DNA from: Thermoanaerobaculum sp.
Lineage (GTDB): Bacteria; Acidobacteriota; Thermoanaerobaculia; Multivoradales; UBA5704
Assembly: GCA_021154885.1 (NCBI GenBank)
Contig: JAJKHS010000089.1
Coordinates: forward strand, 1-62,517
Reading direction: 5' to 3'
DNA length: 62,517 nucleotides
In this document: piece after piece, positions 1 to 62,517 of the stretch
How the letters are laid out: each line of letters starts with the position of its first letter
How positions within the stretch are numbered: the first letter of the stretch is position 1
Notes under the pieces: generated by a model
Databases searched by the model: none
Seen by the model: the letters and a program-made list of their open reading frames with translations, nothing else
Told to the model about the DNA's origin: nothing
Position numbers and translations under genes: made by a program

Positions 1-662
1 CGGGGCTTGACGGCCGCCAGGCGGGCCAGCCCGTTCCTCGCCTGCTGGGCGTAACCCGAAAACTCCTGGCCGAGGCGCACCGGCACCGCGTCCTGGAGGT
101 GGGTGCGGCCGATCTTCACCACCCGGTCGAATTCCTCGGCCTTGCGGTGGAGGGCCTCGGCCAGACGCTCCAGGCCCGGCTCCAGCTCCCGGACGATGGC
201 GAGGTAGGCCGCGACGTGGATGGCGGTGGGGATGACGTCGTTGCTCGACTGGCCGTTGTTGACGTGGTCATTGGGGTGGACCGGCTGCTTGCTGCCGAGG
301 ACGCCGCCGAGGATCTCGATGCCGCGGTTGGAGATCACCTCGTTGACGTTCATGTTGGTCGAGGTGGCCGAGCCGGTCTGGAAGACGTCGAGGGGGAACT
401 GGCCGTCGAGCTTGCCCTCGACGATCTCCTCCGCCGCCTGGCGGATGGCTTTGGCGATCTCCGGGGATATGATCCCCAGCTCCTCGTTGACGGCCGCGGC
501 CTCGCCCTTGATCATCGCTACGGCGGCGATGAAGCCTTGCGGCAGGGTCAGGCCGGAGACCGGGAAATTGCGCCGCGCCCGCTCCGTCTGGGCACCGTAG
601 TAAGCCCCGGCCGGCACTTCGATCTCGCCGAGGCTGTCCTTCTCGATTCGCGTATCCGCCAT
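1..662 (-). CDS. fumC: Class II fumarate hydratase, 5' part only
   Basis: Catalyses reversible hydration of fumarate to malate in the TCA cycle (cytosolic). About 220 N-terminal residues are present and the gene runs off the left edge; the family is about 460 residues long. Visible signature blocks of the fumarase/aspartase superfamily are [33 protein letters not shown] and [20 protein letters not shown] at 662 is chosen because AGGAGA lies just upstream and the protein opens with the usual acidic N-terminus followed by [11 protein letters not shown]. The superfamily also contains aspartate ammonia-lyase; without the C-terminal half and the SS loop the fumarase call is likely but not certain. 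Confidence 0.88.
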
Positions 663-693
663 TGGAAATATCTCCTGGTTCAAGAGACAGGGG

Positions 694-912
694 TCATCGT
701 CTGATCGTGCTCAGCGCCCGGGCGTCCGCCGCGTCGGTCGTCAGGCAGTAGCGGCCCAGGCTGACGACGCTCGATACCACGGTCGCGGCCAGGAAGAGCG
801 CGAGCAGAGCGCCGGCGAGCAGACGCAGCGGCCGGGAGAACCGCCGGGGAGAGGCGGCGAAGTCTTTGGAGGTCTCCAGGAGGCCGACGGGATTGATGCG
901 GGGCGGTTCCAT
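694..912 (-). CDS. Small single-span membrane protein, unknown
   Basis: A 72-residue ORF reading toward fumC, ending about 30 bases before the fumC start. The first 25 residues are basic, followed by one hydrophobic segment ([20 protein letters not shown]) at about residues 32-51, which suggests a single inner-membrane helix with a short periplasmic tail. AGGATGG precedes the ATG. No family recognised. Its spacing would allow co-transcription with fumC, but nothing in the sequence gives a function, and short ORFs are frequent by chance at this GC content. Confidence 0.45.
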
Positions 913-976
913 GGCGCCATCCTACTCCGTTCGGGTATCGTGTCGGAGCACGGCAGACGGCGGAAAGGGGGGACGA

Positions 977-1399
977 ATGCCCGAGATCGATGAGGACCAC
1001 GAGGCCAACCACACACGCTTCGTCGCCAGGGCCGTCGAGGGGGAGCACGTCTGGGGCCTGTCCACGCCGGACGGCTTCCTGGCCTGCGAGTCGGACGACG
1101 AGGAGGACCGCGCCGTCCTCCCCTTCTGGTCCGACGCGGACGACGCCCGGGAAGCTCAGTCCGAAGTCGAAAACTCGGACGTCGACTCCATCGAGCTCTT
1201 CGACTTCCTCTTCCGCTGGCTCCCCGGCATGGCGGACGACGAGGTCCTGGTGGGGACCAACTGGACGCCGGCCCTGGAGGGCAAGGAGGTCGAAGCCCTG
1301 ACTCTCCAGGACGAGATCCTCGACGCCATGTCCGACGACATGAGGATCTCCTATCTCGACCGGCTGGCCCGAGAGGTGCGGGAGGCGGGCGGGGAGTGA
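977..1399 (+). CDS. DUF2750 domain protein
   Basis: A 140-residue cytosolic acidic protein. The pattern VWGLSTPDGF near the N-terminus, a central acidic stretch leading to PFWSD, and FDFLFRWLPGMADDEVLVG match the DUF2750 family, whose biochemical role is unknown. The family core is about 100 residues; the remaining C-terminal 30 residues are helical and charged. ATG at 977 is preferred over the longer upstream reading because GGAAAGGGGGGAC lies directly in front of it. Divergent from the small membrane ORF and fumC; no operon partner on its strand before the repeat at 1464. Confidence 0.75.
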   Translation: MPEIDEDHEANHTRFVARAVEGEHVWGLSTPDGFLACESDDEEDRAVLPFWSDADDAREAQSEVENSDVDSIELFDFLFRWLPGMADDEVLVGTNWTPALEGKEVEALTLQDEILDAMSDDMRISYLDRLAREVREAGGE

Positions 1400-1463
1400 T
1401 TCTGTTTTCCGAGGCTGATGGCCAGCCCCGATCGGCCATCGCTCAGATTCTGACGTTCCTCCA

Positions 1464-1615
1464 GCCTGCGCGGCAGAAAGCCAAGGCAGGGACAACAAGG
1501 ACAGCAAGGACAACAAGGACAACAAGGACGAGGAAAGGTCTCGTCTCGGCGATTTTCTTCGTGTCCCTGATGTCCTTGGTGTCCTTGATGTTCCAGAGCT
1601 TTCTGCGGCGCAGGT
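1464..1615. repeat. Dispersed hairpin repeat, ACAAGGACA family, copy 1
   Basis: Left arm is built of 9-base ACAAGGACA-type units and the right arm of their reverse complements (TGTCCTTG-type), separated by a spacer beginning GAGGAAAGGTCTCGTC. The ends are themselves inverted: CCTGCGCGGCAGAAAG on the left and CTTTCTGCGGCGCAGG on the right. A second copy at 27615 keeps the left end and the spacer, and a third at 46781 keeps the arms. It lies between two genes, just after the stop of the reductase on the opposite strand, a placement like REP or MITE elements. Confidence 0.8.
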
Positions 1616-1656
1616 TCCCAGGAGCTCGCCGAAAAGGCCAAGATCCTGATCACGGA

Positions 1657-2745
1657 CTACGCCATCGCCTCCGACCCCAGCTCCGGGTGCACCTTCATGA
1701 ACGACACCAGCGTCGGCAGGTACGACCGTAAAGGCGGCACCTGGAGGTCCGTGCCCGCGAGGTCGGCCTGGGTGTTCGTGGTGTCGTAGAAGGTGGGATG
1801 CACGAAGTAGTCGATGCTGCTCGATGGGATCTGCATCACGCGGTAGACGAGGGGGACCCAGTCGATGACCTTCTTCGCCACCCCCACCGGCAGGGGGACC
1901 TTCACCAGCATCCGGTGGCTCGCCTTGGCCACGGCGGTGAGGACCTCGTCGATGGTCAGCGGGTCGGGGTCGGCGAGCTGGTAAACCTTGCCCACCGCCT
2001 TTTCCTCGCCAGACAGCCAGGCGATGGCGCCGATGACGAAGTCGCGCGGCACCACGTTCAGCCGGGTGCGGGTCGTGTCCCCCACCACCGGCATGAGGGC
2101 GACCCCCGGCTGGCGCAGCAGCCAGCGGATGGCGAAGTAGGGGCCGTCGTATTTCTGCGTCGAGCCGGTGTGGCTGTCCCCCACCACGATGGCCGGCCGG
2201 TAGATGGTGGCCGGCAGGCCCTTCCTCATCCGCGCCTGGACCTCCACCTCGGCCAGGAACTTGGTCTCTTCATAAGCGTTGTTGAACTTCTGCCCCTTGG
2301 CGAGGTCGGTCTCGCGGAAGATGCCGGCGTAGGCGCCGCTGACGTAGCAGGTGCTGACGTACTGGAAACGGCGCAGGCCGGAGCACCCCTCGGCGAAGTC
2401 GAGGACGTTGCGGGTGCCGTCGACGTTGACCTTCATTCCCACCCGGCGGGGGACGGAGAGGTCGTAGACCGCCGCCAGATGGTAGACCTCGGCCACCTCG
2501 CGCTGCAAGGCCGCGGCCTTCGCCAATCCCAGGCCGGGGATGGTGATGTCCCCCTCCACGAGGCGGATGCGACCCTGGAGGCGCGGCTCGCGGACCATGA
2601 TCTCCTCGGCCCGCTGGCGGGCGAGAGGGGCGAACTTGGACTGCACGAGACAGACGGCTTCGTCGGATGCCGAGCGGGCCAGCACGCGCGGCACGAGCTC
2701 CGAGCCCAGGAAGCCGGGAAAACCGGTGAAGAAATGAATGGCCAT
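1657..2745 (-). CDS. NAD(P)-dependent SDR-family reductase, acyl/thioester-reductase type
   Basis: A 362-residue cytosolic extended short-chain dehydrogenase. The N-terminal Rossmann motif is TGFPGFLGSELV and the catalytic Tyr-Lys pair is in YEETKFLAE. The overall pattern (VEGDI, VYHLAAVYDL, VNVDGTRNVLDFA) resembles the male-sterility/thioester-reductase branch that reduces activated fatty acids or sugar-like substrates, which is family knowledge. GGAGGAGAG precedes ATG 2745. It follows the aldehyde dehydrogenase with a 27-base gap on the same strand, so the pair probably interconverts an acyl, aldehyde or alcohol substrate. Substrate unknown. Confidence 0.8.
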   Translation of the reverse strand: MAIHFFTGFPGFLGSELVPRVLARSASDEAVCLVQSKFAPLARQRAEEIMVREPRLQGRIRLVEGDITIPGLGLAKAAALQREVAEVYHLAAVYDLSVPRRVGMKVNVDGTRNVLDFAEGCSGLRRFQYVSTCYVSGAYAGIFRETDLAKGQKFNNAYEETKFLAEVEVQARMRKGLPATIYRPAIVVGDSHTGSTQKYDGPYFAIRWLLRQPGVALMPVVGDTTRTRLNVVPRDFVIGAIAWLSGEEKAVGKVYQLADPDPLTIDEVLTAVAKASHRMLVKVPLPVGVAKKVIDWVPLVYRVMQIPSSSIDYFVHPTFYDTTNTQADLAGTDLQVPPLRSYLPTLVSFMKVHPELGSEAMA

Positions 2746-2772
2746 GATGTCTCTCCTCCCGGCCCTCTGTGA

Positions 2773-4377
2773 CTAGCGCAGGCCGGGCACCCGCCGCAGC
2801 ACCTTGAGCGTCAGGCTCATGGCGCGGCTGAAGATCTCGTCGGTGACGCCCGCCGGGGCTGCCAGCGGCAGGCCGCGCTGGATGGCGATGGTCTGGGAGT
2901 TGGTGTACTTGAGGATGCCCTCGGCGCCGTGGCGGCGGCCGAGGCCGGAGTCCTTGAAGCCGCCCATGGGCGCGTCCACCGAGGCCCAGGCCGCGGCGTA
3001 GGCCTCGTTGACGTTGACCGTACCGCACTGGAGGCGGGCCGCCACCCGGTGGCCGAGCTCCAGGTCGCGCGTCCAGACGCTGGCGTTCAGGCCATAGCGG
3101 CTGGCGTTCGCCCGCTCGATGGCGTCGTGGACAGAGTCGAAGGAGTAGACCGCCACCACCGGGCCGAAGGTCTCCTCGGCGAACAGCTTCATCCCGGGGG
3201 TGACGCCGGTGAGGATCGTGGGCTCGTAGAAGGTGGGGCCGAGGTCGGGCCGCGGCCGGCCGCCGGCGAGCACCTCAGCCCCCTTGGTCACGGCGTCCCG
3301 CACGTGCTCCTCGACCTTGGCGAGGTGCGCTTCCGAGATCAGGCAGCCCATGTCCACGTCGTACTCGAAGCTGGCGCCCAGCCGCAGGGCCCTGGTCTCG
3401 CGCACGAAGCGGTCGAGGAAGGCGTGGTAGAGCGACTCGTGGAGGAAGAGGCGCTCGATGGAGATGCAGAGCTGGCCGGCGCTGGAGAAGCAGCCGCGCA
3501 CCGCCCCCTCGATCGCCGCGCCGGCGTCGGCATCGGCGAGGACGAGCATGGGGTTCTTCCCCCCCAGCTCCAGGGTGTGGCCGATCAGCCGCTCCCCCGC
3601 CTGCCGGCCCACGATCCGCCCGGTCTCGGTGCTGCCGGTGAAGGTCAGGAAGTCGCAGCTCTCGATCAGCGGCGTACCCAGCTCCGCGCCCTCGCCGGGG
3701 ATCACCTGGAAGAGTCCCGGCGGCAGGCCGGCCTCCGCCAGCAGCTCGGCCACCCAGAGGGCCGTGAACGGAGTCTGCCGGTCCGGCTTCAGGATCACGG
3801 CGTTGCCGGCCATCAGGGCCGGGATGGCGTCCGTGGCGGCCAGCGACAGCGGGTAGTTCCAGGGCGAGATGATCGCCACGACCCCGCGCGGGTGATGGTG
3901 CTCCCAGGCCACGGTCAGCCCGGGCAGGGCCCCCTTGCGCCGCTTCGGCGCCAGGTGGCGCCCGGCATTCTCGGCATAATAAACCGCGACGATGGCCGTG
4001 TCGGCCACCTCCTCGAAGGCGTGCTTGCGGGCCTTGCCGCTCTCGAGCTGGATCAGGTCGAGGACCTCGTCCTGGCGGTCGAGCAGCAGGTCGTGGAAGC
4101 GGATGAAGATCTCGGCGCGCTCGGTCAAGGTGCGGTGCGCCCACGCTTCCTGAGCCTTGCGCCCCCGGCCCACGGCCTCGCGGACGTCCGCCGCCGAGCC
4201 GCGGGAGACCTGGCCCACGAGCTGGCCGGTGGCCGGCGCCCGCACGGCGAGAGGCGGGAGGGAGGGGTCCAGATAATAGAGACGCGATGCCAGAGGGGCG
4301 ATCCGCCCGCGGCCGAGGCGGGGGCTCAGATCGCCGGCAGCGTGGGCGCCGGGTGGGATTTCCAGGGTGTCGAGCAT
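2773..4377 (-). CDS. NAD(P)-dependent aldehyde dehydrogenase
   Basis: A 534-residue enzyme of the aldehyde dehydrogenase superfamily, oxidising an aldehyde to the acid in the cytosol. The general base Glu270 lies in ELGGKNPM and the catalytic Cys304 in GQLCISIERLF; the 34-residue spacing is typical. NVNEAYAAAWASVDAPMGG and the C-terminal YTNSQTIAIQRGLPL resemble succinate-semialdehyde or broad-range dehydrogenases. ATG 4377 is chosen; the frame is open further upstream but that part is unlike the family. First gene of a pair with the reductase at 1657. Confidence 0.87.
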   Translation of the reverse strand: MLDTLEIPPGAHAAGDLSPRLGRGRIAPLASRLYYLDPSLPPLAVRAPATGQLVGQVSRGSAADVREAVGRGRKAQEAWAHRTLTERAEIFIRFHDLLLDRQDEVLDLIQLESGKARKHAFEEVADTAIVAVYYAENAGRHLAPKRRKGALPGLTVAWEHHHPRGVVAIISPWNYPLSLAATDAIPALMAGNAVILKPDRQTPFTALWVAELLAEAGLPPGLFQVIPGEGAELGTPLIESCDFLTFTGSTETGRIVGRQAGERLIGHTLELGGKNPMLVLADADAGAAIEGAVRGCFSSAGQLCISIERLFLHESLYHAFLDRFVRETRALRLGASFEYDVDMGCLISEAHLAKVEEHVRDAVTKGAEVLAGGRPRPDLGPTFYEPTILTGVTPGMKLFAEETFGPVVAVYSFDSVHDAIERANASRYGLNASVWTRDLELGHRVAARLQCGTVNVNEAYAAAWASVDAPMGGFKDSGLGRRHGAEGILKYTNSQTIAIQRGLPLAAPAGVTDEIFSRAMSLTLKVLRRVPGLR

Positions 4378-4481
4378 CGTCGTAGCGTGCCACAGGAAGG
4401 GCTCTACGTCAAGCTGCGGCAATGCGATTAACGCGGTGCGGCAACCACCCCGGGAGCGGCAAAACCTTGGGACCGGCAAGG

Positions 4482-4580
4482 CCCCCTGGGACCGCCGGCG
4501 TCCCGCCGGCTACTAACTTCTGCTTTTTAAAAAAGAAGCGGAGTTAGCAGCCGGCGGGACGCCGGCGGTCCCAGGGGGGG
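4482..4580. repeat. Long palindromic repeat, GGGACCGCCGGCGTCCC family, copy A
   Basis: Two almost perfect arms of about 46 bases, beginning CCCCCTGGGACCGCCGGC and ending GCCGGCGGTCCCAGGGGG, meet at a TTTTTAAAAAA centre. It sits exactly between the stop of the Rieske reductase (4581) and the start of the aldehyde dehydrogenase. A full copy at 44534 and a half copy at 14314 show this is a dispersed family. It could act as a transcription terminator or be a non-autonomous mobile element. Confidence 0.85.
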
Positions 4581-6137
4581 CTACCCCGCCACTGCCCTTT
4601 CGAGCGCCGCCCCATCTCCCCGTTCCATGGCCAGCTCGGCCTCCAGGCTCTCCTTGTCGCGCCAGACCGTGGCCACGGCGGCGATGCGGCCTTTGTCGCG
4701 GAAGGCGACGACGGCGCTGCGGTCCTGGAGGGAGCCGTGGACCTCGACGGCGTCCCACTTCGTGGCATGACCGACGTAGTTGATGCTCACGTCGTAATGC
4801 TGACTCCAGAAGAAAGGAGCGTCGGCGAAGCGCGAGCCGTGGCCAAGGACGTTGCGCGCCGCCGTCTGCCCCTGGCGCTCGGCCACCACCCAGTGCTCGA
4901 CGCGGATGCGCTCGCCCGACCAGGGATCGGGCCAGCGGGCGATGTCGCCCACGGCGTAGACGCCCGGAGCGCTGGTCGCGAGGAATTCGTTCACCAGGAC
5001 GCCATTGTCCAGAGCGAGCCCGGCCTTCTCGGCCAGGGCGACGCGGGGCCGCACGCCCACGCCGAGGACCACGAAGTCGGCCGGGACGCGCTCGCCGCTC
5101 TCCAGCTCGACCTCGCCTTCGTGGATGGCCTGCGGCTTCGTGCCCAGCTTGAAGACCACGCCGTGCTCCTCGTGGAGGCCGCGGATGAAGTCGCCGATCT
5201 CCGGCCCCAGAACCTTCTCCAGCGGGCGCGCATCGGGAGCCACGACCGTCACCTCCAGGTTGCGGACCCGCAGCGAAGCGGCCACTTCCAGGCCGATGAA
5301 GCTCGCCCCCACGATCACGGCGCGCCGGCTCTCTTTGGCCTTCTCGACCAGGGCCCGGCTGTCCGCCAGCGAGCGCAGGACGTGGACGTGGGGCCGGTCC
5401 GCCCCGGGAATGGGCAGGCGGATCGGCTCGGCGCCGGTGGCCAGGATCAGGACGCCGTAGCCGAGCGTGCGGCCGTCGTCCAGGGTCACCGTCTTCGCCC
5501 GAGGATCGATCGCCGTCGCTCCGGCCTTCACCAGCTCGACGTGCCGCTCGGCATAGAAGTCCGGCGGATGGAGGGGGATCCACTCCTCGGGAGCGTTGCC
5601 GGCGAGGTAGTCCTTGGAGAGGTTGGGCCGGTCGTAGGGCACCTCGCCCTCGGGGCCGACGAGGAGGATGCGTCCGCCATAACCCTGGCGCCGCAGCTCC
5701 TCGGCGGCGGCGTTGCCCGCCGCGCCGGCCCCCACGATGATCACCGGGTCCGGCCCCGTGGCCTGACGCTTCGGCGGCTCGAGTTTCTGCCGGATGTCAC
5801 GAACTGTGATCCGGTCCCCCTGGCGCTCCACCTTGTAGCAGGCCACCGGGTTGAGGGCCGGCGCCTTCACAGCCTCGCCGGTGCGCAGGCTGAAGCAGGC
5901 GTGGTGCCACGGGCAGCGCACCGTGTCGCCCACCACGATCCCCTCGGCCAGCGGGCCGCCATAGTGGGTGCAGGTGGCGCCAATGGCGAAGACCTCCTCC
6001 CCCCGCCGCACCACCAGCACCGCCTCGCCGCCAGTATGTCCGCCGATATGCCCGAGAAGCTGACCGCCATCGGCCAGGTCCGAAAGAGGAATCCCCTGCG
6101 CCAGGTCGGGTCCCGAAAGTTGCTGCTCTTCGCTCAT
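4581..6137 (-). CDS. Rieske [2Fe-2S] / FAD-dependent ferredoxin reductase
   Basis: A 518-residue fusion. Residues about 15-110 are a Rieske domain with ligands in CTHYGG and CPWHHACFSL. Residues about 130-430 are a pyridine-nucleotide-disulfide-type FAD/NAD(P) domain (VIIVGAGAAGNAAAEELRR for FAD; AVIVGASFIGLEVAASLR for NAD(P)H; VYAVGDIARW for FAD ribityl), followed by a reductase C-terminal domain. This is the architecture of AIFM3-like or Rieske-containing ferredoxin/rubredoxin reductases that pass electrons from NAD(P)H to a redox partner. GAGGAGGGGGGCTACG precedes ATG 6137. Partner not evident from the neighbours. Confidence 0.87.
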   Translation of the reverse strand: MSEEQQLSGPDLAQGIPLSDLADGGQLLGHIGGHTGGEAVLVVRRGEEVFAIGATCTHYGGPLAEGIVVGDTVRCPWHHACFSLRTGEAVKAPALNPVACYKVERQGDRITVRDIRQKLEPPKRQATGPDPVIIVGAGAAGNAAAEELRRQGYGGRILLVGPEGEVPYDRPNLSKDYLAGNAPEEWIPLHPPDFYAERHVELVKAGATAIDPRAKTVTLDDGRTLGYGVLILATGAEPIRLPIPGADRPHVHVLRSLADSRALVEKAKESRRAVIVGASFIGLEVAASLRVRNLEVTVVAPDARPLEKVLGPEIGDFIRGLHEEHGVVFKLGTKPQAIHEGEVELESGERVPADFVVLGVGVRPRVALAEKAGLALDNGVLVNEFLATSAPGVYAVGDIARWPDPWSGERIRVEHWVVAERQGQTAARNVLGHGSRFADAPFFWSQHYDVSINYVGHATKWDAVEVHGSLQDRSAVVAFRDKGRIAAVATVWRDKESLEAELAMERGDGAALERAVAG

Positions 6138-6402
6138 CGTAGCCCCCCTCCTCTTCGACAACACGCCTATCCTAAACCTCGCGGACCTGGATTCGGCTAC
6201 CCGTCCTCGAAAGGGCGTTATACTCCCCCCGCGATTACGCGGGGAGAGGAGGTCTCATGCTCACCACTGGGGTATGCGCCTCGAGAGTCCATCGGAAGGG
6301 AGAGCTGTCCCGCTCGCCTCCGGCCTCAACGCCCGGTCCGGAGAGCCATCCTCTGTCAAACAACCGCCCGGCTTGCGGGCACGGATGAGAAAGGATCTCG
6401 CA
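6138..6402. other. Divergent promoter region, reductase/porin
   Basis: About 265 bases between divergent genes. On the plus strand GTTATACT at about 6210 resembles a -10 element, and CCCCGCGATTACGCGGGG at about 6227 is a perfect 7-bp hairpin with an ATTA loop that would sit at the 5' end of the porin message. No good -35 element and no recognised riboswitch. A short in-frame extension of the porin ORF crosses this leader but lacks coding character. Confidence 0.35.
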
Positions 6403-7497
6403 ATGAGTGAGCGCAGCAAGCGTCTGGCTTGGACGGCCCTCCTGCTGGCGGCCCTCCTGCCCCTGGTCGTCTCCCTTCCCGCCGCAGCCCAGCTCCAGTT
6501 CACCTCGCCGGACGGCAAGATGAACGCCAAGTTCGGGCTCCTCAGTCAGATTCAGTTGGAGAAGCTCGACAACACGGACGGCAAGACCACCGCGGACAAC
6601 ATCTTCTTCCGCCGCCTCCGCTTCGTGGGCGGCGTGAAGTACTCGGACAAGATCTCCATCTTCTTCGACACCGACGTCCCCAACCTCGGCAAGGGGAACG
6701 CCGACGGCACGAAGAACAACGCCGACCTCTTCGTCCAGGACTTCACGGTCACCTACACCTTCGCCAAGGCCTTCCAGCTCGACGGCGGCCTGATGCTGCT
6801 CCCCGCCGACTACAACCACACCCAGTCGGCGGCCAGCCTGATGGCGGTGGACTTCGGCCCCTACAGCTTCGTCGAGTCGGTGCCGCTCACGGCGCGCACC
6901 GGCCGGGACTATGGCATCCAGGCCCGCGGCTACCTCGCCGACGACCACGTGGAGTATCGCGGCGGCGTCTTCCAGGGCTTCCGCGGCAAGGGCAACACCA
7001 ACGAGTTCCGCTATGCCGGGCGGCTCTCTTTCTGGGTCTATGGCGCCCAGACGGGTTTCTTCTACCGCGGCACCTCGCTCGGCAAGAACAAGAGCCTGGA
7101 GATCGGCGGCAGCTTCGATAAGCAGGAGCAGTACAAGGCCACCTCCGTCGACCTCTTCTGGGACCAGCCTGTGGCGGGCGGCGACGGCATTACGGTGCAG
7201 GGCGACTACAACAAGATCGACGGCGACATCTTCCTTCCCACGCTGCCCAAGCAGACGACCAAGCTGGTCGAGGCGGGCTACTATTTCCACACCGTCAAGC
7301 TGCAGCCCTACGTCCAGTTGGCCTGGGAGGACTTCGACGCCGTCACCCGGCCGGACGAAAAGCGGGCGCAGGGCGGCCTCAACTGGTTCATCGACGGCCA
7401 CAACTCGACCCTCAAACTCGCCCTCACGCACATCGACCTCGATCGCGCCAAGCGACGGAATCAAGTCCAGCTCCAATACCAGTTCTTCGTCTTCTAA
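6403..7497 (+). CDS. Outer-membrane porin, OprO/OprP (phosphate-selective) type
   Basis: A 364-residue beta-barrel porin exported by a Sec signal peptide (KRLAWTALLLAALLPLVV, cleavage after AAAQ near residue 31). Alternating aromatic strands run through the protein and it ends in QYQFFVF, a C-terminal aromatic of the kind recognised by the BAM complex. The early block NAKFGLLSQIQ and RRLRFVGGVKYSDKI match phosphate-selective porin O/P families, which carry anions or small acids across the outer membrane. ATG 6403 has AAAGGATC eight bases upstream. It is followed after 15 bases by an MFS symporter, so the pair likely imports one substrate through both membranes. Confidence 0.8.
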   Translation: MSERSKRLAWTALLLAALLPLVVSLPAAAQLQFTSPDGKMNAKFGLLSQIQLEKLDNTDGKTTADNIFFRRLRFVGGVKYSDKISIFFDTDVPNLGKGNADGTKNNADLFVQDFTVTYTFAKAFQLDGGLMLLPADYNHTQSAASLMAVDFGPYSFVESVPLTARTGRDYGIQARGYLADDHVEYRGGVFQGFRGKGNTNEFRYAGRLSFWVYGAQTGFFYRGTSLGKNKSLEIGGSFDKQEQYKATSVDLFWDQPVAGGDGITVQGDYNKIDGDIFLPTLPKQTTKLVEAGYYFHTVKLQPYVQLAWEDFDAVTRPDEKRAQGGLNWFIDGHNSTLKLALTHIDLDRAKRRNQVQLQYQFFVF

Positions 7498-7512
7498 CCT
7501 GGAGGGTGAACC

Positions 7513-9132
7513 ATGACGACTGCCTCGCCCGCTGTCACTGCTGACGGACGCCTGGTTTCACCGTCCGAAGAGCGCAAAGTCATCTTCGCCTCCTCGCTCG
7601 GCACGGTTTTCGAATGGTATGACTTCTATCTCTACGCCACGCTGGCGCCGTTCTTCGCCGCCCTGTTCTTCCCCAAGGGGAACGACACGGCGGCGCTGCT
7701 CGCGGCCTTCGCCACCTATGCCGCCGGCTTCCTGGTGCGCCCCTTCGGCGCCATCTTCTTCGGGCGCCTGGGCGACCTGGTGGGCCGCAAGCACACGTTC
7801 ATGATCACCATCGTGGTCATGGGCGCTTCGACCTGCGCCGTCGGGCTCATGCCCAAGTACGAAACGATCGGCATTCTCGCCCCGATCATCCTGGTCACCC
7901 TGCGTTTGCTCCAGGGTCTGGCGCTCGGCGGTGAGTACGGCGGCGCCGCAACTTACGTCGCCGAGCACGCCCCCAACAACCAGCGGGGGTACGCGACGAG
8001 CTGGATTCAGACGACGGCAACGATCGGCTTCTTCCTGTCGCTGTTCGTCATCGGCGCCTGCCGTTACCTTATGACGCCCGAGACGTTCACCGACTGGGGC
8101 TGGCGCCTGCCGTTCCTCGTCTCCATCGTGTTGCTGATCTTCTCCATCTACATCCGGCTCAAGCTCGAAGAGTCGCCGGTGTTCGTGCGGATGAAGGCGC
8201 AGGGCAAGGGCTCGAAGTCACCGCTTCGCGACAGCTTCCTGCGCTATCCGAACAACAAGCTCGTGCTCCTCGCGCTGCTCGGTGCGACGGCAGGCCAGGG
8301 GGTCGTCTGGTACACGGGCCAGTTCTACGCCCTGTTCTTCCTCACCATCTTCCTCAAGCTCGGCTACCTCCCCGCCTATGCTCTGGTCGGCATCTCGCTC
8401 CTCGCGGCCACGCCGTTTTTCGTCATCTTCGGCAAGCTCTCGGATCGCATCGGGCGGCTCAAGATCATCCTCGCCGGCTGTCTGCTCGCGGCCCTCACGT
8501 ACTTCCCGCTGTTCCATGGGCTCACCCACTTCATCAATCCGGCGCTCGAGGAGTACAACGCCAAGACCCCGATCACGGTCGCCGCGACCGACTGCAACTT
8601 CCACGTTTTCATCATCGCCGGGAAGACCCACAACTCGGACTGCGACAAGGTGAAGGACTTCCTCACCACCAAGTCGGGTCTGTCGTTCCAGTCGCTGCCG
8701 GCGGTCGCCGGCCAGACGGTCGTCACCCGCATCGGCTCGCTCGAGCTCAACGGCTGGGACGAAGCCAAGTACAAAGACGCCCTGAAGCAGACCGGCTACC
8801 CTGCAACCATCGACAACACCCGGATCAACTATTTCATGGCCTTTGTGATCCTGTTCGTCATGGTCCTCTACGTGACCATGGTCTACGGACCGATCGCCGC
8901 CTTCCTGGTGGAGCTGTTCCCGACCCAGATCCGCTACACCTCGATGTCGCTGCCCTATCACCTCGGCAACGGCTGGTTCGGCGGCATGCTGCCATTGCTC
9001 GCCACCGCCATGGTGGCGAAGGCCGGGAACATCTACTACGGTCTGTGGTATCCGATCGTCGTGGCGCTGTTGACCGTGGTCGTCGGCATCATCTTCCTCC
9101 GCGAGACGAAGGACCACTCGATCGAGGCCTGA
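7513..9132 (+). CDS. MFS transporter, metabolite:H+ symporter (MHS) family
   Basis: A 539-residue inner-membrane protein with 12 predicted helices. The start of helix 1, SLGTVFEWYDFYLYATLAPF, and the loop 2-3 motif GRLGDLVGRKHTF are diagnostic for the MHS family (ShiA, ProP, KgtP relatives) that import organic acids, osmolytes or similar compounds with protons. LRLLQGLALGGEYGGAATYVA is also characteristic. Between helices about 9 and 10 there is an extra soluble loop of about 90 residues (roughly 345-435) with Cys and Asp/Asn residues, probably periplasmic. Translated 15 bases after the porin from GGAGGGTGAACC. Substrate unknown. Confidence 0.87.
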   Translation: MTTASPAVTADGRLVSPSEERKVIFASSLGTVFEWYDFYLYATLAPFFAALFFPKGNDTAALLAAFATYAAGFLVRPFGAIFFGRLGDLVGRKHTFMITIVVMGASTCAVGLMPKYETIGILAPIILVTLRLLQGLALGGEYGGAATYVAEHAPNNQRGYATSWIQTTATIGFFLSLFVIGACRYLMTPETFTDWGWRLPFLVSIVLLIFSIYIRLKLEESPVFVRMKAQGKGSKSPLRDSFLRYPNNKLVLLALLGATAGQGVVWYTGQFYALFFLTIFLKLGYLPAYALVGISLLAATPFFVIFGKLSDRIGRLKIILAGCLLAALTYFPLFHGLTHFINPALEEYNAKTPITVAATDCNFHVFIIAGKTHNSDCDKVKDFLTTKSGLSFQSLPAVAGQTVVTRIGSLELNGWDEAKYKDALKQTGYPATIDNTRINYFMAFVILFVMVLYVTMVYGPIAAFLVELFPTQIRYTSMSLPYHLGNGWFGGMLPLLATAMVAKAGNIYYGLWYPIVVALLTVVVGIIFLRETKDHSIEA

Positions 9133-9147
9133 AGCAGGCCGTTCCAA

Positions 9148-9176
9148 GGCGGTCGAGACCCCTCGTCTCGACCGCC
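9148..9176. terminator. Bidirectional stem-loop between convergent genes
   Basis: GGCGGTCGAGAC and GTCTCGACCGCC form a perfect 12-bp stem with a CCCTC loop, positioned between the stops of the MFS gene and the convergent aminotransferase. There is no T tract, so a terminator role is inferred from position. Confidence 0.6.
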
Positions 9177-9180
9177 CCCC

Positions 9181-10506
9181 TCACTCCAGTCGCCGCAACG
9201 CCTCTTCCAGCCGCGGCAGGGCGGCTTCGACGTCGGCCTCGGAGACGGCGCCCACGCTCAGGCGGAACCACCCCTCGTCCACGGTCGAGCCGAAGGCCCC
9301 GAAGGGGACGATGCCGATGCCGGCGGCCTCCAGCACGTAACGGCGCACGTCGCGATTGGTGCGCAGTGGCGTGCCGTCGGGTGTCCGCCGGCCGAAGGGG
9401 TGGATGCGCGCGGTGAGATAGATGGCACCCATGGGCGGGATGCTCTCCACCGGCAGGCCCCGGCCTTTCATGGCCTGGAAGCCCTGGTGGAGGAGGTCGA
9501 GGCGCACCGCGAGCCGGCGCTTGAAGCTGGCCTGGTAGCGCCGGATCCCCGCCGCGTCGTCGAGCAGGGCGGCGGTCGCCACCTGCTCGGCCCGTGGCGC
9601 CCAGGCGCCGACGTGGCCCAGCACGGCCGACATGCGGGAGATGACGTCCACCGGTCCCACCCCCCACCCCACCCGCAGCCCGGTGGCGGCGAAGGCCTTG
9701 CTGATGCCGTCCACGAACAGGGTATAGCGCGCCATCTCCGGCAGCAGCTCCGGCGGCGTCACGTGGGCGGTGTCGCCGAAGCAGAGCATCCAGTAGATCT
9801 GGTCGTACATGACGTAGAGGGGCCGTTCGCCGCGGCGGGCGCGGGCCTCGTTCTCCGCCAGCACCGCCTCGCAGATGCCCAGCAGCGTGCCGCGCTCGAA
9901 GGCCGTGCCGGTGGGATTGAGGGGCGAGTTGAGGCAGAGCAGGCGGGCGCCGGGCAGCAGCGGCAGCAGCTCGTCGCGGGTGGGCAGGAACCGGCTCTCC
10001 GGACCGCACACCAGTGGCACGCCCGTCGCTCCCGCCAGGTGCACGTAGTGGTTGCTGTTCCAGCTCGGGATGGTGTAGATCACCCGGTCGCCCGGATCGC
10101 AGAGGGTGAGGAAGATGCAGTAGATGACCGGCCGGGCGCCGGCGACGATGAGCACCGAATCCACCGGATAGCGCAGCCCCAGGTCGCGCTCATAGAACCG
10201 CGCCACCGCCTGCCGCAGGTCCGGCATGCCGTTCGCCGGCGGGTAGTTGGTCTCGCCCTCGTCCAGGGCCTTGCGGACCCCCTCCAGCAGGACCTCCGGG
10301 ATGGGGAAGTAGCGCGGGTCGAAGTCCCCCACCGTGAGGTTGCAGACGGGCCGGCCCGCGGCCACCACGGCCCGGATCTCCCCGGCGATGCGCAGGATCT
10401 CCGAGCCGACAAGGCCGGCCGCCATGGTGGAGACCCGGCGATTGGGGTCGGGACCCACGTCCCGGGCAAGCTCGGCGAGGTCGAGGCAGGTCTGTTCGAT
10501 GTCCAT
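9181..10506 (-). CDS. Class I/II PLP-dependent aminotransferase
   Basis: A 441-residue fold-type I enzyme that transfers amino groups using pyridoxal phosphate. The Schiff-base lysine is in VDGISKAFAATGLRVGW, the substrate-carboxylate Arg region follows in GLRVGWGVGP, and SPLNPTGTAFERGTL is the usual Asn/Pro/Gly block. The 50-residue N-terminal part (MAAGLVGSEILRIAGEIR) resembles aspartate/kynurenine-type aminotransferases. ATG 10506 (MDIEQTC) is preferred to the longer frame. A second, different aminotransferase lies at 11716 on the same strand, separated by Uma2 and the repeat array. Substrate unknown. Confidence 0.83.
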   Translation of the reverse strand: MDIEQTCLDLAELARDVGPDPNRRVSTMAAGLVGSEILRIAGEIRAVVAAGRPVCNLTVGDFDPRYFPIPEVLLEGVRKALDEGETNYPPANGMPDLRQAVARFYERDLGLRYPVDSVLIVAGARPVIYCIFLTLCDPGDRVIYTIPSWNSNHYVHLAGATGVPLVCGPESRFLPTRDELLPLLPGARLLCLNSPLNPTGTAFERGTLLGICEAVLAENEARARRGERPLYVMYDQIYWMLCFGDTAHVTPPELLPEMARYTLFVDGISKAFAATGLRVGWGVGPVDVISRMSAVLGHVGAWAPRAEQVATAALLDDAAGIRRYQASFKRRLAVRLDLLHQGFQAMKGRGLPVESIPPMGAIYLTARIHPFGRRTPDGTPLRTNRDVRRYVLEAAGIGIVPFGAFGSTVDEGWFRLSVGAVSEADVEAALPRLEEALRRLE

Positions 10507-10573
10507 GCCGAGAACTATATGGCAGGAACCGAGCCGGTGGGCCAAGGGGAATTTGCCGGGCGATCAATCGAGG

Positions 10574-11209
10574 TTAGCGCCCTCGGGTCAGCCCGTCCGG
10601 AGGGAAGAGGGAGCCTACCTGGATCGCCAAGTCCGACAGGAGGGCCGAGCGGATCGTCTCGCCGCGACCGAAGCAGCCCAGCTCCACGTACCGGCTGCGA
10701 TCCTCGCTCAAGGCCAGGACCGTCACCGTACGGGTGCGCAGGTTCACCCGCCAGTATTCCGGGATTCCCGCCGCGAGGTATGCATCCTGCTTGACGGTGC
10801 GGTCCCGTTTGTACGTCGAAGGCGATCCGACCTCCATGACGAGGTCCGGCACTCCCTGGAAATTCGGGTCCTCGAAGCGAGGCAGGTTCTCCGTGCGGAT
10901 GAACACGACGTCCGGCTCGACCGGTGAGGCGATGCCGTCAGGCAACAGGACGTCGAAAGGAGCTGAATACATAGCGCCAAGCTGGTTCTCATCCACGTAC
11001 CGGCCAAAGGTCTGGCCCAGGCGCCAGAGCACGAACTGGTGGCCTGTAGTAGGCGCGGGCGTCACGTAGAGGTGTCCCCGGATGACCTCGTACCGGCGGC
11101 CGTCGTCGGGGAGGCGCAGATAGTCCGCATAGGTCCACTGTCCCTGGGCCGGCCAAGCCCGGTCGTCGTCGTGCCACGGAAACGTCAGAGGTCTTGCAGG
11201 TTCGCCCAT
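10574..11209 (-). CDS. Uma2-family (DUF820) putative nuclease
   Basis: A 211-residue protein of the Uma2 family, whose fold is of the PD-(D/E)XK restriction-endonuclease type; physiological role unknown. The catalytic-type sequence runs PDVVFIRTENL, then PDLVMEVGSPST and a downstream Lys in DRTVKQDAYLAAGIPEYW, giving the D-x(n)-E-x-G pattern of the family. Such genes are often multicopy in GC-rich and cyanobacterial genomes; a second member is at 51462. The ORF begins at 11209 with AGGAGGTATCC upstream. Confidence 0.85.
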   Translation of the reverse strand: MGEPARPLTFPWHDDDRAWPAQGQWTYADYLRLPDDGRRYEVIRGHLYVTPAPTTGHQFVLWRLGQTFGRYVDENQLGAMYSAPFDVLLPDGIASPVEPDVVFIRTENLPRFEDPNFQGVPDLVMEVGSPSTYKRDRTVKQDAYLAAGIPEYWRVNLRTRTVTVLALSEDRSRYVELGCFGRGETIRSALLSDLAIQVGSLFPPDGLTRGR

Positions 11210-11414
11210 TGGATACCTCCTCGATACCGAAATCGAGGTTAGCCCCTCCCGGGAAGCCCGTCAAGCCATCCGCGAGTTGCGAGAAGATGGTAAATCACGT
11301 CGCGTCCGGAAATCAAGGGAAAATTCGTCCCTCCTCGTGCCGGCGGTCTCCAAACAGGTCCCGGGCGGGAAAAACTCGCCCCGGAGCGCAATTCCAGCCT
11401 CAAAACCCGAGAAC

Positions 11415-11726
11415 CAATAGGATGAGACGCCGGAACAATGCGTAAACCGCTGGAACAATGCGCGAACCGCTGAGCACATTGTCCGGACGATCTTTTCAAT
11501 GTCCTCAGGGTCTCGCCCAATGCCCCAGCCGTTCTCGCATTGTGCAGGACAGTTTTTCCAACGCGTGCAGACGTTTTCCCATTGGGGAAATTGTCCCAGC
11601 AATGTGGGAGGCGTCCGAGCCAATGGGATCGCAGTTTTTTGGCTGGAAAAACTTCTCCAGCCATGAGACAGCCTCCCGCAAGGAGCTCCAGGAGGTTTTC
11701 GCAATGCGATCGGCGTCAATCCAATC
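11415..11726. repeat. Phased array of CAATG/CATTG words, about 20.5-bp period
   Basis: This fills a 506-base gap without a gene (11210-11715). CAATG or its reverse complement CATTG occurs at 11436, 11456, 11477, 11497, 11518, 11538, 11580, 11600, 11621 and 11702, with one-base variants at 11415 (CAATA), 11559 (CAACG) and 11722 (CAATC) and a CATG at 11662. Spacings are 20 or 21, or 40-41 where a unit is missing, so the mean is 20.5 bases, two helical turns. Sequence between the words is only weakly repeated. The last unit enters the 3' end of the next aminotransferase gene. Confidence 0.85.
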
Positions 11727-12792
11727 GTCGCAGCCCTGCGGAGAGGTTTCTCAGCCCCGCCGCCACGTCCTCCGGCTTGAGGGCGAAGCCTAGCCGGAAA
11801 TGCCGCGGGGACTCGAAGTATTGGCCTGGCACGATGGAGGTGTCGAGGGTGCGCAGCCAGTCGTGGAGGGGCTGGCTGTCCTCTTCCTTCTTCAGGCGGG
11901 GGAAGACGGTCACCGAGCGCTCGGGCACGACGCAGTCGAGCCACTCGGCGTGCCCGGCCAGGAAGGCGTGCACCTGCTCGAGGTTGGGGTCGACGATGGC
12001 GCGGCTGCGGGCGATCAGCCGCGGGAGCTGCCGCAACGCCGCCACGGCGAGGGAGGCGCTCGGCATCGAGCCCGCCGCGTCCAGGAAGTCGTACGTCCGC
12101 CGCAGCCGGCCCGTGAGATGAGGGTCGCCGGCGAGGATCCAGCCGCAGCGCAGCCCCGAGAGGCCGTAGCTCTTGGTCAGGCTGCTGGTGGCCACGAGGT
12201 TGGGACCGAGATGGACGTGGCTCGGCGGCGCCGCCTCGAACCAGACGTCGCGATAGACCTCGTCCACCAGCAGCCAGGTGCCCCTGCGCTCGGCGATCCG
12301 GCCCAGCTCGCCGACCTCCCGGGGCGGCAGCATCACGCCGCTGGGATTATGCGGATTGGTGATCACCATCAGGCGGACCCGCTCGGAGAAGAGCGCGCGG
12401 ACCTCATCCAGGTCCAGGTGGTAGCCGTTCTCGAAGCGCCGGGAGAAGCGGCGCACCCGGGCTCCCAGGAACTCGAGGATCGCCAGGATCGGCTCGTACG
12501 TCGGCTGCTCCACGAGCACCAGGTCCCCCGCCTCGACAAGGGTGGCGAGGGCGAGGAAGTTGGCCCCCGAGGTCCCGCCCGCCGTCACCACCCGCTCGGG
12601 AGCCACCCCGTACAGGGAAGCGATGGCTTCCAGGAGCGGCGGATAGCCCTCCCGGTTGTCGCCGTTGACCTGGACGTCCCCCGGCTCCAGGACGAGGTCC
12701 TCCGTGCTGCAACCCAGCAGGCCGCTGTTGGCCAGGTTGTACCGCGCCGCCGCGTGCTCCTTGGCCCAGCGCATGTAGACGCTGCCTTTCAT
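11716..12792 (-). CDS. PLP-dependent aminotransferase, histidinol-phosphate/aspartate type
   Basis: A 358-residue fold-type I aminotransferase. The PLP lysine is in SSLTKSYGLSGLRCGW; NPHNPSGVMLPP and LLVDEVYRDVWFE supply the usual Asn and Asp/Tyr cofactor contacts; GGTSGANFLALATL is the phosphate-binding segment. GGAGGAGCAAGG precedes ATG 12792. It precedes a gene-free block with the CAATG array. The amino-acid permease upstream on the same strand (12916-14250) suggests amino-acid catabolism, which is inference. Confidence 0.82.
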   Translation of the reverse strand: MKGSVYMRWAKEHAAARYNLANSGLLGCSTEDLVLEPGDVQVNGDNREGYPPLLEAIASLYGVAPERVVTAGGTSGANFLALATLVEAGDLVLVEQPTYEPILAILEFLGARVRRFSRRFENGYHLDLDEVRALFSERVRLMVITNPHNPSGVMLPPREVGELGRIAERRGTWLLVDEVYRDVWFEAAPPSHVHLGPNLVATSSLTKSYGLSGLRCGWILAGDPHLTGRLRRTYDFLDAAGSMPSASLAVAALRQLPRLIARSRAIVDPNLEQVHAFLAGHAEWLDCVVPERSVTVFPRLKKEEDSQPLHDWLRTLDTSIVPGQYFESPRHFRLGFALKPEDVAAGLRNLSAGLRRLD

Positions 12793-12827
12793 TCCTTGCT
12801 CCTCCTTTGCCCCTGCCCAAGACCCTC

Positions 12828-12884
12828 ATCACCCCGGCCCTCTTCTCCCGCCCCCTCGCCACCCCTCCCCGGGAGAAGAGGGAG
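12828..12884. repeat. CCCTCTTCTCCCG hairpin repeat, left copy
   Basis: CCCTCTTCTCCCG and CGGGAGAAGAGGG pair around a variable GC-rich loop, preceded by GACCCTCATCACCCCGG. The same element occurs in inverted orientation at 14392-14452, so the two copies bracket the amino-acid permease gene. A diverged relative is at 52225. Confidence 0.7.
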
Positions 12885-12915
12885 ACCAGCAAGAGCGCTC
12901 CAACCGGGTTGGCGC

Positions 12916-14250
12916 CTATGTCCTCCACCCTGCCCGCCGCCAGTAATAGTAGACCGGCACTCCCAGGGCAAAGATGGCCGTGCCGATCAACGCGTTTCTC
13001 GTATCCGTGAAAAAAATGTTGAGCACGATCCCCCCGCCGGCGAGGATGAAGAGGAGCGGCACCCAGGGGTAGGCCGGCACGGGGAACGGCCGCGGCGCGT
13101 CCGCCAGGGTCCGCCGAAAGACGATTAGCGAGGCCCCGGCGAGGGCGAAGAAGATCCAGTCCGCGAACACCGCGTAGCTCAACAGGCGGTCGTAGGTGTT
13201 CGCCAGCGCATAGACCGCGGCGATGCCCCCTTGGAGCAGGATAGACGCCGTGGGCGCCCGGAACCGGGGCGACAGCCGCGCCAGCGCACGGAAGAAGAGG
13301 CCGTCCGCCGCCATGGCGTAGTAGACGCGGGGCGCCGAGAGGAGCGCCAGGTTCATGAAGCCGAAGGTCGAGATCACGATCAGCAGGCTGATGACCTTGG
13401 CGCCCGTCTCCCCGACGAGGCGCGACGCCATGTCCGCGGCCGGCGTCCTGGTCGCGGCCAGGGCCGGCGCGCCCAGCACGTGCACGTAGGCCACGTTGGC
13501 GGAGACGTAGACCGCGATGACGCAGAAGACGCCGATCAGGATGGCTCGCGGCAGGTTCCGTTGCGGCTCCTTCACCTCCTCGGCGACGTAGTTGAGGTTC
13601 TGCCAGCCGCCGTAGGCGAACATGGCCGGCACCAGCCCGGCAAAGAAGGCGGAGAGCAGGGAGACGCCGCCCAACTCCGGCGGCACCAGGGGCTTCCAGG
13701 TGAGCCCCGACTCCTTGGTGAGGACGAAGGCGCCCACGATCAGCGCTCCGATCGCCAGCGTCTTGCTGAAGGTGATCAGGTTGATGACCACCGCTCCCGG
13801 CTTGATGCCCAGGGCGTGGAAGGCCGCCAGCGTCAGCAGGATGGCGGCGGCGAGCCAGGGCGTCGAGCCGGCCGGCAGGGCCACCAGCCGCGCCACGTAC
13901 TGGGCGAAGGCCACCGCCACCGCCGCCGTGGCCCCGGACTGGACGATCAGCAGCAGCCCCCAGCCGTAGAGGAAGGCGACGAGGGGCGAGAACGCCTCGC
14001 GGAAGAAGGCGTACTGCCCGCCCACCCTGGGCATCACCGTGCTCAGCTCGGCGAAGACGAAGGCGCCGAACAGGGCGATGACGCCGCCGGCGATCCACAC
14101 GCAGAGGATGAGGAACGGCGTGTGGACCTTCTGGGCCACGACATAGGGATTGATGAAGATGCCCGAGCCGATGATCCCGCTGACGACGATCATCGTGGCG
14201 TCGAACAGCGTCAGACGCCGGGCGAACCCCGGGCTCGATGCCGTGCTCAT
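12916..14250 (-). CDS. APC-superfamily amino acid permease
   Basis: A 444-residue inner-membrane transporter with about 12 helices. The helix 1 block TMIVVSGIIGSGIFINPYVV and the family pattern around SGATAAVAVAFAQYVARLVA and MFAYGGWQNLNYVAEEVKEP are typical of the amino acid/polyamine/organocation superfamily (LAT/YfnA-like branch). ATG 14250 is chosen because GGAG lies upstream and the next residues, STASSPGFARRLTLFDAT, are the usual short N-terminus; the longer frame runs into repeat sequence. Likely imports or exchanges amino acids; substrate unknown. Confidence 0.87.
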   Translation of the reverse strand: MSTASSPGFARRLTLFDATMIVVSGIIGSGIFINPYVVAQKVHTPFLILCVWIAGGVIALFGAFVFAELSTVMPRVGGQYAFFREAFSPLVAFLYGWGLLLIVQSGATAAVAVAFAQYVARLVALPAGSTPWLAAAILLTLAAFHALGIKPGAVVINLITFSKTLAIGALIVGAFVLTKESGLTWKPLVPPELGGVSLLSAFFAGLVPAMFAYGGWQNLNYVAEEVKEPQRNLPRAILIGVFCVIAVYVSANVAYVHVLGAPALAATRTPAADMASRLVGETGAKVISLLIVISTFGFMNLALLSAPRVYYAMAADGLFFRALARLSPRFRAPTASILLQGGIAAVYALANTYDRLLSYAVFADWIFFALAGASLIVFRRTLADAPRPFPVPAYPWVPLLFILAGGGIVLNIFFTDTRNALIGTAIFALGVPVYYYWRRAGWRT

Positions 14251-14313
14251 GGCGGCTGGCTCCTGAATGGCTCCCAAAGGCGCCGCGAGTCTATCTCCAT
14301 CCGGCTCCATCCG

Positions 14314-14356
14314 AAAAAACGGAGTAAGTGGCCGGCGAGACGCCGGCGGTCCCAGG
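14314..14356. repeat. GGGACCGCCGGCGTCCC family, half copy B
   Basis: AAAAAACGGAGTAAGTGG followed by CCGGCGAGACGCCGGCGG matches the right arm of copies at 4482 and 44534, with a few substitutions. The left arm is absent, so this is a solo arm upstream of the permease start. Confidence 0.7.
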
Positions 14357-14391
14357 AGGTCTTGCTTCTGCTGGTTTCTGACTAACCACTC

Positions 14392-14452
14392 CCTCTTCTC
14401 CCGGCGGAAGGGGGGGAGGCCGGGAGAAGAGGGCCGGGGTGATGAGGGTCCC
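14392..14452. repeat. CCCTCTTCTCCCG hairpin repeat, right (inverted) copy
   Basis: CCCTCTTCTCCCGG, a purine-rich loop, and CCGGGAGAAGAGGG, then CCGGGGTGATGAGGGTC. It is the reverse complement of the element at 12828 with a different loop, and separates the permease from the divergent DUF748 gene. Confidence 0.7.
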
Positions 14453-14525
14453 CGACGCCCCGAACTGGCAGACACCTTGCTACACATTCCACCAGCGCCG
14501 CCTGCAGGAGGCGCGGCGAGGCATT

Positions 14526-16196
14526 ATGGCGAATCCAGCGGCAAAACCAGCAAGAATCCCACGCGAGAACCAGGAGCCGCCCGAGCCCGAGACGGCCCGG
14601 CCGGAGCGGCCCCTCAAATCGAGGCCTACCATCGGCCGGCGCGGTCTCCTCTGGCTGGCGGCCGCCGGCGCCGTGGCCCTGATCCTCGTCCTGGTGGCCA
14701 GCCACTTCGACGAGTACCTGCGGCGCAACCTGGAAGCCAAGATGAACCAGCACCTCAAGGGCTACACCGTGAGCGTCGGCCACGCCCACCTGAATCCCTT
14801 CACCTTCTCTCTGACCCTTCAGCAACTGGTCATCCGCCAGCAGGCCAACCCCGAGCCGCCGGTGGCGGACGTCCCCCGCCTCAAGACGAGCGTCGAGTGG
14901 CGGGAGCTGCTCACCTTCCACCTGGTGGCCGACGCCGTGTTCGACCAGCCGCGCGTCCACGTCGACCTGCCCCAGCTCCTGGCGGAGAACCGGGACCCCA
15001 CGAAGATCAGGGACCGCGGCTGGCAGCAGGCCCTGGAGTCGATCTACCCCCTGAAGTTCAACCTCGTGGCGGTGAACGACGGCGACGTCGTCTACGTGGA
15101 CACGGACCCGCAGCACCCGCTCCACATCTCGCACTGGAACCTCAACGCCTCCAACATCCGCAACATCCACTCCCGGGAGCGGACCTATCCCTCGCCGATC
15201 CACAGCGACGGAGTAATCTTCGACACCGGCCGGGGCGTCCTGGACGGCAACGCCGACTTCCTGGCCGAGCCGTTCCCCGGCGTCCACGCCGTCTACAAGG
15301 TGTCGAACGTTCCTCTCGAGCAACTGCGCCCGTTGAGCGCCAAGGCGAACCTGTCGCTCAAGGGGGGCATCCTCGCCTCCCACGGCGAATTCGAATACGG
15401 CCCGCGGCACAAGGAGGTGCACATCGCCGACGTCACCGTCCGCGGCCTCGACCTCGACTACATCCACTCGGCGGCCACCGCGCCCGCCGAGAAGGCGCGC
15501 GGAAAGCAGGTGGCCGCGGCCGCCCGCAACCAGAGCCCGCCCGTGCCGGTGCTGATCGACCGTCTCCGGCTCACCGGCAGCAAGGTGGGGCTCGTCAACC
15601 GCTCGGCCGACCACTCCTTCCGCTTCTTCGTCGACGGCGCCGAGCTCGACGTGACCAACGTCTCCACCGGCTTCCGCAACGGGCCGACCCGGGCGCGGCT
15701 CACCGGCCGCTTCATGGGCAGCGGCACCGCCCACGCCAACGCCACCTTCCGCGACGACCGCAACGGCCCGGACTTCAACTTCCTGATCGCCGTCGAGAAC
15801 GCGAACCTCCCCGCGCTCAACGACCTCTTCCGCTCCTACGGCAAGCTCGACGTCGCCGGCGGCACCTTCTCCGTCTACTCCGAGGTCAAGGTCCACAACG
15901 GCCGCATCGAAGGCTACGTCAAGCCGCTGTTCAAGGACGTGAAGGTCTACGATCCGCAGCAGGACAAGGACAAGCCCGTCCTCAAGAAGCTCTACGAGAA
16001 GGTCGTGGGGGGCGTCGCCCACGTCCTGGAGAACCACCGCGGCGAGGATGCCACCGTCGCCGACCTCTCCGGCCCTTTGAGCCAGCCCCACACCAGCACC
16101 TGGGACATCGTCGTCCACCTGGTGTCGAACGCCTTCGTGAAGGCCATCCTGCCGGGATTCGAGAAGGAGATCGAGGCGGCCCGCAAGCGGCGGTGA
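14526..16196 (+). CDS. DUF748 / AsmA-like envelope protein
   Basis: A 556-residue protein with a cytosolic, charged and proline-rich N-terminus, one membrane helix (RGLLWLAAAGAVALILVLVA, about residues 40-60) and a long periplasmic domain. The sequence after the helix (FTFSLTLQQLVIRQ, DVPRLKTSVEW) follows the DUF748 pattern, distantly related to AsmA/bridge-type lipid-transfer proteins of the Gram-negative envelope. LSLKGGILASHGEFEYGP and later repeated beta strands fit that fold. ATG 14526 follows AGGAGGCGCGGCGAGG. Alone on its strand; role in envelope lipid homeostasis is inference. Confidence 0.75.
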   Translation: MANPAAKPARIPRENQEPPEPETARPERPLKSRPTIGRRGLLWLAAAGAVALILVLVASHFDEYLRRNLEAKMNQHLKGYTVSVGHAHLNPFTFSLTLQQLVIRQQANPEPPVADVPRLKTSVEWRELLTFHLVADAVFDQPRVHVDLPQLLAENRDPTKIRDRGWQQALESIYPLKFNLVAVNDGDVVYVDTDPQHPLHISHWNLNASNIRNIHSRERTYPSPIHSDGVIFDTGRGVLDGNADFLAEPFPGVHAVYKVSNVPLEQLRPLSAKANLSLKGGILASHGEFEYGPRHKEVHIADVTVRGLDLDYIHSAATAPAEKARGKQVAAAARNQSPPVPVLIDRLRLTGSKVGLVNRSADHSFRFFVDGAELDVTNVSTGFRNGPTRARLTGRFMGSGTAHANATFRDDRNGPDFNFLIAVENANLPALNDLFRSYGKLDVAGGTFSVYSEVKVHNGRIEGYVKPLFKDVKVYDPQQDKDKPVLKKLYEKVVGGVAHVLENHRGEDATVADLSGPLSQPHTSTWDIVVHLVSNAFVKAILPGFEKEIEAARKRR

Positions 16197-16200
16197 AGGG

Positions 16201-16497
16201 CTATCTCACCCCGTCCGCCTCCGCAGCCAAGGCGAAGTCCTTCTCCGACAAGCCGCCCACGGAGTGGGTCCAGAGGGTGACCTTCACCCGGCCCCAGGTG
16301 AGGAAGATGTCCGGATGGTGTCCCTCCCGCTCGGCCACCTCGCCGAGGCGATTGACGTAGGCGAGGGCCTCGCGGAAGTCCGGGAAGCGGTACTCCTTCT
16401 CCAGATGATGCTCGTTGACCATGGTCCAGCCCTGGAGCTGGCCGTACAGCTTGCGCAGCTCCTCGCCCTTCAGCGCCGAAGCGCCCTGATCGCTCAT
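16201..16497 (-). CDS. phhB: 4a-hydroxytetrahydrobiopterin dehydratase (pterin-4a-carbinolamine dehydratase)
   Basis: A 98-residue enzyme that dehydrates the 4a-carbinolamine formed by aromatic amino acid hydroxylases, regenerating the pterin cofactor. WTMVNEHHLEKEYRFPDF and EREGHHPDIFLTWGRVKVTL carry the family's active-site histidines (HHP) and WTHSVGGLSEKDFALA is the conserved C-terminus. Length is normal for the family. ATG 16497 is preceded by GAAAGAGAGGTCAG. It ends 4 bases from the stop of the convergent DUF748 gene. No hydroxylase is in the window. Confidence 0.93.
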   Translation of the reverse strand: MSDQGASALKGEELRKLYGQLQGWTMVNEHHLEKEYRFPDFREALAYVNRLGEVAEREGHHPDIFLTWGRVKVTLWTHSVGGLSEKDFALAAEADGVR

Positions 16498-16628
16498 GCT
16501 CTGACCTCTCTTTCCGCCGCCATCCGCAATTGATTCGCCGCTCTCCCATCCTACCCCTCTCGTCCACCTCCGGGGCTGCAACCCCTGTGCCGTGAACGAG
16601 TGGCACATGCATTGCCTTACAGGAAGGC

Positions 16629-19355
16629 ATGCAGAGCTTCACCTACGTGGCCCCACGACAGACCTTCCCGGAGATGAGCCCGGCCCGGCGGCGGCTGGTG
16701 ATCGCCGGCCTGGCGACGGCGTGCCTGCTCTTCCTCGGCGGCTTCGTCCTCACGGGCTATCTCTGGAGCCTGTCGCGGCGCTTCCCGGTGGCGCCCTTCG
16801 CACAGCCGTCGCGCCTCTACGGCAGCGCCACCCCGCTGGCGCCCGGCATGGCCCTCTCCGCCGACGAGATGACGGCCGAGCTCGCGGCGACCGGCTATCG
16901 CGAGGTCGGTGCCCCCCCTGGGACCGGGTCGGACGCGAACGCCCCCCTCCCTCGCGGCACCTACCGCCGCACCGGGGACCGCGTGGCCGTCCAGCTCCGG
17001 CGCTTCCCCACGCCCGACGGGCCGGCCGGCGGCGACACCCTGGAGGTGAGCTTCAAGGGGGACCGCATCGCCGCCGTGCAGGCGGCGGGCAAGCCGGTCC
17101 GCGCCGCCACGCTGGAGCCGCCGCTCCTCGCCTCGTACTACGGCCGCAAGAAGGTGGAGGAGCGCCGGCCGGTCGCCCTCGACGAGCTGCCGGACCCGGT
17201 GGTGAAGGCCGTGCTGGCCGCCGAGGACTCGGGCTTCTGGCTCCACCCCGGCGTCTCTCCCACCGGCATCGCCCGCGCCCTGTGGAAGGACGCGAAGGGG
17301 GGCGAGATCGAGCAGGGGGGCAGCACCATCACCCAGCAGCTCGTCAAGAACGTCTACCTCTCCAATCGCCGGACCCTCTCCCGCAAGGCCAAGGAGGCGG
17401 TCATCGCCATGGCCCTGGAGCTGCGCTTCGGCAAACGGGCCATCCTGGAGGCGTACCTCAACGAGATCTACCTCGGCCAGAGCGGGCCGGCCAACCTGAT
17501 CGGCCTCGGCGCCGCCGCCCGCGCCTGGTTCGGCAAGGACGCGACGGAGCTGACCCTGGCCGAGGCCGCCACCCTGGCCGGCATGATCCACGCGCCGGCC
17601 GACACCTCGCCCGTCGCGCACCCGGACAAGGCGCGGGAGCGCCGCGACTGGGTGCTGAAGCGCATGGGCGAGCTGGGGTGGATCAAGCCGGAGCCGATGC
17701 AACAGGCGCTGGCCGAGCCGCTCGCGCCGCAGCCGCAGACCGTGCAGGCCCGTCCCCTGGCTCCCTACTTCGCCGGTGCCGCGGAGGCCGAGGCGCAGGA
17801 GCGGTTCGGCCTCCAAGAGCTGGGGAACAAGGGCTACCTCCTCTTCTCCACCCTGAGCTGGCGCGACCAGCGGCAGGCCGAGACGGCCGTGGCCCAGGGG
17901 ATGGCAGGATTGGAAAAGGGATGGGAGAAGAACCGGCGGCACCACAAGTCGCTCCAGGCGGCCCTGATCTCGGTGGACCCGCGGGACGGCGCCGTGCGCG
18001 CCTGGGTGGGCGGCCGCTCCTACTCCCACAGCCAGTTCGACCGCGTGTCCCAGGCGCGGCGGCAGGCCGGCAGCGCCTTCAAGCCGGTGATCTACGCCGC
18101 GGCCTTCGGTGGCGGCGTTGCGATGCCGGCCACGCTGTTCAAGGACTCGCCGATCACCGTCCGCATGGGAACCGCGAGCTGGAGCCCGCAGAACTACGAC
18201 CGGACCTATCACGGCTGGGTGACGGCACGCACGGCCCTGGAGCAGAGCCTGAACGTCCCCACCGTGCGCCTGGCCCTGCAGGTGGGCATGAGCCACGTGG
18301 TCGAGCTGGCCCGCAGCCTGGGGATCACCGGCAAGCTCGATCCCGTGCCGGCCGCGGCGCTGGGGACCTTCGAGGTCAGTCCCCTGGAGATGGCCCAGGT
18401 CTATTCGACGTTCGCCGCCGGCGGGCTGAAGCCGCCGGTCCACGTCCTCGCCGCCGTGCTCGACCTCAAAGGCGAGCCCGTCGGCGGGGACGAGCTGCCC
18501 GGGTCCCGGCGGGTGATGCCGCCCGAGGCGGCCTACCTGGTGACCAACATCCTCCAGGGCGTGCTCGACCACGGCACGGCCGCCGGCGCCCGGGGGATGG
18601 GAGTCACCGGTCCGCTGGCCGGCAAGACGGGGACGACCAATGACCAGAGGGACTCCTGGTTCGCCGGCTACTCGCCGGACCGGGCGACCGTGGTCTGGGT
18701 GGGGTACGACGACAACTCCTCCACCCAGCTCACCGGGGCGCGCGGCGCCCTCCCCCTCTGGGCCCGCTTCACCGCCGCCGTGCGGCCGGCGGCGGGCTTT
18801 CCCGATTTCCCCATGCCGACGGGGATGGTGCGGGTGACGGTGGACCCGGTGACGGGTCAGCTCGCCACTCCCTACTGCCCCACCCAGGTGACCGATTTGT
18901 TTCCCGAATGGAAGGCGCCGACCGTCCCCTGCGAACGGCACTCGCCGGGCTACAACGGCGATGCCCTGGCGGACGTGACATTGAGCCAGCCGCCGATCGA
19001 TCCGGCGGCCACCGAGGAGCCGGGCACCACCGTGACCGCGGACGGCCTGGAGATCGTGCGGCCGGTGGGAGCGGCCGCGACCACGACGCCCGGCGGCGGC
19101 TCGATCGTCATCCGGCCCACCAGCCGCCCGCGGCCGGACGCGCCGGCCGGCGCCACGGGCGGTCCGGCGGGGATGGAGCCGTCGGTCGGAGTGGTGCCCG
19201 TGGGGAGCGGACCGGTCGGCGCGAAGGCGGCGCCTACGCCCCCGCCGCCCGCCGAGCCGACGGCGGAGCCGGAGGAGACGCCGCCGGGGGGCCGTTTAGT
19301 TCGCTCCAGCTCTTCTGTGACGCTGCGAAGCGGGAGGCCGCCACGGTCGAGCTGA
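16629..19355 (+). CDS. mrcB: Bifunctional penicillin-binding protein 1B (glycosyltransferase/transpeptidase)
   Basis: A 908-residue class A PBP that polymerises and crosslinks peptidoglycan in the periplasm. After a membrane helix (residues about 22-45) comes a UB2H-like domain (about 50-160), then the GT51 domain with catalytic Glu199 in AAEDSGFW and GGSTITQQLVKNVYL. The transpeptidase has Ser482 in GSAFKP, SLN in EQSLNVPTV and Lys666 in AGKTGTTND. A proline/alanine-rich tail of about 140 residues follows. The last residues (VRSSSSVTLRSGRPPRSS) are out of character, and remnants in another frame follow, so the native C-terminus may have been changed by a frameshift or insertion. Confidence 0.93.
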   Translation: MQSFTYVAPRQTFPEMSPARRRLVIAGLATACLLFLGGFVLTGYLWSLSRRFPVAPFAQPSRLYGSATPLAPGMALSADEMTAELAATGYREVGAPPGTGSDANAPLPRGTYRRTGDRVAVQLRRFPTPDGPAGGDTLEVSFKGDRIAAVQAAGKPVRAATLEPPLLASYYGRKKVEERRPVALDELPDPVVKAVLAAEDSGFWLHPGVSPTGIARALWKDAKGGEIEQGGSTITQQLVKNVYLSNRRTLSRKAKEAVIAMALELRFGKRAILEAYLNEIYLGQSGPANLIGLGAAARAWFGKDATELTLAEAATLAGMIHAPADTSPVAHPDKARERRDWVLKRMGELGWIKPEPMQQALAEPLAPQPQTVQARPLAPYFAGAAEAEAQERFGLQELGNKGYLLFSTLSWRDQRQAETAVAQGMAGLEKGWEKNRRHHKSLQAALISVDPRDGAVRAWVGGRSYSHSQFDRVSQARRQAGSAFKPVIYAAAFGGGVAMPATLFKDSPITVRMGTASWSPQNYDRTYHGWVTARTALEQSLNVPTVRLALQVGMSHVVELARSLGITGKLDPVPAAALGTFEVSPLEMAQVYSTFAAGGLKPPVHVLAAVLDLKGEPVGGDELPGSRRVMPPEAAYLVTNILQGVLDHGTAAGARGMGVTGPLAGKTGTTNDQRDSWFAGYSPDRATVVWVGYDDNSSTQLTGARGALPLWARFTAAVRPAAGFPDFPMPTGMVRVTVDPVTGQLATPYCPTQVTDLFPEWKAPTVPCERHSPGYNGDALADVTLSQPPIDPAATEEPGTTVTADGLEIVRPVGAAATTTPGGGSIVIRPTSRPRPDAPAGATGGPAGMEPSVGVVPVGSGPVGAKAAPTPPPPAEPTAEPEETPPGGRLVRSSSSVTLRSGRPPRSS

Positions 19356-19441
19356 CGCGGCGGGTGGGTGAACTTCCTGTACCGCGCCCAGCATGACCCG
19401 GAGCTGCGGTTCGAGGCTGAGGGAGACTAGACCCGTTTCGT

Positions 19442-19729
19442 TTACGGGTTCACCGAGGGTCTGAAGGGCTTGCAGTACGAAATTCTGCCGTCGGGCGACT
19501 CTGAGCATTGGACGTCGGCACCGCCAGCGTAGCTGTACTCACACTCGTAACACGTCTCGTCCTGAGTAAACAGACATCTGCCACCGGGCGCGGGCACAGC
19601 ATCGCTAACGGCGCTGCAGCCGATCGCGTCGGCCAACGCCGGGGAGGAGGGCACGAGGAGAGTGGAAGAGACGGCGAAGGCGAGCAGCGCCAACAGCGCG
19701 AAGCGTAAGACCCATCGGCCTTTAGGCAT
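19442..19729 (-). CDS. Small secreted cysteine-rich protein
   Basis: A 95-residue exported protein. A Sec signal peptide covers about residues 1-34 (LRFALLALLAFAVSSTLLV, cleavage near SPALA-DA). The mature part of about 60 residues has six cysteines, in GCSAV, RCLF, TCYECEY, VQCSE and SYCKPF, suggesting three disulfides. GGAGGACTTTTC precedes the ATG. The longer upstream frame is discarded because it has no coding character. No family recognised; a second unrelated small Cys-rich exported protein is at 59092. Confidence 0.7.
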   Translation of the reverse strand: MPKGRWVLRFALLALLAFAVSSTLLVPSSPALADAIGCSAVSDAVPAPGGRCLFTQDETCYECEYSYAGGADVQCSESPDGRISYCKPFRPSVNP

Positions 19730-19767
19730 GAAAAGTCCTCCCGTGCGTTGAGGCCCATTGAATGCTG

Positions 19768-20889
19768 TCACCGAGTGGGCAGCTCCATGACGAGCAGCTC
19801 CGCTGGTGTGAACTCGTCCTCGAAGCTGAGGAGCTGGGCTGTCCTGAGGAGGACGATGCTGCCGCCGCGAGCGTCCGCCATGAGGCGGTCGTTGGGTCCG
19901 ACGTTCGGCACGGGAATCGCGAAAGTCAGGATTCCGTGCGAGCCGAGCACCTTCAGTTGCCACGATGGTCTGCCGTCGACCATCGTGCGGACGATGACTG
20001 CCGGCCCCTGGGGCAGGGGGAGGACGGCGTCCACGAGCCGGTGAGAGCTCCTCCAGGCGCGGCTCTTCAAGGCGCTTCTAAAGAAGGTCCTGGAAACCTC
20101 CTTGGTGACGCCTGAGCAGAGATCGTCCACCCCCAGGTCGGCGTTGGTCCAGGAGCGCAGCAAGGTGCCCTCGTCGTCGTAGAGAAAGGCTCCCGGCTCA
20201 ACAGCCGGCACGAGGAACATGGAGCCGTCCTGGAGAAAGCGGGTCCCGCCGGCTTCCAGGATGCCGCAGCGCGAGTAATGCGGCGCTCCCCTCCCTTCCG
20301 AGTCGAGCCGCAGGGGTTTCAGATCCCGGAAGTCCGAGTTGAGCTTGCCAAACCCGGCGAGCCCCCCCTGGCGATCGTAACTGTCCTCCAAGCCCTCCTC
20401 GACCCCGATTCCCAGGAGAAGCAGGCGGTCGCCGCGCAGGTCCAGCCCTTCCGTGAGCGCCACGTGCTTCATCGTGAACAGGACCTTCCCATCGGGCGAT
20501 GCCTGGATGGGGCGCCAGCCCAGTCTCCTCTCCCAGTCTGCATAGGCCAAGACTCCCTCGGAGGCCGCGACATGCGAGAATAATCTGGACAGGTTGCCCA
20601 TAGCCCGGTTCGGCACCAGGGTGCGAACCACGGGCAGGCCCGGGGCGAGCTTCACCTCGGCAACGCCGTGCTCATTGCGCACGAGGTAGACCGAATTCTC
20701 GCTGGCCCAGCGGACGTCCGTAGGCGAGCTCGGCGCGCCGGGCACGGCGTAGCGCGCGACCACGCGCAGTGTGGCCGGGGCTGGCGCGGCGAACAGCGCC
20801 AGGGTGCCTGCGAGGGCGACCACGCCGAGAGCTGCGCCCAAGGGGACCCGGGTGACGAGGAGCTTTACCCGCCACGAAATGCCGTTCAT
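19768..20889 (-). CDS. Secreted or membrane-anchored protein of unknown function (possible beta-propeller)
   Basis: A 373-residue protein with an N-terminal hydrophobic segment (GAALGVVALAGTLALFAAPA, about residues 16-37) that may be a signal peptide or anchor. The rest is rich in short beta-like blocks (DVRWASENSVYLVRN, DLRGDRLLLLGIG, GSMFLVPAVEPGAFLYDDEG), reminiscent of propeller blades, but no blade motif is certain. AAGGGACGTA precedes the ATG at 20889; a second ATG 18 bases upstream is possible. The gap to the small Cys-rich gene downstream on the same strand is 38 bases, so they may be one operon. Confidence 0.6.
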   Translation of the reverse strand: MNGISWRVKLLVTRVPLGAALGVVALAGTLALFAAPAPATLRVVARYAVPGAPSSPTDVRWASENSVYLVRNEHGVAEVKLAPGLPVVRTLVPNRAMGNLSRLFSHVAASEGVLAYADWERRLGWRPIQASPDGKVLFTMKHVALTEGLDLRGDRLLLLGIGVEEGLEDSYDRQGGLAGFGKLNSDFRDLKPLRLDSEGRGAPHYSRCGILEAGGTRFLQDGSMFLVPAVEPGAFLYDDEGTLLRSWTNADLGVDDLCSGVTKEVSRTFFRSALKSRAWRSSHRLVDAVLPLPQGPAVIVRTMVDGRPSWQLKVLGSHGILTFAIPVPNVGPNDRLMADARGGSIVLLRTAQLLSFEDEFTPAELLVMELPTR

Positions 20890-20922
20890 TACGTCCCTTC
20901 CATTCATCTGTGAGAGAGAGTC

Positions 20923-20940
20923 TACGTATTCGTAGTAGAA
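20923..20940. promoter_or_regulatory. Inverted repeat upstream of the 19768-20889 gene
   Basis: CTACG-TATT-CGTAG forms a perfect 5-bp inverted repeat about 35 bases upstream of the start. Half-sites of TAC/GTA type are used by BlaI/MecI/CopY regulators, but no such regulator is in the window, so the assignment is weak. Confidence 0.3.
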
Positions 20941-21130
20941 GTCAAGGTGTAAACGAGCCGGCTCACCGGCCGGAGGAGGCCGTACGGAGAGGCTGAGGCT
21001 AAACTGGCACGAGTCTTGAAGTAAGGAAACGGCAGGGCGGGTCGGCGGCGCGAGGTTGACTGGTTGGAGCTCTCTCTGGACGCCGCCGATCCGGTCTCTT
21101 TCCTACGAAAACCTACAACCTACTCTACCT

Positions 21131-22279
21131 TCAGCCGGGGCCGGCCGTGTCGAGCCGGACGTCGAGCTTGACGTCCTCGCCGGCCTTGACGGTGAAGTCC
21201 TTCTCCTGGGACCGGCGGCCGGGACGGACGATGGCCAGCTTGTGGTCGCCGGCGGCCAGGGGCAGGCCCGCACGCATCATGGAGAGGTCGGTGCCGGTGC
21301 CGACGAAACGGCCGTCGACGTAGACCGAGGCGTCCTCGGGCTGGACGTCGAGGACCAGACGGCCCCGTTCGCCCCTGGCCGAGCCGCGGTCGTCAGCCCG
21401 GTCGCGGCCACGGTAGTCGTCGCGCCGGGAGCCGCGGTCGCGGCGCACCCGGTCGTGCCAGCCCTCGTCCTCGCCCTGGTCTCCATACTGCCCGTGGCGC
21501 TCGGCCTCGTCGCGCCACCGCTCGTCACGGCGTTCGTGAGTCTTGGTGGCGAGGTCCTCGGGCCGCGTGGACGATCCCGGCTCCATCTTGTCGTCGACGT
21601 CGATGACGTTGCCGGGGTAGACGGTGATCTGGCGGGAGAGGGTCTTGTAGCCGTCGAGGTAGAAGACCACGTCGTAGGTCCCTCGGGGCAGCCAGAGGTA
21701 GTCCGGCCAGCCGTCGAAGGAGTCGACGATGCCGAGGCGTTCGCCGTCGACCCAGACCTCCGTCCGCCCGGGGCTGACGTCGAGGTCCAGAGCGCCCATC
21801 TCGTCACGCTCGGAGTAGCGGGAGCGGGGCCGGGCGGCGTAATACGGGTCGTAATCCGGGCCCCACCACGCGCCGCCCCAGCCCCAGTAGCCGTAGGGGT
21901 AGTAGAAGTTGTAGTAGAACGGATCGTAGAAGAGGCCGCCGCCGAAGAAGACGCGGTGGCCGCCGTGGAAGTGGCCGCCGCCGTGGCTGCGGTCGAACGA
22001 CGGCTGCCGCTCGGCGCCTGGAGTCGAGGGGACGGGATGGGCGGTGCGCGGGGTGCTGGTCGAGCTCCCGCGGCTACCGCGGCTGGAGCTGGACGTTCCG
22101 TGCGAGCCGGTCGCATGGGCCGACCGGCCGCCGCCGCCGTGGCCGCCACCGGAGCGGCCGCCACCGCCGCCGTGGCCACCGCGGGCCTCGACGGGCAGGC
22201 TCACGGCCAGCAGCGCCGCGAGCGCGAGGGGAAACGCCTCAGCCCGGAACCGTCTGCCGGCTGGTCTGGGTGTGTTCAT
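21131..22279 (-). CDS. PEGA-domain exported protein with Gly/Ser/Tyr-rich linker
   Basis: A 382-residue exported protein. A signal peptide (AFPLALAALLAVSLPVEA) is followed by a GGHGGGGG-type Gly/His/Ser linker (about residues 32-90), an aromatic stretch with repeated Tyr/Trp/Gly (GYWGWGGAWWGPDY), and two PEGA-like beta-sandwich units: LDLDVSPGRTEVWVDGERL (about 170) and LVLDVQPEDASVYVDGRFVG (about 305). Between them is a very charged Arg/Asp-rich segment. PEGA domains occur in surface and cell-wall-associated proteins. GGAGAGCACCC precedes ATG 22279, which lies inside the 3' end of the glycosyltransferase gene (41-base overlap), indicating coupling. Confidence 0.75.
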   Translation of the reverse strand: MNTPRPAGRRFRAEAFPLALAALLAVSLPVEARGGHGGGGGRSGGGHGGGGRSAHATGSHGTSSSSRGSRGSSTSTPRTAHPVPSTPGAERQPSFDRSHGGGHFHGGHRVFFGGGLFYDPFYYNFYYPYGYWGWGGAWWGPDYDPYYAARPRSRYSERDEMGALDLDVSPGRTEVWVDGERLGIVDSFDGWPDYLWLPRGTYDVVFYLDGYKTLSRQITVYPGNVIDVDDKMEPGSSTRPEDLATKTHERRDERWRDEAERHGQYGDQGEDEGWHDRVRRDRGSRRDDYRGRDRADDRGSARGERGRLVLDVQPEDASVYVDGRFVGTGTDLSMMRAGLPLAAGDHKLAIVRPGRRSQEKDFTVKAGEDVKLDVRLDTAGPG

Positions 22280-23216
22280 GGGTGCTCTCCTTTTCCTGCT
22301 CCGCGCCCAACTCGGACCAGGCGCGGTGAAGACCTTGGATGTAATGATACCTGAGGACATCTTCCCATAGTTTCGGTGTCCTGAGTGGCCAATTTTGCAA
22401 AGCGCGGACCAGGCCCTCCCGCCGCTTCTGAGGCCCCTCCGGAGGCAGCGGCGGCGGCCCGTCCGGACCGATCCCCAGGAAAGCTCCCAGCTCGGGATGA
22501 AGGCGGTAGAAGACCACGGCGCCATAGCCGGCCCTCTCCTGCCGCGCCGCGAAACGGTCGATGTCCGTGGGATGGTCGTGGGCCACCGTGGCCGCCGGCT
22601 CGTAGACGAGGCGCATGCCCCGCCGCTTCAGCCGGTAACCGAGCTCGATGTCTTCCCACGCTGCATAGGGAAAACGCAGGTCGAAAGGTTCCGCCAGCAG
22701 CAGATCGCGCGGCATCGAGAGATTGGAGGTGTACAGGAAATTGAACGGTACGTCTTCTTTTCTGTCCCCGATCAAGGCATAGCCGAACTGGAGACCGTGC
22801 TCGTTGACGTAGCGCAGGAACGGATTGAGCCGCATCCGACGGTGCCAGCCGGTGTAGCCGATCACCGCCAGATGAGGGTCGTCCCCCCGCCGGCGATGGG
22901 CCTCCCGGTGGGTCGCCAACCATCCTGGAGAGGGGACGGTATCGTCCCCCAGAAAGGCCACCCAGCGACCCGAGGCGGCGGCCACTCCCGTGTTGCGCGC
23001 CGCCGCCGGTCCGTGGTTCTCCTGCAGCAGCACGCGCAGCGAAATGCGGAAGGAGCGGCTGCGCAGCCAGTCGGCGGTGCCGTCGGTGGAGCCGTCGTCC
23101 ACCACGACCACCTCGAACGAGGGAGGCCCGTGCTGGAACTCCAGCGCCTGGAGAACCTCGGCGAGGACCTCCAGGCGGTTGTGGGTGGGAATGACGACGG
23201 AGACATCAGGCCCCAT
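22239..23216 (-). CDS. Family 2 glycosyltransferase
   Basis: A 325-residue GT-A fold enzyme. SVVIPTHNRLEVLAEVLQAL is the usual start, VVVVDDGSTDGTADWL binds the nucleotide sugar, FLGDDTVPSPGWL is the DXD-type metal site and YAAWEDIELGYRLKRRG carries the catalytic-base ED motif. It probably adds a sugar to a surface glycan or protein. It overlaps the start of the PEGA gene by 41 bases. The next gene upstream on this strand is a methyltransferase 41 bases away, so the three may form a surface-modification operon. Confidence 0.85.
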   Translation of the reverse strand: MGPDVSVVIPTHNRLEVLAEVLQALEFQHGPPSFEVVVVDDGSTDGTADWLRSRSFRISLRVLLQENHGPAAARNTGVAAASGRWVAFLGDDTVPSPGWLATHREAHRRRGDDPHLAVIGYTGWHRRMRLNPFLRYVNEHGLQFGYALIGDRKEDVPFNFLYTSNLSMPRDLLLAEPFDLRFPYAAWEDIELGYRLKRRGMRLVYEPAATVAHDHPTDIDRFAARQERAGYGAVVFYRLHPELGAFLGIGPDGPPPLPPEGPQKRREGLVRALQNWPLRTPKLWEDVLRYHYIQGLHRAWSELGAEQEKESTHEHTQTSRQTVPG

Positions 23217-23257
23217 GAGGAAAGATTACTCCAGACGGGCCCGGTGGGAGCGCGCCG

Positions 23258-24061
23258 CTAGGGCCCGTGCCCGTTGCGGTTGCGGACGATCAGGTAGTTG
23301 GCGGGCACCCGCCCCTCCTCGCCATGGTGAAGGGTGACGGTGTTGATGGTGACGTCGTCCCCCTCGGCCAGCACCTGGAACCGGCTCTCCGGATAGAGAG
23401 TGAACCGCTCCTTGGGGTCGAAGCCCACGGAGGTGGCGCCGGTGCGGATCACGTTGTGGACGTGCGACGGCAGCCCGGAGGGGCTGTTGCCGGGCAGCGT
23501 CCGGAAGTAGTCGAGGGCGCAGAGCGACAGCTCGATCTGATACAGCGTGCCCCGCTTGCCGATCAGGGTCGAGAGGGTCTCCACGAACTTCGGCCGGTCC
23601 CCCTTCTGCACGACGTGCATCACCGTGCGCATGTAGACGTTGACGTCGCCGAACTCGTCGTGAAAGGCCCGGGCCTGGTCCGGCTTGAGGGCGTCGAGCA
23701 CCCGGTAGTCGATCTTCAGCTCCGCCGGCGTCTCTTCCCGCGCTTTGGCGATGGCCGTCGGCGAGACGTCCGTGGCGATCACCCGGTCGAAATGCCTGGC
23801 CAGGTAGCGCGACTGGCGGCCGTTGCCGCAGCCGAAGTCGAGCAGCGGCAGCGATGGATCCATGTGCGGGCTGAATCGCGGCAGGTCCTCCGCCGAGGCC
23901 CGCTCCGGCTCGTTGTCCCAGAGCACCTCGCCACCCTGCCCGGTCTTGCCGATGTGGCGCCAGTAGTTCTCCCAATGACGGTCGACCTCGCCGGGGTGGC
24001 CATACTTGAACCGGTAAAACAGCACGTTGGACAGCAGACGTACGGATTTGAGCAACTCCAT
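23258..24061 (-). CDS. SAM-dependent methyltransferase
   Basis: A 267-residue class I methyltransferase. Motif I is LLDFGCGNGRQSRYLARHF, and DRVIATDVSPTAIAKA is the following acidic-loop segment that contacts the adenosine. The N-terminal 60 residues (VLFYRFKYGHPGEVDRHWEN) are unlike common families and may form a substrate cap. AGGAGGG precedes ATG 24061. Clustered with a glycosyltransferase and a PEGA protein; substrate unknown. Confidence 0.78.
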   Translation of the reverse strand: MELLKSVRLLSNVLFYRFKYGHPGEVDRHWENYWRHIGKTGQGGEVLWDNEPERASAEDLPRFSPHMDPSLPLLDFGCGNGRQSRYLARHFDRVIATDVSPTAIAKAREETPAELKIDYRVLDALKPDQARAFHDEFGDVNVYMRTVMHVVQKGDRPKFVETLSTLIGKRGTLYQIELSLCALDYFRTLPGNSPSGLPSHVHNVIRTGATSVGFDPKERFTLYPESRFQVLAEGDDVTINTVTLHHGEEGRVPANYLIVRNRNGHGP

Positions 24062-24298
24062 CGGAAACCCTCCTGGCGGCTCTAAGCGTCGCCGCCTATC
24101 TTCGGAGAAAGACACAGTCGCCTCTCTCCAAAATGGCATGGAAAGCTATGTGCAATGCTCTAAGTAATGCTCTTGCAGAAGTAGTGCGGCCGGGAGGCGG
24201 GAGCGGGACAAGGGAGGGAGAAAAGCTAACCGCTCTTGACCGCCCCCCGGTCCTCGGTCTACGGTCCGCCCATCCCTTTCCCGTCCTGGAGACCTGAC

Positions 24299-25570
24299 AT
24301 GAGCGATCACACTCCCGATCCATCCACCCGGCGGGTGGTGGTGACCGGCCTGGGGGCGGTGACTCCCCTGGGCCTTTCCGTGGAGGCGTTCTGGAACGCC
24401 CTGCTGCGGGGCGAGAGCGGCGCCCGGCCCATCGCGAGCTTCGACGCCTCGGCCTTCCCCACCCGGTTCGCCTGCGAGGTCCAGGGCTTCGATCCCCTCG
24501 TCTACTTCGACCGCAAGCAGGCGCGCCACCTGGACCCCTTCTGCCACTACGCCGTGGCCGCGTCGGACGAGGCCCTGCGCGACGCGGCGCTGAACCCGGA
24601 GGCGATGGAGCCGGGCGAACGGGAGCGGGCCGGCATCATCTTCGGCAGCGGCATCGGCGGCTTCCACACCTTGCAGACCCAGGCTCGGGAGTACTTCGAG
24701 CACGGTGCCCGCCGCATCTCGCCGTTCTTCATCCCGATGATCATCCCCAACATGGCCGGCGGGGTGCTCTCGATCCGCTACGGCTTCCAGGGCCCCAACC
24801 ACGCCGTGGTCTCCGCCTGTGCCACGGGCAACCACGCCTTGGCGGAGGGCCTCTCCCTGATCCGCGAGGGGCAGGCCGACCTGATCCTCTGCGGCGGCAG
24901 CGAGGCGTCCGTCTCCGAGATGGGGATCGGCGGCTTCAACGCCATGAAGGCCCTGTCGACGCGCAACGACTCGCCCGAGACGGCGAGCCGCCCCTTCGAC
25001 GTCGAGCGGGACGGCTTCGTGCTGGGCGACGGCGCCGGCGCACTGGTGCTGGAGGAGGCCGGCCATGCGTTGCGCCGGGGCGCGCGCATCTACGCCGAGT
25101 TGCGGGCGGTGGGCGCCTCGGCGGACGCCTACCACATGAGCGCTCCGCACCCGGAGGGGCGCGGCATCGTCCTCGCCCTGGGCAAGGCGCTCACCGAGGC
25201 GGGGCTGGCGCCGGAGACGGTGGACAGCATCAACATGCACGCCACCTCGACGCCGCTGGGGGACGAATCCGAGGCCAAGGCCGTGCGCACCTTCTTCGGC
25301 GCCCACGCGGACCGGTTGACGGCCACCTCCACGAAGAGCATGACCGGTCACCTGTTGGGCGCGGCGGGCGCCGTCGAGGCCATCGCCACCGTCCTCAGCA
25401 TCGTCCACGGCGTGGTGCCCCCGACCATCAACCTCACCCAACAGGACCCGGCCTGCGACGTCAACGTCGCCGCCAACGAGGCCGTCCGCCGGCCCGTGCG
25501 CGTGGCCCTCAACGACGCCTTCGGCTTCGGGGGGCACAATACGTGCGCGGTGTTCGTAGCGTGGGAGTGA
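24299..25570 (+). CDS. fabF: Beta-ketoacyl-ACP synthase II
   Basis: A 423-residue thiolase-fold condensing enzyme that extends acyl chains with malonyl-ACP. Catalytic residues are visible at Cys174 (VVSACATGNHA), His314 (NMHATSTPLGD), Lys346 and His351 (STKSMTGHLLGAAGAVEA). The N-terminus RRVVVTGLGAVTPLG and C-terminus NDAFGFGGHNTCAVF are standard. Length fits FabF. ATG 24299 has a TGGAGACC site. No acyl carrier protein or other fab gene is adjacent, so this may be a stand-alone copy for housekeeping or a specialised lipid; the sequence cannot decide. Confidence 0.93.
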   Translation: MSDHTPDPSTRRVVVTGLGAVTPLGLSVEAFWNALLRGESGARPIASFDASAFPTRFACEVQGFDPLVYFDRKQARHLDPFCHYAVAASDEALRDAALNPEAMEPGERERAGIIFGSGIGGFHTLQTQAREYFEHGARRISPFFIPMIIPNMAGGVLSIRYGFQGPNHAVVSACATGNHALAEGLSLIREGQADLILCGGSEASVSEMGIGGFNAMKALSTRNDSPETASRPFDVERDGFVLGDGAGALVLEEAGHALRRGARIYAELRAVGASADAYHMSAPHPEGRGIVLALGKALTEAGLAPETVDSINMHATSTPLGDESEAKAVRTFFGAHADRLTATSTKSMTGHLLGAAGAVEAIATVLSIVHGVVPPTINLTQQDPACDVNVAANEAVRRPVRVALNDAFGFGGHNTCAVFVAWE

Positions 25571-25591
25571 GGTCTCAAGCTACACCTTGCG

Positions 25592-25954
25592 ATGCGCGTC
25601 CCGCCGGAAGAATTCGAAGCCTTGGTGGAGCAGGCCCTGGAGGGTCTGCCCGAGGAGCTCGCGGAGCTGTTGGAGAACGTGGCCGTGATGGTGGAGGAAG
25701 AGCCCGACCCCGAGGATCTGGAGGCCCTGGAGATGGCGCCGGATGAGGAGCTGTTCGGCCTCTACCAGGGCGTCCCCCTCGCGGAGCGGGACTCCTTCTA
25801 CCAGGCCGCCATGCCGGACCGGGTGATCATCTACCGCGGCCCCATCCTGCGGTACTGCGACAACCGCCGCCAGGTGATCCGCGAGGTCCGGGACACGGTC
25901 GTCCACGAGTTGGGCCACCATTTCGGGCTGGACGAGGACGACATGCCGTACTAG
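25592..25954 (+). CDS. Metallopeptidase-like protein, minimal zincin family (DUF1025)
   Basis: A 120-residue protein ending in TVVHELGHHFGLDEDDMPY. The HExxH zinc site with a following His and Asp matches the minimal zincin (DUF1025) family, whose members lack a known substrate. The N-terminal RVPPEEFEALVEQALEGLPE is the family's conserved helix. It starts 21 bases after fabF and ends 23 bases before the potassium-channel gene, so the three are probably co-transcribed, but no functional link is evident. Confidence 0.85.
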   Translation: MRVPPEEFEALVEQALEGLPEELAELLENVAVMVEEEPDPEDLEALEMAPDEELFGLYQGVPLAERDSFYQAAMPDRVIIYRGPILRYCDNRRQVIREVRDTVVHELGHHFGLDEDDMPY

Positions 25955-25977
25955 AGGCCCCGGCATACAATCCCCTC

Positions 25978-27612
25978 GTGCGTCGCTCCCGAGCCCGTCT
26001 TCTTTACCTCCTGCTGGGCCTTATCCTCATGGTCCTGGTCTCGGCCCTCCTCTACATGTGGGGCATGGCCGCTCTGGAGGGGAAGCCGCGCAGCTTCTGG
26101 GACAGCCTGGAATGGGCCTCCGAGTCCCTGAGCACCACGGGCTATGGCGCCGACTCCCACTGGAATCATCCGCTGATGGTTCTGCTGGTGGTCGTGGTCC
26201 AGTTCGCAGGCGTCTTCCTGGTCTTTCTGATCTTCCCCATCTTCCTCATCCCCTTCCTGGAGGAGCGCTTCGAGACCCGGTTGCCGCAGCGGGCCGAGGC
26301 GGGCCTCTCGGATCACGCGATCCTGTTCCGATATGGCCCGGCCGTCGAGACCCTGCTGGACGAGCTCGCCGGGGCCGGCGTGCCCTCGCTGGTGCTGGAG
26401 GGCGACGAGGCCCTGGCCCGCCGCCTTCTCGACCGCGGCCGGCGGGTGGTCCTCGGCGGGCTGACCGACGACGGCCTGGAGGCGGTGAACCTCTCGCGAG
26501 CCCGGGCGCTGATCGCCAACGGCACGGACGACGAGAACGCCGCCGTGGTCCTCTCCGCTCGCCAGCTCGGCTTCCGCGGCCCCGTCCTGGCGCTGGTGGA
26601 GGAGCCCTTCCACCGCCGGCCGATGATGCTCGCCGGCGCCACCGCCGTCTTCACCCCCCGGCACATCCTGGGCGCCGCCCTGGCCGCCCGCGCCTCGGTG
26701 CGGATCAACCCGCGGGTGAGCGGCATCCAGCAGCTCGGGCGCAACCTGGAGGTGGCGGAGATCCGGGTTCACCCCCGCAGCCCCCTCGCCGGCCACACCC
26801 TGAACGAAACGGCCATCGGCTCGCGCACCGGAGCCATCGTGATCGGCGAGTGGATCGGCGGCGAGCTCAAGATGCCGGACGGCTCCGGCCTGCGCCTGGA
26901 GCCGGATGGCATCCTGGTGGTGGTGGGGAGCCACGCCAGCATCGACCGGCTGCGGGAGCTGGCCGGCGGCGCCGTGACCCTGCGGCGCGAAGGACCGTTC
27001 GTGATCGGCGGCGGCGGCGAGGTGGGACGCAAAGTGGCCGAGCTGCTGCGCGTCGTGGGTGAGGAGGTGCGGCTGATCGATCGCCGGCCGGGCCCCGAGG
27101 TGGACCAGGTGGGGGACGTGCTCGACGCGCGGCTGCTGGAGGCGGCCGGCGTCAAAGATGCCCAGGCGGTGATCCTGGCGCTGGACACCGACTCCGCCAC
27201 GCTCTTCGCTACCGTGATCCTCAAAGACCTGGCGCCCGAGGTGCCGGTCATCGCGCGAGTCAACCAGGCGGAGAACGTGGAGCGCATCCACCGCGCCGGC
27301 GCCGACTTCGCCCTCTCCATCAGCCAGGTCTCCGGCCAGATGCTGGCGCAGAAGCTCCTGGGCGAGGAGGCGGTGTCGGTCGATCCGCAGCTCAAAGTGT
27401 TGAAAGTAGCAGCCGCCGGGCTCGCCGGCCGCCGCCCCGCCGAGCTGGGGGTCCGCGAGCGCACCGGCTGCTCGATCGTGGCGGTCGAGCGCGGCGAGGA
27501 GGTGCTGGTCGGGTTCGGACCGGATTTCCACTTCCAGCCCGAGGACGCCGTCTACGTCTGCGGCAGCAGCCGGGGCGTGCGGCGATTCCAGGAGGTGTTC
27601 GGGCGGGGGTAG
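25978..27612 (+). CDS. Two-helix potassium channel with RCK (TrkA-N/TrkA-C) domains
   Basis: A 544-residue inner-membrane channel. Two hydrophobic helices (about residues 8-30 and 62-88) flank a pore loop with the filter-like STTGYG. Then follow a first RCK unit with a degenerate Rossmann start, a TrkA-C-like segment (EIRVHPRSPLAGHTL, about 260), a second RCK with FVIGGGGEVGRKVAELLR (about 340), and a second TrkA-C domain (RRPAELGVRERTGCSIVAV). Ligand-gated K+ channels of the MthK type share this plan. A GTG at 25978 is used; no clear Shine-Dalgarno. The dispersed repeat copy 2 begins right after the stop. Confidence 0.85.
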   Translation: MRRSRARLLYLLLGLILMVLVSALLYMWGMAALEGKPRSFWDSLEWASESLSTTGYGADSHWNHPLMVLLVVVVQFAGVFLVFLIFPIFLIPFLEERFETRLPQRAEAGLSDHAILFRYGPAVETLLDELAGAGVPSLVLEGDEALARRLLDRGRRVVLGGLTDDGLEAVNLSRARALIANGTDDENAAVVLSARQLGFRGPVLALVEEPFHRRPMMLAGATAVFTPRHILGAALAARASVRINPRVSGIQQLGRNLEVAEIRVHPRSPLAGHTLNETAIGSRTGAIVIGEWIGGELKMPDGSGLRLEPDGILVVVGSHASIDRLRELAGGAVTLRREGPFVIGGGGEVGRKVAELLRVVGEEVRLIDRRPGPEVDQVGDVLDARLLEAAGVKDAQAVILALDTDSATLFATVILKDLAPEVPVIARVNQAENVERIHRAGADFALSISQVSGQMLAQKLLGEEAVSVDPQLKVLKVAAAGLAGRRPAELGVRERTGCSIVAVERGEEVLVGFGPDFHFQPEDAVYVCGSSRGVRRFQEVFGRG

Positions 27613-27614
27613 GA

Positions 27615-27744
27615 GCCTGCGCGGCAGAAGCCGAATACAAGGACAGCAAGGACACCAAGGACGTCAAGGACGAGGAAAGCTCCCGTCGCGGCGATCGTCT
27701 TCGTGTCCCTGCTGTCCTTGTTGTCCTTGCTGTCCTTGCTGTTG
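27615..27744. repeat. Dispersed hairpin repeat, ACAAGGACA family, copy 2
   Basis: It begins 3 bases after the potassium-channel stop with GCCTGCGCGGCAGAAG, the same left end as copy 1, followed by ACAAGGACAGCAAGGACA units, a GAGGAAAGCTCCCGTC spacer close to that of copy 1, and TGTCCTTG-type right-arm units. The right terminal inverted repeat of copy 1 is not present here. Confidence 0.78.
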
Positions 27745-28068
27745 CCACATCCGCCGGGCGGAGATGGAGGGTGGCGCCCCGCCCCGAGGAGCGTCACCCT
27801 CGTTCCAGACAGTGCGTGCGCAGGGGACGGCCCGCCTCCGTCCCCCTGGCGAGGATTCCCCGGCCGCCCCGGAACCGGCCGGAGAATCGGTTTGCATCAA
27901 TTGTCAAAGAGCACCGCCCACCGGCCGGAGCCGAAACAAGAGATCCGCCGGTCAGCGCTTGGTCCTGCAAGGTATTTCTACGAGCCGACCCCCTCCAACG
28001 TCTAGGCAACCTCGCTTGCGGCACTGCTCGCAGACGAAACACTTCGTGGAAAGCGAGGGTAGAAAGAA
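27745..28068. other. Gene-free region with a minus-strand leader-like structure
   Basis: About 320 bases without a convincing gene on either strand. The minus strand holds a weak promoter-like pair (TTGGAG at 27998-27993, 18 bases, TACCTT at 27974-27969), then a hairpin, a boxA-like motif at 27913-27895 and a second GC-rich hairpin (GATTC/GAATC plus CGGCC/GGCCG arms). Reading leftward it would run into repeat copy 2. Long plus-strand frames crossing the region lack coding character. Confidence 0.4.
27895..27913 (-). promoter_or_regulatory. boxA-like antitermination motif
   Basis: On the minus strand the sequence reads TGCTCTTTGACAATTGAT. The rRNA-leader boxA consensus TGCTCTTTAACA differs by one base in the core. 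BoxA binds NusB/NusE and normally lies in rRNA or CRISPR leaders; none is nearby. Confidence 0.45.
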
Positions 28069-28278
28069 ATGACAACACAGACAGATGTCAAAGCCTCAGG
28101 GCGGAGTATCAGCGCGGAGACCGTGATAGGTTGCGCCATTCTGGGCTGTCTGGTCGCGGGTATTGTTGGAATTATCAAAGCGATCACCATGGACAGCGGG
28201 AGCGGAGCGGCGCTTTGCTTGTTGGCGTCGGTTGCCGCATTTGGTACGGTTTGCTTCGTCTATCTGCGAAAGGGTTGA
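28069..28278 (+). CDS. Small two-helix membrane protein, unknown
   Basis: A 69-residue ORF. Two hydrophobic segments are visible: AETVIGCAILGCLVAGIVGI (about 16-37) and ALCLLASVAAFGTVCFVYL (about 48-66), ending in RKG. A weak GGGTAGAAAG precedes the ATG. It ends 17 bases before the MerB-like selenoprotein candidate on the same strand, so the two may be co-transcribed; small membrane proteins such as MerT/MerC relatives accompany mercury genes, but no MerT-type CC or CxxC metal motif is present, so I do not assign that role. Confidence 0.5.
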   Translation: MTTQTDVKASGRSISAETVIGCAILGCLVAGIVGIIKAITMDSGSGAALCLLASVAAFGTVCFVYLRKG

Positions 28279-28295
28279 GCCTTTCAGGTGGTACC

Positions 28296-28982
28296 ATGAG
28301 CACCATGGATCTCGACACAGCCGTCAAGCTGAACATCTACCAGACCCTCGCCGAGAAGGCTCAGGCTCCGTCTGCGGCGCAGGTGGCGAGGGCGCTCGGA
28401 GTGGCCGTCGAGGAGGTCGAGGCGGCTTTCCAAAGTCTTCACAGGAAGCGGCTTCTGGTTCCTGAGCCGGGAGACCCCTCCAGGATCCGGATGGCCCCGC
28501 CGTTCTCGGGCGTGGAGACGCCTTTCCGCGTCAAGGTGCGAGACAAAATCTACTCTGCCAACTGCGTCTGGGATGCCCTCGGCGTGCCGGCGGCCCTGCA
28601 CGCGGACGGCGTCGTCGAGGCTGCCGACGGCCACACCGGCGAGCCCATGACTCTGGAGGTGAGGGGCGGGAAGCCGGTGCCGCAGCCGTGCGCCATCCAC
28701 TTCGCCGTGCCGGCGGCGCGGTGGTGGGACGACATCGTCTACACCTGAGCCACCATGCTGCTCTTCCGGTCGGAAGAGACGGTGCGCCAGTGGTGCCGGG
28801 CGAACGGCGTTCCACGACGCCCCGTTCTCGACCTGGATCAGTTGTGGTATCTCGCGACGACCTGGTACGAGAACCGATTGACCGTCGAGTCCCGCCGTCC
28901 CGGTCCGGACGAGATGGTGGAGATCTTCGCGCGGATTGGATTGGAGGGGCCGTTCTGGGATCCGAAAGCGGATCGCTGGTAG
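28296..28982 (+). CDS. MerB-like (alkylmercury lyase family) protein with in-frame TGA at the catalytic Cys; candidate selenoprotein
   Basis: The frame runs 228 codons with one TGA at codon 151 (28746-28748). Residues 1-60 form a winged-helix-like domain (AAQVARALGVAVEEVEAAF). The MerB catalytic region follows: Cys90 and Asp93 in ANCVWDALGVPAAL, matching Cys96/Asp99 of the characterised plasmid R831b enzyme. Then comes DDIVYT-(TGA)-ATMLLFRSEE, where the family has Cys (Cys159 equivalent). The remainder up to WDPKADRW is the usual family C-terminus and stays open. ATG 28296 has AGGTGG upstream. MerB enzymes cleave carbon-mercury bonds; a selenol at this site is inferred. Alternatives are a recent nonsense mutation or sequencing error. 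A SECIS-like hairpin follows the TGA. Confidence 0.72.
28761..28778 (+). promoter_or_regulatory. SECIS-like hairpin downstream of the in-frame TGA
   Basis: CTCTTCC-GGTC-GGAAGAG is a perfect 7-bp stem with a 4-base loop whose first base is G. The loop begins 20 bases after the TGA. Bacterial SECIS elements have a small apical loop with G in the first two positions, 16-37 bases downstream of the UGA, so distance, loop and stem fit. The same bases code for LFRSEE, so part of the pairing could be coincidence, but the GAA codon needed for pairing is the rarer Glu codon in this GC-rich sequence. Confidence 0.6.
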
Positions 28983-29233
28983 TCCTCAGCGCCAGCGGAT
29001 TCCGATTCCCCTATTTTCGCACGCCGGCTGCATGGAGGAGAGGGACCTCCTTTGTCGGATTCTCTTGGCGTCTGAATTGCAGGGAAAGACACGGCCGGCG
29101 GGCATTTCCCTTCGTCTGGACCGCCGGCTTGACCAGATCCTTGGCTGTAGCGCTGGCGGGCGCGACGGGGCTGTCCTGCGTGGGCGAAGCGAGAGCGGCG
29201 CGATCCTTTATAGAAGATTCGCCGGAGGCGAGG

Positions 29234-30919
29234 GTGCCAGGGGTGCGGCTCGGCCGCGCCGTCTGGGTCGCGCTCTTCGGGATCGCGATGCTCCTGCGCC
29301 TGTCGCTGCTCGACCGCCAGGGGCTCTGGGTGGACGAGGTCTTCTCGCTGGCCATGGCGACGGGTCACAGCATCGAGCAGGATCCAGCGATCTCCCGCCC
29401 CGAGCTGGGCGACTTCGTCGAGCCCCGGGCCGCCGTGCCGCCGGCCGAGCTGCGCCGCTATCTCCAGCACGACAGCCCGCCGGCGGGGCCGTACCGGGTG
29501 CTGCGCGGCGTCTTCATTTCCGATACCAGCCCTCCCCTTTATTACCTCCTCCTCTGGGCCTGGACCCTCGCCCTGGGGACGAGCGACGCCGCCCTGCGCC
29601 TTTTCTCCGCGGCCTGCAGTCTCGCCGCCTTCCCGCTCCTGCGCTCGATGGCCCGCGAGATCGCGGGGGAGCGGGCGGCGCTCGCGGCCTGTGCCTTCTA
29701 CGCCGTGGTGCCGGTCGGGCTGGAAGCGGGCATCGAGGGGCGGATGTACGGCCTGACGATCTTTCTCGGCACCCTCCTCGCCTGGACCTCCCTGGCCCTC
29801 GCCCGCCGGGGATTCCAGCCGTGGCTGACGCTGCTGTGGATCGCGACCGCCGGCGGCGGCTTCCTCACTCACTATTTCTTCGCCTTCGTCTGGTTCGCCT
29901 GCGCGCTCTGGCTCCTGCTCGCACCGGGCCGGCTGGACCGGCGGACGATGCCGTGGATGTCCGCGGCCATGGCTCTGCTCATCGCGCCGTGGTTCCTGCG
30001 CATGCCCGAGATCCTGGCGCACTGGCGGGTGGCCAAGGGATGGCTCGACGGTCTCCCGCCCCTGCCCCGGTTTTTCGTCGCGTCGCTCGATCTCGCGGCG
30101 GGTCTCTTTTCGATCTCGGAGACGCTGGGCGAGAGGCTGGTCAAGAAGGAGCCGCTGCTGGCCATCCTGGTGGGGCTGGGGGTGGCGGCCTTCGCCGCCG
30201 TCCGGCTCCTGCGCCGCGGCCGCCGCGGGGACTGGGGGCCGCGCGCCCTGCCCGGCCTGTGGATCGCCGCCTCCTGTCTCGGCCCGCTCGCCTTCGACCT
30301 GCTCTGCCGCTCGCGGTCCGAGATGATCTCTCGCTACGCCTGGCCGGCGCTGCCGGCCGCCGCCCTCCTGGCGGGGATGCTCGGCGCGCGGCTCGCGGCC
30401 CGTCCGTTCCGCATCCTCGCCGCCCTGGTCCTCCTCGCCTGGCTCCCCGGCTACTGGCGGTTGTTCCTCCCCGTCTCGCGGCATGGCGACTCCTTCCGCG
30501 AGACCGGGAACGTCCTGCGGCAGTGGGCCCGGCCGGGGGATGTGGTCATCGTGCATTCGATCCCCTCCGGCGTGCTCGGCCTGGCCCGCTATCTGGGCGA
30601 GGGTCCGGCGGTGGCCTCCTGGGTGGGGCAGCTCGGGCATCGCCGGGTGCCCGCGGATGCCGAAGCCATCACCACGGGCGAGCGGCGGGTGGCGCTCGTC
30701 GAGGTCCACGAGCTCCGGGCCCCGGCCCCCGAGGAGGACTGGCTGCGGGCGAACGCCCGCCTCGTCGATGCCCGGGAGCTGCGGGACGCACGCCTGTTCC
30801 TCTTCGATCTCGATGCCGGACGCGCCGGCTCATCCCGGATGGCGAAGAGGCCCGACGCCGAGCTGGAGAGAGCGCCCCTCTTGCCGGTTACGACCGGTCG
30901 TGCTATTTTATCCCGGTGA
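29234..30919 (+). CDS. Membrane glycosyltransferase, GT39/ArnT-like (GT-C fold)
   Basis: A protein of about 561 residues with 10 or more hydrophobic helices. The first periplasmic loop after helix 1 holds WVDEVFSLAMATGH, with the acidic residues expected for the lipid-phosphate-sugar-using GT-C catalytic site, and SDTSPPLYYLLLWAW is the second family block. Members transfer sugars from polyprenyl-phosphate carriers to proteins or lipid A on the periplasmic side. The start is uncertain: GTG 29234 with GGAGG five bases upstream is chosen; ATG 29288 is another option. The stop overlaps the tetR GTG by 4 bases (GTGA). Confidence 0.72.
   Translation: MPGVRLGRAVWVALFGIAMLLRLSLLDRQGLWVDEVFSLAMATGHSIEQDPAISRPELGDFVEPRAAVPPAELRRYLQHDSPPAGPYRVLRGVFISDTSPPLYYLLLWAWTLALGTSDAALRLFSAACSLAAFPLLRSMAREIAGERAALAACAFYAVVPVGLEAGIEGRMYGLTIFLGTLLAWTSLALARRGFQPWLTLLWIATAGGGFLTHYFFAFVWFACALWLLLAPGRLDRRTMPWMSAAMALLIAPWFLRMPEILAHWRVAKGWLDGLPPLPRFFVASLDLAAGLFSISETLGERLVKKEPLLAILVGLGVAAFAAVRLLRRGRRGDWGPRALPGLWIAASCLGPLAFDLLCRSRSEMISRYAWPALPAAALLAGMLGARLAARPFRILAALVLLAWLPGYWRLFLPVSRHGDSFRETGNVLRQWARPGDVVIVHSIPSGVLGLARYLGEGPAVASWVGQLGHRRVPADAEAITTGERRVALVEVHELRAPAPEEDWLRANARLVDARELRDARLFLFDLDAGRAGSSRMAKRPDAELERAPLLPVTTGRAILSR
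30881..30909 (+). promoter_or_regulatory. Promoter and operator of the tetR gene
   Basis: TTGCCG, a 17-base spacer and TATTTT (with a TG one base before) place the start point at about the GTG start codon at 30916, so the message would be nearly leaderless. The 12-base palindrome ACGACCGGTCGT at 30890-30901 lies between the -35 and -10 boxes, a standard place for TetR-type repression. The same 19 bases, ACGACCGGTCGTGCTATTT, recur inverted at 31570-31588. Confidence 0.65.
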
Positions 30920-31506
30920 GCAAGGGTGAGCAGACACGCCAGGAGATCGTCGAGCGAGCGCTGGCCCTGGCCGGCGAGGTCGGCCTCGAGGGGGTGTCGC
31001 TCGGCGTTCTGGCGGCGAGCCTGAACCTGTCGAAGAGCGGCCTCTTCGCCCACTTCCGGTCGAAGGAGGCGCTGCAGGTCGAGGTGCTGCAGCGGGCCAT
31101 CGACGACTTCATCCAGGACGTGGTGGTGCCGGCGATCCGGCTGCCGCGCGGCGAGCCGCGGCTGCGGCGGCTGTTCGACCTCCATCTGGCCTGGGTCTAC
31201 GGCAACGCGCGCAGCGGGAGCTGCTTCTTCATGGCGCTCACCCACGAGTACGACGACCGCCCCGGGCCCGTTCGCGATCTCCTCGTGCAGTCGCAGCGCG
31301 ACTGGTACGACACCATCGCCCGCACCGCCCGCACGGCCGTCGAAGAAGGACACCTCCGCGCCGATCTCGACCTCGAGCAGTTCGCCTACGAGTTCGTCGG
31401 CATCGGCATGGTCTTCCAGCAGTCCGCCAAGCTGCTCGAGAACCCGCGGGCCGAAGAGCGGGCGCGCGCCGCCTTCGAGGCGCTCCTCGCGCGCAGCCGT
31501 CCCTGA
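30916..31506 (+). CDS. TetR-family transcriptional regulator
   Basis: A 196-residue one-component regulator. The N-terminal helix-turn-helix is TRQEIVERALALAGEVGLEG followed by SLGVLAASLNLSKSGLFAHF, and the remainder is the helical ligand-binding domain with a C-terminal TetR_C-like segment (SGSCFFMALTHEYDD). GTG 30916 overlaps the preceding gene's stop. It probably represses itself through the palindrome in its promoter and the alpha/beta hydrolase gene 25 bases downstream through a second copy. Effector unknown; the hydrolase suggests an ester or lipid-like compound. Confidence 0.88.
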   Translation: MSKGEQTRQEIVERALALAGEVGLEGVSLGVLAASLNLSKSGLFAHFRSKEALQVEVLQRAIDDFIQDVVVPAIRLPRGEPRLRRLFDLHLAWVYGNARSGSCFFMALTHEYDDRPGPVRDLLVQSQRDWYDTIARTARTAVEEGHLRADLDLEQFAYEFVGIGMVFQQSAKLLENPRAEERARAAFEALLARSRP

Positions 31507-31531
31507 CCGAACTTCCGCAAAAGGAGATCCC

Positions 31532-32419
31532 ATGCAGCCCATGGACGCAGCCGTTGTCTACCCGAAAGGAAATAGCACGACCGGTCGTTTGCGGCCTGTG
31601 CCGGTTCCGCCCTGGCTCCGCACGGGAATGCGGGTGGCGAGCACGCTCGCTCCGGGCGCCGCGGCGCGGCTGGCGCGCAAGCTGTTCTTCACGCCGATGC
31701 GGGCGCGCGTTCGCGACGAGGAGCGGGCGGTGCTGGCGCGCGGCGAGCTCTTCTCGCTCGCGGTCGGCGGCCAGCGGGTGGTCGGCCGCGCCTGGGGCGA
31801 GGGGCCCACCGTGCTCCTCGTGCATGGCTGGGGCGGCCACTCCGGGCAGATGACCTCGCTCGTCGACCCCGCCATGGCAGCGGGCTTTCGTGCCGTGGCG
31901 CTCGACCTGCCCGGTCACGGCGAGTCGGCGGGGAGCGTCTCTTCGCTGATCCATTTCGCCTCGGCGCTCGTCCGTGCCGCAGCTCTCTTCCGGCCCGTGC
32001 GCGGGGTGGTGGCCCACTCCTTCGGCGCCGCGGCCAGCACCTACGCGATCTCGTCCGGGCTGGCGGTGGAGCGCGCCGTCTTCTTCGCTCCGCCCGCGGG
32101 GTTCGAGTCGTTCTGGGCGCGGTTCCGGGCGGGCGTCGGCGTGTCGCAGGAGATCATGGACCGCATGCTTCACGAGGCGGAGGAGTGGCTCAACGTGCGC
32201 TTCGACGGCATCGGCCCCGTCGACCTCGCGCCGCGGATGACAGCGCCGCTCCTCGTCCTTCACGATCCGGAGGATCGCGAGGTGCCGTACGAGGAGGGGG
32301 CCGAGCTCGCCCGCCGCTGGCCGGGCGCGGAGCTGCGGCCGGCCGTCGGGCTGGGGCATCTGCGCATACTGCGCGACGAGCGGTGCGTGGCGGAGGCCGT
32401 GGGCTTCATCGCTCGCTGA
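31532..32419 (+). CDS. Alpha/beta hydrolase
   Basis: A 295-residue serine hydrolase. The nucleophile is in VVAHSFGAAAS, the oxyanion-hole region in LLVHGWGGHSGQM, the acid in LVLHDPEDREVPYEE and the histidine in VGLGHLRIL. DLPGHGESAG is the usual strand-4 block. AAAAGGAGATCCC precedes ATG 31532. Codons 13-19 contain a copy of the TetR operator, so either the operator works inside the coding sequence or translation really starts further in (ATG 31628). Substrate unknown. Its last 160 bases overlap the end of the convergent desaturase-like gene. Confidence 0.83.
   Translation: MQPMDAAVVYPKGNSTTGRLRPVPVPPWLRTGMRVASTLAPGAAARLARKLFFTPMRARVRDEERAVLARGELFSLAVGGQRVVGRAWGEGPTVLLVHGWGGHSGQMTSLVDPAMAAGFRAVALDLPGHGESAGSVSSLIHFASALVRAAALFRPVRGVVAHSFGAAASTYAISSGLAVERAVFFAPPAGFESFWARFRAGVGVSQEIMDRMLHEAEEWLNVRFDGIGPVDLAPRMTAPLLVLHDPEDREVPYEEGAELARRWPGAELRPAVGLGHLRILRDERCVAEAVGFIAR
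31570..31588. promoter_or_regulatory. Second copy of the TetR operator, inverted
   Basis: AAATAGCACGACCGGTCGT is the reverse complement of the 19 bases at 30890-30908. The 12-base palindrome ACGACCGGTCGT lies about 45 bases inside the hydrolase ORF, suitable for a roadblock or for looping with the first site. Confidence 0.6.
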
Positions 32420-33576
32420 AGGGCCTCGAAAGGATAGAGCAACTGATTGAAGACCTGCGTCAGCCAGGCCAGCCGGCCGTCGCCTTCGTGCTGGCACGGA
32501 TAGGATTCGTCGTCAATTCCCGTGGCCGGGTACTCGTCGTAGCCCCGGTACTGTGTCCCGAAGAGGTGGTCCCAGAGACAGAAGGTCAGGCCGAAATTGC
32601 AGTCCCGGTGCCGCAGCTCGATCGAGTGATGGACGCGGTGAGATTGAGGTGTCACCAGGAGGTACCGTAGCCATCCGAGATTGGTGCGGATATTCGAGTG
32701 GTAGAAACGGGTCTGCCAGGCGCGGACCCAGGTGACCGCCACGATCGTGATGAACGAGCTCTGGACCATGAACAAGGGGATGAAGCCGAGGGTGTAGAGG
32801 AAGACGTCGTCGAGCGGGTGGACGTGATAATCCGTAAAAAAATTCAGCTCCCGTTGTGAGTGATGGATGGCGTGGAAATACCACAGGACCTTCACCTTAT
32901 GCCGGACGTAGTGGCTGGCCCAGAACAGGAAGTCGCTGGCGAACAGCCCCAGGATCACGCGCGGCAGCCAGGGCCAGGACTCCAGGGAGTGAAGGGTGAG
33001 AAAGCCGAGATAGCGGTTGTAGACGAAGCTCAGGAGAGCGATGTGCAAAGGCAGCAGGTAGGAGTGCATGGTCAGGGTGAAAGGGGCCCAGACCAGGTCC
33101 TGAAAGAAGCCGCGTGAAAAAACCGGCTGCCCCGACACCGCGGGGATCAGTCGTTCGAGCCCCAGGACCGCCGCCACCACCAGGTAGAACAGAGGATTGA
33201 GGACGATGTCCTGGAGAAAGGAGGCGGCGAACGCGGACTCGCCGGCCCTGAGGACCGGGACCAACTGCGTTTTGAGACCCGTCCCGCGGCCGGCATACAG
33301 CAGTGCCGCAGTGCTGAGGACCGCCAATCCGAAGAGCATGCCGGCGGTGACGCGAGCTTTGGCGATGTCCAATCTTGGCAAACCAGATCCCCCGGGAGCA
33401 CGCAGCGCAAGACCGAGCGCCGCGCCCCGTCTCCCCGCGTTCCAAACCCGGCCCAGGATAGCCGGGAGGTCGGGATCAGTCGTTATGGCAATGTAAGAAT
33501 ACTGCAAAAAATGTAAGCGCCGGGTCAGCGCCTTCCCGCGACAGGACTCGCCGAGGATCGAGAACGGGTGTACCAT
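32260..33576 (-). CDS. Fatty acid hydroxylase / sterol desaturase superfamily membrane protein
   Basis: A protein of about 438 residues with five or more hydrophobic segments. The di-iron histidine boxes are visible: HYVRH, then HAIHHS and later HRVHHSIELRHRD with HVHPLDD. This superfamily hydroxylates or desaturates lipids (sterols, carotenoids, fatty acids) in the membrane. The start is uncertain; ATG 33576 is the first plausible one, though the region before TAGMLFGLAVL is unlike family members. The C-terminal 50 residues after YPFEALQRAM are Ser/Arg-rich and are the antisense of the convergent hydrolase, so the original stop may have been lost. Confidence 0.75.
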   Translation of the reverse strand: MVHPFSILGESCRGKALTRRLHFLQYSYIAITTDPDLPAILGRVWNAGRRGAALGLALRAPGGSGLPRLDIAKARVTAGMLFGLAVLSTAALLYAGRGTGLKTQLVPVLRAGESAFAASFLQDIVLNPLFYLVVAAVLGLERLIPAVSGQPVFSRGFFQDLVWAPFTLTMHSYLLPLHIALLSFVYNRYLGFLTLHSLESWPWLPRVILGLFASDFLFWASHYVRHKVKVLWYFHAIHHSQRELNFFTDYHVHPLDDVFLYTLGFIPLFMVQSSFITIVAVTWVRAWQTRFYHSNIRTNLGWLRYLLVTPQSHRVHHSIELRHRDCNFGLTFCLWDHLFGTQYRGYDEYPATGIDDESYPCQHEGDGRLAWLTQVFNQLLYPFEALQRAMKPTASATHRSSRSMRRCPSPTAGRSSAPGQRRASSAPSSYGTSRSSGS

Positions 33577-33917
33577 GCTGCTCGCCCATGAACAACCCGT
33601 CGATCCGCGACGACAGCGCCACGGCGGCCAGGAGGTATCGGCCTCAGGCTCAGGCACGCGACCTTTGGTGAAGAGGCTCGCTTTTGGTCACTTCCTGCAC
33701 CTACTCTTATAGGCCCTAAGGGGAACTGGCAGCTCAGTCGGTCCCAAAGAGCTCTTTAACGCGATGCTACTAATTTCGCGCACCTCCTTCCATCCGGTTG
33801 TTCAAGAGACGGCGAACGCTCGCCGTCTGATCACCATTGCCTCCAGGATCTCAGATCCCATCCGAAGAGCCTGTCCTACCTGGGGGCGCCACTTTAGGTT
33901 TCTGGAGGATGCAAGTA
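33577..33917. other. Intergenic region with promoter-like and boxA-like elements
   Basis: About 340 bases. TTGGTC (33684-33689), an 18-base spacer and TATAGG (33708-33713) resemble a sigma-70 promoter. GCTCTTTAAC at 33751-33760 resembles boxA and is followed by GACGGCGAACGCTCGCCGTC, a hairpin with 7-bp arms (GACGGCG/CGCCGTC) and a 6-base loop near 33810. The region would form a leader of about 200 bases for the EXORDIUM-like gene. No gene seen. Confidence 0.4.
33750..33761 (+). promoter_or_regulatory. boxA-like motif in the leader of the EXORDIUM-like gene
   Basis: AGCTCTTTAACG differs from the boxA consensus TGCTCTTTAACA only at the two end bases. It lies about 30 bases after the predicted start point of the promoter at 33684. 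Confidence 0.35.
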
Positions 33918-34784
33918 ATGAAGAGCAGAGGTTTGAAATTTGGGTTGGCCCTGTCTTGCGGGCTGCTGGCCGTCGCCGCGAATGCCGCGCCCGGAGCGCA
34001 CGTGGTGAAGGGTCCCTTCGCGGACGCTGACCACGTCATTTACACCCCGACCCGTGATGCCGTCGTTCCCAAGGCCAGGGTCTCCAACTTGACGGACCAT
34101 GGCGCCGGTGTGGTCGTCTCGGCCAAGGTGGTCTTCATCTTCTGGGGCGCGAGCTTCGCGAACGCCTCGTCTCCCGATCACACCTACGCCACGACGCTGC
34201 AGGCCTTCCGCAACCAGTTCGGCACGACCCCCGAGTACAACGTCATCACGCAGTACGGCGGGATCCAGTTGGCCAACCTAGGTTCGGGAACCGCTGACTG
34301 GTTCGACACCTCGGCGCCGCCGACCAACGTCACCGACGCCACGGTTCAAGCCGAGGTCAACCGGTATCTGGCGGGCCATGGCGCCTTCAACGCCAGCACG
34401 ATCTACGAGGTCGTCCTCCCGAGCTCCTCGTACTCTTCGAGCGGCACGAGCACCTCGTGCGGCGGACCGAGACTCTCCTACTGCGCCTATCACGGCGCGT
34501 TCACCGGCGCTTCCGGGACGGTCCTGTACTCCATCGAGCCCTATCCGAGCTGCAGCGGCTGCAAGGTCTCGGGCTGGTCGGACGTGCAGAACCAGGAGCA
34601 CTTCGTCTGTCACGAGACCCGCGAGGCCGTGACCGACCCCGTGAACGGCTGGTGGGACGGCAGAACCGGTGCAGAGGCCGACGACAAGTGCGCCTGGTCG
34701 CCCTCGCCGTTCATCGGTACCAATGGTTTTGCCTATCAGTATGAGTGGTCGAACCTGGTGAGCGGCTGCGTCAAGACGAGATAA
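33918..34784 (+). CDS. Secreted protein related to the phosphate-induced/EXORDIUM family
   Basis: A 288-residue exported protein; the signal peptide is [38 protein letters not shown] and the C-terminal block [20 protein letters not shown] resemble the plant EXORDIUM/PHI-1 domain (HE..E.VTDP..GW), known from plants and some bacteria but without established activity. The conserved His-Glu could be a metal site. Several Cys pairs ([17 protein letters not shown]) imply disulfides. GGAGG is nine bases before ATG 33918. A strong terminator follows. Confidence 0.7.
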
Positions 34785-34816
34785 CGGCCGCAGAGCCAGA
34801 GTTGTTGCCTGGAGGA

Positions 34817-34845
34817 CCCCGGCGTACGCGCCGGGGTTCTTTTTT
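34817..34845 (+). terminator. Rho-independent terminator
   Basis: CCCCGGCG-TACG-CGCCGGGG is a perfect 8-bp stem with a tetraloop, followed by TTCTTTTTT. It ends the EXORDIUM-like transcript just before the convergent sensor kinase. Confidence 0.93.
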
Positions 34846-34849
34846 CCGA

Positions 34850-36988
<2,139 letters not shown>

Positions 36989-37175
36989 CTCGCCTTCACG
37001 GCCGACCCGGGCCGATGCCGGGTCGGGACGCGCCCAGGCGCGGAGGCCTCTTGCCAGATGGACGATGATCGCGCTCGCTCTCTCGAAAAAGTCGCAGTCA
37101 TTGTGCCACGGTCTGGACGTCCATCCCAGGCCCGTCGCATGCGATAAGATCTGGATACCAAGGGGGTAGGACCAC

Positions 37176-37652
37176 ATGCCGATGACGCGGGAGAAGAAGA
37201 GGCGCCTGGAGGCGATCGGGGAGCTCATCGCGGAGAAGAGGTCGATCGGCTCGCAGGCGGAGCTGGTGGAGCTGCTGGCGGCGATGGGGATCAAGGCGAA
37301 CCAGTCGAGCGTCAGCCGCGACCTCCACGACCTGGGGGTCAAGCGGGTGAAGGGACGCTACGTGCTGAAACCCTGGCGGGAGGTGAGCGCTGGGGATTTC
37401 GAGGGCCTCCTCGGCTTCGTGCAGGGAGTCCATAAGACCGGTCCCCACCTGTCGGTGATGCTGACCCGCCCCAACGCGGCCAGGATGGTGGCCGAGGCCC
37501 TCATCGCCGCCGGGTGGCCCGAGGTGGCGGGCGTCCTGGCCGGGGACGACACGATCTTCATCGCCACGGTCACGGAGGAACGCCAGGCCGAGCTCTTCAA
37601 TCGTCTCAAGCAGTACCTGAAGCGGGGCAGCCTGGGCGAAAAGCCGGATTAG
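37176..37652 (+). CDS. argR: Arginine repressor
   Basis: A 158-residue transcription regulator. The N-terminal winged helix has the ArgR recognition segment [20 protein letters not shown] followed by [10 protein letters not shown]. The C-terminal oligomerisation and arginine-binding domain has the diagnostic [11 protein letters not shown]. ArgR hexamers bind ARG boxes when arginine is present and repress its biosynthesis. No arginine genes are in the window. ATG 37176 is preceded by AAGGGGGTAGGACC. The promoter TGCGATAAG region is shared head-to-head with the sensor kinase. Confidence 0.92.
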
Positions 37653-37708
37653 CGACCCTGCCACTCCGCTAGAATCAAGCACCTTCAAGGGTCTGACGGA
37701 GGAGCGAG

Positions 37709-38803
<1,095 letters not shown>

Positions 38804-38900
38804 GAAGCATTTGAGGCCCCTCTCCAGTGGGTGAAATGAAATGTAAATTGGCGCCACCTGATGGTGGATCAGGCTTGAACCTTCAGGAAAGGAGCCAGAA

Positions 38901-39131
38901 ATGAGAAAGCGTATCGGAAAGCTTGAGCTGAACCGCGAGACCCTCCGTCGGCTTGGCTCTTCGGATCTCCGGAGAGCGGGAGGCGCAGCAACGGGCACCG
39001 GCCCTCACCAGGTCAGCGAGAACTACAGCGCCTGTCCTCTCGACTGTGGGACAGACACGGGCCCCATCCCTTCTGGACCGTTCTACCCGGGTTGTGCAGG
39101 TTACACATCCTCTTGCACTGCCGATTGCTGA
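38901..39131 (+). CDS. Lanthipeptide-like RiPP precursor peptide
   Basis: A 76-residue peptide. The leader, MRKRIGKLELNRETLRRL, matches the KLxLNxETLRxL leader pattern of class I lanthipeptide-type precursors. A GG in RRAGGAATG about residue 28 is a plausible processing site. The remaining ~48 residues are rich in Thr and Ser and contain five Cys (SAC, LDC, PGC, SSC, ADC), ending in Cys. AAGGAGCC precedes the ATG, and a hairpin follows at 39155. No LanB, LanC or transporter gene is in the window, so the modifying enzymes must be encoded elsewhere or the peptide is not modified. Confidence 0.68.
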   Translation: MRKRIGKLELNRETLRRLGSSDLRRAGGAATGTGPHQVSENYSACPLDCGTDTGPIPSGPFYPGCAGYTSSCTADC

Positions 39132-39154
39132 TTATTTCGGCGTGCCTCCCGACT

Positions 39155-39182
39155 CAGGACCGCTTCGTCAGAGGCGGTCCTG
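39155..39182 (+). terminator. Stem-loop after the precursor peptide
   Basis: CAGGACCGC and GCGGTCCTG form a perfect 9-bp stem with a 10-base loop, followed by GTTTGTG. The T tract is poor, so it may end or attenuate the transcript between the precursor and the secreted hydrolase. Confidence 0.6.
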
Positions 39183-39292
39183 GTTTGTGATGGTCCGGGA
39201 TGGCAAGCGACTGGGAGCCCCGCTCGGGCGCGCCGCGGCTTGCCTGGCGCACCCTTCAAAGTGAGGACCATCCGCAGAAGGGAGAGAAAACC

Positions 39293-40399
39293 ATGCCGCG
39301 CTTCACCTCGGCGTTCCTGCTCCTCTTGCTCACTGCCAGCGCTCCGGCCGCCCGGGCGGCCCTGCCGGCCGGCACGGTGGTCAACGTGCAGGGCATCCCG
39401 TGCCCCACGACCAGCCCCAACGGCGGGGACCCGACGCCGCCCGTGCCTGCCGGGGGGCGGCTCTCCTGTGGCCGCGTCCTGGTCACGAATTGCCCCGGCG
39501 CGCCGGACCTGAACGCCACCGTCTGGATCGTCACCCTGGCCCCCGGCACGACTCTCAAGGGCACGATCTTCCTCCACTCCGGAGGCGGCGGAACGGCGAA
39601 CTTCACCTCCTCCGGCGCCAGCCATCACACCCTGGAGACGAATTACGAGAACGCAGGCTTCCAACTGCTCGACATCGCCTGGGACAGCGACTGGGAGAAG
39701 ACCGACACCCCGAGCATCCTGGGCGGCGCCTGCCGGCCCGCCGCCGTGGCCCGCTGGGCCTTCTCCGACCCCCATATCCACGGCGGGCGGCGTGACATCG
39801 GCTTCTGCGGCCAGGGGCACAGCGGCGGCTCGGCGGCCATGTCTTATCTGATGGCCGAGTACGGCCTGGAGGACACCTTCGACTACGTGATGCTCTCCGC
39901 CGGCCCGGTCTTCGCCCGCGTTGACTGCGGCTGCGACACGGCGCTCTCGACCTGCACCCTGACCTCGCTATGCCCCGAGTTGCCGCTCGCCACCATGCAG
40001 GCCGCCCTCGGTTATGCGAGCGGCGGCCAGCAGGCTTGGCTCGACAATCTGACGGGGACCTCGACCTGCGGCCAGAACACCGGCTCGAACCCCGGCGATC
40101 CGATCTGGCGGGCCGACAGCTCCGTCACCGCCAGCGGCGCCGACCTCGCCTATCCGAAGACGGGAATGAGCGCCTGGTACTGCGTCGACCCGGCGACGCT
40201 CAACACCTCGTCCCCCGAGGGCTCGTACTACGTCCACACCGTCTCCCAGCTCCTGCCCGGCCAGCGCCCGGACGTCTTCTGCACCAAGACCGGGTGCACC
40301 GGCGAGGGGGTCTACAACGGGACGATCGGCGGGGTGCCGGTTACCACTCTGATGGCCCAGAAAATGGCGGCCGGCTGCATTCCCAGGCATGCGCCGTAG
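39293..40399 (+). CDS. Secreted serine-hydrolase-like protein
   Basis: A 368-residue exported protein with signal peptide RFTSAFLLLLLTASAPAARA. The sequence FCGQGHSGGSAAMSYLMAEY has a GHSGGS nucleophile elbow as in alpha/beta hydrolases, and TIFLHSGGGGTANF may be the oxyanion region. Many Cys residues (CGCD, CTLTSLC, TCGQN) suggest disulfides. Substrate unknown; the family resembles uncharacterised secreted hydrolases. GGGAGAGAAAACC precedes ATG 39293. Confidence 0.68.
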   Translation: MPRFTSAFLLLLLTASAPAARAALPAGTVVNVQGIPCPTTSPNGGDPTPPVPAGGRLSCGRVLVTNCPGAPDLNATVWIVTLAPGTTLKGTIFLHSGGGGTANFTSSGASHHTLETNYENAGFQLLDIAWDSDWEKTDTPSILGGACRPAAVARWAFSDPHIHGGRRDIGFCGQGHSGGSAAMSYLMAEYGLEDTFDYVMLSAGPVFARVDCGCDTALSTCTLTSLCPELPLATMQAALGYASGGQQAWLDNLTGTSTCGQNTGSNPGDPIWRADSSVTASGADLAYPKTGMSAWYCVDPATLNTSSPEGSYYVHTVSQLLPGQRPDVFCTKTGCTGEGVYNGTIGGVPVTTLMAQKMAAGCIPRHAP

Positions 40400-40401
40400 C
40401 G

Positions 40402-40464
40402 GCTCAGGCCAGGACGGCATGTCTGGCTCTGACTCCCGGGATTCGCCCGCCGCCGGCTGCGGCA
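40402..40464. repeat. Direct repeat, left copy (derived from a histidine-kinase 3' end)
   Basis: Starting GCTCAGGCCAGGACGGCATG, this 63-base stretch matches 42662-42725 with about five differences. The right copy is the coding 3' end of the sensor kinase gene (its last residues are ESEPRHAVLA), so the left copy is a detached duplicate. The two copies bracket the secreted glycosidase gene. Confidence 0.8.
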
Positions 40465-40661
40465 ACGGGCGGTCCTGACGTGCGCTCCGCGCAAGTTGCC
40501 GTGTCAGCGCCGGTGTCTTTGGCTGCGCAGGACTGAAATTTGCAGATATTTTTATATATGAGTCGTTCGAAGTGGGACGGCTCCGAGATCTGGCGTTCCC
40601 CGCCGGCCGGCTTCGAACGCAGCATTATGCTCCAAGACGGACTCTTGACAGGAGGCCTGCC

Positions 40662-42650
40662 ATGACTCCACGCAATGTCCTCATGGTCTCCGCGTTGCTC
40701 GTGCTCCCCTGGCCGGTCCACGCGCAGACTGCCACCACGCTCAGTGCCGAGACGAGCAATAACACGAGTGTCGGCACGTTTCCTCAACACGACAACGGTA
40801 ACGACGCGGCCGGTAACGTCAGCAAACTCGACACCCGCTCGCTGCTCTACCCCGGTGCGACAACCCGGATCTACGCTCACGTGATGCCCTGGTTCTGCAC
40901 ACCGGGCTCGGCCAACTGCAACTGCTCGACGACCAGCGGCCTCACCCGTTGCAATAGCCATATTCTGACCGGCTATAACTCGAACGATGCCGCACAGGTC
41001 AAGAAGCAGGTGGACGACATGATCTCGCGCGGCATCCAAGGCGTGATCATCCCCTGGTACGGCGCGACGAAGCCGGTGCAGAGCGGCGCGACTCTCAAGT
41101 TCCTGCAGGAAGCCCAATCGCGGAGCCCGCTCTTCGAGTTCGCTGCCATGGAGACCACGGGCTCCGGTTGCGCGGGCAATACCCAGTGCGTGATCGACGA
41201 CCTCACCTATTTTGCCAACAACTTCTTCGGCTCGCCCGTCTACATGCGCCGTAACGGCCGCCCGGTGGTGTTCGTCTTTTTGAGCGGCTTGGGCACCATC
41301 GACTGGAACCAGGTCCGCGCCAGCGCCCCGGGCGACCCGCTCTTCATTTTCGAGAGCCAAGCCACCAACGATAATCCCTTCGCACGTTCGCAGTCGGACG
41401 GCGGATTCGCCTGGGTGCATCCGGCCCAGCAGACCTCCACCTGGACGCAGCCGGACTTTCAGGGATATCTCGACAATTTTTATGCGTTCGCCCAAAGATC
41501 CTCTGGCGAGATCCCCGTCGGCGCAGGCTTCAAGGGCTTCTACGACCTCTACGCGAGCTGGGGCTTTCACCCGCCCCGCTACATGGATCAGGTATGCGGG
41601 CAGACATGGTTGCAGTCGATCGCCACGATCAACTCGAGCTGGAGCTCGAGCGACCAGCTCGACAGTCTTCAACTCGTCACCTGGAACGACTACGACGAGG
41701 GGACCGAGATCGAGAGCGGGATCGACAACTGCCTTGCGATCTCGGCCGCGCTCGGCGTCGATGGCAAGACCCTCTCCTGGGGCTTGAGCGGCAGCGGCCA
41801 GGAGAGCACGCTCGACCGCTACCGCATCTGGAGCACGCCGGCCTCCGACGGCCAGAACCTCACCCTCCAGGCTCAGGTGACCGCCGGCGGCGCCCACTCC
41901 TACGACCTCTCCACCCTGCCGCTCACCCCCGGCAGGCAGTACACTCTCTACGTCGAGGCCATGGGCAAGCCGTCGATCACGAACCACATGTCGGGCGGGG
42001 TGAGCTACACCCCGACCGGGTTCAGGGCGGCAAACGTCGACGACGCCACCGGCTGGCAAAGCTGCACCGACACTGTCTGCTGCGGTGGGCGGGGCGGCGC
42101 GACGACCTCGCTCACCGCCGACGCCGCGACCTCACGCGACGGCAGAGCCGCGCGCTTCGACCTTGGCGGCACCACCCTCTACTCGAACGCGCTCTGGTGG
42201 AACCAGGTCGGCGGCACTTGGAGCACCACCCATTTCGCGCTCGACTTCTGGGCCTACGTCTCGGCGCCGGGCGCTGCCCAAGCCTACGAGTTCGGGTTCA
42301 CCCAGGTCCTGGGCGGGCGGAAGTACCGATTCAACCACCAGTGCGACTTCAAGGACAGTGGCGTATGGCGCGTGCAAGCGAACGGCGGTTGGACCGCCAC
42401 CAGCCACACGTGCGCGCCTTTCACGGCCAACAGTTGGAACCACTTCATCTTCCACGGCGAGCGCACGGCCGACGGGCGCGTCCATTACCAGGACATGGTG
42501 ATCAATAATGTGACCTATCCCTTCGACGTCTACTCGACGCCGAGCACGGGGAGCACCGACAGCGTCACCGTGTCCCTTCAGCTCGATGGCGACAGCCACC
42601 AGGATACCTACTCTCTCTGGATCGATCAATTGACTTTGACTTCCTGGTAA
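40662..42650 (+). CDS. Secreted glycoside hydrolase, GH71/GH99-like, with C-terminal lectin-like domain
   Basis: A 662-residue exported enzyme; signal peptide VLMVSALLVLPWPVHA. Residues about 50-370 follow the GH71/GH99-like barrel: YAHVMPWF, TGYNSNDAAQVKKQVDDM, GIQGVIIPWYGA, and LVTWNDYDEGTEIESG with likely acidic residues. Members act on alpha-glucans or mannans. Residues about 370-460 may be a fibronectin-type linker and residues 480-662 a concanavalin-like beta-sandwich (FALDFWAYVSAPGAAQAYEF) ending in IDQLTLTSW. AGGAGGCCTGCC precedes the ATG. Flanked by direct repeats, which suggests insertion as a unit. Confidence 0.72.
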   Translation: MTPRNVLMVSALLVLPWPVHAQTATTLSAETSNNTSVGTFPQHDNGNDAAGNVSKLDTRSLLYPGATTRIYAHVMPWFCTPGSANCNCSTTSGLTRCNSHILTGYNSNDAAQVKKQVDDMISRGIQGVIIPWYGATKPVQSGATLKFLQEAQSRSPLFEFAAMETTGSGCAGNTQCVIDDLTYFANNFFGSPVYMRRNGRPVVFVFLSGLGTIDWNQVRASAPGDPLFIFESQATNDNPFARSQSDGGFAWVHPAQQTSTWTQPDFQGYLDNFYAFAQRSSGEIPVGAGFKGFYDLYASWGFHPPRYMDQVCGQTWLQSIATINSSWSSSDQLDSLQLVTWNDYDEGTEIESGIDNCLAISAALGVDGKTLSWGLSGSGQESTLDRYRIWSTPASDGQNLTLQAQVTAGGAHSYDLSTLPLTPGRQYTLYVEAMGKPSITNHMSGGVSYTPTGFRAANVDDATGWQSCTDTVCCGGRGGATTSLTADAATSRDGRAARFDLGGTTLYSNALWWNQVGGTWSTTHFALDFWAYVSAPGAAQAYEFGFTQVLGGRKYRFNHQCDFKDSGVWRVQANGGWTATSHTCAPFTANSWNHFIFHGERTADGRVHYQDMVINNVTYPFDVYSTPSTGSTDSVTVSLQLDGDSHQDTYSLWIDQLTLTSW

Positions 42651-42661
42651 CCGGCCGGCCA

Positions 42662-42725
42662 GCTCAAGCCAGGACGGCATGTCTGGGTTCTGACTCCCGG
42701 GATTCGACCGCCGCCGGCAGCGGCA
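42662..42725. repeat. Direct repeat, right copy
   Basis: Starting GCTCAAGCCAGGACGGCATG; partner of 40402-40464. This copy is functional coding sequence (end of the MEDS kinase gene). Confidence 0.8.
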
Positions 42726-44439
42726 GCCGGACCACGAATTCGCTGCCGCATCCCGGGCCGTCGCTCAGGGCCTCGATGCTGCCGCCGTGCAGATCGACGA
42801 GGGTGCGGACCAGCGTCAAGCCGATGCCGAGGCCGCCCCGCGCCTGCTCCAGCGAGCCCGGCGCCTGGACGAAAGGCTCGAACACCTGCTCGTGCAGCTC
42901 CGGGGTCAGTCCCATGCCGTCGTCGCGAACGGCAAGCCGCACGTCCGTCCCATCCTTTTGCACGCTCAGCGAAATGTTGCCGCCGGGCCCGGTGTATTTG
43001 GCCGCGTTGTGCAGCAGGTTGGAGACGACCTGCACGAGGCGCGTGGCATCGCCGAACAGGGAGACGGGCTCGGCGGGCAGGTCGACGGTCAAGCGGTGGC
43101 GCCGCTCGTCGAGCAGCGGGCGTACGAGCTCGACCGCCTGGTCGACGATCGTGCCGAGCAGGACCGTTGCGGTCCTGAGCTCGATCTTGCCCCGGCTGAT
43201 GCGCGAAATGTCGAGGAGGTCGTCGACGAGTCGCGACATCCTCGCCGCCTGCCTCGCCACGATGTCGCGCGCACGGGCGAGGATCGCGAGGTCGTCGCTG
43301 CGCAGACGCATGAGCTCCGACGCGGTCACGATCGCCGCCAGGGGATTGCGCAGCTCATGCCCGAGCATCGCCAGGAACTCGTCCTTGCGCCGGTCGATCT
43401 CGGCGAGTTGCTCGAGCTGCCGCTGGAGCTCCATTTCGAGCCGCACCCGCTCGGTGACGTTCCGCGTGAAGCAACGGGTGTGGACCAGCTCGCCGTTCTC
43501 GAACAGCGCGTTGGAATGAATCAGCACGTGCTTGATCGAACCGTCCCGGCTGCGCAGCCTCGCCGGTTGGTCGTACAGCGTTTCGCCGCGCTGCAGCTTG
43601 CTCAGGATGTCGTCGATGACGTCGCGGTCGAGGTGGAACTCGGCGATGTGATGGCCGATATATTGATCGGGTTCGTAGCCGAGCATGTCGAGCTCGGCCT
43701 GGTTCGCCCACAGGATCGTGCCGTCCGCGCCGACCTGGTGCAGACCCTCCACCGCGTTCTCCAGAAAATCGGAGAGCTCTCTTTCCCGGCGGCGCAGGAG
43801 CTCTTCGGTCTGCTGGCGTTTCGCGACTTCGCTTTCCAGCGCGGCGGCCTTCTGTTGCAGCAGGACGACCTGGCAGCGCAGCGCGTCCGGAGTGGCGGTC
43901 TCGACGAAGCTCTCCGCGGGACGCACCTGCGAATGCTCATTGCAGATGTGCTGAAACAGGCGGCCGTGCTCTTCGCGGCTGAACCCCTGCATCGGGTAGG
44001 CGCACAGCAGGGAGAAGGACTCGGTCCTGGCGAGGTCGTTCCACAGCTCCTCCAGGCGGAGGGCGGCTTCGTGCCTGCCCTCCGCCCACAGCAGGGCGAC
44101 CATCTCGCCGAACGCGAGCACCTGCCGGTTGCCGTCTCGCGCCATCCGCCGGAGGAGCTCCTTCATTTCGTCGGCGAACCGCCGCTCGTCGGGCCAGCCG
44201 TCGACCATGAACTTCGAGAGCGTTTCGGCCGCATCCAGGGCGATGTACCGGTCCGCGTGCAACGAGACGTCCAGGGACGCGCCGCGCGCCTTCAGCCGCT
44301 GGGCCAGGTCGGCCCGGTGCGTCGAGGTCGCGATGATGATGCCGGCCTGTCCGGCTTCCAGGCCCGCGCCGATGAAGTCGCTCAGCCTGTCGATGAGGAA
44401 GGCGTCTTTTTCGTAGAACTGAACCGAGTGGTCATGCAT
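42664..44439 (-). CDS. Sensor histidine kinase with MEDS and PAS domains
   Basis: A 591-residue soluble kinase. Residues 1-165 are a MEDS domain (HSVQFYEKDAFLIDRLSDF, GIIIATSTHRADLAQRL), a RecA-related sensory domain known in methanogens and methylotrophs. A coiled coil (about 190-225) leads to a PAS domain (about 230-330, GVGADGTILWANQAELD-type). HisKA has the phospho-His in AMLGHELRNPLAAIV and the ATPase domain has NLLHNAAKYTGPGGN and GLGIGLTLVRTLVDLHGG. No membrane helix, so it senses a cytosolic signal. No response regulator is adjacent. Confidence 0.88.
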   Translation of the reverse strand: MHDHSVQFYEKDAFLIDRLSDFIGAGLEAGQAGIIIATSTHRADLAQRLKARGASLDVSLHADRYIALDAAETLSKFMVDGWPDERRFADEMKELLRRMARDGNRQVLAFGEMVALLWAEGRHEAALRLEELWNDLARTESFSLLCAYPMQGFSREEHGRLFQHICNEHSQVRPAESFVETATPDALRCQVVLLQQKAAALESEVAKRQQTEELLRRRERELSDFLENAVEGLHQVGADGTILWANQAELDMLGYEPDQYIGHHIAEFHLDRDVIDDILSKLQRGETLYDQPARLRSRDGSIKHVLIHSNALFENGELVHTRCFTRNVTERVRLEMELQRQLEQLAEIDRRKDEFLAMLGHELRNPLAAIVTASELMRLRSDDLAILARARDIVARQAARMSRLVDDLLDISRISRGKIELRTATVLLGTIVDQAVELVRPLLDERRHRLTVDLPAEPVSLFGDATRLVQVVSNLLHNAAKYTGPGGNISLSVQKDGTDVRLAVRDDGMGLTPELHEQVFEPFVQAPGSLEQARGGLGIGLTLVRTLVDLHGGSIEALSDGPGCGSEFVVRLPLPAAVESRESEPRHAVLA

Positions 44440-44533
44440 GATGGCACCTCCCTGCCTTGGACCAGTCTAGAGGACGGAAACTGATACCGCAAGAAGCATG
44501 CCGGAAGCAGCGGCGGGGAGACAGGGCGGGGGA

Positions 44534-44617
44534 ACCCCCCTGGGACCGCCGGCGTCCCGCCGGCTTCTAACCAAAAAACGGAGTTAGCTGCCGGCGGGAC
44601 GCCGGCGGTCCCAGGGG
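44534..44617. repeat. GGGACCGCCGGCGTCCC palindromic repeat, copy C
   Basis: CCCTGGGACCGCCGGCGTCC and its reverse complement form arms of about 35 bases around a CCAAAAAACGG centre. Close relative of copy A (4482-4580), here between two divergent genes' 5' and 3' ends, just after the stop of the Btrd-like gene. Confidence 0.85.
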
Positions 44618-44624
44618 CGTGTTC

Positions 44625-45896
44625 TCAGTCGTGGTACAAATCGAGGTTCGTCAGCCGCAGGCCCTTGCCCGTGTCGTCCAGCCAGCGCTTGACGAAGGTG
44701 GCCACGTCGGCGTCCAGCAGCACCTCGCCAGGCGCCCCCATGCCGCTGCGGACGATGCCGTCGTAGTAGCGTTTGCCGCTTTCCTTGTAGGTCACCACCT
44801 CGACCATCTGCAGCCCTTTGGCGCTCCCTGCCTTCCACTTCGCCTCGAAGGCCGCCTTGTCGTTGTTGGTCCAGAGATCGTAATTTCCCGAGGTGGCACG
44901 GAAGGTGCCGACGTACGAGGTCTTGGCGGGCCCGACGTAAACCACCACGTCGATCAGTTGCTGCCCCTGAGCCGCCAGATCCTTGACCTTGTCCACGAAG
45001 TTTTTCCGCACGTCGGTCCACATCATCGGCCGGTTGCGGTCACTGAAGTCGCGGTAGAGGCCGGCGTACAGGGGCTTCGTATCGTAGACCTCCACGTCCA
45101 CCAGGCGCGCCAGGCCGCCGGTCAACCGCATCCAGTCCGCCTGGAACTCCTTCCACTCCTGGTTGGACCGCAGCACGACGCGGTCCGGGACGTTCTTGAA
45201 GATGCCGGCCCAGAGCCGCTTGCCGCCCTGGTCGAACACCTTGATCGCCACCAGCTTCATCCCCAGGGCGCCCATCTTGTCCACCTTGTCCTTGAACGCC
45301 GGCCATTCGAGGCCGATCACCACCGCTTGCCCCTCCTTGGCGGGATTGAACGCGGCGGCCACCTTGAGCGGCGCGCCGGCCTTCGCCGGGGCGGCCTTCT
45401 TGCCCGTGGCTGGCGCCGCCGGAGGCGGTCCGGCGGGCAGGAAGTTCTCCAGGCTGTCGGCGGCCAGCAGCACGCGCACGGAGGTATCGGCACTGTCGAT
45501 GTCGAGCTTGTAGTCGCCGCCCGAGGGGATGGTCACGGAGCCGGAGCCGATCGGCGTCCAGGTGGTGCCGATCCAGCCGGTGTCCCTGGAGGCGGTGCAC
45601 TTCACCTCGGCCGGGAACGTCGGCACCTCGAGCGACTTGCCGATGTCGATCAGGTCCTTGGTCCGTCCCTGCTGGCCCTTCACGAGCTCGGAGGCCGGCT
45701 TGCCCGCCACGCCGCAGCTCAGCTTCAAGGTGCAGGTGCCCTTGCAACGCTCGATGGACAACTGGTTGAAGGTGACCCGGCCCTGGGCCCGCGCCGGGGC
45801 GGGACCGCCCAGCAGCGCGCCGCCGACCAGGAGGGACAGCAGGAAGGCGCCCGAAGCCCGGGTGCGCACCCACGCCAAAACCGCTTGCGTTCTCAT
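44625..45896 (-). CDS. Secreted tandem-repeat protein (Btrd-like)
   Basis: A 423-residue exported protein with signal peptide AFLLSLLVGGALLGG (cleaved near PARAQ). Residues about 20-130 form a Cys-containing beta domain; after an Ala/Pro/Lys linker there are about four repeats of roughly 48 residues, each with a KLVAIKVFDQGGKRLWAGIF-like strand pair (VDVEVYDTKPLYAGLY, VVVYVGPAKTSYVGTF, VEVVTYKESGKRYYDGIV). This spacing resembles the bacterial tandem repeat domain found beside polyglycine-hydrolase-type enzymes. Likely a binding or structural module; function unknown. GAAAGGAGCC precedes the ATG. It lies just downstream of another hypothetical gene on the same strand. Confidence 0.65.
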   Translation of the reverse strand: MRTQAVLAWVRTRASGAFLLSLLVGGALLGGPAPARAQGRVTFNQLSIERCKGTCTLKLSCGVAGKPASELVKGQQGRTKDLIDIGKSLEVPTFPAEVKCTASRDTGWIGTTWTPIGSGSVTIPSGGDYKLDIDSADTSVRVLLAADSLENFLPAGPPPAAPATGKKAAPAKAGAPLKVAAAFNPAKEGQAVVIGLEWPAFKDKVDKMGALGMKLVAIKVFDQGGKRLWAGIFKNVPDRVVLRSNQEWKEFQADWMRLTGGLARLVDVEVYDTKPLYAGLYRDFSDRNRPMMWTDVRKNFVDKVKDLAAQGQQLIDVVVYVGPAKTSYVGTFRATSGNYDLWTNNDKAAFEAKWKAGSAKGLQMVEVVTYKESGKRYYDGIVRSGMGAPGEVLLDADVATFVKRWLDDTGKGLRLTNLDLYHD

Positions 45897-45938
45897 GTGC
45901 CGGCTCCTTTCAAACAAAACTCGATGTCGTATCTTAGG

Positions 45939-46730
45939 TCAACTGGCCTGCTTGACGAAGAACGTCACCGTTCCCGTCCCGGTGTTGCCGGTGCTGCGCT
46001 GCACGGCGGTGACCACCGCCTGGTAGAAGCCGGAAGACTTGGCGGCGAGCGTCCACGAGCCGGTGAAGAGGCTGGGAGCGGTCCCCGGGAAGCAGAGCTT
46101 CACCGTCTCCGTCGCGGGCTGTCCCACCGGGCCGATGACGGCCGTCACCGTGAAGTCGCAAGGGATCCACGGCTCGCCGTCGGCGATCTGGCAGCCGCAC
46201 ATCATGGTCACGTTGACTTGGAAGGGGACGGTGTAGGGGAGGTCGGTGGACAGGATCGACAGGTGGGTCGCGGGCTCCATGACCTGCACCAGCAGCCCCG
46301 GCAGCTCCACCACGAACCCCGGCCCTTCATTCAGGGTCTGACCCGGGACGATCCACTGGCTGGTCGTGACCTGGTGGGCCGACTGCAGACCGCCCAGCGG
46401 ACCGCAGGCGGTGATCGCGAGGAGCGTGGGGCGGGAGATGGGGAGGTCCACCGTCAACCCCGAGGTGTCCGCGTCCGGCGACAGCCACTGGATCGTGGGC
46501 TCGGTGGCGGGAGGCACCGCTGGCGTAACGATGGCGCTCAGCGAGGCGTCGGCCGTATACGTGCTCGACAGGTTGCCCGAGTCCGTACCCAGGGCGAGTC
46601 CGCCCGCGAGCCGCTCGCCGGTCTGCGCGTTCCGGATGATCACCTCCGAGCCGCCGATGTCGTCCGCCAGGAACTTCCCGCCCTTCGCTTGAACCCGCAC
46701 GGTGATCGAGGTGGAAACCGTAGCCGCCAT
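45939..46730 (-). CDS. Hypothetical beta-sandwich protein
   Basis: A 263-residue protein without a signal peptide, rich in Thr, Val, Ser and Gly in alternating patterns, suggesting beta structure. A CGCQIADGEPWIPCDF stretch supplies Cys residues. No family recognised. GGGAGGGTCCC precedes ATG 46730. The gap to the Btrd-like gene downstream is 42 bases, so the two are probably one operon; lack of a signal suggests export by another route or a cytosolic role. Confidence 0.6.
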   Translation of the reverse strand: MAATVSTSITVRVQAKGGKFLADDIGGSEVIIRNAQTGERLAGGLALGTDSGNLSSTYTADASLSAIVTPAVPPATEPTIQWLSPDADTSGLTVDLPISRPTLLAITACGPLGGLQSAHQVTTSQWIVPGQTLNEGPGFVVELPGLLVQVMEPATHLSILSTDLPYTVPFQVNVTMMCGCQIADGEPWIPCDFTVTAVIGPVGQPATETVKLCFPGTAPSLFTGSWTLAAKSSGFYQAVVTAVQRSTGNTGTGTVTFFVKQAS

Positions 46731-46780
46731 GGGACCCTCCCTTCGTCTTTTCGCGGAGTGTATCAGGGAGTCATGAGAGG

Positions 46781-46872
46781 GAAGGCAGGGACAACAAGGA
46801 CAGCAGGGACTCCAGGGACGTTCACGATCCTTGTCCCTGAAGTCCCTGCTGTCCTTGTTGTCCCTGCTGCTG
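46781..46872. repeat. Dispersed hairpin repeat, ACAAGGACA family, copy 3
   Basis: GGCAGGGACAACAAGGACAG on the left, matching copy 1, and CTGTCCTTGTTGTCCCTGC on the right, around a shorter spacer that differs from copies 1 and 2. The right arm is part of the 3' coding region of the PEP-binding protein and encodes its QQGQQGQQGLQG-type tail. Confidence 0.75.
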
Positions 46873-49860
46873 TCTCTCACGCCTGTTCCGGCCCCCCTCC
46901 GGCTTCAGGATCACCCCCTCCCCCTTCCGCCCATTCATCTTGATCAGGAGGGGCGTCGCCAGCCGCAGATGGCGGACGTGTGCGGCAACGCTCTCGGCAG
47001 GCTGGGCGTCGAGCCAGTCCCAGTCCAGGCGGCCGTCGCGGTCCTCGGCGTTGACGGTGAAGTAGCCGACGTTGAAAGAGGTCAGGTTCTGGAAGAAATG
47101 GCTCCCCTGTGAGGGGGTCACCTTGAGGTCGCGCAGGCCCGCCTCGACGATGACCTTGGCGCCCGCTACCTGGTCCCAGCTCACGGGGATCCCCAGCCAC
47201 GGATCGCGCGAGCCCCAGCGGCCAACGCCGATCAGCACGTAGGGGACGCCCTCGGCCAGCAGCCGGCCGTTGAGGCGCCCGATCTCCTTCGCAGCCTCGC
47301 GGCTCTGGGCCCGCTCGAAGCGCTGGAAGTCCACCACCACCAAGTCGCGGAGGCCCTCGATCCGGCCGTTGCCCAGCACCCGCGAGCTGCGGCAGAGGAC
47401 GGCTCCGGAGTCCACCTCGCCCACCTCGATGGCCTCGGTCTCGCGGGCGAGGGCCAGGGGGCGCACCTGGAGGAAGCCGAATTCCGCCGGCTTGTCCGGC
47501 GACACGGAGAGGTTCACCGCGAACTCGATCTCGACCGGCGATCCCACCCCCTCCTCCCCGGCCGCCATCAGCGTCCGCAGGATCTCCGGCAGGGGGAAGA
47601 GGCCGTGCTTCAGGAGGGGGGCGAAGGTGACCAGGCGCGTGCCGCGGCGGGAGAGGCCGTCGTAGACGACGTCGTTCTCCTTCGAGTAGGTGGAGGCCAC
47701 CCGGCCCAGGGTGCCGTCCTCCTCCGCCGTGGCGAGGCCGAAGAGCTCTTCGCGCATGGCGAGACCGGCGTCGGTGGCTCCTTCCAGGCGCAGGGCCCAG
47801 AAGTCGCGCTGGGTGGTCTCCAGGGCTTCCGGCACCGACGAGAGCTGGGACACGTGTTGCGGGTAGAGGGGGCAGAAGCGCAGGCAGGCGCCGCCTTCGA
47901 CGATCGCCCGGCCCAGCCCGAGGGCCACGGCGGCGATGCCGTCCGCCGCCTTGGCGGGTGCCAGGGGGTAGAAGTTGTAAGAGCGGGCGACCCCCGAGAT
48001 CTCGGGGTAGAAGCGGGGGCCGTGGACGGCGCCCACGATGCACTGGAGCATCACCGCCATCTTCTCCGCCTCCAGCCGGAACGCCGTGGCCTGGAGATAG
48101 GCCTTGGCGTGCTGGGAGAAGGCGGAGGCCCAGACGCGCTTGACCGCCAGCACCGCCTGCCGCACCCGCTCGGCAACGCTCCAGTCGTTGTTGCGCACCA
48201 TCAGCGTGTCGTAGACGCCGGTGAAGGGTTGGTTCTGAGAGTCCTCCAGCAGGCTGGAGGAGCGCACGGCGAGCGGCTGGCGGACCTTCTCCAGGAAGGC
48301 CGTCAGGTCGCGCTCGGCCTCGGCCGGGAAGGGAGCGCGCTCGAAGCGGCGCCAGAGCTCGGCGTCGTCCTGGCAGTCGATGGCGAAGGAGCGCAGGTCG
48401 TTGTCGTCCAGGAACCGGTCGGAGACGTCGGTGCCCAGGACCGCGGTGGTCGGGATGCAGATGCGCACGCCCGGAAATTGGTTGCGCAGACCATGGAGCG
48501 AGATCAGCCGGCGCACGAAGGCGAGCCCCCGGGCCTTGCCGCCCAGCGAGCCGCCGCCGATACGATAGAAGTCGCTCCCCAGGTCGAAGGTGGCGCGGTC
48601 GAAGTCCGCCACCACCGTCTGGCTGCGCTCGAAGCGGTAGTCGGCGAGGGCCTGGATGAGGTCCGCCCGCAGCGCCTCGGGGTCGCCGCCGTAGTCCTCC
48701 AGCTTGCGGGGGCGCAGGGCATGGGCGAGGGCGAACTCGGTACGCGCCTTGAGCCAGCGGGAGAAGTGGTTGCCCTTGCCGTGGTAGAGGAGGGAGCCGG
48801 CGGGGAGCGTCTTCAGCTTCTCCTCCAGGCTCCGCAGGTCGTCGGCGCGATCCACCTCCGTCTCCTCGCCCTCGCGGCGGCCCCCCCGGCGAAAAATGAA
48901 GGGGCCGAAGCTGAAGTCCTGGATCATCACCTTGTGCAGGTCCTCCAGCAGGTGGGGTGAGCCCTTGAGGAGGAAGCGGGCGCGGGCCTGCTTGGCCAGC
49001 TTCTCGTTCTCGGGCTTCGAGGAGTGGAGGACGATGGGGATGTCCTGGTAGTGGGTGCGCACGAGCTCGGTGAAGCGCAGCCCCGCCTCCGTGGACACCT
49101 CCTGGCCGGGCGCCAGAGGGAACTCGACGTCGGAGATGACCCCCAGCACCTCGCCGGCATAGGCGTCGAAGGCGCGCCGGGCCTCCTCGAAAGTGGTGCA
49201 GAGGAGGACCTTGGGCCGCGCTCGCATGCGCAGGATCTTCTGTGACAGGTTGAGCCCCTCGGCGATCACCCGTTGCGAGTGCTCCAGCAGCTCCGAGTAC
49301 ATGAGGGGGAGGAACGAGGAGTAGTGGCGCACGTTGTCCTCCACCAGGAGGATCACCTGCACGCCCACCAGCCGCGAGTCGTGCTCGACGTTGCGCCAGT
49401 CCTCCACCGACTTGACGATCGCCTGCAGGATGCGGGCGTCCCCCTGCCAGAGGAACGCCCGGTCGACGGGGGAGCCCCCCTGGCTGCCGAAGCCGTTGAG
49501 CTCGGAGGGGTCCCAGGCGAGGAGGACGACCGGGATGTCGCGCACCGCCTTGACCTCGGCGGCGAGCCGGCCCGGGTCCATGTCCGCCACGCGGGGAGTG
49601 GTGATGATGAGGTTGATGCGCTCCTCGCGGACCACGAGGTCCAGGGCCTCGGCGCCGGTGGAGACGCCGGTGAGCCCCGGAGCGTAGTGGACGTCGAGGT
49701 TGCGGAACTCCCCCAGCATCCGCTCGGAGAGCTCGCCCGCCTCCTCCAGCAGGAAGCGGTCGTAGGGCGTCGCCACCAGCAGGACGTGCATGATGCGGTG
49801 ACGCATCAGGTCCTGATAGGGGACGCGGATCTGAGCCGCGCGGTCGGCGGGGACAGGCAT
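46822..49860 (-). CDS. Receiver-like and PEP/pyruvate-binding (PPDK N-terminal) fusion protein
   Basis: A 1012-residue cytosolic protein. The first 130 residues are a Rossmann-like domain (MHVLLVATPYDRFLLEEAGE), and residues about 150-300 are receiver-like (VQVILLVEDNVRHYSSFLPL, VISDVEF). After a linker, residues about 440-960 contain the ATP-grasp PEP/pyruvate-binding domain with GGGSLGGKARGLAFVRRLI and VRSSSLLEDSQNQPFTGVYD. The phosphohistidine and PEP-binding C-terminal domains of PEP synthase are absent. The last 20 residues are Gln/Gly-rich and encoded by a dispersed repeat. Starts five bases after the GDH stop, so translation is likely coupled. A phosphotransfer role is inference. Confidence 0.78.
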   Translation of the reverse strand: MPVPADRAAQIRVPYQDLMRHRIMHVLLVATPYDRFLLEEAGELSERMLGEFRNLDVHYAPGLTGVSTGAEALDLVVREERINLIITTPRVADMDPGRLAAEVKAVRDIPVVLLAWDPSELNGFGSQGGSPVDRAFLWQGDARILQAIVKSVEDWRNVEHDSRLVGVQVILLVEDNVRHYSSFLPLMYSELLEHSQRVIAEGLNLSQKILRMRARPKVLLCTTFEEARRAFDAYAGEVLGVISDVEFPLAPGQEVSTEAGLRFTELVRTHYQDIPIVLHSSKPENEKLAKQARARFLLKGSPHLLEDLHKVMIQDFSFGPFIFRRGGRREGEETEVDRADDLRSLEEKLKTLPAGSLLYHGKGNHFSRWLKARTEFALAHALRPRKLEDYGGDPEALRADLIQALADYRFERSQTVVADFDRATFDLGSDFYRIGGGSLGGKARGLAFVRRLISLHGLRNQFPGVRICIPTTAVLGTDVSDRFLDDNDLRSFAIDCQDDAELWRRFERAPFPAEAERDLTAFLEKVRQPLAVRSSSLLEDSQNQPFTGVYDTLMVRNNDWSVAERVRQAVLAVKRVWASAFSQHAKAYLQATAFRLEAEKMAVMLQCIVGAVHGPRFYPEISGVARSYNFYPLAPAKAADGIAAVALGLGRAIVEGGACLRFCPLYPQHVSQLSSVPEALETTQRDFWALRLEGATDAGLAMREELFGLATAEEDGTLGRVASTYSKENDVVYDGLSRRGTRLVTFAPLLKHGLFPLPEILRTLMAAGEEGVGSPVEIEFAVNLSVSPDKPAEFGFLQVRPLALARETEAIEVGEVDSGAVLCRSSRVLGNGRIEGLRDLVVVDFQRFERAQSREAAKEIGRLNGRLLAEGVPYVLIGVGRWGSRDPWLGIPVSWDQVAGAKVIVEAGLRDLKVTPSQGSHFFQNLTSFNVGYFTVNAEDRDGRLDWDWLDAQPAESVAAHVRHLRLATPLLIKMNGRKGEGVILKPEGGRNRRERQQQGQQGQQGLQGQGS

Positions 49861-49865
49861 CAGAC

Positions 49866-51362
<1,497 letters not shown>

Positions 51363-51461
51363 CTAGGATTCAGGCGGGCTCCGAGTCGGGCTCGGAGAGT
51401 GAAGTTCCTTGCAGAGAGAAATTTTGGTATAATTCCGTGACGGGGGGCGAGGAGCACTGTC

Positions 51462-52055
51462 ATGACGATTTCTGAGGTGGAGATCCGGAGGACACCGGCT
51501 GAGGAAGTCGGAGTCCATCGCTTCACGCGGGAGGAGTATGAGCAGATGGACTTCGGTCCGGACCGCCGCGTCGAGCTGCTGGATGGGGTGATCTACGACA
51601 TGAGCCCGCACCGAGGCCCCCATGCCAAGGGGATCGCCAAAGCCAACCAGGCTCTGATCGCCGCGTTCGGTCCCGAGCACCACGTCAGGCCGCAGTTACC
51701 CCTGGCCCTCGGGTCCCATTCGCTGCCGGAGCCCGACCTCGCGGTGATCGCGGGCAAGCCGGACGACTACGAGGATCATCCCTCCGCGGCCGTCCTGATC
51801 GTCGAGGTCACCGATACGTCCCAGCACCACGACCGGAAACGGAAGGCAAGGATCTACGCGCGGGCGGGCATCGCGGACTACTGGATCCTGAACCTGCGCC
51901 TCGACGTGGTCGAGGTCCTACGCGATCCCAACGGCGGGCTCTACCGCACCCGGCTCGTCTTCTACCGCGGCGAGACGATCCCGCCGCTGGCTCGGCCCGA
52001 GGTTTCCATCGCGGTGGACGACCTGCTTCCGCGCAAGGAAGCGGCGGTTGCGTGA
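51462..52055 (+). CDS. Uma2-family (DUF820) putative nuclease, second copy
   Basis: A 197-residue Uma2 protein. REEYEQMDFGPDRRVELLDG, PDLAVIAGKPDDYEDH, AVLIVEVTDTSQHHDRKRKA and ARAGIADYWILNL give the family order, with the PD, EV and K of the nuclease-type core. It is distinct in sequence from the copy at 10574. GGAGCACTG precedes the ATG. Role unknown. Confidence 0.86.
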   Translation: MTISEVEIRRTPAEEVGVHRFTREEYEQMDFGPDRRVELLDGVIYDMSPHRGPHAKGIAKANQALIAAFGPEHHVRPQLPLALGSHSLPEPDLAVIAGKPDDYEDHPSAAVLIVEVTDTSQHHDRKRKARIYARAGIADYWILNLRLDVVEVLRDPNGGLYRTRLVFYRGETIPPLARPEVSIAVDDLLPRKEAAVA

Positions 52056-52205
52056 CGGCCCGTGGCGGCTGAGCGCGCCTGCCCGGCGCCAGCCAGCCAA
52101 CAAGCTCTCCGCCATGCTCGACAAGATCGCCGCCGAGTTCCACGACGCGCCTGCGTTGTCCGATGACGCGGTTTCGCGCGCCGGGATCTACGCAGACCAC
52201 CCCTG
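52056..52205 (+). pseudogene. Remnant of a short antitoxin-like ORF
   Basis: Following the Uma2 stop there is a 30-codon open stretch beginning ATG at about 52114, ending in SDDAVSRAGIYADHP. The ending SR-x-GIY-x-DHP is seen in many short helical proteins of toxin-antitoxin type. The N-terminal half and a ribosome site are missing, so this is probably a fragment. Confidence 0.3.
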
Positions 52206-52224
52206 AAGACCGTGGACAGCCCCT

Positions 52225-52262
52225 CCCTCTTCTCCTGGCGGCTGGGCTTGGAGAAGGGGAGG
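52225..52262. terminator. Imperfect hairpin between convergent genes
   Basis: CCTCCCTCTTCTCC and GGAGAAGGGGAGG pair around a GC-rich loop. It resembles the CCCTCTTCTCCCG repeats at 12828 and 14392 and may end transcription from either side. Confidence 0.5.
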
Positions 52263-52270
52263 GCTCCGGG

Positions 52271-53467
52271 TCAGTGCGCGATCAGGAAAAAGACGTCCCA
52301 GGTCAGGATCGGGTGCAGGGCTCCGTTCGGGCCCTTCTTCCAGGCCCTGCCGACGAACCGGAACTGGTTGCCGTAACGGTCCGTGCGCGGGCTCCGTCTG
52401 TACTCCAGCCCGATCCGCCCGATGCCCGCCTGGGCGAGCGTCAGCAACTCCTCCGGTTGAGAGATTCCGTCATGATTTCGATCGACCCACAGTCGTAAGG
52501 AGCTGAATGCCGCATCGGCGGAGTCGATGTGACCATCGCCGTTGCCGCCGAAAATCGGGGAATCGAGCTCGGCCAGAGCCTGATATCCGTTCGTAGCGCG
52601 GGTGCCGTTGGCGAGTCGTGTCGCGTTGCCGAAGAGCTCGCTGCCGTCGTCGATTTTGCTGTTGCCATTGCGGTCGAGCGCCAGCAGTCCCTCGCTCCGG
52701 TCTGTCCATGAAATGAGATCCAGCTTGCCGTCGGCGGTGATGTCGAACCACACGGGATCATCGAGGCCCGTCAAATGGACGCCGTCATTTTCCAAGTCTA
52801 TGAGGATAGGGGAAGGGTGATCCCGACAGACGTTGTCGACGCAGTAGGTATTGCAGTAGGCATCGCAATAGGGATCGGGCTGCGGTTGGGACTCATTCGT
52901 GGTCATCCATTTGTCGTCGGCTACTTGGCAGTCGTCTGGCTGGACGGAGCGTGTAAAACCTATACCGCGGCCGCCCATGATATGGCCAAGGCACTGACCA
53001 AAGGGGTCCGGAGCGTTATCCAATCCCAAGATATGCCCGAACTCATGAGCGAGCGTATCTGTCAGCGGTTCGCATGAAGTCCCATCTTTTTGGTTCGTCC
53101 AGACCTCGATCTGCGCACTTTCAAGGTGTCCATTTACGATGTCGGGATTCGTTCGCCCGCAACCTCCCCCATCCGCTGTCGAGTTTCCTGTCAGTTTTAC
53201 AACACGCACCGGCACGTCGCCGGAGTCGATCTGAAAAGAAGGCATAAAGCCAGTGCGATCTGGGCAATTCCAATAGCCGGCTGCCGTCTGGATCTCGGAG
53301 ACGGTAAAACCAGCTGTGGTGATGTCGAAGACATTGCCCAGCGAAACACCGAAACTGGTATCTGGCACGGAGCACTTTACAGCCGCCGCCGGACTCTGTG
53401 CGGAGAATGCCAAGGCTATCATTGCTCCAAAGAAGGCAGCCGCGGAATTCCGACGCTTGGATGTCAT
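52271..53467 (-). CDS. Secreted matrixin-like zinc metalloprotease with calcium-binding repeats
   Basis: A 398-residue exported protein; signal peptide AAFFGAMIALAFSAQSPAAA. The zinc site LAHEFGHILGLDNA has the HExxHxxGxxD form of matrixin-type proteases. A Cys-rich stretch (DPYCDAYCNTYCVDNVC) follows. The C-terminal part has EF-hand/RTX-like acidic loops (DLENDGVHLTGLDD, DITADGKLDLIS, DRNGNSKIDDGSELF, GNGDGHIDSADAAF, DRNHDGISQPEE). The ATG at 53467 overlaps the stop of the previous gene by four bases. Last gene of a three-gene operon; target protein unknown. Confidence 0.78.
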   Translation of the reverse strand: MTSKRRNSAAAFFGAMIALAFSAQSPAAAVKCSVPDTSFGVSLGNVFDITTAGFTVSEIQTAAGYWNCPDRTGFMPSFQIDSGDVPVRVVKLTGNSTADGGGCGRTNPDIVNGHLESAQIEVWTNQKDGTSCEPLTDTLAHEFGHILGLDNAPDPFGQCLGHIMGGRGIGFTRSVQPDDCQVADDKWMTTNESQPQPDPYCDAYCNTYCVDNVCRDHPSPILIDLENDGVHLTGLDDPVWFDITADGKLDLISWTDRSEGLLALDRNGNSKIDDGSELFGNATRLANGTRATNGYQALAELDSPIFGGNGDGHIDSADAAFSSLRLWVDRNHDGISQPEELLTLAQAGIGRIGLEYRRSPRTDRYGNQFRFVGRAWKKGPNGALHPILTWDVFFLIAH

Positions 53468-54252
53468 CGCGCACCTCCCCGAAGCCGATCGACGACATCG
53501 GCCAGGCTGCGAGCGGCCTGCAGGTCCGGCGTGCTCTTGAGCCGGGTCGGCAGGATAAGGGTGCCACTCTGGTTCTGGAAGAAGAGCTGATCCATCCGGG
53601 GTGCGTACAAAACGTTATCCCTATCCTCGGGTCCGATGGCGTCGAATAGGAGAACCTCGTCTCCAGGGCTTGGTTCGAAGCCTTTGGTCGTATTGCAGAA
53701 GTAATAGAAACCGATTTTGAAGTGAGCGACGGGGTAGACTATATAGGTCAGGGACCTTGGCTTGGAGCCTTTAATCACCTCCGAGACCTCTATGCCGAGC
53801 AAGGAAGCTGGGACACCCCCATCGAAGCCCGGATCGATCGTGCGAATCGTGCCTCGGAAGATTGCCTTAGAGCTGGCTGCCAAAGCTGACAAAGATTCGG
53901 AAGAACCAGTCCCTCCTCGATCGTCCATCGTATGCTGCGTCCGCTTGCATTCGGAAAGAGGAATGGTGGTGATGGAGGGAGTCTTGTCGCCTAGCTTGGA
54001 CTGCTCTGTGGATAGACGGTCCCCAAGCTCCCGCTGCTGCTTCTCAACATATCCACGCAGCGTGGAGCTATCGACTAGATCGAGGTCGATGACCTTGCCT
54101 TTGCTCGCAATCGCTGCCGCCGAGATCCAGAGTGGTGGACCTTGATGTCGCTCGACTTTGGACTCCAGAATGGAGGGCGTTTGGGGCTCCAGAGCCCTTC
54201 CGGGAAACGAAGTAATGGCGCAGAGGAGGACGAGACTGCTGGTGAACTTCAT
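53464..54252 (-). CDS. Secreted protein of unknown function, paralog 1
   Basis: A 262-residue exported protein; signal peptide TSSLVLLCAITSFPGRA. The core AIFRGTIRTIDPGFDGGVPA SLLGIEVSEVIKGS is shared almost word for word with the neighbouring gene (AIVRGTIRTVDLGFGF GMPASLLGVEASEVIKG), so they are tandem duplicates. The C-terminus has SLADVVDRLR. No domain family is certain. AAAGGAGCTCTC precedes ATG 54252; its stop overlaps the metalloprotease start (ATGA), so the two are coupled. Confidence 0.7.
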   Translation of the reverse strand: MKFTSSLVLLCAITSFPGRALEPQTPSILESKVERHQGPPLWISAAAIASKGKVIDLDLVDSSTLRGYVEKQQRELGDRLSTEQSKLGDKTPSITTIPLSECKRTQHTMDDRGGTGSSESLSALAASSKAIFRGTIRTIDPGFDGGVPASLLGIEVSEVIKGSKPRSLTYIVYPVAHFKIGFYYFCNTTKGFEPSPGDEVLLFDAIGPEDRDNVLYAPRMDQLFFQNQSGTLILPTRLKSTPDLQAARSLADVVDRLRGGAR

Positions 54253-54295
54253 GAGAGCTCCTTTCTTAGATGGTTTCCCGTCGTTTCCGCGATTT

Positions 54296-55078
54296 TCACT
54301 GATGGTCGCTTGAAGCCGCCGGTACGGCGAGTCGGCCGACGACATCGTCCAGGGTGTGGACTTTTTCCAGGCCTGGAGTGTTCTTGAGTTTGGACGGCAG
54401 GAAGAGGACACCATCCTTGCTCTGGAAGAAGACTTGCTCTAAGAGAGGAGCGTAAAGGACCTCATCCCGGTCCGCCGGGCCTCTGTAGTCGAACAGGAGG
54501 ATCTCGTCTCCCGAGAGAGGTTCGAATCCCTTTTCCCCATTGCAGAAGGAGATGGGGCCAATCCTGAAACGAGCGACGGGATAGTAGACATAGAAAAGTG
54601 ATGCCGGAGCGGGTCCTTTGATCACCTCCGACGCTTCCACGCCCAATAAGGAGGCCGGCATTCCGAAGCCAAATCCCAGGTCGACGGTGCGAATCGTGCC
54701 GCGGACGATCGCCAACGAGTAGGTTGTCAGATCTGCGAGAGTTGCGTAAGGGTTCTCGCCTTCATGGCATGAGGAAAGGACCTGCGATGCGCACTCGGAA
54801 ACGGAGATGCGCGACACGGCGGGCTTCTCTCCTTTCTGGAACCGATAGCCGCTGGCATGGAGAGCCCGAAGCTGTCGCTCGACGGGCCTGAGGAGCCCGA
54901 GACTATCGAACAAATCCAGATTCACGATCTTCTCTTCATCAGCTACCGATGCCGCAGAGATCCAAAGCGGCGGACCGTCGAAGGGAAAATGCAGGATCGA
55001 AGGAGCCCAAGTTTCCAGAGCCCGACCTGGAACTGGAACCACGGCACAGAGGACTATGAACCAGCCGGTGAGCTTCAT
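54296..55078 (-). CDS. Secreted protein of unknown function, paralog 2
   Basis: A 260-residue exported protein with signal peptide GWFIVLCAVVPVPGRA. It shares with paralog 1 the N-terminal PPLWISAA, the central GTIRTVDLGFGFGMPASLLG block, FCNGEKGFEPLSGDEILLFD and a C-terminal LDDVVGRL. Cys positions differ in part. First gene of the operon; GGGAGGCCC precedes ATG 55078 and it ends 43 bases before paralog 1. Confidence 0.7.
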   Translation of the reverse strand: MKLTGWFIVLCAVVPVPGRALETWAPSILHFPFDGPPLWISAASVADEEKIVNLDLFDSLGLLRPVERQLRALHASGYRFQKGEKPAVSRISVSECASQVLSSCHEGENPYATLADLTTYSLAIVRGTIRTVDLGFGFGMPASLLGVEASEVIKGPAPASLFYVYYPVARFRIGPISFCNGEKGFEPLSGDEILLFDYRGPADRDEVLYAPLLEQVFFQSKDGVLFLPSKLKNTPGLEKVHTLDDVVGRLAVPAASSDHQ

Positions 55079-55210
55079 GGGCCTCCCTTCTCGCAGCGGC
55101 TCTCGCCTCCGCGGTTTCGCGTTCGCGATGATACACCACGCTTCCCAGGAGCCGCGGGCTTTGCGGTACACTTACCCGTCTTCAAACCGGCCGGCCAAGC
55201 AGGAGGATGG

Positions 55211-57211
55211 ATGGACGCACCCGATACCAGGTCCCTCCCGGAGAACGCCTATCAGCCCCTCGCCCCAGGCGAGACGTACGTGCCGATCGTCCCCGCGACG
55301 ACTCAGGTCGAGGAGGCGACGGTCCGCTCCGTGGGCTGGGGACTTTTCCTCTGTATCGTCTTCACCGTCGCCTCGGCCTATTCAGGTCTCAAGGTGGGGC
55401 AGGTGATGGAGGCGTCGATCCCCATCTCCATCCTGGCCATCGGCCTCGCCCGGACGTTCCGGCGGCGGTCGACGCTGCTCGAGAACGTCATCCTCACCAA
55501 CATCGGCGGCACCTCGGGCGGCATCGTCGCGGGGGCGATCTTCACCCTGCCGGCGCTCTACATCCTCCACCTCGACCCCCACCCGGTGCAGACCACCTTC
55601 ATCCTGCTCGCCGGCGGCTGCCTGGGCGTCCTCTTCCTCATCCCGCTGCGGCGCTACTTCGTGCGCGAGACGCACGGCCAGTTCCCCTACCCGGAGGCGA
55701 CGGCCATCACCGAGGTCCTGGTCACCGGTGAGAAGGGAGGCTCGCAGGCCAAGCTCCTGCTCCAGGCCACCGCCATCGCCGGCGTCTACGACTTCTTCGT
55801 CACCACCTTCCAGGTGTGGCAGGAGACGCTCGACTTCCAGTTCCTGCCGTTCATGCGGACCCTCAACGACCGTGCCCGCATGGTGTTCCGCTTCGACGCC
55901 ATCTCCTTCATCCTCGGTCTCGGCTACGTCATGGGCCTGCGCTCGTCGATGATCCTCTGCGCCGGCGGCTTCTTCTCGAACTTCGTGCTGGTGCCGCTGA
56001 TCTGGATGATCGGCCAGCACCTGCCCGCCGGGCTGGCCGTCTACCCGGCGACGGCGCCCATCGCCGGCATGGCCGCCGCGGCGATCTTCCGCAACTACGT
56101 CCGCTTCGTCGGCGTCGGGGCCATCGCCACGGCGGGCATCTTCGGCATAATCAAGTCGCTGCGCATCGTCGTCGGCTCCTTCTCGATCGCGGCCAAGGCC
56201 TTCCGGCACGGCGAGGACGAGGGCCAGGAGCGCACCGACCGCGACCTGCCGATCATGGCCATCCTGATCGGCGTCGTGCTCTCCACGGTGGCCGCCGGAG
56301 TGTTTTTCTCCACTCTGGAGGGCTCGCTGCTGGCGGCGCTGGTGGGGCTGGTGCTGACGCTCGTCTTCTCCTTCTTCTTCGCCTCGGTGGCCGCCAATGC
56401 CATCGCCACCACGGCTCGCAACCCGGTGTCGGGCATGACGATGCTGACCATCATCGTCTCCTCCGTGGTGCTGCTGCGCTTCGGTCTCTCGGGCACCACG
56501 GGGATGTTCTTCGTCATGGCGGTGGCCGGCATGGTGTGCACGGCGCTGTCGGTCTCCGGGCAGACGATCACCGACCTCAAAACCGGCTACTGGCTGGGCT
56601 CGACGCCAGCCGTGCAGGAGCGGGTGAAATTCCTGGGCATCCTGGCCTCGGCCGTGGCGGCGGCGTTGACCATCGTGCTGCTGGCCAAGACCTTCCAGTT
56701 CGGCGAATCGGCTCCGGGCGACGCGCGGGTGGTGCTGGCCTCTCCTCAGGCCTCGATCATGAAGGCGCTGGTACAGGGCTTCATGAGCCACCAACCGGTG
56801 GCCTACATCCTCTTCGGCGCCGGGGCGATCGTGGCGCTGGTGATGGAGATGCTGGGCGTGCCCGCCCTCATTTTCGCGCTGGGTATGTACCTCCCGCTGG
56901 AGTTGAACACGCCAGCGCTGGTGGGCGGATTCCTCTCCCACTGGCTGAGCCGGCGCGCCGAGCGGGTGGGAGGCGAAGAGGGACGGACGATCCTCGAGCG
57001 CGGCGTCATCATCGCCTCCGGGCTGATGGCCGGCGGCGCGCTGGGCGGCGTCTTCGGCGCCGGCCTGCGCCTCTTCCCCTGGTACCGGGAAGACCTCGTC
57101 AAGACGCCGTTTTTCGACAACGCGCCCGTCTCCCAGATCGTCTCGCTCGTCCTCTTCCTGGGGCTGTGCGCCTACATGTGGTACGGATCGCTGAAGAAGC
57201 AACGAACGTAG
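55211..57211 (+). CDS. OPT-family oligopeptide/metal-chelate transporter
   Basis: A 666-residue inner-membrane transporter with about 15 helices. SVGWGLFLCIVFTVASAYSG, ILTNIGGTSGGIVAGAIFTL, YPEATAITEVLVTGEKGGSQ and FASVAANAIATTARNPVSGM are OPT-family blocks; bacterial members import peptides or metal-chelators. AGGAGG is directly in front of ATG 55211. A very long ORF on the opposite strand of this gene is a shadow. Flanked by the secreted paralog operon and a flavin oxidase; no obvious functional link. Confidence 0.88.
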   Translation: MDAPDTRSLPENAYQPLAPGETYVPIVPATTQVEEATVRSVGWGLFLCIVFTVASAYSGLKVGQVMEASIPISILAIGLARTFRRRSTLLENVILTNIGGTSGGIVAGAIFTLPALYILHLDPHPVQTTFILLAGGCLGVLFLIPLRRYFVRETHGQFPYPEATAITEVLVTGEKGGSQAKLLLQATAIAGVYDFFVTTFQVWQETLDFQFLPFMRTLNDRARMVFRFDAISFILGLGYVMGLRSSMILCAGGFFSNFVLVPLIWMIGQHLPAGLAVYPATAPIAGMAAAAIFRNYVRFVGVGAIATAGIFGIIKSLRIVVGSFSIAAKAFRHGEDEGQERTDRDLPIMAILIGVVLSTVAAGVFFSTLEGSLLAALVGLVLTLVFSFFFASVAANAIATTARNPVSGMTMLTIIVSSVVLLRFGLSGTTGMFFVMAVAGMVCTALSVSGQTITDLKTGYWLGSTPAVQERVKFLGILASAVAAALTIVLLAKTFQFGESAPGDARVVLASPQASIMKALVQGFMSHQPVAYILFGAGAIVALVMEMLGVPALIFALGMYLPLELNTPALVGGFLSHWLSRRAERVGGEEGRTILERGVIIASGLMAGGALGGVFGAGLRLFPWYREDLVKTPFFDNAPVSQIVSLVLFLGLCAYMWYGSLKKQRT

Positions 57212-57274
57212 TTGGCATTTCCGGCCGGCTCGCATCACTATCCTCCTTGAGGCTTCAGACGAAAGGAGGGAGTG

Positions 57275-58963
57275 ATGTCCGAGTCGAACGGAGGTTGGAC
57301 GCGCCGGCGTTTTCTCGAGCTCGTGGGGCGGGCCGGGGGCACGGCCGCGGTCTACGAGACCATGGTCGCCCTGGGTCTGCTCAACGTCCCCGTGGCCTGG
57401 GCCGGTCCACCGCAGCTTCCCCAGGGCGCCGGCGCCGGCAAGAGAGTCCTGGTGCTGGGCGCCGGGATCGGCGGGCTCACCGCCGCCGACATGCTCCAGA
57501 AGGCGGGGTTCTCCTGCCTCATCCTCGAGGCTCAGGAACGGGCCGGCGGACGCAACTTCACGGCCCGTCATGGCACGAAAGTCGTCGAAGACATCCCGAA
57601 GCAAGGCAGGCACGTCCAGGACTGTCGCTTCGATCCCGGCCTCTATCTCAACCTCGGGCCCGGACGCATCCCCTACCATCACCGCCGCGTGCTCCACTAT
57701 TGCAAGGATTTGAAGGTGCCCCTCGAGGTCTACGTCATGGAGACTACGGCCAACCTCTTCTTCCGAGAGATGGCTTTCGGCGACCAGCCCATGGTCAACC
57801 GCCGCATCGCCAACGACACCCGGGGCCATATCGCCGAGCTGCTGGCCAAGGCGGTGCGTCAGGGCGCCCTCGAGGAGGAGCTGAAGGACGTCAACCGCAA
57901 CCAGCTCGTGGAGCTGCTCAAGAAGTTCGGTGACCTGGGGGTCGGCTTCAAGAGCCCCAAGTGCCCGAGCGAGATCGACTACTGTGGCTCCACCCGCTCC
58001 GGCTGTGCCGCTCCCATCACCGTCGAGAAGCCGTGCACGCCCCCGCCCAAGCTCGGCCTGCAGCAGCTCCTCTCCTCCGAGTTCTGGAAGTTCAACTTCT
58101 ACCAGCCCGTCGACTATCTCTGGCAGCCGACCCTCTTCCAGCCGGTGCACGGCATGGATCAGCTCGTCGAGGGCTTCAAGAGACGGCTCGGGAACCTCAT
58201 CCGCTATCACTCGGAAGTGACGCGGATCACGATCCAAGGGGACGGCGTCGAGATCGAATACCGGGATCTCGTGCATCGCACGGTCCACATCGAGAAGGCC
58301 CACTACTGCGTCAGCAACATCCCCTTGAGCGTATTGAAAAAGATTCCGGTCAATTTCCAGTCCCACTTCGGCGAGGCGGTGAAGGAGTCAAAGTACGCGC
58401 CCTCCTGCAAGGTGGGCTGGCAGGCCAACGAGCGGTTCTGGGAGTCCGATTCGAACCAGATCTACGGCGGCATCAGTTGGACCAACCAGGACATCACGCA
58501 GATCTGGTATCCGTCGAACGACTACCAATCGGCCAAGGGCACGCTGACCGGCGCCTACAACTTCCGCGACAGCGCCGAGAAGTTCGGCCACATGCTCCCC
58601 GAGCCACGGCTGATCGAGGCGCGCAAGCAGGGCGCTCGGCTGCACAGGGAGCTTAACGATCCGCGGATCGTCCCGCTCGACCGCGGCATTTCGATCGCCT
58701 GGCAGAACGTGCCGTTCCAAGAGGGGGCCTGGGCGACCTGGGACGACAGCAACAAGAGCTACTACGGCCGGCTCCTGGTTCCCGATCGCACCTTCTACGT
58801 CGTGGGCGATCAGGTTTCGCAACTGCCGGGCTGGCAGGAGGGAGCGATGATGTCGGCCGAGCACGTCGCGAAACAGATCACGGGCGTGCTCCCGGCGACC
58901 CTGGAGAAGCTCGGGGAGGTGACGGCGCCCGACACGCGGGCCCTGGTGGAAGGCAACCCCTGA
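57275..58963 (+). CDS. Tat-exported flavin monoamine/L-amino-acid oxidase-like protein
   Basis: A 562-residue FAD enzyme. The N-terminus WTRRRFLELVGRAGGTAA is a twin-arginine signal, so the folded protein is exported. FAD binding is shown by VLVLGAGIGGLTAADMLQ, EAQERAGGRNFT, and the C-terminal FYVVGDQVSQLPGWQEGAM. The plan matches amine oxidase/L-amino-acid oxidase families; the substrate-binding domain (about 240-400) has extra Cys (YCGSTRSGCAAP). GAAAGGAGGG precedes ATG 57275; an overlapping GTG three bases earlier is less likely. Confidence 0.84.
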   Translation: MSESNGGWTRRRFLELVGRAGGTAAVYETMVALGLLNVPVAWAGPPQLPQGAGAGKRVLVLGAGIGGLTAADMLQKAGFSCLILEAQERAGGRNFTARHGTKVVEDIPKQGRHVQDCRFDPGLYLNLGPGRIPYHHRRVLHYCKDLKVPLEVYVMETTANLFFREMAFGDQPMVNRRIANDTRGHIAELLAKAVRQGALEEELKDVNRNQLVELLKKFGDLGVGFKSPKCPSEIDYCGSTRSGCAAPITVEKPCTPPPKLGLQQLLSSEFWKFNFYQPVDYLWQPTLFQPVHGMDQLVEGFKRRLGNLIRYHSEVTRITIQGDGVEIEYRDLVHRTVHIEKAHYCVSNIPLSVLKKIPVNFQSHFGEAVKESKYAPSCKVGWQANERFWESDSNQIYGGISWTNQDITQIWYPSNDYQSAKGTLTGAYNFRDSAEKFGHMLPEPRLIEARKQGARLHRELNDPRIVPLDRGISIAWQNVPFQEGAWATWDDSNKSYYGRLLVPDRTFYVVGDQVSQLPGWQEGAMMSAEHVAKQITGVLPATLEKLGEVTAPDTRALVEGNP

Positions 58964-59091
58964 GTTAGGCGGCTGAGAAGAACCGGGGACAGGATGTCGA
59001 GAGCTGCGACCGCCTGTCCCTGGGCCGCCGGCGAGGGGCACCCTATAGATGAGGAAGAGGTGGCTCTTCCGAATCGAGAAAGGAGCCCTGT

Positions 59092-59439
59092 ATGTCGTCC
59101 AAGCTCTATCGCACGATCCTCCTGTCCGTCGTGGTGCTCGCCCTCACGGCGGCCGTGCCCGCCTTCGCCGGCCAGGAGCCGACTCAGGCGCCCGCGCTCC
59201 AGGCCCCGGCCGGATGCCCGCCGGCCGCAAACCTCTTCTTTACCCAAGATCAGGCCGCCCAACTCTGCAAAGCGAACGACGCGGTGGCCGTGCCCGCGCA
59301 GCCGGAGTTCATGACCACCCCCGTCACCACGAACAAGTATCGCGGCTACTGCCAGTGCGGCTGCCGGTTCGTCAAGGATTGCAATACGGACGCCGACTGC
59401 AACGGCGGCCGCTGCCTGTCCGGCGTCTCCTGCTGTTGA
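59092..59439 (+). CDS. Small secreted cysteine-rich protein
   Basis: A 115-residue exported protein; signal peptide TILLSVVVLALTAAVPAFA. A Pro/Ala linker leads to a C-terminal Cys knot-like region: YCQCGCRFVKDCNTDADCNG followed by GRCLSGVSCC, about 10 cysteines in all. GAAAGGAGCCCTGT precedes the ATG. No family recognised; spacing of Cys suggests several disulfides as in small inhibitors or metal-binding peptides. Downstream there is no partner gene for almost 1 kb. Confidence 0.75.
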   Translation: MSSKLYRTILLSVVVLALTAAVPAFAGQEPTQAPALQAPAGCPPAANLFFTQDQAAQLCKANDAVAVPAQPEFMTTPVTTNKYRGYCQCGCRFVKDCNTDADCNGGRCLSGVSCC

Positions 59440-59526
59440 CGGCGGGCGGTCCGCCGTCACTGTTGAAGCCCGCCGCGTTCGAGTAGCGAGGCACCGGACT
59501 CGCAAGTCCGGTCATCCGCAACTCGG

Positions 59527-59700
59527 ATGAGGTGACCTGCAACTCGGATGAGATGACCTGTAACTCGGGGCAAGTCATTCGCCCCGCGAATGAGGTGACT
59601 CCATCCGCGGATTAGGTCGCTCCATCCGCGAATGAGGTGGCCTGCAACTCGGATGAGCTCACCTGCAACTCGAATCAGATCTTCCGCGACGCGGGATGTC
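59527..59700. repeat. Degenerate tandem array, 21-base period
   Basis: Nine units of about 21 bases. The core ATGAG (or variants ATTAG, ATCAG) recurs at 59527, 59548, 59590, 59611, 59632, 59653 and 59674, with a diverged unit near 59569 and ATGTC at 59696. Units read like GATGAGGTGACCTGCAACTC or AATGAGGTGACTCCATCCGC. No ORF is conserved through it. The period is close to that of the CAATG array at 11415. Confidence 0.8.
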
Positions 59701-59817
59701 CTCTGCGAGTTTCTGTATGCGCAATTCCCATGGGTCCGGGAGGCCTGCCTTGCAAGCTACTTCCCCCAGTCCCGCCCCCCATCTGCTAGGACATGATCTT
59801 GCATAGAGCCGGGAAAT

Positions 59818-59860
59818 GTCAAGAGACCTCTTGACGGCCGGACCGACCCCGTGCTATAGG
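59818..59860 (+). promoter_or_regulatory. Strong promoter with overlapping palindromic operator
   Basis: TTGACG (59831-59836), 18 bases, then TATAGG (59855-59860) preceded by TGC, an extended -10. The 8-base arms GTCAAGAG and CTCTTGAC (59818-59835, spacer AC) form an inverted repeat whose right arm contains the -35 box, as expected for a repressor site. Start point predicted near 59867. Confidence 0.68.
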
Positions 59861-59952
59861 TATCTGCATACCTGAGCACGGAGCCGCGGAAAGCGCGGCA
59901 GGCCCGAAGCGGGGGTCTGGCCGGAGCTTGCCGATCCCCGAGATCAGGTGGC

Positions 59953-59970
59953 AGCTCTTTGACAACTGAA
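59953..59970 (+). promoter_or_regulatory. boxA-like antitermination motif in the noncoding RNA
   Basis: AGCTCTTTGACAACTGAA, 87 bases after the predicted start point. Differs from TGCTCTTTAACA by the first base and one A/G. A nearly identical motif is on the minus strand at 27913-27895. Confidence 0.5.
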
Positions 59971-60029
59971 TCCACCGGGGGACTGGGAGCTCAACCACTC
60001 CCCCGGCACAGCACTGGCCGGCGGCTTTG

Positions 60030-60077
60030 CCGCGGGCCCCGGGCAGGGTGTGCGCCCCGGGGCCCGCGGTTTTTTTC
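60030..60077 (+). terminator. Strong Rho-independent terminator
   Basis: CCGCGGGCCCCGGGC and GCCCCGGGGCCCGCGG pair over about 15 bp with one bulge, followed by TTTTTTT. It ends the noncoding unit. Confidence 0.93.
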
Positions 60078-60156
60078 TGAGACGTGCCGGACACGAGGTC
60101 CCGCTCTTGCCATCAAGCAGCCTGTCTGACGACGATTGGCGGGACGCGACCGCCTA

Positions 60157-60398
60157 GTGTGCCCCGCAGGGGCTCAGGCGCGTAGCCCGGGGTCAGAGCG
60201 CCGAAGGCGCGGCGACCCCGGGAAGGGAGAACCCCGCAATCCCCAAAGCCCTGAAAGGGCGACGGCGGCATTCCAGGCGAGGGAACTGCCGCCGCCCCTC
60301 CGGGGCTTGGGAAGACTGTGGGATCATTCTCCCGGGGTCGCCGCGCCTTCGGCGCTCTGCCCCCGGGCTACATGCCTGAGCCCCTTCGGGGCACAAAC
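60157..60398. mobile_element. MITE-like palindromic element, 242 bases
   Basis: The ends are inverted repeats of about 85 bases: GTGTGCCCCGCAGGGGCTC on the left versus the reverse complement of GAGCCCCTTCGGGGCACAAAC on the right. Inside, GAGCGCCGAAGGCGCGGCGA and TCGCCGCGCCTTCGGCGCTC also pair. The middle 70 bases hold a second short palindrome (CCCTGAAAGGG). No transposase. It ends 16 bases before the HTH gene start. Confidence 0.75.
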
Positions 60399-60413
60399 GG
60401 CAGGAGATTGAAA

Positions 60414-60691
60414 ATGGCTAAGAAACGTCCTCGTGACATCGGCACTGAAATCCTTGAAGGCATCCGCGAGATCAAGCGGGGTGAGGTCGGCCGCGTCGTG
60501 ACGTTCCCACCCGTTGCTGAGACAAGGGCTCGGGTAGGCCTCTCGCGGGCGGATTTTGCGCGGTTGCTCGGGGTCTCAGTCCGCACGCTGCAAGAATGGG
60601 AGCAGGGTCGCCGTGCACCGTCTGGTCCGGCCGCATGCTCCTCGCGATTGCACACAAGAACCCTCGGGCGCTCTTGGAGGCCGCGAGTTGA
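60414..60691 (+). pseudogene. Xre-type HTH antitoxin with one-base frameshift
   Basis: ATG 60414 has CAGGAGATTG upstream. The sequence reads MAKKRPRDIGTEILEGI, later ARVGLSRADFARLLGVSVRT and LQEWEQGRRAPSGPA, the helix-turn-helix of HigA/NadS-type antitoxins. After SGPA the family continues with R-MLLAIAHKNPRALLEAAS in the next frame, ending TGA at 60691; inserting one base at about 60630 restores a complete 92-residue protein. The next gene also carries a one-base loss, so either both are decaying or the sequence has two errors. Confidence 0.7.
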
Positions 60692-60726
60692 CCGCGAGTA
60701 GGGACGGCGGGGAGCCAAACGTCGCC

Positions 60727-60953
60727 ATGATCTGTTCTATCTGCGGTCACGATGAAGCCCGGGCTCGCTACATGACCCGTAGCTATGGGAAAGGGGCGAC
60801 GCTCCTGATCATCGAGAATGTCCGGTAGTGGTCTGTCTCCATTGCGGAGAGAGCTATCTGACCACCGAAACCCTGCATGAGATCGAGCGGATCAAGCTGC
60901 ATCGGCGCACCTTTGCGAAGCCCAGGAATGTGCCTGTGGCCAGCTTCGCGTAG
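60727..60953 (+). pseudogene. YgiT/MqsA-type zinc finger protein with one-base frameshift
   Basis: MICSICGHDEARARYMTRSY, then ATLLIIENV, followed in another frame by VVVCLHCGESYLTTETLHEI. Together they give CxxC...CxxC, the zinc site of YgiT-type proteins that pair with MqsR- or DUF4258-like toxins. One base missing at about 60822 (V-C-G for V-P-V) restores a 75-residue protein ending at 60953. Located 35 bases after the HTH pseudogene, normally an operon pair; no toxin gene precedes them here. Confidence 0.65.
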
Positions 60954-61029
60954 GGTGACGGAGCAAACGTCTTTGTGGTCAGCCGGCGTGGCCAGGTGGC
61001 CTGATTTCCCTGGTCTTGGTACAGTCACA

Positions 61030-61954
61030 CTACTCAGCCTCCTCCGTGTATTCGTCGAGGACAGAGTCTGAGAAGTGCTCCAAGTGTTTCAACTGGGCCA
61101 ATTCCTTCACGGCTTCATATGGGATATAGGTACACCTCCCGGAAAGAGGACCTCTTTCTAAGAGAGAGAATACTGGCCGCGTGATTTCCTGGAAGACTTT
61201 GTCGCGACGACTCGAGGGCGCAACTATATGGAGCTTGATGTCCATATTGGGCTGAAGCGCGAGTAGGTCCGCCATTCGGAGGATGCCAGAATAAATCGAC
61301 GTTGTATGCTCCACCTCGAAGGCGCGAATTATAGAGCGTCTTTTAAGCCAAAGGACGTCGATCTGCTCGATAGTACGAAGCGTCGTTTCGTCGTAGTTTA
61401 ATGGCAGGCTATCCAGAAACGCTTCGCCTCCAAGCTTCCATTCTCTTCCCACCGCAGCACGGTCACCCTTGGGTAGCCATATCCGCATTCCGATGCTCGC
61501 TCCAATTTTTGCAATCAGGGCCTGCATCTTGATGGATTCGCGGGACTCTGTATCAGTCTTGCTCTTCTCCTCGTCGGTGTCTGCTTCCCCCGGGATCGAC
61601 ACTGTAACGACGCCTTCAGGGGTGCGAACACGATGCCGAATAAGCCTGCGGTAAACCTGCTCATTCAGCTCGAAAACTCGCTTCGAATGAATCTGATCTG
61701 CTAGTTTAGAATCTAGCAGCTTTCCATCTGCGTCAGTAATCCGGCTGAGGCTGCCCCTCAGCTTCCCGGTCCAACTCGAGAATGCCCACCCATCGTGATA
61801 ACTTAGTCATGTAGCATAGCAGCTTATCGCCACGCTTTAATTTCTGAGCAGCGGTACGCTGACGGGTTCGAAAGCCTGACACTTGTCGATCGGAGTTACT
61901 GAAGGCTTCATACGTCTCTGGCGAGAAAAGATCGAGATAGAATGCCATTTTCAT
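61030..61954 (-). pseudogene. EVE domain plus PD-(D/E)XK nuclease gene with internal deletion
   Basis: The N-terminal part (61954 to about 61745) reads MAFYLDLFSPETYEAFSNSD, SGFRTRQRTAAQKLKRGDKL and YMTKLSRWVGILEL, the start of an EVE-like domain. The C-terminal part reads TEQIDVLWLKRRS-type (IDVLWLKRRSIIRAFEVEHT), a PD-(D/E)XK-like core. Where the domains should be joined by about 80 further residues, VGILEL is followed directly, in another frame, by WTGKLRGSLSRITDADGKLL, the expected end of the missing segment. An internal deletion of a few hundred bases with frameshift explains this. C-terminus ends DEYTEEAE at 61030. Confidence 0.7.
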
Positions 61955-62067
61955 TCCTTGTAATAGTTGTCGATCCCAAGTAGATTATTAATCCACGTCA
62001 ATGCGCGGGAGAAGTAGGTGGCAGTTTCCAGAGCTGCTTGGCTCAGAACGCCGAGGTCACGATCCAT
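61951..62067 (-). CDS. Short ORF between the nucleotidyltransferase and the EVE gene
   Basis: A 38-codon ORF (MDRDLGVLSQAALETATYF ... NNLLGIDNYYKE). Its ATG overlaps the stop of the nucleotidyltransferase gene and its TGA overlaps the EVE ATG (ATGA), so all three are translationally coupled. Position suggests it is what is left of the HEPN toxin gene that normally follows an MNT antitoxin, but the sequence is too short to confirm. Confidence 0.4.
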   Translation of the reverse strand: MDRDLGVLSQAALETATYFSRALTWINNLLGIDNYYKE

Positions 62068-62386
62068 AGACCGGGGTGGCCTCGTTCAGGATGTGATGCC
62101 GCCGATAGAGGTTGCGGCTCTGTTCCACAAGCCGGCGCTCCAGGAGGTCCACCTTGCGACCGACGAGTTGGGCCAGTTCCTCCTGGATCTGGAACCAGTC
62201 GAAACTTTCGGGGTGCCCTCCTGGCTCGAAGCTGACCAGGAGGTCCACGTCGCTTTCCGCGCGAAAGTCTTCGCGCACGATCGAGCCGAAGGCTTCGAGC
62301 CTGGCGATGTGCCATGTCCGGCAGAAGGTTGCCAGGGCCTCGGGGGCGACTTGGAGTCGCTCGTTGATCAGGGCTTGCGGATTCAT
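62057..62386 (-). CDS. Nucleotidyltransferase (MNT/MntA-type)
   Basis: A 109-residue minimal nucleotidyltransferase. The catalytic signature GSIVREDFRAESDVDLLV has the GS-x9-DxD form, here SDVDLLV. MNT proteins act as antitoxins by AMP-ylating HEPN toxins (MntA-HepT family knowledge). The neighbouring gene should be HEPN but is only a short ORF. ATG 62386 lies near the right edge of the window; 130 further bases hold no gene I can support. Confidence 0.82.
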   Translation of the reverse strand: MNPQALINERLQVAPEALATFCRTWHIARLEAFGSIVREDFRAESDVDLLVSFEPGGHPESFDWFQIQEELAQLVGRKVDLLERRLVEQSRNLYRRHHILNEATPVYGS

Positions 62387-62517
62387 ACAAGAATTGTAGC
62401 CGTTCTCAGATTAAGCCGCCCCTTGTATTCTACCCTCCGTAGGAAGTAGTGGCTGCCAGCGACAACCGTCGCTGTGGCGGCTGGGGAGCTGAGGCAAGCG
62501 CCGGAGGGGGAGGAGGC

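Follow-up and report, generated by a model that had tools for sequence, protein, structure and literature searches.

MerB is the textbook enzyme for methylmercury cleavage, and the locus described here raises the question of how a TGA codon at one of the catalytic cysteine positions of a MerB-type gene is read, and what the resulting protein might do. The gene occupies positions 28296-28982 on the forward strand of a 62,517-nucleotide stretch of Thermoanaerobaculum sp. DNA (contig JAJKHS010000089.1; the whole stretch is called the window below) and encodes a 228-residue MerB-type protein when the TGA (codon 151, 28746-28748) is read through. This TGA is the only internal stop of the frame, which closes with a TAG at 28980-28982; an earlier note on this DNA had likewise reported no further stop or frameshift. 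Homologues favour the ATG of codon 4 (28305), where translation may start. Residues 1 to about 69 resemble LexA-type DNA-binding domains, residues 70-192 form the MerB domain and the remainder, to residue 228, is a C-terminal extension.

The MerB domain matches Pfam PF03243 with 95.6 bits (cut-off 27). The NCBIfam MerB equivalog cut-offs (NF009710/NF033555) were not reached, the scores being 33.9 of 193 and 26.4 of 200 bits. An AlphaFold2 model built with the window protein and eight relatives as input (pLDDT 92.7) was matched to the MerB fold by Foldseek with an E value of 5.8e-12. Its top solved match is mercury-bound MerB2 (5c17; VIA Z 18.8 over 187 residues, rmsd 3.2), while MerB crystal structures gave VIA Z values of 14.5-15.2 and the MerB NMR model 9.3; the next structural rows after MerB are the DNA-binding parts of LexA (63 residues, Z 5.2). 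In a profile of 28 homologues, Cys90 (TGC, 28563-28565), Asp93 (GAT, 28572-28574) and codon 151 fall on positions 96, 99 and 159 of solved MerB chains, and the MerB2 alignment agrees. The TGA thus stands in the column of the second catalytic cysteine and the other two catalytic residues are intact, both as first proposed from the window alone. Across the same 28 rows (alignment A1) Cys is present at 90 in 27 and Asp at 93 in 26. The column of MerB Cys117 holds Asp111 in the window protein and Cys in 19 of the 28 rows.

A scan of contigs from named genomes returned eight relatives with 39-65% identity, from Krumholzibacteriia, Caldithrix, Chloroflexota, Planctomycetota, Thermoanaerobaculia (Acidobacteriota), Eisenbacteria, Actinomycetota and one unassigned MAG, and all eight carry TGA at codon 151. 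We also sampled whole phyla. Of 396 genomes from the window's own phylum, 15 have the TGA form and 22 have any match; loci L049 and L050 of this sample could not be read as MerB genes at the column, L050 matching through its N-terminal helix-turn-helix stretch only. The phylum of the Chloroflexota MAG gave 15 of 301 (40 with any match; one of the 15, L072, has a C-terminal match only), that of the Actinomycetota MAG 19 of 296 and a broken gene besides (35 with any match; two of the 19, L110 and L111, are split between two frames) and that of the Planctomycetota MAG 2 of 246 (4 with any match). Weak matches without a returned locus fall mostly outside the codon reading of these samples, and 8 + 12 further regions were added. 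Fragments lacking the column, and the duplicate or unrelated loci L001-L020, L029, L051, L055, L088, L090-L092, L097 and L117, were set aside; the 101 rows readable at the column then comprise 63 TGA (a broken Rubrobacter gene, L054 = L127, being counted twice), 26 TGC, 11 TGT and 1 TGG, and no other codon. TGA therefore alternates with Cys codons at this column (63 against 37, with one Trp), a pattern that the earlier note had named as a check on its proposal. On a quick tree, in which 28 of 89 inner branches are starred, Sec and Cys require five changes, or six when Trp is included.

Two individual homologues deserve mention. The TGG row (L043:1492-2160, genome G167) also has its first Cys displaced (GCS for ANC) and has lost the hairpin described below; its lineage looks like one in which both metal ligands have been lost. 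The copy in Rubrobacter radiotolerans is broken (L054 on plasmid NZ_CP007515.1, and L127 in G756), and the merB annotated there is 89 residues long and stops exactly at the TGA, which illustrates how annotation treats such a codon.

A hairpin that we read as a bacterial SECIS element, CTCTTCC-GGTC-GGAAGAG, is found at 28761-28778 on the forward strand. Its arms (28761-28767 and 28772-28778) pair perfectly over 7 bp around a GGTC loop (28768-28771); it begins 12 bases past the TGA, exactly as first described, with 19 bases between TGA and loop. The bSECIS criteria, as given in PMC13188914, are an apical loop of 3-9 nt with a G among its first two positions, a stem of 4-16 bp, a distance of 16-37 nt from the UGA and an MFE of at most -7.5. 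The loop, the 7 bp and the 19 nt fall within these ranges, which upholds the proposed bacterial SECIS geometry, and the 48-nt stretch from the TGA has a predicted fold of -18.5 kcal/mol. Among the 1309 TGAs on both strands of the window this exact geometry occurs once, at codon 151, and a looser one (7 Watson-Crick pairs, loop 3-6, offset 10-23) occurs 20 times; of 200,000 resamplings of synonymous codons, 1386 (0.7%) rebuilt all 7 pairs. Taken alone, without its homologues, the hairpin is suggestive only.

It is more than a chance structure because it is conserved in the homologues. For these comparisons the broken Rubrobacter copy was dropped, leaving 61 of 63 TGA rows (60 distinct). Pairing is seen in 94.5% of cells, compared with 46-63% when the arms are slid by 1-3 columns; six of the seven pairs show two-sided changes, and the covariation score of 0.170 against 0.112 +- 0.009 in shuffles was reached by none of 500 shuffles, which ignore relatedness. 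The codons of the FRSE motif are frozen across phyla, with CGG in 57 of 58 rows (expected fraction 0.255), TCG in 59 of 61 (0.391) and GAA in 46 of 60 (0.248), the expectations being taken from codon usage in the same genes. An intact set of the inner six pairs is seen in 57 of all 63 TGA rows versus 1 of 38 others (Fisher p 4e-20, uncorrected for kinship). The suggestion that the hairpin would accompany only TGA versions hence holds for the family at large but gives way in two Cys forms that keep it, L045 with 7/7 pairs and L116 with 6/7. In two other Cys relatives, L104 and L105 (G716 and G731), hairpin and FRSEE motif have both been lost; the quick tree places these together with Sec forms in a group of 43 rows (support 85, not starred). 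Because the motif went together with the hairpin, FRSEE may in part be the imprint of an RNA element. Rfam has no match in 28600-28900, a result that says nothing either way. The pattern TGAN{9,18}TCCGGTCGGA was matched across the window's own genome at the codon-151 site only (1 forward, 0 reverse), so that this search showed the letters of the hairpin in no other gene of that genome; the control, with the pattern read backwards, gave 1 and 1 matches.

The window's genome (8.2 Mb in 161 contigs, with a completeness of 96.6%) also encodes the machinery for selenocysteine, and all four components named by the earlier note were located. The tRNA-Sec scores 67.3 bits in RF01852 and is given anticodon tca by ARAGORN; the line for tRNA-Sec was set at 60 bits, a 50-bit match in this genome being a tRNA-Ser. 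SelB lies over its cut-off (351.1 bits when neighbours in its frame are included), and SelA and SelD reach 451.8 and 331.6 bits. The selD gene itself (L018, G000:C8:12122-13054) has one in-frame TGA near its start (TTGG-TGA-AAKIGPGDL) and a predicted hairpin just 3' of it, making its product a selenoprotein candidate. A tRNA-Sec above 60 bits is absent in 3 of 23 TGA-form genomes (G026 51.0, G185 47.4 and G403 50.6 bits), possibly owing to incomplete assemblies. Correlating the TGA form with the machinery has no power in this sample, as the 9 comparison genomes without a MerB match (8 from the same order, 1 from the same class) also carry tRNA-Sec.

Three other readings of codon 151 have to be set against selenocysteine. 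The single internal stop of a gene that otherwise looks canonical could reflect a nonsense mutation, a pseudogene or a sequencing error in which TGA is really TGC or TGT, and the relative on the Rubrobacter plasmid (L054) is indeed broken. However, since the eight named relatives share the TGA and come from separately assembled genomes, a mistake in any single assembly does not account for it, which speaks against the correction of TGA to a Cys codon that would have undone the earlier proposal; with dozens of separate assemblies sharing the codon, purifying selection downstream of it and a covarying hairpin, we give this reading next to no credence. If the UGA were instead a true stop, a functional 150-residue product would result and the hairpin might regulate termination or mRNA stability; two of the three catalytic positions do lie within those 150 residues. 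Yet the codons past the TGA evolve as protein-coding: in 14 homologue pairs pN/pS is 0.12-0.46 over codons +12 to +68 past the TGA and 0.10-0.55 upstream (ungapped counts, with dS saturated in some pairs). The downstream values are like those upstream: the part 3' of the TGA (28749-28979) is translated and under purifying selection. Moreover, most of the relatives with Cys at the column have no hairpin, and a true stop is highly improbable. Finally, a suppressor or an altered code could read UGA as Trp or Cys. The homologue with TGG at the column (L043) would speak for Trp, but it looks degenerate, its first metal-binding Cys being displaced too, and 37 of the 38 non-TGA rows have Cys; with a Sec system present and a hairpin that fits the bSECIS model, this reading is very unlikely as well. 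Selenocysteine insertion at UGA 151 is thus supported by comparative sequence evidence.

In six loci TGA is found at both metal-binding cysteine positions (Cys96 and Cys159), and these are candidates for double-Sec proteins, new in this analysis. Five of the genes form the main double-Sec lineage: L071/L088, L086 and L087, three copies in one genome of the Chloroflexota sample (G540), and L121 (G914) and L115 (G924) from the Actinomycetota sample. Here position 99 is Asp in one and Glu in four, and the usual hairpin lies past the second TGA. Past the first TGA a 6-bp stem with a 5-nt loop can be drawn in 5/5 loci when G-U pairs are included, this being the best of many geometries scanned, with no null test. 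L085, the sister of this lineage, has kept Cys at 96. The sixth locus, L084/L090 (G414), is a separate gene with TGA at both positions, Asp at 99 and a TTCTTCTGGTCAGAAGAA hairpin.

What the protein does is a separate matter, and the genomic context gives little guidance. Its seven window neighbours encode a ketoacyl synthase, a zincin, a TrkA-domain protein, a 69-residue ORF without a match, a PMT_2 glycosyltransferase, a TetR regulator and an alpha/beta hydrolase, with no mer genes among the seven searched. Flanks of mostly 1.5 kb (up to 4 kb for L021-L028) yielded no useful recurring neighbour family among the relatives: the neighbourhood clusters are mostly the Sec-MerB gene itself and antisense frames over it, and the two that recur, at three loci each, presumably represent a GntR/MocR regulator and a DinB-like protein. 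By eye, short AAGGACAGC-type repeats followed by their reverse complements are seen at about 27639-27745 of the window, in the interval that separates the TrkA gene from the small ORF, and may possibly form one large hairpin.

It is conceivable, although we regard it as unlikely, that the Sec protein is real and is something other than an organomercurial lyase: its MerB scaffold might serve to carry a metal, for thiol/selenol redox catalysis or for the cleavage of other compounds such as organotin, organolead or organoarsenicals. Besides the missing mer neighbours, MerA lies over the cut-off in only 1 of 25 TGA-form genomes (2 of 9 others), the scores stay below both the MerB and the SaoL equivalog cut-offs, and the MerB-domain part is weakly similar to the copper chaperone NosL (Z 4.6 over 105 residues). 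On the other hand, 53 of 59 fully readable TGA rows have Cys, Asp and TGA at the catalytic positions, and the remaining six consist of five with TGA also at the first position and one with Cys and Glu; moreover, cleavage of organotin or organolead would still be MerB-type chemistry. The link between the TGA form and mercury is itself drawn solely from homology.

We return to the reading of the window protein as a MerB-superfamily selenoprotein with Sec at UGA 151, MerB-like organometal cleavage and a role in low-level detoxification, which as a whole we consider highly probable. SelB and Sec-tRNA would bind the hairpin past UGA 151 and selenocysteine would be inserted. In MerB, according to PMC4525700, the metal is held by Cys96 and Cys159 and proton transfer is aided by Asp99. 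By analogy, and judging from the conserved residues and the fold, Cys90 and Sec151 would hold the metal M of an organometallic substrate R-M, Asp93 would pass a proton to the carbon so that the C-M bond is broken, and the freed metal ion would be handed to cellular thiols. In the window's genome the best MerA match stays under the cut-off (385.6 of 454.45 bits), which would leave thiols or some other route for the removal of Hg(II); MerA-independent routes for Hg are discussed in PMC8261052. Since the gene has no mer neighbours and the genomes mostly lack MerA, it seems most likely that the protein acts on its own to detoxify low levels of organomercury or another organometal(loid), and that thiols accept the product. 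Compared with a thiolate, a selenolate is the better nucleophile, with a lower pKa and a higher affinity for soft metals. At position 159 it should also attack at lower pH, and it would let the enzyme capture scarce substrates or those poorly handled by a thiol MerB. Selone mimics of MerB are described as cleaving organomercurials faster than their sulfur analogues (PMC11639659). Tight binding by Sec might equally slow product release, in which case a metal trap or a different substrate is possible. Lyase activity and substrate are proposed here by analogy with MerB.

If the lyase reading holds, this would be a mostly non-redox use of Sec, which would act as metal ligand and as leaving group when the C-metal bond is cleaved. 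On balance we favour the view that a large, overlooked family of MerB-fold selenoenzymes is at hand, spread over at least seven phyla (as taken from record titles) and including double-Sec enzymes, which would place a selenium-based organometal lyase chemistry outside mer operons. A large MerB survey (PMC8261052) screened homologues for Cys at 159, and TGA forms would for this reason have been missed, so possible organomercury degraders may be undercounted. The natural Sec/Cys pairs and the double-Sec forms offer material for testing what selenium brings to such an enzyme.

A MerB-superfamily protein with selenocysteine is not without precedent. One such family is SaoL, reportedly from Haft and Gwadz in 2023. 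SaoL (NF040728) is listed as a MerB-like selenoprotein with motif CU in a 2026 review (PMC13188914), and an alkylmercury lyase MerB-like selenoprotein in PMC9312934 has the same example accession. The reviews credit earlier work, and the main texts of PMC2398784 and PMC5029168 contain neither 'MerB' nor 'lyase'. The earlier note could not say whether such a Sec form had been described; within the open PMC literature searched, we found no description of Sec at MerB Cys159 or of a double-Sec MerB, but SaoL shows that a Sec-containing MerB-like family had already been listed.

The window protein can be placed against these known systems. With MerB it shares the fold, the equivalents of Cys96 and Asp99 and a third metal ligand at the position of Cys159, and it differs in having Sec in place of Cys at 159 and Asp at the Cys117 column, in its identity of about 20%, its own C-terminal extension and scores below the equivalog cut-offs, and in its setting away from mer genes. 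MerB2 (5c17) has Ser at the Asp99 position and Cys at that of the TGA, whereas the window protein keeps the Asp. SaoL is likewise a Sec-containing MerB relative, and its profile weakly matches residues 27-126 of the window protein, but with only 33.5 of the 140 bits set as NCBIfam cut-off (30.8-51.9 bits in four relatives). The SAO operon has Sec-containing ABC transporter genes; a search of the seven flanking window ORFs showed no ABC-transporter domain. Unlike in the tabulated CU motif, Cys precedes the TGA in none of 62 rows, its place being taken by T, N, A, R, M or F; the separation from SaoL is thus one of profile score and tabulated motif rather than of the SaoL sequence. By the features compared, the window protein is a member of the MerB superfamily that is neither a canonical MerB nor a SaoL.
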